A stretch of 33,888 nt of DNA, taken from assembly GCA_007126375.1 (NCBI GenBank), contig SLBI01000286.1, forward strand, positions 1-33,888. Reading direction: 5' to 3'. Numbering within the stretch: position 1 is the first letter of the stretch; every line of letters starts with the position of its first letter. The notes beneath the pieces were generated by a model. The model had not been told where the DNA came from, searched no databases, and saw nothing but the letters and a program-made list of their open reading frames with translations. Positions 1-33,888 of this stretch are shown here, piece after piece. The DNA is from Paracoccaceae bacterium. Its GTDB lineage: Bacteria > Pseudomonadota > Alphaproteobacteria > Rhodobacterales > Rhodobacteraceae. The translations under genes were made by a program, and so were the position numbers.

Positions 1-828
1 ATTGTCTCGGCGCAGTTGAACGACGGCATGGGGTTTGACGTCGGGGGCATGCGGGTTCGTCAGGCCGACCGGTTTCATAGGCCCGTGGCGCAACGTCTCG
101 CGACCGCGCTCGGCCATCACCTCGATCGGCAGGCAGCCGTCGAAATAGCCCGCAGTCTCGCCGGGTTTGAACGTGGTCTTTTCCGCCGCGAGCAGGGCAT
201 CGATGAAGGCCCCGTACTGGTCGCGGTCCATCGGGCAGTTGAGATAGGCCGTGCGCTCGGCCTCGGTCTCTCCCTTGTCATAGCGAGACTGGAACCAGGC
301 CTTGCCGAGGTCGATCGAATCGAAATGAACGATGGGGGCGATGGCATCGAAAAAGGCCAGCGCCTCGGCGCCGGTCTCGGCTGCGATCGCCCGTGCCAGA
401 CCGGAGGAGGTGAGCGGCCCCGTGGCGATGATCCAGCGTCCGGTCGGGGGAAGCTCTGCAATCTCATCCTCCGAAATGCTTATCCGGGGATGTGCGCGCA
501 AGCGGGCGGTCACCGCGGCTGCGAAGGCTTCACGATCCACCGCCAGCGCGCCGCCGGCGGGCAGACGATGCGCATCGGCCGTGGCGATGATCAGGCCGCG
601 TGCCGCCCGCATCTCCCAGTGAAGCAGCCCGACAGCGTTGCGTTCGTCATCATCCGACCGAAAGGAGTTGGAGCAGACCATCTCTGCAAGGTGACCGGTC
701 TGGTGGGCGAAGGTGCCGATACGTGGCCGCATCTCGTGCAACACCACCGACACGCCTGCCTCTGCCGCCTGCCAGGCAGCCTCGGACCCGGCCATGCCGC
801 CGCCGACGATATGCAGCGTCTCGGTCAT
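1..828 (-). CDS. trmFO: TrmFO, methylenetetrahydrofolate-tRNA-(uracil-5-)-methyltransferase (C-terminus cut by window edge)
   Basis: Manual reverse-strand translation from ATG at 828: [60 protein letters not shown]..., reading through [22 protein letters not shown] at the edge. [12 protein letters not shown] motif and MRP/HQT..LAE(M)VCSNS signature. Absent from the ORF track, presumably because it is open at the edge. Confidence 0.95.
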
Positions 829-1147
829 CGAACGGGATGTAGCGGTCTCGCGTGGCAAAGGAAAGGGGCCGCCGCGTGGCCGCCGGCGCGGACGAGTTTC
901 TTGAACAGCCGTGTCGCCCGGTGCCGGCGCGGGTCCCGAAAAGCTCCGCCGGCCATGCAAGGAATGCCCCGTTGCCATGCAGGCATCGAAGCCCGCGGCA
1001 TTCCACGAAGTTGCGGGCCGGCGCATCTGGAGAGCAGACGCGGTGCCGGGGCGTGCACGGACGCCGGTACGGCTGATCTGCATCGGTTCGAGCCGAAGCA
1101 GGCGTATCGGACGGGGCAAGGCGCATGGCGCCCGGAGAGAGCGGGTC

Positions 1148-3868
1148 TCAGACCTCGGCCGCCTCCTCGCCGGTCTCGGCGATGCGTGCGACCGAAACGA
1201 CCTGCTCGCCGGGGGCGGTGGCAAAGACACGCACCCCGCCCGCCGAGCGCGACCGGAACGAGATTCCTTCAACCGGAATGCGGATCGACTGGCCGGTGGA
1301 GGTGGCCAGCATCACCTGATCGGCGAGGTCCACCGGGAAGGCGGCGACCAGCCGGCCGCCGCGCATTGCCCGGTCCATCGCCGCCACACCCTGGCCGCCG
1401 CGCCCGCGCACCGGATAGTCGTGGCTGGACGAAAGCTTGCCCAGCCCGCGGGCGGTGACGGTGAGGATCAGATCCTCGGCCGCCGACATCTCGGCATATC
1501 GCGCCTGGCTCAGCGCAACCTCGGCAACGGCATCCTCCTCCTCCTCGGCCTCTGCGGCCTCTTCCAGCGCCCCCTCGACGGCGCGGCGCATGCGCAGATA
1601 GGCGACGCGCTCTCCCGGGGTGGCATTGAAATGACGGATCACCGCCATCGACACGACGCGGTCGTCGCCGCCCAGACGGATGCCGCGGACGCCGGTGGAG
1701 TCGCGTCCCTTGAAGATGCGCACATCCGTGGTGCGGAACCGTATCGCGCGCCCCGTCGCGGTGACCAGCAGCACATCGTAGTCCTCGCCGCAGATGCGGG
1801 CGTTCACGAGGCTGGTGCCCTCGGGCAGTTTCATCGCGATCTTGCCGTTGCGCATGACATTGGCGAAATCCGAAAGCTGGTTGCGGCGCACGTCACCGGC
1901 CGAGGTGGCGAAGACGATCTGCAGGCTCTCCCAGTTCTCCTCGGGCCGGTCCACCGGCATGATCGCCGCGACAGAGACGCCCGGCTGGATCGGCAGGATG
2001 TTGACGATGGCCTTGCCGCGGGCCGAGCGGCCCGCCAGCGGCAGCCGCCAGCACTTCAGCTTGTAGGCCATCCCGTCGGTGGTGAAGAACAGCAGCGGCG
2101 TATGCGTGTTGGCGACGAAGAGGGTGGTGACCACGTCGTCCTGCTTGGTCGCCATCGAGGCCAACCCCTTGCCGCCGCGGCGCTGCGCGCGGAACTCGGC
2201 CAGCGGCGTGCGCTTGATGTAGCCGGACTGGGTGACGGTGACGACCATGTCCTCGCGCTCGATCAGATCCTCGTCGTCGAGGTCGCCCTCCCAGTCGAGG
2301 ATTTCGGTGCGGCGGGGGACGGCGAAGGCGTCGCGCACCTCGATCAGTTCCTGGGCAATGATCTCCATGATCCGCGCCCGCGACCTGAGGATGTCGAGGT
2401 AATCGGTGATCTTTCCGGCCAGATCCTGCAACTCGTCGGTGACCTCGCGAACCCCCATCGCGGTCAGGCGCTGCAGCCGAAGGTCGAGGATGGCGCGCGC
2501 CTGCAACTCGGAAAGGTGGTAGGTGCCGTCGGCGTTGATGGTATGGGTGGGATCGTCGATCAGCCGGATGTAATCGGCGATGTCGGCTGCCGGCCAGGCC
2601 CGCGTCATCAGCCGTTCGCGCGCCTCGGCCGGATCGGCCGAACTGCGGATCGTGGCCACCACCTCGTCCACGTTCGAAACCGCGACGGCGAGACCGCAGA
2701 GCAGATGCGCCCGTTCGCGGGCCTTCCGCAGATCGTAGGCCGTGCGACGCGCCACCACTTCCTCACGGAAGGTGATGAAGTGGCTCAGGAAATCCCGCAG
2801 CGAGAGTTGTTCTGGCCGCCCACCGTTCAGTGCCAGCATGTTGCAGCCGAAACTGATCTGCATCGGCGTGAAGCGGAACAGCTGGTTCAGAACCACCTCG
2901 GGCGTGGCGTCCCGCCGAAGCTCGACCACCACGCGCACGCCGACGCGGTCGCTCTCGTCCTGGACATGGGCGATCCCCTCGATCTTCCTTTCGCGCGCCG
3001 CCTCGGCGATCCTCTCGACCATGGTGGACTTGTTCACCTGATAGGGGATCTCGTCGATGACGATGGCGAAGCGGTCCTTGCGCAGTTCCTCGATGTGGGT
3101 TTTCGCCCGCACGATGACCGAACCGCGTCCCTCGACATAGGCGCGCCGCGCGCCGGAGCGGCCGAGGATCACGCCGCCGGTGGGGAAATCCGGGGCCGGC
3201 AGATGCTCCATCAGGTCTTCGGAAGCGAGGTCGGGCGTCTCGATCAAGGCCAGCGTGGCGGCGATGACCTCGCCCAGATTGTGCGGCGGGATGTTCGTGG
3301 CCATGCCGACGGCGATGCCGCCGGCGCCGTTGACCAGCATGTTGGGAAAGCGCGCCGGAAGGACGGTCGGTTCCCGGTCCTGACCGTCGTAATTGTCCTG
3401 AAAGGCGACAGTGTCCTTGCCGATGTCGGCCAGCAGCGCTTGCGCCGCCTTGTCCATGCGCACCTCGGTATAGCGCATGGCGGCCGCGTTGTCGCCGTCC
3501 ATCGAGCCGAAATTGCCCTGGCCGTCCAGAAGCTTGAGCGACATCGAGAACGGCTGCGCCAGGCGCACCAGCGCGTCGTAGACGGCTTGATCGCCATGCG
3601 GGTGATACTTGCCGATCACGTCGCCGACCACGCGCGCCGATTTGCGGTAGGGCCTGTCGTGGGTGAAGCCGTTCTCGTGCATCGAGAACAGGATTCGCCG
3701 ATGGACCGGCTTCAGACCGTCGCGCAGATCCGGCAGGGCACGCGACACGATCACGCTCATGGCGTAATCGAGGTAGGAGGCGCGCATTTCAGCGGAAATT
3801 GACACCGTGGGGCCGGCCGCGCGCGGCTTTTCATCCGTGTTCTCAGGAGGTTCCGGAGTATCGTTCAC
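1148..3868 (-). CDS. gyrA: DNA gyrase subunit A
   Basis: 906 aa; [61 protein letters not shown] and repeated C-terminal pinwheel blades. Confidence 0.98.
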
Positions 3869-3912
3869 CAGATTGTGCCTTTCCTGCCCGCTCCCATATC
3901 TGGGGTGGCGGG

Positions 3913-3942
3913 ACTATACCCTATCCCTCATATGGGGTGCAA
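3913..3942 (-). promoter_or_regulatory. Candidate sigma70-type promoter for gyrA (TTGCAC-N18-TATAGT)
   Basis: Reverse strand TTGCAC (3942-3937) and TATAGT (3918-3913) with an 18-nt spacer, 45 nt upstream of the gyrA ATG (3868). Confidence 0.5.
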
Positions 3943-3957
3943 TGGCTGCACGGCGCG

Positions 3958-3986
3958 GTTGGCAGCCATGCGGCATGAGTGCCAAC
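3958..3986. repeat. 29-bp interrupted palindrome GTTGGCA-GC-CATGC-G-GCATG-AG-TGCCAAC in the gyrA/usg divergent region
   Basis: Direct reading: 7-bp and 5-bp arms symmetrical around G3972, with only the two GC/AG pairs mismatched (12 of 14 pairs complementary). Confidence 0.85.
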
Positions 3987-3998
3987 ATGCTGTTTCTG

Positions 3999-4026
3999 TT
4001 GAAAATTGCTGTCGGTCGGGCATGAT
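3999..4026 (+). promoter_or_regulatory. Weak candidate promoter for usg (TTGAAA-N16-CATGAT)
   Basis: TTGAAA 3999-4004 and CATGAT 4021-4026, upstream of ATG 4057. Confidence 0.3.
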
Positions 4027-4056
4027 CGGATTGCACGTTGGACTGAGGGAGACGCG

Positions 4057-4326
4057 ATGCAGCAGAGCGACACCGAGCTGATGCTCAAGGGGTATGGGCT
4101 CACCACTGCTGAACTCTACTACAGGATGCCGGATTATCGGAGCGTTCTCAACAGCTTCGTCTGGCAGCTCTACGATCTGGAACCGGATTACCCACGACTC
4201 TTTGCCTTCATCGAGTTCTGGCAGAACGAGATCGACGGGCCGCTGCACTCCGTGCGCTTCACCCACCGCAAGCTTATCGGGCCGGGCGAATGGCGCCAGG
4301 TGGTCGGCGAGTTCAGGCTGCACTGA
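4057..4326 (+). CDS. usg: Usg-family small conserved protein
   Basis: MQQSDTELMLKGYGLTTAELYYRMPDYRSVLNSFVWQLYDLEPDYPRLFAFIEFWQNEIDGPLHSVRFTHRKLIGPGEWR. This matches the alphaproteobacterial Usg pattern (LKGYGLTTAE..Y..PD, FVWQ.YDL.PD.PRL..F..FW...LDGPLHSVRFTH). GAGGGAG lies upstream of the ATG at 4057; the 4006 start in the track is less likely. Confidence 0.85.
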   Translation: MQQSDTELMLKGYGLTTAELYYRMPDYRSVLNSFVWQLYDLEPDYPRLFAFIEFWQNEIDGPLHSVRFTHRKLIGPGEWRQVVGEFRLH

Positions 4327-4360
4327 GCGTGCGCGCCTGACCGCCGTGTCGTGTCACCGG

Positions 4361-4822
4361 TTACACCGTCCGGCGCGCCGCCATGAGCCACAGGCCCGCG
4401 AGGACGAGCGAGGCCAGCGCGTTCCATGATGCCATGGAAAGCCCGAGGAGCGCCCACGGGATCTCGTCGCAGCGCACCACCGGCGCCTCCATGATCTGCG
4501 CAAGAAGGTCCTCGGCGCTGAGCGCGGAGATGTCGGGGGCGGCGCAGGTCGCCGGTCCGTCCCACCAGCCCTGTTCGACCCCGCTGTGATAAAGGGCGAT
4601 CCCGGTGCCGGCGAGCATCGCCGCCGCACCGAGTACAGGCAAAGCCGGGCCGCCGATGGCCAGGGCCACCGGCCCTGTAACCGCCCCCAGCAGATGCGGC
4701 CAGCGCTGCAGGATGCACAGAGGGCAGGGCGCCAGCCCGCCCAGATACTGAAACGCGAGCGCCGCGATCACAAGCGTCGCCGAAGCGCCTGCGGCAAGGA
4801 CAATGAGATGCGTGCGTGTCAC
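4361..4822 (-). CDS. dsbB: Disulfide bond formation protein B family
   Basis: 153 aa, multiple TM segments, GLAPCPLCILQRWPH CxxC motif and periplasmic loop cysteines (CAAPDIS, VVRCDEIPW). Confidence 0.93.
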   Translation of the reverse strand: MTRTHLIVLAAGASATLVIAALAFQYLGGLAPCPLCILQRWPHLLGAVTGPVALAIGGPALPVLGAAAMLAGTGIALYHSGVEQGWWDGPATCAAPDISALSAEDLLAQIMEAPVVRCDEIPWALLGLSMASWNALASLVLAGLWLMAARRTV

Positions 4823-5406
4823 AGATACCGGATTGCCATGAAGCCGCCGATCAGCAGCACGAGGAACAGGGTGAACATAAGGCCCAGCCGCCGTTCGATG
4901 AAGTCACGGATCGGTGCGCCGAACTTCCACAGCAGCGCCGCGACCAGAAAGAATCGGAAGCCGCGCGCCAGGATCGAGGTGACGATGAACAGAGGCAGGT
5001 TCAGCGCCGCCGCGCCCGAGAAGATGGTGATGACCTTGTAGGGAAAGGGTGTCACCCCGGCGAAGGCGATGGTCCAGAAAACCAGCGCCGGGTCCTCGTC
5101 GAAGCGCGCCTGCAGCGTCTCCCAGGCGCCGGTCTTGCCGTAGAACTCCAGCACCGGCCGGCCGACCGTCTCGTAGAGCCCCCAGCCGATGCCGTAGCCG
5201 GCCAGCCCCCCCGCCACCGAGGCCACCATCGCCACCCCGGCGATGACGAAGGCCCGGTGCGGCGCCGCCAGGATCATCGGGATCATCAGCACGTCGGGCG
5301 GGATCGGAAACACCGAGCTTTCGATGAAGGCGACGAAGGCCAGCGCCCAGAGCGCATGACGCGAACGGGCGAGCGAGATCGTCCAGTCGTAGAGGGCGCG
5401 GATCAT
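4819..5406 (-). CDS. YqaA/DedA-like (VTT/SNARE-associated family) membrane protein
   Basis: MIRALYDWTISLARSRHALWALAFVAFIESSVFPIPPDVLMIPMILAAPHRAFVIAGVAMVASVAGGLAGYGIG...; FIESSVFPIPPD.L and FAGVTPFPYKV motifs. The start at 5406 is preferred over 5457; it overlaps dsbB by 4 nt. Confidence 0.88.
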   Translation of the reverse strand: MIRALYDWTISLARSRHALWALAFVAFIESSVFPIPPDVLMIPMILAAPHRAFVIAGVAMVASVAGGLAGYGIGWGLYETVGRPVLEFYGKTGAWETLQARFDEDPALVFWTIAFAGVTPFPYKVITIFSGAAALNLPLFIVTSILARGFRFFLVAALLWKFGAPIRDFIERRLGLMFTLFLVLLIGGFMAIRYL

Positions 5407-5468
5407 GCGGGGCTCCTGGAGGTGCGCCCATCCATCACGCCGCGCCGCAGCGGTCAAGCGTCAGACGG

Positions 5469-5497
5469 TTGACCCCGCCCGCCCCCGCAGGCTACGG
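5469..5497 (+). promoter_or_regulatory. Candidate tRNA promoter (TTGACC-N17-CTACGG)
   Basis: TTGACC 5469-5474 and CTACGG 5492-5497, 10 nt upstream of the tRNA 5' end. Confidence 0.4.
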
Positions 5498-5507
5498 AAA
5501 CAATGCG

Positions 5508-5591
5508 GCCCGAGTGGCGGAACGGTAGACGCAGGGGACTCAAAATCCTCCGCCGCAAGGCGTGCGAGTTCGACTCTCGCCTCGGGCACCA
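5508..5591 (+). tRNA. tRNA-Leu(CAA), with encoded 3' CCA
   Basis: GCCCGAG...CTCGGGC acceptor stem, anticodon arm GGGGA-CTCAAAA-TCCTC (anticodon CAA), class II long variable arm, T-arm GCGAGTTCGACTCTCGC, then ACCA. Confidence 0.95.
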
Positions 5592-5646
5592 GTATTCGGT
5601 TATGATTACCTTGGGTGTTATCTTGAGGCGAATTGATCTTCAAAGA

Positions 5647-6036
5647 ATGTCGAAGGCCAAGCTTGAGGCAGCCGAAGTTCTCGCTCGGGCTGGCAAACAC
5701 TCAAACGCCTACTATTTGGCAGGCTATTCTGTGGAATTCGCGCTGAAGGCGTGTATCGCGCGGTTGATCTCCGCTGATACTTTACCAGAAAAAGGCTTAA
5801 TCGTCGAGACTCATTCGCATGATTTCGGCAAGCTGATGGGGCTTGCCGGCCTTAGGGCAGAACTAACCGCTGCTGAAAGAACAAGCCCATCATTCGCAGC
5901 AAACTGGGGAATCTGTTGCGAGTGGTCACCGAATGACAGATACAACGAGCGCTCGGCTTTTGAGACAAACGATCTGTTACGGTCAATCAACGATAGTCGC
6001 GACGGAGTATTGACTTGGATATCTCGCTATTGGTGA
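5647..6036 (+). CDS. HEPN-domain-like protein
   Basis: MSKAKLEAAEVLARAGKHSNAYYLAGYSVEFALKACIARL...NWGICCEWSPNDRYNERSAFETNDLLRSINDSRDGVLTWISRYW. This resembles HEPN proteins with YYLAGYAVE.ALKACIA and ..W....RY.....A..L..A.....GVL.WI...W blocks. An alternative ATG is at 5602; the track start at 5503 overlaps the tRNA and is wrong. Confidence 0.75.
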   Translation: MSKAKLEAAEVLARAGKHSNAYYLAGYSVEFALKACIARLISADTLPEKGLIVETHSHDFGKLMGLAGLRAELTAAERTSPSFAANWGICCEWSPNDRYNERSAFETNDLLRSINDSRDGVLTWISRYW

Positions 6037-6383
6037 GCGACGCTCAAGCACTAACCACTGCCCTCGACAGGACAAAGGTCCATCCACGTGCGGTTATGGT
6101 CGTCGTGGCACCAGAAACTGGCAACGTGCGCGTCTGGATAGTTCCTAGGGAAGACGCAATCAATAAACATGAATTCTATAGAATAGTGGCTGAATGTATT
6201 TCAGGCAACGATCTTGCGTCACTTGATGTGGGCATGGTTCAACTGACGAGGTCATCAAACTCAGCGATTCGGGGCCTAGCAAGTTTGATGTCAATTCAGG
6301 GCATCAACGACATACAAATGTCCGCAAACAGTTATGATGGCGTCATGTTGCCTGAAGGCATAGTTATCCGGTTGGACATCTAG
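6015..6383 (+). CDS. Hypothetical protein, overlapping partner of the HEPN-like gene
   Basis: 122 aa, MDISLLVSDAQALTTALDRTKVHPRAVMVVVAPETGNVRVWIVPREDAINKHEFYRIVAECISGNDLASLDVGMVQL...; overlaps the HEPN ORF by 22 nt on the same strand; no family recognised. Confidence 0.7.
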   Translation: MDISLLVSDAQALTTALDRTKVHPRAVMVVVAPETGNVRVWIVPREDAINKHEFYRIVAECISGNDLASLDVGMVQLTRSSNSAIRGLASLMSIQGINDIQMSANSYDGVMLPEGIVIRLDI

Positions 6384-6442
6384 CCTTTATATCCAAGACG
6401 CTCCGAATTCTCTCCGAAGTGGCTGGAAGCCCGCAAACAACA

Positions 6443-9367
6443 TCACACCTCCGGCACCAGGATCTCCCGTTTCCCGACATGGTTGGCGGGGGTGACCACG
6501 CCCTGGGCCTCCATCTGTTCCACCAGCCGGGCGGCCTTGTTGTAGCCGATTCCGAGTTTGCGCTGAATATAGCTGGTGGAGCATTTGCGGTCCTTCGCCA
6601 CGATGGCGACGGCCTGGTCGTAGAGCGCGTCTTCGCCGCTCGAGTCGCCGCCCAGCCCCAGCACCGCGTCGATGTCGGCCTCGCGCGCCTCGTCGGGGCC
6701 CTCCAGCACCGAGCCGACATAGTCGGGAGGGCCGAAGCTCTTCAGGTGGTTGACGATCTCCTCGACCTCCTCGTCGGACACGAAGGGGCCGTGGATGCGG
6801 GTGATGCGCCCGCCGCCGGCCATGTAGAGCATGTCGCCCTGGCCCAGCAGCTGTTCGGCACCCATTTCTCCCAGGATGGTGCGGCTGTCGATCTTCGATG
6901 TTACCTGAAAACTGATGCGGGTGGGGAAGTTGGCCTTGATCGTGCCGGTGATGACATCGACCGAGGGACGCTGCGTTGCCATGATCAGGTGAATGCCGCT
7001 GGCGCGCGCCATCTGTGCCAGCCGCTGGATGCAGGCCTCGATCTCCTTGCCCGCGACCATCATCAGGTCGGCCATCTCGTCGACGATGACGACGATGAAG
7101 GGGATTGCCTGGGGCTCGAACTCCTCGTGTTCGAACACCGGTTCGCCGGTATCGTCGTCGAATCCGGTCTGGACGATGCGGGTGAATTTCTCGTCCTTCG
7201 CCAGCGCCTCGCGGACGCGGCCGTTGTAACCCTCGATGTTGCGCACACCCATCTTGGACATCTTGCGGTAGCGGTCCTCCATCTCGGCCACCACCCATTT
7301 CAGCGCCACGACCGCCTTCTTCGGATCGGTGACGACCGGGGAGAGCAGATGGGGGATGCCGTCGTAGACGCTGAGTTCCAGCATCTTCGGATCGATCATG
7401 ATCAGCCGGCATTCCTCTGGCGCAAGCCGGTAGAGCAGCGACAGGATCATGGTGTTGATCGCCACCGACTTGCCCGAACCGGTGGTGCCGGCGATCAACA
7501 GATGCGGCATCTTCGCGAGGTTCGCCACGATCGGTTCGCCGCCGATTCCCTTGCCCAGCGCCAGCGGCAGGCGCATCTGGCTGTCACCATAGTCGCGGGC
7601 CGAGAGGATCTCGCGCAGCACCACCTTTTCGCGGTGCGCGTTGGGCAGTTCGATGCCGATTACCGAACGGCCGGGAACGGTGGAGACGCGGGCCGAGAGG
7701 GCGGACATCGAGCGGGCAATGTCATCGGCGAGGCCGATAACGCGACTGGCCTTCAGCCCCGGAGCCGGCTCGAGTTCGTAGAGGGTCACAACCGGGCCGG
7801 GCCGGACCGAGACGATCTCGCCCTTCACCCCGTAGTCGTCGAGGACGGTCTCGAGCATGCGCGCGTTTTCTTCCAGCGCATCCTGGGAAAGCGGGTGGCG
7901 GGTGATCGACTCGGGCGCCGTCAGCAAAGACAGCGGCGGAAGTTCGAACGACGGGTCGTCGCCGTCGAAATCGAGCGTCGGTTGCGACTCTGCCTGAGCC
8001 CGACGCGAGGGGGCGGCCGAACGGCGCGCCGGCGGCTGTACCACCTTGCGCGGGCCGAAGAGACCGCGCAGGGCCGCAGCGCGGCCGGGGCCGGCTGCCG
8101 GCGCGGCGGGGGGGGCTGCCGGGTCGTCAAACAGCGCCGCAGCGGCGCCTTCTTCTGGTGGTTCCTCGATGGTCTCGGGCCGTGGTGACGGCGCGGGCGG
8201 CGCGGTGTCGGCGACAACCGCTGTCGCATCCGGCCGCAAGGGCGGCTCGGGTCGCAGGGCCGTCGGCGTCCGTGCGGGTGCCGGGCCGGGATCCGCGCGG
8301 CGGCGGGCGCGGATCACGTCGGCGATGCGGGCGCGTATGCGATCCTCGCCCGGAGCTTCGGCGTCGGCGCCGCCTTCGGTTTCCACCAGTTCTGGAACCG
8401 GCTCAGCGGTGGTGTTGCGACGGACCAGATTGGGCAGACGGGCGAGCAGGCCACCGCGTGGCCGGTTGGCCGCCGGCGCACCGGCCACCGAAGGCGCCGC
8501 AGACCGCAGCGGTGGCGCCGGGCGCTGTTGCGGCTCGGCCCGCAGTCGCGGCTGTTGCCGTTCGGCCCGTCCGCTCGCGGACGGCGGGGCAGGGGAGGCT
8601 TCGGCCAGTGCTTCGGTCCGGACGGTGTCGCGTCGGGCAGAGAGGGCGGCGGAACCGCCGGCCAGAGCGGCCAACGCCAGCCGGCCGAGCCGGAGAGCGA
8701 CGCTGCCGGCCCCGCGAAGGCCGCGCGCCAGCAGCGACAGCGCCCCATCATAGGCGACGAGCAGGCCGAACAGCAGGAAGCGGCCGAAACCGCGCAGTTC
8801 CGCCAGTGTCCAGCCGGTTACGAAAAGGCCGAGCACGAGCAGGACGCCGGCGATAAGGAAGGAGAGGGTCTTCAGCGCGGCCGCCGTCGGCACCGGCAGT
8901 ATGCCGAGGAGTGCCCCGAGCACCGTGTCGCCGAAGAGGCCACCGAGGCCGAACGAATGCTCCCACCCCGGCCCCGGGACGAGGGTCGCAGCGTAGACGG
9001 CGCCCACAGCCACCGCGATGGGCGCGAAGATCAACCGCGCCGGCGCACGCTCGCCGCCCCGATGCAGCAGGAACCGCAGCCCCCAGACGCAGAGCACCAG
9101 CACGATGCCCCAGGCGCCATGGCCGACAAGGATGAACAGTGCCGAAGCGATGCCGGCACCGAGACGGCCCATCAGATTCTGTGCCGGGGCATCCGTGGCC
9201 GCCATCCAGTTGGGATCGTCGGGCGTGTAGGAGCCAAGCATCGCAGCCGCCAGCGCTGCCAGCAGCAGCATGCCAAGCCCGATCAACTCCTTGCCGCGCC
9301 GCTCCAGCGTGCTGCGGGTGGCGCTGTCGAAGAGCGGATCGCGGGGACGGGCGTTCCAGCTTGCCAT
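6443..9367 (-). CDS. ftsK: DNA translocase FtsK/SpoIIIE
   Basis: N-terminal 4-TM region, long Pro/Ala-rich linker, motor with [25 protein letters not shown] and [13 protein letters not shown], and a C-terminal gamma-like winged helix ([27 protein letters not shown]). Start ATG 9367 ([14 protein letters not shown]), not 9589. Confidence 0.97.
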
Positions 9368-9381
9368 CTTGTCCTCTCGCT

Positions 9382-10572
9382 TCAGTCGTAAAGGCAGGAA
9401 CGAATGCGGGCGAGGCCATCGCGCATCTCTTCGAGCGGCGCCACCATCGCCACGCGGATGCGGTCGGCGCCGGGGGTCTCGCCGCCGACGGAGCGGGCCA
9501 GATACCCGCCCGGCAGGACCTTGACGCCGGCCTCGCGCCAGAGCCGGAGCGCGGCCGTCTCGCCGTCGCCCCCGGGCGCCGGAAGCCACAGGAAGAAACC
9601 CGCCTCGGGGGTTTCATATCCGGGCAGACCGCCGAGAAGCTCTTCCGCGGCGCGGTATTTTTCCGCATACAGCGCGCGCGAGGCGACGACATGCGCCTCG
9701 TCGCGCCATGCGGCCTCGGCCACCGCCTGCAGCGGCAACGGCAGCGGTGCGCCGGCATAGGCCCGCAGTTGACGGACATGCGCCATCGCCTCCGGGCCGC
9801 CGGCGACGAAGCCCGAGCGCAGGCCGGGCATGTTCGACCTCTTGGAAAGCGAGTTGAACACCACCACCCTCTCGGGGTCGGTGCCGGCCTCGGCGACAAG
9901 CTCCAGCCCGCCGGGGGGCGGCCCGTCGCGCCAGATCTCGGAATAGCACTCGTCCGAGAAGATGCGGAAATCATGCCTTTCGGCGAGCCCGAGCAACTCG
10001 TGCCAATACGCCCGATCCGCCACCGCGCCCTGCGGATTGGCCGGCGAGCAGAGGAACACCACCGCTGCACGGTTCAGCACCTCGGGCGGAAGGCCGGCGT
10101 AATCGGGCAGGTGGCCGGTGGTCTCGGTCGCCGGCACATAGACCGGCTCTGCGCCGACCGCGAGTGCCGCAACGGCATAGACCTGATAGAACGGGTTGGG
10201 CATCAGCACGATCGGCCGCTTGCCGCGTTGCGTTTCGGGGCAGAGCGCCACGACGGTGTTGAACAGCCCCTCGCGGGTGCCGTTCAGCGCCATGATCTGG
10301 CTGTCGGCGTCGAGCGCGACATCGTAGCGCCCCTCCACCCATTCGGCGATAGCGCCCCGCAGACCGTCGCTGCCGTCGTTGGGGGGGTAGACGGCAAAAC
10401 CCGCGGTCGCCCCGGCCAGCACCTCGGCGACGAAGGCGGGCATCGGGTGGCGCGGTTCGCCGATTGTCATCGTGATCGTGTCGGGCCGCCCCGGCGGCGT
10501 TCCCTGCAGCAGCGCACGCAGGCGCGGAAATGCGTAATAGGGCAGCTTCGAGAAGCGCTCGGGGAAATTCAT
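9382..10572 (-). CDS. Class I/II PLP-dependent aminotransferase (DapC-like)
   Basis: 396 aa; [53 protein letters not shown] and [17 protein letters not shown] (PLP lysine). Confidence 0.9.
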
Positions 10573-10710
10573 GCTCTGCCTCGCTCGCCGGGGTCGTCAC
10601 GCCCCGTTCGCACGCGACCATAGCGGGCGATTTGCCGAGGGTCCAGAAAACGACGCCGGGTTGCGGGCTTGCACGGCGGCACTTGTGGCATTTCCGTCCT
10701 GCCGCGCCCC

Positions 10711-12024
10711 TCAGCCTGAGAGGGCGGCCTCGGCTGCAGCGCCAAGGCGGAGAAGCCTCTGATCGGCACCGGGCGGTGCCATCAGCATCACGCCGGTCGA
10801 GGGTACGCCCGTGGGCAGCGTCAGGGCACAGAGCCCCATGAGATTGCCAATCCGCGTGTTGCGCAGGGTCATCAGGTTCTCGCCGACATAGAAGTCGGGA
10901 TCGTTCAGCAGCCGGCGCACCGGTGGCGGCAGGATCGGCACGGTGGGGGCCAGCACCGCATCGAAACCCGCCGTGACCGCACGCCAGGCCTTGCGGGCGC
11001 GCCTCAGCGCCTCCCAGCCGGCAATGTAATCGGGGGCCGAGAAACCGGCACCGGCCTCGAAACGCGCTCGGATACGCTCATACATCATCTCGGGTCGCGC
11101 CTCGATCGTCTCGCGCCACAGTCCGTATGCCTCGCCGGTGTACAGCACGCCGGACAGCGCCATCGCATCGGCGACGGCGGGCACTGCGCGCCGCTCGATC
11201 CGCGCCCCCTGTGCCTCCAGCCGGGTCAGGGCCCGCTCGAAACCCAGCCGTGGGCTGTCGCGCAGATCGTCGAGGGCGACGGTTTCGAGGATCATCAGCC
11301 GCGCGCCCTCCAGCCGGGCGCCGCCGAGGTCCGGCGCGCGTTGCCCGGCGAGTGCGGCATGAAGCAGCGCCACATCCTCGACCGAACGCGCGAGCGGGCC
11401 GACGGTATCGAAACGCGGCGCCAGAGGCAGCACACCGGTCAGCGGCAGTGCGCGGTGCGTCGGCTTGAAGCCGACAAGATCGTTCCATGCCGCCGGAACC
11501 CGCACCGAGCCGCCCGTGTCAGATCCGACGGCCGCCGCGGCCAGCCCGAAGGCCACCGAGGCCGCCGCGCCGGACGAAGACCCTCCCGGCGCCGCGGCGG
11601 GGTCGTTGACGTTGGGCGGTGTCGCCGTCATCGGGTTGAGGCCGAGACCGGAGAACGCCAGTTCGCTCATGTGCGTCTTGCCGAGGCAGACAAGCCCGCC
11701 CAGCGTGGCGGTGGCGAGCACCTCCGCATCGCGCCCGGGCACACGGCCGGCCAGCAGTCTCGAGCCGCCTTCGGTTGGCGTGCCGGCACTGTCGAAAAGA
11801 TCCTTCCACGAGATCGGCACCCCGTCGAGCGGTCCGCGGCGCAGGCCCAGCCTCGACCGCTGCCGGGCCGCCATCGCCTCGTCGCAGGCGCGCAGCCGGG
11901 TGATGGCGCTGTAGATGCGCGCGCCGTCGGGATGGGCCGCGATGGCGTCGAGACAGCTTTCGGCCAGTTCGACCGGACAGGCACGTCCGGTGGCAATGGC
12001 GCGGCCGACGGCGGCTGCGCTCAT
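10711..12024 (-). CDS. Amidase (amidase-signature family)
   Basis: GGSSSGAAASVAFGLAAAAVGSDTGGSVRVPAAWNDLVGFKPT Ser-Ser-Lys signature. Likely start at 12024 (MSAAAVGRAIATGRACPVELAESCLDAI) rather than 12153. Confidence 0.92.
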   Translation of the reverse strand: MSAAAVGRAIATGRACPVELAESCLDAIAAHPDGARIYSAITRLRACDEAMAARQRSRLGLRRGPLDGVPISWKDLFDSAGTPTEGGSRLLAGRVPGRDAEVLATATLGGLVCLGKTHMSELAFSGLGLNPMTATPPNVNDPAAAPGGSSSGAAASVAFGLAAAAVGSDTGGSVRVPAAWNDLVGFKPTHRALPLTGVLPLAPRFDTVGPLARSVEDVALLHAALAGQRAPDLGGARLEGARLMILETVALDDLRDSPRLGFERALTRLEAQGARIERRAVPAVADAMALSGVLYTGEAYGLWRETIEARPEMMYERIRARFEAGAGFSAPDYIAGWEALRRARKAWRAVTAGFDAVLAPTVPILPPPVRRLLNDPDFYVGENLMTLRNTRIGNLMGLCALTLPTGVPSTGVMLMAPPGADQRLLRLGAAAEAALSG

Positions 12025-12202
12025 GCCGCGAAACCCTGTCGAGGCGCCGGGGTCCGCGCCGGTGCCGATCCTGTCGTTCCTGTCCACCAAGCCCCAGGCC
12101 CCTCGTACCTTCACGGAGGGTGCGACGTTAGCGGCGGCTGGGCGCATGGACAAGCGGCCGGCCCCGCCCTAAGCCCGGCAAGAGGGCGACAGGAGGCGGA
12201 GA

Positions 12203-13429
12203 ATGACGCGGGATGCGGATGTGCTGATCGTCGGCGGCGGGCTCAACGGCCCACTCCTTGCGCTGGCGCTGGCGCGGGCGGGCCTGCGGGTCACGGTTCT
12301 TGATGCGCATGCCGAAGCCGTACGGGCAGATCCCGGCTTCGATGGCCGCGCCTATGCGCTGGCGCTGGCCTCGGTGCGGCTTCTGCGGGCGCTGGATCTG
12401 TGGCCGGAACTCGAGGAGGCGGCGCAGCCGATCCTTGCCGTGCGCGCCGCCGACGGGCGACCGGGCGAGGCCCCCTCACCGTTGTCGCTTGCCTTCGACC
12501 ATGCCGAAATCGAGGAAGGCCCCCTCGGGCATATGGTCGAGGACCGACATCTGCGCCTGGCACTGCTGCGGGCGATTGCGGCGGCACCACAGGTGACGCA
12601 TCGCGCGGGTGCCGAGGTCGTGGCGCAGTCGGCCGGGAAAACGGGGGTGGAACTGGAGCTTGCCGACGGCGAAAGGCTGACCGGCCGGCTGCTCGTGGGT
12701 TGTGACGGGCGGTCGAGCGGCACTGCCCGGCGCGCCGGCATCCGCCGGTTGGGATGGGGTTACGGCCAAACCGCCCTGGTGTGCGCGGTCTCGCATGACC
12801 GACCGCATGACGGGGTGGCGCAGCAACTCTTTCTGCCGGCCGGTCCGCTGGCGCTGCTGCCGCTTGCGGGCAACCGTTCCTCGATCGTCTGGACCGAGTC
12901 GGCCACCACGGCGGCGGCGCTCGCAGTGCTCGACGACACCGGCTATCTCGCGGCACTGGCGCTGCGGTTGGGCGATCTGGTTGGCCGGTTCAGCCTGGCG
13001 GGCGAGCGCTATGCCTATCCGCTGGGCCTGTCGCTGGCACAGACCCTCGTGGCTGGCCGGGTGGCGCTTGTGGGCGATGCGGCACACGGCATCCACCCAA
13101 TTGCCGGGCAAGGGCTCAACCTCGGCTTTCGTGATGTCGCGGCACTGGCAGAAGTGCTGACGCTTGCGGCCCGCCGCGGCGAAGACATCGCCGCAGAACC
13201 GGTGCTGGAGCGGTATCAGCGCTGGCGGCGCTTTGACACGGTCACGATGGCGCTGGCGACCGACGGTTTCAACCGGCTCTTCTCCAATGACAATGCGCTG
13301 CTGCGCGGGGTTCGCGATCTGGGCCTCGCAGCGGCAGGGGCGGCACCGGTGCTGCGCCGGAACTTCATGCGTGAGGCGGCCGGGCTGACCGGCGATCTGC
13401 CGCGGCTGATGCAGGGCAGGGCGATCTGA
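12203..13429 (+). CDS. UbiH/UbiF/VisC/COQ6-family FAD-dependent hydroxylase
   Basis: DVLIVGGGLNGPLLALALARAGLRVTVLDA FAD motif, VGCDGRSSGTAR, and GRVALVGDAAHGIHPIAGQGLNLGFRDVAALAEVL. AGGAGG-like RBS upstream. Confidence 0.93.
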   Translation: MTRDADVLIVGGGLNGPLLALALARAGLRVTVLDAHAEAVRADPGFDGRAYALALASVRLLRALDLWPELEEAAQPILAVRAADGRPGEAPSPLSLAFDHAEIEEGPLGHMVEDRHLRLALLRAIAAAPQVTHRAGAEVVAQSAGKTGVELELADGERLTGRLLVGCDGRSSGTARRAGIRRLGWGYGQTALVCAVSHDRPHDGVAQQLFLPAGPLALLPLAGNRSSIVWTESATTAAALAVLDDTGYLAALALRLGDLVGRFSLAGERYAYPLGLSLAQTLVAGRVALVGDAAHGIHPIAGQGLNLGFRDVAALAEVLTLAARRGEDIAAEPVLERYQRWRRFDTVTMALATDGFNRLFSNDNALLRGVRDLGLAAAGAAPVLRRNFMREAAGLTGDLPRLMQGRAI

Positions 13430-13478
13430 TCGGCGGGTCGCGCCGTCGGCCCCGCCCAGCACCCGGCAGGTGACGGGG

Positions 13479-13757
13479 TCACTCCGTCTCTCGGGCCTCG
13501 TGGACCAGCATGATCGGGATGCCGTCGCGGATCGGATAGGCAAGATGCGCGGCGCGGCTGAACAATTCCTGGCGCGCCGGATCGTAGGTCAACGGCGCAC
13601 GCGTTGCTGGACACACGAGCGTCTCCAGCATGCGACGGTCGAAGCGGTGGGGTTCCGGATGCGGCGCGGCGGCCGTCGATCCGGGGTGCGGTGCGCCCTC
13701 GCCGGAAGCGGGCGCGCCTGCGTCCTGCTGCGGTGGATCGCCGATGGGCGCGGTCAT
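13479..13757 (-). CDS. Trm112-like (UPF0434) protein
   Basis: [51 protein letters not shown]; 4-nt overlap with the upstream LON-domain gene. Confidence 0.88.
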
Positions 13758-14404
13758 TGCAACAACTCCTCTCCGGACCCGCCGCGCAGGGCGAATTCGA
13801 TCAGTGTCACCAGCGTCTCGCGTCGGGTATCAAGCGACGGCGCCTCCAGCAGCGCCTGTTTCTCCTCTGGCTCGAACGGGCAGAGCATGGAGAGCGAGTT
13901 GATCAACAACTCGTCCTCGGCCTCTTTCAGCGTGTCCCAGTCGGTCGACAGGCTCTGATGCTCGAAGAAACGCGACAACAGCGAAAGAAAGCTCTTGCGG
14001 CAAAAGCCCTGATCCTCTTCCTGCGGGCCGAGATCGCGCTCGAACCCTTCCCAGGAGGCCTCGACGGTTCGATAGGGCGTGCCCTCGGTCGTCTCGCGCA
14101 CCACGCGATAGCGCGATATGCCGGACAGGGTGATCAGATAGCGCCCGTCCTCGGTTTCCGAGAAGCCGGTCAGCCGCCCGGCACAGCCGATGCTGTGCAA
14201 CCGACGCTCCCGGCTCTCCGGGCCGGCGGCTGGCTGGATCATGCCGATCATCCGGTGGGGCGTGGCAAGGCAGGCCGCCACCATGGCCCGATAGCGAGGT
14301 TCGAAGATGTGCAGCGGCAACCGCGCCCGCGGCAACAAGAGCGCCCCGGGCAACGGGAAGATGGGCAGGGTGCGCGGCAGGTCGGCTGATTCGATCATGC
14401 CCAC
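13754..14404 (-). CDS. LON peptidase substrate-binding domain protein
   Basis: [46 protein letters not shown] ... [29 protein letters not shown]. Confidence 0.9.
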
Positions 14405-14453
14405 GAGTTAGCGCGCCCCTGAGCTGTTGCAATCTTCGCCGGTCATGACGGTC

Positions 14454-15377
14454 TCAGACGAAAACCATGGAACTGAGCCGCCGCCGACCCTTCAGAACGA
14501 TGGGATCGTTCGGCTTCAGCGCGTCGAAAATGGTGAACAGTTGCGCCTTGGCAGCACCCTCGTTCCAGTCGCGGTCGCGGCGGAACAGTTCCAGAAGCTC
14601 TTCCACGGCCGCCTCGATCTCTCCCGCGGCATGCAGCGCCTGCGCCAGATCGAAGCGCGCCTGATGATCCTCCGGACGGGACGCAACGGCAGCGCGCAAC
14701 TCGTCCAGAGGTCCGGCGTTCTCCGCCTGACGGGCCAGCGCCAGACTGGCGCGCGCGGCCTCAACCTCGGCGGCACCGCGGATCGCCTCGGGCAGGTTTT
14801 CCAGCATGGTCTCGGCCTGCTCCAACTGGCCCGCAGCTATGTACGCACGGATCATGCCGCCGTGGGCGGCGGCGTTTTCGGGCGCTTCGCGCAGGATTGC
14901 GGCGAAGGTCTGCGCCGCTTCGGCCAGCGCGCCCTGCTGCAACATCTGCTCGGCCGCGGCCAGCGCCTCGCTGACGCCGCCATCACCGGCAAGGGCGGAG
15001 ACGCGCTCGACGAAGGCCTTGATCTCGCTGCCGGGCAAGGCGCCCTGGAAGCCATCGGCCGGCTGGCCCTGCCAGAACGCATAGACGGTGGGGATCGACT
15101 GGATCTGAAGCTGCGCGGCGATGCGCTGGTTCTCGTCGACATTGATCTTGACCATGCGAACCTTGCCCTGCGCCGCGGTCACCGCCGCTTCGAGCGCCGG
15201 GCCCAGCGCCTTGCAGGGGCCGCACCAGGGCGCCCAGAAATCGACGATGACCGGCACCTCGCGGCTCGCCTCGATCACCTGCGACATGAACTCGCGTTCG
15301 CTGCCCTCGACGATCAGCCCGTCCTGCGGCGCCGCCTTCGTATCGGCGGGTGAGGCCCCGCCGCCAAATCCCAGCAT
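14454..15377 (-). CDS. CnoX/YbbN-like thioredoxin with TPR region
   Basis: VIVDFWAPWCGPCKALGPALEAAVTAAQGKVRMVKINVDENQRIAAQLQIQSIPTVYAF, followed by alpha-helical TPR-like repeats. Start ATG 15377 (MLGFGGGASP). Confidence 0.9.
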   Translation of the reverse strand: MLGFGGGASPADTKAAPQDGLIVEGSEREFMSQVIEASREVPVIVDFWAPWCGPCKALGPALEAAVTAAQGKVRMVKINVDENQRIAAQLQIQSIPTVYAFWQGQPADGFQGALPGSEIKAFVERVSALAGDGGVSEALAAAEQMLQQGALAEAAQTFAAILREAPENAAAHGGMIRAYIAAGQLEQAETMLENLPEAIRGAAEVEAARASLALARQAENAGPLDELRAAVASRPEDHQARFDLAQALHAAGEIEAAVEELLELFRRDRDWNEGAAKAQLFTIFDALKPNDPIVLKGRRRLSSMVFV

Positions 15378-15479
15378 GGTTCTTCCCTCGATCGTGTCCG
15401 GTTTCCTTTGCGCCCTATATGTGGCGGGCAACCGCCGAGGCCAAGGGGGCCGGTGATGCGGTGCGTTCCGCTCCGGGCC

Positions 15480-16268
15480 CTAGAGATCGAAACTCGCCAG
15501 CACCGGGGCGTGGTCCGACGGCTGATCCCAGCCGCGCACCGGGCGCAGGATGCGGCTGCCATGCGCCGCGGCCGCGAGATCGTGGCTGGCCCAGATATGG
15601 TCGAGCCGGCGGCCGCGGTCCGACACGTCCCAGTCGCGGGCGCGGTAGGACCACCATGAATACAGCCGGCCATCCGGGATGTCGGCGCGTGTCACGTCAA
15701 GCCAGCGTCCCGCTTCGGCGGCTGCGGTCAGGCGCTCCACCTCGACCGGCGTGTGACTGACCACCTTCAGCAGCGCCTTGTGGTTCCAGACGTCGTCTTC
15801 GCGCGGGGCGATGTTCAGATCGCCCACGAGGATTGCGCGCTGCGGCGCGGTCTCGCGGCCCCAGGCGCGCAACTCGTCGAGAAACTGCAGCTTGTGGGCA
15901 AATTTCGGGTTCCGGTCCGGATCCGCCTCGTCGCCGCCTGCGGGAATGTAGAGGTTGTGGATGACGGTGCCGTCCTGCAGCCGCGCCGCCACATGGCGGG
16001 CGTCGCCCCTGCCGCACCAGTCGATGTGTCCGGCATCCTCCAGCGGCAGCCGCGACAGGATCGCCACACCGTTGTAGCCCTTCTGGCCGCGGGCGACGAC
16101 ATGGCGCCAGCCCAGCGCGACGAACTGCTCCAGCGGCATCTTCTCGACCGGGCTCTTGCATTCCTGCAGGCAGAGGATGTCGGGCGCCTCCTCGGTCAGC
16201 AGCCGCACCACCAGCCCCGCCCGCAGGCGGACCGAGTTGATGTTCCAGGTGGCAAGCGTGAAGGGCAT
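15480..16268 (-). CDS. xth: Exodeoxyribonuclease III
   Basis: MPFTLATWNINSVRLRAGLVVRLLTEEAPDILCLQECKSP, GDLNIAPREDDVW, YSWWSYRARDWDVSDRGRRLDHIW, QPSDHAPV. Start ATG 16268. Confidence 0.95.
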   Translation of the reverse strand: MPFTLATWNINSVRLRAGLVVRLLTEEAPDILCLQECKSPVEKMPLEQFVALGWRHVVARGQKGYNGVAILSRLPLEDAGHIDWCGRGDARHVAARLQDGTVIHNLYIPAGGDEADPDRNPKFAHKLQFLDELRAWGRETAPQRAILVGDLNIAPREDDVWNHKALLKVVSHTPVEVERLTAAAEAGRWLDVTRADIPDGRLYSWWSYRARDWDVSDRGRRLDHIWASHDLAAAAHGSRILRPVRGWDQPSDHAPVLASFDL

Positions 16269-16337
16269 TTGCGGCTCCGTCCGGGCAGGTGGGCCAAACA
16301 CCAAAGCTGCGCGTTGTGCAAGGGGAGGGCGGACCAG

Positions 16338-17960
16338 TCAGCCGGCCGACGCAGCCATGCGGGCGCTGCGCGTTCGCATCCAGTCCTCGAGCGCGGCGGC
16401 CTCGTCGGGGCCGAGGCGCAGGCCGAGCTTGCTTCGCCGCCACAGCACATCCTCGGCGGTGATTGCCCATTCGCGCGTCATCAGCCAGTCCACCTCTGCC
16501 TCGGTGAGCCCCGCGCCGAAGTCGCGGCCGAGATCGGCCGCGCGCCGCGCGCCGCGCAGCACATCACCCGCCTCGGTGCCGTAGGCACGCACCAGACGCC
16601 GCGCCCAGGCGGCATCGAGGAACGGGTAATCGCCGCGCAACCGGTCCGCCAGCGCCGCTGCGCCGTCATGGGGAAAATCACCGCCGGGCAGGGCTGCGCC
16701 GGCGGTCCAGGCATCGCCCGGCACCTCCAGAACCATGCCGATCCGGGCGAGGGCCGCCTCGGCCAGTCGCCTGTACGTAGTGATCTTGCCGCCGAATACA
16801 TGGAGCACCGGTGCCCCGGCGGAACGATCGATCTTCAGCGTGTAGTCGCGTGTGGCGGCGGTGGCCGAGCTCTTTCCGTCGTCGTAGAGCGGGCGCACGC
16901 CCGAATAGCTCCAGACCACGTCGTCCGGCGTCACGGGCCGTGCGAAATACTCCGAAGCGAAGCGGCACAGATAGTCGCGTTCGGCTTCGGTGCATGCCGG
17001 CGCACGATCCGGATCTTCATGTTCCGCATCGGTAGTGCCGATCAGGGTGAACTCGCCCTCATAAGGGATGGCAAAGACGATCCGGCCGTCCGTGCCCTGC
17101 AGGAAATAGCATTTGTCGTGATCGTGGAGCCGACGGGTGACGATATGGCTGCCGCGCACCAGACGCACGTTCTCGGTGCTGTTGAGCCCGAGCGTGCGAT
17201 GGATCACCGTGCCCGCCCAGGGACCCGCTGCATTCACCAGCATCCGGGCACGCAGGTTTCGCCCGCCCTCGGGCGTCTGCAGCGAGGCCACCCAGGTGCC
17301 GCCCTCGGCCCGGGCGCTGACGACCTCGGTGCGGGTAAGGACCGTGGCGCCGCGCGCCGCTGCGTCGCGCGCGTTCAGCACCACCAGCCGGCTGTCCTCG
17401 ACCCAGACGTCGGAGTATTCGAAGGCGCGGTCGAAGCCGGGCTTCAGCGCTGCGCCCTCGGGCGTGCCCGGCAGCCGCAGCGACCGGGTTCCGGGCAGGA
17501 TCTCGCGCCCCCCGAGATGATCGTAGAGGAACAGCCCGAGTCGGATCATCCAGGCCGGACGCCGCCCGCGCAACCACGGCATCAGCCGCGCCAGCAGCCG
17601 GGCGGCCGGGGTCTCGGTGTCGAAGCGCATCTCCCGATGCAGCGGCAGCACGAAGCGCATCGGCCAGCTGATATGCGGCATCGCCCGCAACAGTGTCTCC
17701 CGCTCGCGCAGCGACTCGCGCACCAGGCGGAATTCGAAATACTCCAGATAGCGAAGCCCGCCGTGGAACAGCTTGGTCGAGGCCGAAGAGGTGGCCCCGG
17801 CCAGATCGCCCTTTTCGGCCAGCACCACCCGCAAGCCGCGCCCGGCGGCGTCGCGCGCGATACCGCAGCCGTTGACGCCGCCACCGATGATCAGCAGATC
17901 GCAGTCCGGTCCATCCTGCCCCTGCGCGGCCGGGGCGTTTCGCGGCTGTGTGTTGCTCAC
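16338..17960 (-). CDS. glpD: Glycerol-3-phosphate dehydrogenase
   Basis: DLLIIGGGVNGCGIARDAAGRGLRVVLAEKGDLAGATSSASTKLFHGGLRYLEYFEFRLVRESLRERE. A GTG start at 17960 with GGAGGT 9 nt upstream on the reverse strand is preferred. Confidence 0.96.
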   Translation of the reverse strand: MSNTQPRNAPAAQGQDGPDCDLLIIGGGVNGCGIARDAAGRGLRVVLAEKGDLAGATSSASTKLFHGGLRYLEYFEFRLVRESLRERETLLRAMPHISWPMRFVLPLHREMRFDTETPAARLLARLMPWLRGRRPAWMIRLGLFLYDHLGGREILPGTRSLRLPGTPEGAALKPGFDRAFEYSDVWVEDSRLVVLNARDAAARGATVLTRTEVVSARAEGGTWVASLQTPEGGRNLRARMLVNAAGPWAGTVIHRTLGLNSTENVRLVRGSHIVTRRLHDHDKCYFLQGTDGRIVFAIPYEGEFTLIGTTDAEHEDPDRAPACTEAERDYLCRFASEYFARPVTPDDVVWSYSGVRPLYDDGKSSATAATRDYTLKIDRSAGAPVLHVFGGKITTYRRLAEAALARIGMVLEVPGDAWTAGAALPGGDFPHDGAAALADRLRGDYPFLDAAWARRLVRAYGTEAGDVLRGARRAADLGRDFGAGLTEAEVDWLMTREWAITAEDVLWRRSKLGLRLGPDEAAALEDWMRTRSARMAASAG

Positions 17961-18205
17961 CTGTCGCACCTCCGAGCGCGCAGAGGTATCCGAGCAGGGC
18001 CGGATTCGCAAGGAACGGGCCTTTCCGCGCGCTCGCTGCCGGTTGCTTCGCCGCGTTTGCGGGCGCCCGCCGCCGTGCAGGCCCGCCCGTGTCTGCCGTG
18101 GAGGCTTGACCTTCCGCGTCGGTTTGGGTGCTGTGCGGGCGCATCGCGTGCCGCGCCGTGGTTTCGGGCGGACCGCGCGGCACGGCTGCAGATGGAGATC
18201 GCGCG

Positions 18206-19153
18206 ATGGCGTTGAAGGTCGCCTTTCAGATGGACCCGATCGGCAAGGTGGACATCGACGCCGACAGCACCTTCCGTCTTGCGCTAGAGGCGCAGGCGCG
18301 CGGACACCAATTGTTCTACTATCCGCCCGATGCCCTGAGCTATCGTGCCGGCCGGTTGGTCGCGCGCGGCTGGCCGATCGAGCTCCGCCGCCGCAGGGAC
18401 GACCATGTCAGCTTCGGCATCGAGACCGAGATCGACCTTGCCGACTGGGATGTGGTCTGGCTGCGCCAGGATCCGCCCTTCGACATGCATTACATCACCA
18501 CAACGCATCTGCTGGAGATGCTCGCGGGGCGCACGCTGGTGGTGAACGACCCCTTCTGGGTGCGCAACGCGCCCGAGAAACTGCTGGTGCTGCAGTTTCC
18601 CGACCTCACGCCGCCCACGCTGATCGCGCGCGAACTGAGCGCGATCCGCGCCTTCAAGGCCGAGCATGGCGACATCATTCTCAAGCCGCTCTACGGCAAC
18701 GGCGGCGCCGGCGTCTTCCGGCTGGATCCGAACGACCGCAACCTTGCCGCGCTGCACGAGCTGTTCGCCGGCTTCACCCGCGAGCCGCTGATCGCGCAGA
18801 AGTTCCTGCCGGCGGTAGCGAAGGGCGACAAGCGGGTGATCCTGGTCGACGGCGCGCCGGTGGGGGCGATCAACCGCATCCCCGCGGTGGGCGAGACGCG
18901 CTCGAACCTGCATGTGGGCGGGCGGGCCGAGCCGGTGGAGCTGACCCAACGGGACCGCGAGATCTGCGCCCGGATCGGCCCGGTGCTGCGCGAGAAGGGG
19001 CAGGTGTTCGTCGGGATCGACGTGATCGGCGATTGGCTGACCGAGATCAACGTCACCTCGCCCACCGGCATCCAGGAGCTCGAGCGGTTCGACGGCACCA
19101 ATGTCGCCGGCCGCATCTGGGAGGCGGTGGAGGCACGACGGGCGGCGATGTGA
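18206..19153 (+). CDS. gshB: Glutathione synthetase
   Basis: [39 protein letters not shown]..., [33 protein letters not shown]. Start ATG 18206. Confidence 0.96.
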
Positions 19154-20091
19154 CCGGCATGCCGCGCAGCCTGCGGGCGCGGCTGCTGACCGCGGCCAGC
19201 CGCGTGCTGATGAAGCCGTTGATCGCGCGCGAGCGTGATCCGCGGGCGGCGCGGGCGCGGTTCCTGCGCATGGCGCGCCGCGTCGCCCCCGATCCGCCGC
19301 TGGCGATCTTTCTTCCCGACCGGCTCGGGCAGGCTGGCCTGCCGGCGCTCTGGGCCTCCGTCGCGGGGCGCGGCGATGCCGGGGTCTTGCTCTATCTCCA
19401 TGGCGGGGCTTTCGTGATGGGCAGCCCACGCACCCACCGGGCGCTGGCCGCGCGGCTGGGCGCGGCGGCGGGACTGTCGGCGCTGATACCGCATTACCGA
19501 CGTGCGCCGGAACATCCGTTTCCGGCGGCGCTCGAGGATGCGCTTGCGGCCTATCGGGCGCTGCTCGCACGCGGTTACCGGCCCGGGCGGATCGCGTTTG
19601 CGGGCGACAGCGCCGGCGGCGGGTTGGCGTTGGCGATGGCGGCGGCTGCGGTGCAGGAGGGGCTGCCGCGGCCGGCCGGACTGGTCGCCTTCTCTCCGCT
19701 GGTTGATCTGACCTTTTCCGGAGCGTCGTGGTCGGAAAACCGCGGACGCGACGCGCTGCTGCCTGCGGAACTGGCCCCCGAGGTCGCGGCGTTCTGGCTG
19801 AACGGCGCCAACCCGGCCGATCCGCGCGCCTCGCCGCTGCTGGCCGACTGGGCGGCGCCGCCGCCGCCTGCGCTGCTGTTCGTGGCCGAGAGCGAGGTGC
19901 TGCGCGACGATGCGGTGCGCATGGTTGCACGGTTGCGCGCGGCGGGGGGGCGGGCCGAGTTGCGACTTGCCGGCGATCTGCCGCATGTCTGGCCGTGGCT
20001 CTGTCCCTGGCTGCCGGAAGGCTGCGCCACCATCGCCGAGGCGGGCAGTTTCCTTGCCGGCTGCCTCGGGGAGTTCGACGGCACCCCATGA
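19150..20091 (+). CDS. Alpha/beta hydrolase (HSL/acetyl-esterase type)
   Basis: [18 protein letters not shown] (HGG oxyanion), [16 protein letters not shown] (GDSAGG nucleophile), [25 protein letters not shown]. Possible GTG start at 19150 overlapping the gshB stop, or ATG 19159. Confidence 0.88.
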
Positions 20092-20125
20092 GGCCGAGCA
20101 AGACCATGGCGCAGCCTGCGTCGGC

Positions 20126-21655
20126 TCAGCCCTGCAAACTCTCCGCCGCGCCGACGATGCGATAGCTTGCCGCCTCGGCAATGTGGGCGGCCCGCACGGC
20201 ATCGGAGCCATCGAGATCGGCGATGGTGCGCGCAACGCGCAGAACGCGATGATAGCCCCGTGCCGAGAGGCCGAGACGGTCGGCGACGCGGGCCAGCAGT
20301 GCGCGGCCCTCGGCGTCGGGGGAGGCCACCTGCTCCAGCAGCGCGCCCTCGGCATCGGCGTTGACGCGCACGCCCGGCATCGCGGCGAAGCGGCGGGTCT
20401 GGCTGTCACGGGCGAAGGCGACGCGGGCCGCGATGTCGGCAGAGCCGTCGGTCGCCGGCGGCAGGTCGAGGTCGCGAAAGGCGACCGGCGGCACCTCGAG
20501 CCGCAGATCGAAACGGTCCATCAGCGGCCCGGAGATGCGCCCGAGGTAATCCGCGCCACATGCCGGGGCGCGGCTGCAGGCCCGGGCGGGATCGGCCAGA
20601 TGCCCGCAGCGGCAGGGGTTCGCCGCCGCGACCAGAAGGAAGCGGCAGGGATAGCGGACATGGGCGTTGGCGCGAGCCACGACCACCTCGCCCGTCTCGA
20701 TCGGCTGGCGCAGGGTCTCCAGCACCTGGCGCGGGAACTCCGGAAACTCGTCGAGGAACAGCACGCCATTGTGGGCGAGGCTGATCTCGCCGGGCCTGGC
20801 ACCGCGGCCGCCGCCGACGATGGCGGCGACGGAGGCGGTGTGGTGCGGCTCTCGGAAGGGACGCTCCCTGCGGATCCCGCCCTCGTCCAGCAGGCCGGCG
20901 AGAGAATGGATCATCGCGGTTTCCAGCGCTTCCTCCGGCGTCAGGTCGGGCAGGATGCCGGGCAGGCGGGCGGCGAGCATCGACTTGCCTGCTCCCGGTG
21001 CGCCGATCAGCAGAAGATGGTGGCGCCCGGCCGCAGCGATCTCCAGCGCGCGTTTTGCCCTTTCCTGTCCCTTCACGTCGCGCAGATCGCGGATATGGTC
21101 GCGCGGTGTGACCTCGCCGGGTTCGGCATCGGCGAGCGGGGCCTGTCCGGTAAAATGCCGGATCGCCTCGGAAAGCGAACCGGCCGCAAGCACCCGTGTC
21201 GCCCCGACCCAGGCGGCCTCGGCTCCGCAGGCGCGCGGGCAGAGAAGCGCGCGACCGCCCTCGGCGGCAGCCATCGCTGCCGGCAGCGCACCCGCGACGG
21301 GTGTCAGTCGTCCGTCGAGCGACAATTCGCCCAGTGCTACCGTCTCCTCGGCGGCGTCCGCCGGCAGGATTTCGAGCGCGGCGAGCAGCGCCAGCGCTAT
21401 GGCAAGGTCGAAATGCGATCCTTCCTTCGGCAGGTCGGCCGGGGCGAGGTTCACCGTTATCCGTCGCGAGGGCAGCGCGATTGCCAGCGTCGCCAGCGCC
21501 GCCTTGACCCGTTCGCGCGCCTCCGACACGGCCTTGTCGGGCAGCCCGACGATGGCAAAGCCGGGCAGGCCGGGTGTGACGGCGCATTGCACCTCCACCA
21601 GCCGGGCCTCGACCCCCTCGAACGCCACGGTGAAGGTGCGTGCGACCATGTTCAC
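20126..21655 (-). CDS. comM: YifB/ComM-family Mg-chelatase-like AAA ATPase
   Basis: 509 aa; FAIVGLPDKAVSEARERVKAAL, HHLLLIGAPGAGKSMLAARLPGILP, FREPHHTASVAAIVGGGRGARPGEISLAHNGVLFLDEFPEF, C-terminal GLSARGYHRVLRVARTIADL. Confidence 0.95.
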   Translation of the reverse strand: MNMVARTFTVAFEGVEARLVEVQCAVTPGLPGFAIVGLPDKAVSEARERVKAALATLAIALPSRRITVNLAPADLPKEGSHFDLAIALALLAALEILPADAAEETVALGELSLDGRLTPVAGALPAAMAAAEGGRALLCPRACGAEAAWVGATRVLAAGSLSEAIRHFTGQAPLADAEPGEVTPRDHIRDLRDVKGQERAKRALEIAAAGRHHLLLIGAPGAGKSMLAARLPGILPDLTPEEALETAMIHSLAGLLDEGGIRRERPFREPHHTASVAAIVGGGRGARPGEISLAHNGVLFLDEFPEFPRQVLETLRQPIETGEVVVARANAHVRYPCRFLLVAAANPCRCGHLADPARACSRAPACGADYLGRISGPLMDRFDLRLEVPPVAFRDLDLPPATDGSADIAARVAFARDSQTRRFAAMPGVRVNADAEGALLEQVASPDAEGRALLARVADRLGLSARGYHRVLRVARTIADLDGSDAVRAAHIAEAASYRIVGAAESLQG

Positions 21656-21831
21656 CCCTGCTGCCCACCGCCCAGCCGGTCACGGCTAGGTTGGCATGAT
21701 TGACGATCGGTTAACAGCCATGCCGCAGTTCGTCGGATACAGGCGGCCGGGGCTGTGGGCCGAAGTGCCGCAACCCCGGGATCGGTGTTCACGATTGCGC
21801 AATATCTGTTCGATTTTGCGCAGGGCTGTTG

Positions 21832-21860
21832 TGATCCGATGGCCACAGGGGCACGTAATC
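21832..21860 (+). promoter_or_regulatory. Candidate ECF sigma (RpoE-like) promoter upstream of the rpoH-type gene
   Basis: TGATCC (21832-21837), 18-nt spacer, TAATC (21856-21860), 54 nt before ATG 21915. Resembles the TGATC...TAA pattern of Rhodobacter RpoE promoters. Confidence 0.55.
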
Positions 21861-21914
21861 TACACGTCAAGGCAGAAATGGCCCGTGTCGGGCCGGAACC
21901 GGGGGGTTTCAGAG

Positions 21915-22796
21915 ATGGCTTTTGACGGCACCAACGACCGTACGCTGTCGCGCCGCGCGATGAAGGCAGAGCTTCTGGATGCGGAAACAGAACTGGCACT
22001 GGCGTATGCCTGGCGCGATCATCGCGATGAACAGGCCCTGCACCGGCTGATCACGGCATACATGCGGCTGGCGATCTCCATGGCGGCCAAGTTCCGCCGT
22101 TACGGCGCGCCGATGAACGACCTGATTCAGGAGGCCAGCCTGGGTCTGATGAAGGCCGCTGACAAGTTCGATCCGGATCGTGGCGTGCGTTTTTCCACTT
22201 ATGCGGTGTGGTGGATCAAGGCATCGATCCAGGATTATGTGATGCGCAACTGGTCGATGGTGCGTACCGGCTCGACGTCCAGCCAGAAATCCCTCTTCTT
22301 CAACATGCGCCGTGTGCAGGCGCGGCTGGAGCGGGAGGCTATGGCGCGGGGCGAAACGCTGGATACTCATCAGATGCGCGAGCTGGTGGCCCGCGAGGTC
22401 GGCGTGCCGCTGGCGGATGTCGAGATGATGGAAGGCCGTCTTTCGGGGTCCGACTTCTCGCTCAACGCGACTCAATCGACCGATGAGGATGGGCGCGAGT
22501 GGATCGACGCGCTTGAGGACGACCGTGCTCAGGCAGCCGAAAGCGTGGCCGACGACCGCGACAATGCCAAGCTGCGCGACTGGCTGGTGCACGCGCTGGG
22601 CGCTTTGAACGAACGCGAACGGTTTATCGTCCGCGAGCGGAAGCTGCGCGAGGAGCCACGCACGCTCGAGAGCCTGGGACAGGAACTGAAACTGTCGAAG
22701 GAGCGTGTCCGCCAGCTCGAGGCGGCAGCGTTCGCCAAGATGCGCAAGACGCTTGAAACCCAGTCGCGGGAGGTTGTCCAGCATTTCCTCGCCTGA
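21915..22796 (+). CDS. rpoH: RNA polymerase sigma-32-type factor (RpoH family, probably RpoH2-like)
   Basis: LIQEASLGLMKAADKFDPDRGVRFSTYAVWWIKASIQDYVMRNWSMVRTGSTSSQKSLFFNMR (RpoH box-like), and C-terminal ERERFIVRERKLREEPRTLESLGQELKLSKERVRQLEAAAFAKMRK. Start ATG 21915. Confidence 0.93.
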   Translation: MAFDGTNDRTLSRRAMKAELLDAETELALAYAWRDHRDEQALHRLITAYMRLAISMAAKFRRYGAPMNDLIQEASLGLMKAADKFDPDRGVRFSTYAVWWIKASIQDYVMRNWSMVRTGSTSSQKSLFFNMRRVQARLEREAMARGETLDTHQMRELVAREVGVPLADVEMMEGRLSGSDFSLNATQSTDEDGREWIDALEDDRAQAAESVADDRDNAKLRDWLVHALGALNERERFIVRERKLREEPRTLESLGQELKLSKERVRQLEAAAFAKMRKTLETQSREVVQHFLA

Positions 22797-22828
22797 CAGG
22801 AACATGGATCCAGCGCACGGCAGCTCGG

Positions 22829-22858
22829 ACGGGCGGGGAGTATCTCTTCGCCCGTTTT
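22829..22858 (+). terminator. Candidate intrinsic terminator downstream of rpoH
   Basis: ACGGGCG-GG-GAG-TAT-CTC-TT-CGCCCGT-TTT: 12-bp hairpin (two G-U wobbles) with a 3-nt loop, running into TTTT. Confidence 0.6.
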
Positions 22859-22860
22859 CC

Positions 22861-23700
22861 GTGCTGGTCGCGAAACGGGAGTGGCTGGGCGGTGCAGCGG
22901 GATTGCTGGCCGGTGTCGCTGCGGCATTGCTGCCGGCGCTGGCCGCCGAAGCCGATCTGCCGCAGGCCGATGTCGTGATCCTCGGAGAGGTTCACGACAA
23001 CCCGGACCATCATGCGTGGCAGGCCGAAGCCATTGCCGCGATCGCGCCGTCGGCGCTGGTGTTCGAGATGCTGCTTCCCGAACAGGCAGCGGTCGTGACG
23101 CCGGATCTGCGCGCAGATGTCGAGGCCCTGGGGGCAGCGTTGGGTTGGGAGGCACGCGGCTGGCCGGATTTCGCGATGTATCACCCCCTTTTCGTCGCGG
23201 CGGCAGACGCCGCCGTTTTCGGTGGCGATGTGCCGAGCTCGACGGTAAGGCGAGCGCTTGACGAAGGCGCTGCGGCGGCCTTCGGGCCCGAGGCCGGCCG
23301 TTACGGGCTGACGCAGCCCTTGCCGGAGCAGGAACAGGCAGCACGTGAGGACATGCAGGCGCGGGCCCACTGCGATGCGCTGCCGGCAGACCTGCTGCCG
23401 GGAATGGTTGAAGCGCAACGGCTGCGCGACGCTGCCCTCGCACGCGCCGCCGTGAAGGCACATGCCGCGACCGGGGGGCCGGTGGTGGTGATCGCCGGCA
23501 CCGGTCATGCCCGCACGGATTGGGGAATGCCGGCGGTCCTCGCCGTGGCGGCACCGGAGTTGACCGTCTTCTCCGTCGGCCAGATCGAGGGCCGAGCCGG
23601 TCCCGATGCGCCGTTCGACATGACACGCGCCACGGAGCCGCAGCTGCGCGACGACCCCTGTGCGGCCTTCTCGCCGGAGCAGGGGCCGGCGCTGCGCTGA
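22861..23700 (+). CDS. ChaN-like (haem-binding uptake/TIKI superfamily) protein
   Basis: VVILGEVHDNPDHHAWQAEAIAAIAPSALVFEMLLPEQ ... GPVVVIAGTGHARTDWGMPAVL. Alternative start ATG 22804; GTG 22861 puts a hydrophobic signal-like segment (LVAKREWLGGAAGLLAGVAAALLPALAAEA) at the N-terminus. Confidence 0.85.
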   Translation: MLVAKREWLGGAAGLLAGVAAALLPALAAEADLPQADVVILGEVHDNPDHHAWQAEAIAAIAPSALVFEMLLPEQAAVVTPDLRADVEALGAALGWEARGWPDFAMYHPLFVAAADAAVFGGDVPSSTVRRALDEGAAAAFGPEAGRYGLTQPLPEQEQAAREDMQARAHCDALPADLLPGMVEAQRLRDAALARAAVKAHAATGGPVVVIAGTGHARTDWGMPAVLAVAAPELTVFSVGQIEGRAGPDAPFDMTRATEPQLRDDPCAAFSPEQGPALR

Positions 23701-23798
23701 GTTGCCCCTGCGGCAGGGCCTCAGGGCGCGGTGCCCTCGCCATCAATCCGGTTGTCACCTGCCCGGCCGGCTCCTAGAAACTCTGGGGGAGGTGCAGG

Positions 23799-24992
23799 AT
23801 GCTCGCCGGCCGGCGGATACTTCTGATCATCGGCGGCGGCATCGCCGCCTACAAGGCACTGGAGCTGATCCGGCTGCTGCGCGGCGCGGGCGCGACCGTG
23901 GCGCCGGTTCTGACGCGGGCGGGGGCCGAGTTCGTGACGCCCCTCTCGGTGTCGGCACTGGCAGGCGAGGCGGTGCATCAGGCGCTGTTCGACCTGACTT
24001 CCGAGGCCGAGATGGGCCACATCCAGCTCAGCCGTGCCGCCGATCTGGTGGTGGTGGCACCCGCCACCGCCGACCTGATGGCGAAGCTCGCGACCGGGCT
24101 CGCGCCCGATCTTGCCTCCACGCTGCTCCTCGCGACCGACAAGCCGGTGCTGATGGCGCCGGCGATGAATGTCCGGATGTGGGAACATCCCGCCACGCGG
24201 CGCAACCGCGACGTTCTGGCCGCCGACGGGGTGCGCTGCGTCGGGCCGAATGCGGGCGAGATGGCCTGCGGCGAGTTCGGCCCCGGCCGGATGGCCGAGC
24301 CGGCGCAGATCATGAGCGCCATCGCTGCGGCGCTGGGCGACGGGCCGCTGGCGGGCCGGCACGTGCTGGTCACTTCCGGCCCCACGCATGAGCCGATCGA
24401 CCCGGTGCGCTACATCGCCAACCGGTCCTCGGGCGCGCAGGGCGCAGCACTGGCCGCGGCACTTCGGGATCTTGGCGCACGGGTCAGCTTCGTCACCGGC
24501 CCCGCCGCAGTGCCGCCGCCGCCGGGTGTCGATGTCATGCGGGTCGATACGGCGGCACAGATGCTGCAGGCCGTGCAGGGACGCCTGCCGGCCGACGCCG
24601 CAGTGTTCGCTGCCGCCGTGGCCGACTGGCGGGTGCAGGACGCCTCGGCGCAGAAGATCAAGAAGGGGCCGCAGGGCCCGCCGCGGCTGGCAATGGCGGA
24701 AAACCCGGACATTCTGGCCAGCGTGGCGCGCATGGCCGAGGGCCGGCCACGCCTCGTCGTCGGCTTTGCCGCCGAGACCGAGGCGGTGGCGGAGCACGCC
24801 GCGGCGAAACGCGCACGCAAGGGCTGCGACTGGATCGTGGCGAACGATGTCTCGCCAGGCACCGGCATCATGGGGGGCGCCGAGAACGCCGTGACGCTGA
24901 TCACCGCCGAAGGTGCGGAGGTCTGGCCACGCCTTGCCAAGGACGAGGTGGCCCGCCGTCTCGCCACCCGCATCGCGGCCGCTCTGACGTGA
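23799..24992 (+). CDS. coaBC: Bifunctional phosphopantothenoylcysteine decarboxylase/phosphopantothenate-cysteine ligase
   Basis: [78 protein letters not shown]. Confidence 0.97.
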
Positions 24993-25456
24993 CACCGGTG
25001 CTGCGCATCGTCTGGGAGGACTGGGCAGACCGCGCCCTTGGCCTGCCAGGGTATGCCACGGCCGGTGCGGCCGGGGCCGACATCCGCGCAAATCTGCCGG
25101 TGGCCGACCGCATCCGCGGCGTGACGCTCGAACCGTTGCAACGCGGGCTGATCCCGACCGGGTTCCGCATCGCGATCCCGACCGGCCATGAGGTTCAGTT
25201 GCGCCCGCGGTCGGGTCTGGCATGGCGCCATGGCATCACCCTGCCGAACAGCCCCGGCACCATTGACAGCGATTTCCGTGGGCCGCTCGGCGTTCTGCTG
25301 GTCAATCTGGGGTCTGCGCCCTACACCGTACACCATGGTGATCGGATCGCGCAGATGATCGTGGCGCCCGTGGTGCAGGCACGGTTCTCGCAAGTCGAGG
25401 CGTTGCCGGGAACGCCGCGCGGGGCGGGGGGCTTCGGCTCCACCGGCCGCGACTGA
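24989..25456 (+). CDS. dut: dUTP diphosphatase
   Basis: [81 protein letters not shown] start overlapping the coaBC stop. Confidence 0.96.
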
Positions 25457-26538
25457 TGCTGTTCGTCTTCGCGCTCATGGCGGCGCTCTGGGCGGTCGGC
25501 GCGTTGCTGAAGGCACCGGTGAGGGCGCGGCTGATCATGATCGGCGTGCTCTACCTGGGCGTGGTGCTGATCCAGCTCACGCTGCCGGAGGGCGCTGCCT
25601 TGCGCCGGGCCACCGGCGACTCGCCAGCGCCCTGGCTGCTGCTCGGGGTGCTGCTGTTTCTGGTTCTGGGGTATCGCGGGCTGCTTCGGCACCTTCGGGC
25701 GCGCGCGGCCGTCCCGGTGCCCGCCCCCGAGCCGGCGGCCGACGCCCCGTTCCGTCCGGCCGAACTCGACCGCTACGCCCGTCACATCATGCTGCGCGAA
25801 CTGGGGGGGGCGGGCCAGCGACGGCTGAAGGCGGCGCGGGTGCTGGTGATCGGCGCCGGCGGCCTGGGCTCGCCGGCCCTGCTCTATCTCGCTGCTGCAG
25901 GGGTGGGCACCCTCGGGGTGATCGACGACGACGCGGTCGAGAACTCTAATCTGCAGCGTCAGATCATCCACAGTGATGCGCGCATCGGCATGCCCAAGGT
26001 GTTTTCCGCCAAGGCCGCGGTCGAGGCGCTGAATCCCTTCGTCACCCTGCGCCCCTATCGCCGCCGGCTGACCGCGGAGATCGCGGTTGATCTCTTCGGC
26101 GATTATGATCTGATCCTCGATGGTTCGGACAATTTCGACACCCGCGAGATCGCCAACCGCGCTGCCGTGGCCGCGGGAAAGCCTTTGATCTCGGCCGCGA
26201 TCGCGCAGTGGGAAGGGCAGATCGGCGTGTATCATGTCGCTGCAGGCGGACCGTGCCTTGCCTGCGTCTTTCCCGAACGCCCGGCACCGGGGCTGGTGCC
26301 CTCCTGCGCCGAGGCCGGCGTGGTTGCGCCCCTGCCGGGCATCCTCGGGGCGATGATGGCGTCCGAAGCGGTGAAGGTGATCACCGGCGCCGGCACGCCG
26401 ATGATAGGGCGGCTGGCGATCCATGACGCTCTGGAGGCCGAGACGCGGGTGATCCGCACCCGGCCGCGGCCCGGCTGTCCGGTTTGCACCACAGCCCGCA
26501 CGATTGCCCCCGTTGCCCTGCAAGGAACCGACGCATGA
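25456..26538 (+). CDS. ThiF/MoeB/HesA-family E1-like adenylyltransferase with an N-terminal membrane region
   Basis: RYARHIMLRELGGAGQRRLKAARVLVIGAGGLGSPALLYLAAAGVGTLGVIDDDAVENSNLQRQIIH; DGSDNFDTREIANRAA; two CxxC pairs (CLAC, CPVC). Preceded by hydrophobic segments ([48 protein letters not shown]). Confidence 0.93.
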   Translation: MLFVFALMAALWAVGALLKAPVRARLIMIGVLYLGVVLIQLTLPEGAALRRATGDSPAPWLLLGVLLFLVLGYRGLLRHLRARAAVPVPAPEPAADAPFRPAELDRYARHIMLRELGGAGQRRLKAARVLVIGAGGLGSPALLYLAAAGVGTLGVIDDDAVENSNLQRQIIHSDARIGMPKVFSAKAAVEALNPFVTLRPYRRRLTAEIAVDLFGDYDLILDGSDNFDTREIANRAAVAAGKPLISAAIAQWEGQIGVYHVAAGGPCLACVFPERPAPGLVPSCAEAGVVAPLPGILGAMMASEAVKVITGAGTPMIGRLAIHDALEAETRVIRTRPRPGCPVCTTARTIAPVALQGTDA

Positions 26539-28553
26539 CCAACCCGCTGCTTGCCGACCGGGCCGACCGGTTCGAACTGCCGCCCTTCGACCGGATCGCC
26601 GAGACCGATTTTCTCCCGGCCTTCGAGACCGCGCTCTCGGAGGCGCGCGCGCGTGTGGCCGTGATCGCCGGGAACTCCGCCCCGCCCGATTTCGCCAATA
26701 CAATCGAGGCGCTGGAACTGGCGGGCGAGTCCCTTGGTCGGGTCTCGGCAGTATTCTTCAACCTCACCGGCACCGATTCGACACCGGGGCTGGAGGCACT
26801 GGCGCGCGATCTGGCGCCGAAGCTCTCGGCTTACGGCTCCGAGATCACCAACAACGAGGCGCTCTTCGCCAGGATCGAAGCGCTCTGGGAAAGGCGCGAC
26901 GCCTTGCGGCTCGACCCCGAGCAGATGCGGGTGCTGGAGTTGACCCGTCGGCGGTTCCTGCGTGCAGGCGCGGCGCTGCAGGGGACGGCGCGCGACCGGC
27001 TGACCGGGATCAAGTCCCGTCTCGCGAGCCTTGGAACGCAGTTCGGCCAGAACCTGCTGGCCGACGAACGCGGGTGGGTGTTGCCGTTGGCCGAGACGGA
27101 CCTGCACGGCCTGCCGGCCTGGCTGGTTGCCGCCGCGCGCGACGCCGGGGCCGAGCGCGGGCTGGGCGGACCGGCGATCACCCTCGCGCGGTCGCTCGTC
27201 GTGCCCTTTTTGCAGTTCTCGCCCCGCCGGGATCTGCGCGAACGCGCCTTCCGGGCCTGGGCGGCGCGCGGGGCGAACGGTGGCGCCACCGACAATCGCA
27301 CGATCGCTGCCGAGATCCTGGCGCTGCGCGCCGAACGGGCGGCCCTCCTCGGCTATCGCAGCTTTGCCGCCTACAAGCTGGAGCCGGAAATGGCCGGCAC
27401 GCCAGAGGCGGTGCGGGCGCTGCTGATGCGCGTTTGGGAACCGGCCCGCGCGCAGGCCGATGCCGATGCCGAGGCACTTGCCGCGCTCATGGCCGCAGAC
27501 GGCGTGAACGGCCCGCTCGAGCCCTGGGACTGGCGCTATTATGCCGAGCGGCGCCGCCGGGCCGCCTTCGACTTCGACGAGGACGCGGTGAAGCCGCATC
27601 TGTCGCTGGATGCGATGATCGCGGCTGCCTTCGATGTGGCGGGGCGCCTCTTCGGGCTCGAGTTCCGGCCGATCGACGTGACCCTCCACCACCCGGACGC
27701 GCGCGCCTGGGAGGTGACGCGTGGCGGTCGGCACATGGCTGTGTTCGTGGGCGACTATTTCGCGCGACCGTCGAAACGCTCGGGCGCCTGGTGTTCCAGT
27801 TTCCGCGGACAGCGCAAGCTGGGCAGGGAAGAACGGCCCGTGGTGCTCAATGTCTGCAACTTCGCCAAGGGGGCGCCGGCGCTGCTGAGTTGGGACGATG
27901 CGCGCACCCTCTTTCACGAATTCGGCCATGCGCTGCATGTCGTGCTGTCCGACGTCACGCATCCCAGCGTGGCCGGCACCAGCGTGGCGCGCGATTTCGT
28001 GGAACTGCCCAGCCAGCTTTTCGAGCACTGGCTGGAGGTGCCGGAACTGCTGGATCGGCACGCCCGCCATGTCGAGACCGGCGCGGCGATTCCGGCCGAC
28101 CTGCGCGACCGGCTGATCGCCGCGCGCAACTTCGACCAGGGTTTCGCGACGGTCGAGTACCTCGCTTCCGCGCTCGTCGATCTGGCCTTTCACGACGGGC
28201 CGGCGCCGGCCGATCCGATGGCACGGCAGGCCGAAGTGCTGGCAAGGCTGGGGATGCCTCGGGCGATCACGATGCGCCATGCGACGCCGCAGTTCGCGCA
28301 TGTGTTCGCGGGCGACGGGTATTCCGCCGGGTATTACAGCTACATGTGGTCAGAGGTCATGGACGCTGACGCATTCGAAGCCTTCGAGGAGGCGGGCAAC
28401 CCGTTCGATCCGGGTGTGGCGCAGTTGCTGGAACGGCACATCCTTTCCGCCGGCGGGTCGGCCGAGCCCCAGACGCTCTACACTGCCTTTCGCGGCCGGA
28501 TGCCCGGGGTGGAGGCGCTGTTGCGCGGTCGCGGTCTCGACCGAGCCGCCTGA
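26535..28553 (+). CDS. M3-family oligopeptidase/peptidyl-dipeptidase
   Basis: MTNPLLADRADRFELPPFDRIAETDFLPAFETAL...; zinc motif LFHEFGHALHVVL; C-terminal GDGYSAGYYSYMWSEVMDADAFEAF. ATG 26535 overlaps the upstream stop (ATGA). Confidence 0.96.
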   Translation: MTNPLLADRADRFELPPFDRIAETDFLPAFETALSEARARVAVIAGNSAPPDFANTIEALELAGESLGRVSAVFFNLTGTDSTPGLEALARDLAPKLSAYGSEITNNEALFARIEALWERRDALRLDPEQMRVLELTRRRFLRAGAALQGTARDRLTGIKSRLASLGTQFGQNLLADERGWVLPLAETDLHGLPAWLVAAARDAGAERGLGGPAITLARSLVVPFLQFSPRRDLRERAFRAWAARGANGGATDNRTIAAEILALRAERAALLGYRSFAAYKLEPEMAGTPEAVRALLMRVWEPARAQADADAEALAALMAADGVNGPLEPWDWRYYAERRRRAAFDFDEDAVKPHLSLDAMIAAAFDVAGRLFGLEFRPIDVTLHHPDARAWEVTRGGRHMAVFVGDYFARPSKRSGAWCSSFRGQRKLGREERPVVLNVCNFAKGAPALLSWDDARTLFHEFGHALHVVLSDVTHPSVAGTSVARDFVELPSQLFEHWLEVPELLDRHARHVETGAAIPADLRDRLIAARNFDQGFATVEYLASALVDLAFHDGPAPADPMARQAEVLARLGMPRAITMRHATPQFAHVFAGDGYSAGYYSYMWSEVMDADAFEAFEEAGNPFDPGVAQLLERHILSAGGSAEPQTLYTAFRGRMPGVEALLRGRGLDRAA

Positions 28554-28562
28554 CGGCGGGAT

Positions 28563-28602
28563 CGCCGCCGCGGCCCGTCTGTGCGCAGGGCGCGCGGCGG
28601 CG
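28563..28602. terminator. Candidate bidirectional hairpin between convergent genes
   Basis: CGCCGCCGCG-GCCC-(11-nt loop)-GGGC-g-CGCGGCGGCG: 14 bp with one bulged G, between the M3 peptidase stop (28553) and the end of the convergent DUF4168-like gene (28610). No U-tract seen. Confidence 0.45.
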
Positions 28603-28609
28603 GACGGGA

Positions 28610-29011
28610 TCAGCCTTCGCCCGACATCTCTTCCAGCGTGGAGAGGATACGCGCGTTGAGTTCCTCGTCGGCCTGCGCGGCCTCGTTGATCGCGATATAG
28701 CGCTCGACCGTCATGCCCGGCTCGTCCTCGATCGCCGTCATCATCGCGGCATTGCCCTCTTCGACAAGCGCTTGCTGCTCGGCATCGGACCCTGCACTGG
28801 AGATGCGGTCGATGTAGGTCTCGCGCAGTTCCGCCATGGAAAGCGTGGCGCGCACGAAGGCGGCGAGTTCATCGCTGTCAACCTCGGCCCCCGAGATCTG
28901 CGCGGTCTGGGCGCCAGCGGTGCCCCAGCCGGCAATCGGCGCGAGGGCCGGGCCCGCCGTCCCGATGACCAGGGCAAGAGTGGCGACGGCGAAAGGTCTG
29001 GCAAATGTCAT
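28610..29011 (-). CDS. DUF4168-like exported protein
   Basis: MTFARPFAVATLALVIGTAGPALAPIAGWGTAGAQTAQ signal-like N-terminus, then AAFVRATLSMAELRETYIDRI...MTVERYIAINEAAQADEELNARILSTLEEM. Start ATG 29011. Confidence 0.7.
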   Translation of the reverse strand: MTFARPFAVATLALVIGTAGPALAPIAGWGTAGAQTAQISGAEVDSDELAAFVRATLSMAELRETYIDRISSAGSDAEQQALVEEGNAAMMTAIEDEPGMTVERYIAINEAAQADEELNARILSTLEEMSGEG

Positions 29012-29045
29012 GATGTCTCCTTTTGCGTTGCGCGTTCCGAGCCGA

Positions 29046-29064
29046 ACCGATGCGTTGCATCGGT
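29046..29064. repeat. Perfect inverted repeat ACCGATGC-GTT-GCATCGGT
   Basis: 8-bp perfect arms with a 3-nt centre, 35 bp upstream of the reverse-strand start at 29011. Confidence 0.85.
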
Positions 29065-29304
29065 GAGACCCGGACCGCCTCTCGCACCTATGCATGCCGC
29101 CCGGCGATGCAACCGCAAAGGCCGGGTCGATCCGCCAGGCATGCTCCCATCGGCAGCACGCCGCCGAACCGCCGGAAAGGTACCGGCAGGCCTCTGCCGA
29201 TCTGCGCCGTGGCGTTCTTTCGGGGTTGCATCGGGCGTGTCCCGGATCGGGGCGCCGTGCCGCACGGGATTGCCGCGCCACGGCAGCCGCCCCATATTCC
29301 GCGC

Positions 29305-29997
29305 ATGCTGAAGCTCACGCCGATCCTTCTTGCCTTGGCCTATGCAGTGGGCCTCTACTGGTTTTCGGCCTGGCGCACCGGGCGCGAACTGGATGCGAAT
29401 TCGACCGAACTGGCCGATGCGCGGCTGCGGCGGCTGACCGAGCGGATGGCGCGGGCGCTCGGGCTCGAAAGGATCCGGGTTCATGTCTACGAGATCGCGC
29501 CGGTCAACGGTCTCGCTGCGCCGGACGGGCGGATCTTCATAACCCGCGGTTTCCTCGACCGCTATCACCGCGGCGAGGTGACGGCGGAGGAGCTTGCCAG
29601 CGTCATCGCGCATGAACTGGGGCATGTGGCGCTCGGCCATTCGCGGCGCCGGATGATCGATTTCTCCGGCCAGAACGCGGTGCGGGTGGCGATGGCGACG
29701 ATTTTCAACCGGTTTCTTCCGGGGCTGGGCGTGGTGATCGCCAACGGGCTGGTGACCCTTCTGGCTGCGCGTATGAGCCGGGGCGACGAATACGAGGCCG
29801 ACGCCTATGCCTCGGCTCTGCTGATCAAGGCCGGGATCGGAACCGAGGGGCAGAAGACCCTGTTTCGCAAGCTGGAGAAGCTTACGGGCATGGCCGGCGG
29901 CATGCCCGTATGGCTGATGTCGCACCCGCGCAGCGATGACCGCATCCGGGCGATCGAGGCAAACGAGGCCCGTTGGCTGGGGCAGGCACCGGGTTGA
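29305..29997 (+). CDS. M48-family metalloprotease
   Basis: MLKLTPILLALAYAVGLYWFSAWRTG N-terminal hydrophobic segment; HEXXH in SVIAHELGHVALGHSRRRM; RGDEYEADAYA. Confidence 0.92.
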   Translation: MLKLTPILLALAYAVGLYWFSAWRTGRELDANSTELADARLRRLTERMARALGLERIRVHVYEIAPVNGLAAPDGRIFITRGFLDRYHRGEVTAEELASVIAHELGHVALGHSRRRMIDFSGQNAVRVAMATIFNRFLPGLGVVIANGLVTLLAARMSRGDEYEADAYASALLIKAGIGTEGQKTLFRKLEKLTGMAGGMPVWLMSHPRSDDRIRAIEANEARWLGQAPG

Positions 29998-30004
29998 GGC
30001 GCGC

Positions 30005-30559
30005 TCAGGCAGCCGGGCCAAGCGCCTTGCCGAGGCGGGGCAGCTTCGCACGCTTCAGAAAAGGGCGCAACGCCGCGGGCCGGCCGCTGCGCTGTGCAGC
30101 CTCTGTGAGCGCGGCGGACACGGCCGCTTCTACCGCGGACGGGCGGGCGAGCCAGAGGCCCATCAGGAAATCGTCGGGCGAGAGCGCGACGCGACCGTGC
30201 GGGGCCAGTGCGCGCGCCGGAAAGTCGCGCAGGTTCAACGTGACGATCCGCTCCGCCCCGCCGTCGATCGCCGCCGCAAGCACATGGGCATCGGCCGGAT
30301 CGGGGAGAGCGAGGTCGCTCAGGGTTGCGGCATCGGGCAGCACTTCTGCGGCGGGAAAGGCGGCGCGGAGCCGCGTGATCGCCGGTGCGGCGTCGGTGCT
30401 GCGCCGGGCCGCGGCATGGGCCCATTCGGCAAGGATGCGCGGCGACCAGAGCGGCGCGAAGAGACCGGCCGCCGCGCAGCCGAGGAGTATCTCGCGCAAC
30501 ACCGGCGGGTAGAGCACGCAGGCATCAAGCACGACCGGCGCCGGCAGATCCTCAGCCAT
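30005..30559 (-). CDS. PIN-domain protein
   Basis: VVLDACVLYPPVLREILLGCAAAGLFAPLWSPRILAEW...LPDPADAHVLAAAIDGGAERIVTLNLRDFP, a PIN-like acidic residue pattern. Start 30559 overlaps the upstream methyltransferase stop by 8 nt. Confidence 0.82.
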   Translation of the reverse strand: MAEDLPAPVVLDACVLYPPVLREILLGCAAAGLFAPLWSPRILAEWAHAAARRSTDAAPAITRLRAAFPAAEVLPDAATLSDLALPDPADAHVLAAAIDGGAERIVTLNLRDFPARALAPHGRVALSPDDFLMGLWLARPSAVEAAVSAALTEAAQRSGRPAALRPFLKRAKLPRLGKALGPAA

Positions 30560-31769
30560 CGAGGCGGAAGAACAGCGCCTTGAGATAGCCGCTCTCGGCC
30601 AGCTGCGGCAGGGTGGGGTGATCGGGTGCGGCGAAGCCGGTGTGCAGCAGTTGCGCCGCCCGCCCGGCCCGGCCGATGCCCCGGTTGCAGGCCGTGCGGA
30701 ACCGCGCGAGATCCGCCGCGTGGGAACAAGAGCACAGGCCCAGATAGCCGCCCGGCGCCACCAGCGCCGCAGCGAGGCGGGCGGTCCGCTCATAGGCTCG
30801 CAGCCCGGCCTCCAGAGCCGCTTTCGCGGGCGCGAATGCGGGCGGGTCGCAGATCACCAGATCAAAGCGCGCGCCCTCGGCAGCCAGTGCCTCCATGGCC
30901 GAGAAGGCATCCTCGTGGCGTGTCTCGAAGCGGGTGGCAACCCCGGATCGCAAGGCGCCCTCGGTGGCCAGTGTCAACGCGGGGGCGGAGCCGTCAACGG
31001 CCAGCGCATGGTCGGCGCCGGCGACGAGCGTGGCCAGCGCGAAGCCACCGACATGAGAGAACACGTCAAGCACGCGTCCACCGTGAGCCAGCCGGGCGGC
31101 GAAGGCGTGGTTGTCGCGCTGATCGTAATAAAGCCCGGTCTTCTGTCCGGCGATGACGTCGGCAAGATACGTCGCCCCGTTCATCGGCACCGCAACGGGA
31201 CCGTCGACCGCGCCGTGCAGGATCCGGGTGTCCTCGGCGAGCCCCTCGCGCAGGCGCGCCCGTCCGGTGCCGTTCTTGACCACGTGCGCGACACCGGTCT
31301 CCGCCACCAGCGCCTCGCTCAGCGCGTCGAGATGCGCCTCGGCCCAGGCGGCGTTCGGCTGGATCACGGCAAGGTCGCCGAAACGGTCGATCACCACGCC
31401 GGGCAGCCCGTCTGCCTCGGCGTGCACCAGCCGATGAAACGCCGGATCGCACAGGCGCGTGCGGAGCGACATCGCGCGGCGCAGGCGCACGGCGATCCAG
31501 TCGGTGTCGACAACCGCCATGGGGTCTTGGTCGAGCATCCGCGCGACGATCTTCGAATGCGGGTTCACGGTGACGAGGCCAAGCGGCCGACGTTGCGCAT
31601 CTTCGAGCACCGCGAGGGTGCCGGATGCCAGAGAACGGCTGCGTCGATCGAGCACCAGCTCGTCGGCATACACCCATGGCGCACCGTGGCGAACTGCACG
31701 GGCGTCAGCCGTGGGCCGTAGCCGGACGCGGGGGCGCGTGGGGGCGTCGGTATCTGATGCGGTGGTCAT
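30552..31769 (-). CDS. RlmI/RlmK-like class I SAM-dependent RNA methyltransferase
   Basis: PUA-like N-terminus ([13 protein letters not shown]); [67 protein letters not shown]. Confidence 0.92.
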
Positions 31770-31863
31770 GCCCTTCCCTTACGGCGCGACGGGAGCGGGC
31801 GGAAGGGGAAGCGCAGACCGCCCGACGGGCCGTGCCGTCCGCGTCGGGCGTGGCTGGCGCGAT

Positions 31864-32052
31864 TCAGACCGTCTGGCCCCGGCCGACGGTCCGCCGCGCT
31901 GCGTTGCGGCGCATGATGGCAGCGAACAGCGCAGTCAGCGCATCTGCGAAAGCCTGGGCGCGAAGTTCGCGAGCCCGGCGCTCGATGGCAACGATATCAA
32001 CGGGCTCAGGCAGATCGACCATGAAATTGTTGCCGGGGGTGCGTTCAGTCAT
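31864..32052 (-). CDS. Small conserved-type protein (62 aa)
   Basis: [62 protein letters not shown], with AAGGAGG shortly upstream of ATG 32052 on the reverse strand. The track ORF starting at 32331 is over-extended. Confidence 0.72.
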
Positions 32053-32243
32053 CGGAGCCTCCTTCGGGGGCGTTGTTTGCATGTGCAGCAATCTAGGTGC
32101 GCTCGGCTGGCGCCACCACGAGCAATCGGGAAATCCTGCCATGCATGAAGCGCATGGGTTTTCGTGGACCGTTGCACACCGCACAGGGCGGGCTTCCTCC
32201 GACGGTACTGGCCAAGGCCGGGGTGCATGCCTAGACTCCGGAG

Positions 32244-32257
32244 TGTTAGCGCTAGCG
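32244..32257. promoter_or_regulatory. Candidate LacI-family-type operator TGTTAGCGCTAGCG
   Basis: Perfect core palindrome TAGCGCTA (32247-32254), extended GTTAGCGCTAGC with one mismatched pair, about 30 bp upstream of the edd ATG. Confidence 0.5.
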
Positions 32258-32287
32258 AGAGGCAGCGCGAAACCGCCGGAGGCCGCC

Positions 32288-33888
32288 ATGACACTCGATT
32301 CCCGCATCGCCGCCGTGACCGAGCGCATCACCGCGCGATCTGCAGCCAGCCGCAGCGCCTATCTCGACCGTCTCGACCGTGCGGCAGACGCGGGTCCGGC
32401 CCGGGCGCATCTGAGTTGCGGCAACCAGGCCCATGCCTATGCCGCGACGGGGCCGGACAAGGATCGGCTGGCCGAGGGCCGGGCGCCGAATCTCGGCATC
32501 GTCACCGCCTACAACGACATGCTCTCGGCGCATCAGCCGTTCGAGAGCTTTCCGGCACTGATCCGCGCAGCCGCGCGGCGGGCCGGCGCGACGGCGCAGG
32601 TGGCGGGGGGCGTGCCGGCGATGTGCGACGGAGTCACCCAGGGCCAGCCGGGGATGGAGCTGAGCCTCTTCTCGCGCGACGTGATCGCGCTCGCCGCCGG
32701 GGTGGCGCTGAGCCACAACTGTTTCGACGCCGCGCTCTATCTGGGCGTCTGCGACAAGATCGTGCCCGGTCTGGTGATCGCCGCCGCCACCTTCGGCCAT
32801 GTGCCGGCGGTGTTCCTGCCCGCCGGGCCGATGACCAGCGGCCTGCCGAACGACGCCAAGTCCGAGGTGCGCAAGCGCTTCGCCCGTGGCGAGATCGGCC
32901 GTGAGGAACTGATGCGCGCCGAGATGGCCAGTTACCACGGTCCCGGCACCTGCACCTTCTACGGCACCGCCAACACCAACCAGATGCTGATGGAATTCAT
33001 GGGGCTGCACCTGCCGGGCGCGAGTTTCGTCAACCCCGGCACGCCGTTGCGCGACGCGCTGACCGAGGCCGGCGTGGCGCGCGCCGCGGCGATCACGGCG
33101 CTGGGGAACGACTATCGCCCCGCCGGCCGCATCCTCGACGAACGCGCCTTCGTCAACGGGATGGTGGGGCTGATGGCCACCGGGGGCTCCACCAACCTCG
33201 TGATTCACCTCCCGGCGATGGCGCGGGCGGCGGGCGTGCTGCTGGAACTGGAGGATTTCGCCGCCGTCTCGGCCGCGGTGCCGCTGATGGCCCGGGTCTA
33301 TCCCAACGGGCTGGCGGATGTGAACCATTTCCACGCCGCTGGTGGCCTCGGCTACATGATCGCCGAATTGCTGGGCGCGGGGCTGCTGCACGACGATGTC
33401 GTGACGGTCGCGGGCGACGGGCTGGCCCGCTACGCGCAGGAGCCGAAGCTGACGGAGGATGGGCTGGCCTGGCAGCCGGGCGCCGCGGCCAGCCTGAACG
33501 ATCGCATCCTGCGGCCGGCCGCCGGCCCCTTCCAGCCCACGGGCGGCCTGCAGCGGCTGGCGGGCAATCTGGGCGAAGGGGTGATCAAGGTTTCCGCGGT
33601 GGCCGAGGAGCATCTGGCGCTGGAGGCGGCGGTGCGGGTCTTCGACAGCCAGGAGGCGGTGAAGGCCGCCTATCAGGCCGGCGAGTTCACCGAGGACACG
33701 GTGGTGGTGGTCCGCTTTCAGGGGCCGAAGGCGAACGGCATGCCGGAACTGCACGCGCTGACGCCGCTGCTGTCGGTGTTGATCGATCGCGGGCTGAAGG
33801 TGGCGCTGGTGACCGACGGGCGGATGTCCGGAGCGTCGGGCAAGGTGCCGGCAGCGATCCACATGTCTCCCGAGGCGGCCGAGGACGG
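32288..33888 (+). CDS. edd: 6-phosphogluconate dehydratase (C-terminus cut by window edge)
   Basis: Manual translation: [29 protein letters not shown]...[43 protein letters not shown]...[52 protein letters not shown]...[21 protein letters not shown]. Open at the window end, hence absent from the ORF track. Confidence 0.96.

Follow-up and report, generated by a model that had tools for sequence, protein, structure and literature searches.

The window, by which we mean the whole 33,888-nt stretch of DNA that was analysed (contig SLBI01000286.1 from a fragmented Paracoccaceae MAG), carries directly 3' of a tRNA-Leu gene an AT-richer islet of two interlocked genes, one encoding a protein of the HEPN fold and the other a small partner protein of no known family. 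Copies of the pair, interlocked in the same way, are spread over at least four bacterial phyla, where they occur in prophages, on plasmids, and in chromosomes. We read the islet, with belief and doubt in about equal measure, as a toxin-antitoxin-like module of two genes that was gained by horizontal transfer and probably acts against phages, in which the HEPN protein would be an RNase held inactive by the partner.

Composition and borders of the islet

The GC content drops from about 0.69 in the contig to 0.495 across positions 5592-6442 (851 bp), directly after tRNA-Leu (CAA) (5508-5591, plus strand), which forms the left edge of the islet. Windows of the same length elsewhere in the contig had a mean GC content of 0.693 (sd, 0.028; minimum, 0.603), which places the islet at a z of about -7; the lowest-GC window of this length in the contig begins at 5593. 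The fall in GC content reported in the initial annotation was thus real, and its hand counts (26/60 and 28/60 GC) were exact on recount. The third-position GC content (GC3) was 0.53 for the HEPN gene and 0.52 for the partner gene vs 0.87 for gyrA and 0.82 for ftsK. The two genes, both on the plus strand, fill the islet and converge on ftsK (minus strand; outer ORF limits 6443-9589), whose stop codon at 6443 marks the right edge; the arrangement of two same-strand ORFs with a 22-nt overlap facing ftsK was likewise as first described. A sigma-70 promoter scan of the islet found none.

The HEPN gene was found in 3 of 101 genomes, namely, the source genome, one genus of the same family, and one other family of the class. 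None of five genomes of the same genus, among them one that is 99% complete, has the HEPN-partner pair. Comparison of the tRNA-Leu (CAA) locus in close relatives, which had been proposed as a check, showed that the tRNA-side flank is kept in the genus (tRNA-Leu with yqaA/DedA-like and dsbB-like genes). Given its absence from the congeners, the pair was acquired in the source genome; this absence and the foreign composition agree with the horizontal acquisition that had been proposed, and genus-wide presence with host-like composition was not found. The sequence 3' of tRNA-Leu varies from congener to congener, and ftsK does not adjoin tRNA-Leu in the relatives examined. Note that in congener G002 another AT-richer islet, which has an HNH-endonuclease-like ORF, lies directly 3' of ftsK (L055, G002:C150, about 60-1250); insertions may thus have a small hotspot on this side of ftsK within the genus.

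Insertion at the tRNA 3' end, which had also been proposed, was not supported. No integrase adjoining the islet was recognised among the flanking ORFs inspected. Attachment-site duplication at the tRNA was rejected: the sole flanking repeat is an imperfect direct repeat (17/21) of doubtful significance, with the left copy at the tRNA 3' end (5575-5595, plus strand) and the right copy (6443-6463, plus strand) within the native ftsK 3' end. Since the right copy is also found in congeners without the islet, the repeat does not show integration. Adjacency to a tRNA as a general rule was rejected as well: only 1 of 10 homologous loci scanned has a tRNA (tRNA-Ser in G014), and a tRNA repeat was looked for at that locus and none was found. 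As a separate observation, the conserved ftsK 3' end (LVPE codons, minus strand; 6443-6463) resembles the tRNA-Leu 3' end (5575-5595), and in the relative G006 12 bases (CTCGGGCACCAG) are identical between the two ends; the likeness could be a coincidence or a secondary attachment site.

Pairing, overlap and mobility of the two genes

The partner gene (6015-6383, plus strand) encodes 122 aa from a TTG start. The HEPN gene had been assigned to 5647-6036 from an ATG start; its end stood, and its start was revised. The common N-terminus of the homologues ('M+R.DLQ.LS..KL') lines up with a TTG further upstream, at 5623, which makes 5623-6036 (plus strand; 137 aa) the probable extent of the HEPN gene. 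In the 22-nt overlap (6015-6036, plus strand), HEPN ends with ...WISRYW-stop in one frame and the partner begins with MDISLLV in another.

Homologues were searched for with the window HEPN by using patterns outside the overlap, by whole-protein tblastn, and in viral contigs; in the HEPN-side viral scan one pattern lay inside the overlap, and this list is therefore biased toward the C-terminal motif, whereas the other searches are free of the bias. After clustering at 80% identity, the pair was present in 23 clusters, which derive from Alpha- and Gammaproteobacteria, one Acidobacteria MAG, one Gemmataceae MAG, a Deinococcus plasmid, lambdoid prophages, and other viral contigs. In the tblastn, pattern, and viral-contig searches, all strong HEPN matches (E <1e-40) had an adjoining partner. 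Conversely, the partner profile (E <1e-28) matched exactly the 4 of 399 genomes having strong HEPN matches, and in a class-level survey it matched 3 of 385 genomes, with HEPN adjacent in all three. With the E. coli partner as the sole query, 20 viral contigs were found, and all 20 were also in the HEPN list. Neither gene was found alone in the genomes surveyed. The divergences of the two proteins correlate over the 23 clusters (r=0.84; 0 of 5000 Mantel permutations as high). The two ORFs are thus co-conserved, as had been anticipated, and the conservation of both ORFs together with their overlap across phyla indicates that both are real genes.

The overlap itself is nearly fixed. In the strong HEPN matches (E <1e-40), the partner start lies exactly 22 nt ahead of the normal HEPN stop, with one exception, the Gemmataceae MAG copy, which has a premature TAG in HEPN and an overlap of 10 nt; a more distant subgroup (L010, L059, and the upstream second pair of L004) has other overlaps, e.g. 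19 or 31 nt. Rhizobium sp. G21 (L004 4452-5743) has two divergent HEPN-partner pairs arranged in tandem, one with an overlap of 31 nt and the other of 22 nt. The invariant Trp codon (TGG) of HEPN, whose C-terminus is conserved as Gly-Val/Ile-x-x-Trp, also provides the second and third bases of the partner start codon. Within this motif, the Gly128-Val129 codons of the window HEPN contain a Shine-Dalgarno-like GGAG (6004-6007, plus strand) 7 nt before the partner start. Of 32 distinct genes, 27 have GGA and 4 have GGG as the Gly128 codon (31/32 together), compared with 65/146 GGA/GGG at other glycines of the same HEPN genes (p=7e-9); for the 15 GC-rich loci alone, the counts were 14/15 and 34/78, respectively (p=4e-4). 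Both p-values treat related sequences as independent and thereby overstate their independence. Together, the Gly and Val codons spell GGAG (GGGG with the GGG codon), and the four Ile copies read GGAA.

The pair travels with mobile elements, phages among them. It is carried by 190 of 5,426 complete E. coli genomes (3.5%), always on the chromosome, and these copies are nearly clonal (all >=99% identical). The three E. coli loci that were opened lie within lambdoid prophages, with the pair between P/ren and ybcN/ninE/rusA, and Klebsiella phage Kp4864-1 carries it near ninB/rusA-like ORFs. An Acinetobacter plasmid and a Deinococcus plasmid also carry it. In the former (pAJ4131; L057 4580-5494), the pair is immediately preceded by a DUF6236 gene, with a BrnT/BrnA toxin-antitoxin pair alongside. 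In the latter (L058 6369-7751), the partner domain makes up the N-terminal part of a fusion protein of 460 aa that also matches DUF3800; near its C-terminus this protein contains RNRLAHD, which resembles the canonical HEPN Rx4-6H motif. Most of the loci inspected show the pair by itself among ordinary or phage genes and outside recognised defence islands, which speaks against the module reading. In E. coli O157:H7 Z1814 (L061 6001-6796), the HEPN gene is frameshifted and the partner is intact; this single case, the only one among the E. coli rows viewed, is what one would expect to see were HEPN the toxin. The existing annotation of the pair is 'HEPN domain-containing protein' and 'hypothetical protein'. 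A literature search on PDC-M28, the E. coli accessions, phrog_5737, and STM14_3211 turned up only a paper on Salmonella Gifsy-1, in which the HEPN gene STM14_3211 lies in a prophage variable region also holding the O and P genes (PMC9879122); STM14_3211 may be a relative of the HEPN in the pair.

In the toxin-antitoxin-like module that we favour, the partner would be translated from the HEPN mRNA via a ribosome-binding site in the C-terminal Gly-Val codons of HEPN. Because of the shared mRNA, the embedded site, and the 22-nt overlap, both proteins would always be made together. The partner would bind HEPN and keep it inactive, and a trigger, probably phage infection, would free HEPN, so that RNA would be cut and both growth and phage would be stopped. 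The module would spread as prophage cargo and then be dropped into chromosomes such as that of the source genome.

The main alternative is a two-component defence system in which HEPN is the effector and the partner a phage sensor or activator, neither being toxic alone and both being required. We regard it as somewhat unlikely. The cargo position in prophages is in keeping with it, and so is the faster divergence of the partner (mean identity across clusters, 26% vs 42% for HEPN), as expected of a sensor; however, antitoxins evolve fast too. The Deinococcus protein, with the partner domain fused to the DUF3800 region and its RNRLAHD-like C-terminus, looks like an adaptor and also points in this direction, but the embedded Shine-Dalgarno-like site and the fixed coupling fit neutralisation at least as well.

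The HEPN protein and its partner

The first gene product had been called HEPN-like, and structure prediction bears this out. The AlphaFold2 model (pLDDT 95.7) is an all-helical HEPN fold, and six of its seven best PDB matches were HEPN-domain proteins (4nqf twice, 1wol, 2hsb, 1ufb, and 1o3u), the remaining one being the HEPN RNase Csm6; AbiV and sacsin HEPN ranked lower. The match to 1wol had a probability of 1.00 and TM-scores of 0.60/0.66. The Foldseek E-values were weak (0.1-0.8), which in our judgement is common when folds are short and helical, but the matches were mutually consistent. With PF05168, the window HEPN gave an E-value of 0.002 (18.6 bits, under the Pfam cut-off of 22); the cut-off was exceeded by the Klebsiella (28.7 bits) and Acinetobacter (26.8 bits) relatives, and 10 of 11 HEPN relatives matched at E 0.1 or better. 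Judged from the model, the protein truly has the HEPN fold.

The family lacks the canonical Rx4-6H motif: the alignments show no conserved H 4-6 residues after R106, and the L009 HEPN has RYDKH, with a spacing of 3. HEPN may therefore be non-catalytic, which counts against the module reading. Five other residues, Y31, E38, K42, H66, and R106, were invariant in all 23 clusters (H66 codon, 5818-5820; R106 codon, 5938-5940; plus strand). A conserved R106 with a conserved H66 N-terminal to it is the arrangement of the alternative site proposed for AF0298 and AbiV. In PMC3710099, AF0298-like HEPN-T proteins and AbiV are described as retaining R, with an alternative H proposed from a helix-2/helix-3 insert, and an Ex3[KR] motif is ascribed to many HEPN families. 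The present HEPN thus resembles HEPN-T (PF05168; AF0298 2hsb, ST0689 1wol, TM0613 1o3u) and AbiV in the HEPN fold, the R kept with the motif H missing, the alternative conserved H upstream of R, and the Ex3K motif (E38 and K42 here). It differs in having an interlocked, obligate partner of unknown family, none being described for those proteins in the passages of PMC3710099 consulted. A second likeness, in the layout of the site, is to the type IX retron HEPN (retron-Kva2), which has no canonical motif and whose H64 and R122 are reported to form the active site (preprint PMC13405049): H and R are far apart in both (H66/R106 here), with tyrosines near the site. In contrast to type IX retrons, no reverse transcriptase, winged-helix protein, or recognised retron genes lie beside the pair.

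By analogy with the alternative H/R sites of AF0298/AbiV and retron-Kva2, the invariant H66 and R106 make RNase activity of HEPN plausible. Within the favoured module, HEPN would belong to the HEPN-T (PF05168/AF0298) type and would most likely act as a dimeric RNase, in which H66 and R106 replace Rx4-6H. A non-catalytic HEPN appears to us quite unlikely; in this reading, HEPN and the partner would form a complex that binds nucleotides or RNA, cuts no RNA, and serves in regulation or superinfection exclusion. Such a role would agree with the family-wide absence of Rx4-6H, since a HEPN domain that lacks the motif can serve in binding (PMC3710099). The strict invariance of H66, R106, E38, and K42 at the 42% mean identity, however, is hard to explain without an active site, and the motif-less type IX retron HEPN depends on an equivalent H/R pair (PMC13405049).

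The sole PADLOC match of the pair was PDC-M28A, from a candidate-defence model, which the window HEPN matched weakly (E 5.9e-7, 28 bits) and which was matched by 10 of 11 HEPN relatives. However, the best PDC-M28A match among the relatives (G094:C48; L136 / L131) has behind it a protein of 434 aa that contains a ParA-like KGGVGRS P-loop, and this order of HEPN and a ParA-like ATPase is probably the arrangement behind PDC-M28, as judged from this one locus. The partner of the present pair has no P-loop, and no partner of its family matches a PDC-M28 model. Since the better PDC-M28A match precedes a ParA-like ATPase, we did not class the pair as PDC-M28.

The partner showed nothing significant against Pfam, NCBIfam, PHROGs, PADLOC, or PDB sequences, the match to PHROG phrog_26712 reaching E 0.039 only. 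Its model (pLDDT 84.6, but less confident around residues 91-110) has an alpha/beta fold with the order H-E-E-H-E-H-E. Thus, of the single-protein structures that had been called for, that of HEPN gave a clear fold, and that of the partner gave an alpha/beta fold with no significant PDB match. In being two genes, HEPN plus a small alpha/beta partner, the pair resembles the HEPN-MNT (MntAB-type) type VII systems. A degenerate MNT nucleotidyltransferase as the partner, which would make the pair a decayed type VII toxin-antitoxin, is in our judgement very improbable. The best match of the partner model among 350,542 PDB chains was indeed 7ae2_B, the MNT antitoxin of a HEPN-MNT complex (E 0.006, probability 0.96), with 7ae9_F at rank 5, and a polymerase-beta-like nucleotidyltransferase ranked 4 in the viral structure library; however, the PDB structural matches had TM-scores below 0.5 and none passed E 0.001. 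The lack of an MNT signature remarked on at the outset extends to the family, as the GSx10DxD motif was seen in no member examined, and profile-profile comparison of the partner with five MNT sequences gave a probability of less than 1%. On the HEPN side, RX4HXY is lacking. In HEPN-MNT the tyrosine of this motif is AMPylated (PMC11586414), and AMPylation of a motif tyrosine is therefore not available here. Because both GSx10DxD and RX4HXY are absent, the pair was not classed as HEPN-MNT. That the islet holds chance ORFs in foreign or misassembled DNA beside a tRNA, as the fragmented MAG and the separation of ftsK from tRNA-Leu in relatives might suggest, is hardly credible and is refuted for the genes, whose ORFs and overlap are conserved across phyla, including the single-contig genome G087 and named complete records.

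Significance of the pair

We tentatively suggest that the pair represents an undescribed class of prophage-borne anti-phage toxin-antitoxin, in which a HEPN RNase with a relocated H/R site would be joined to a new antitoxin family translated from a toxin-encoded ribosome-binding site, with the interlocking kept across phyla. The pair offers a clear example, seen across phyla, of overlapping genes where the reading frame of the first contains the ribosome-binding site of the second, and it is common (3.5% of complete E. coli genomes), in the cargo positions of temperate phages. HEPN biology would gain a new partner family from it, and it would put to the test the idea that HEPN-T proteins lacking the motif are RNases whose histidine has moved.
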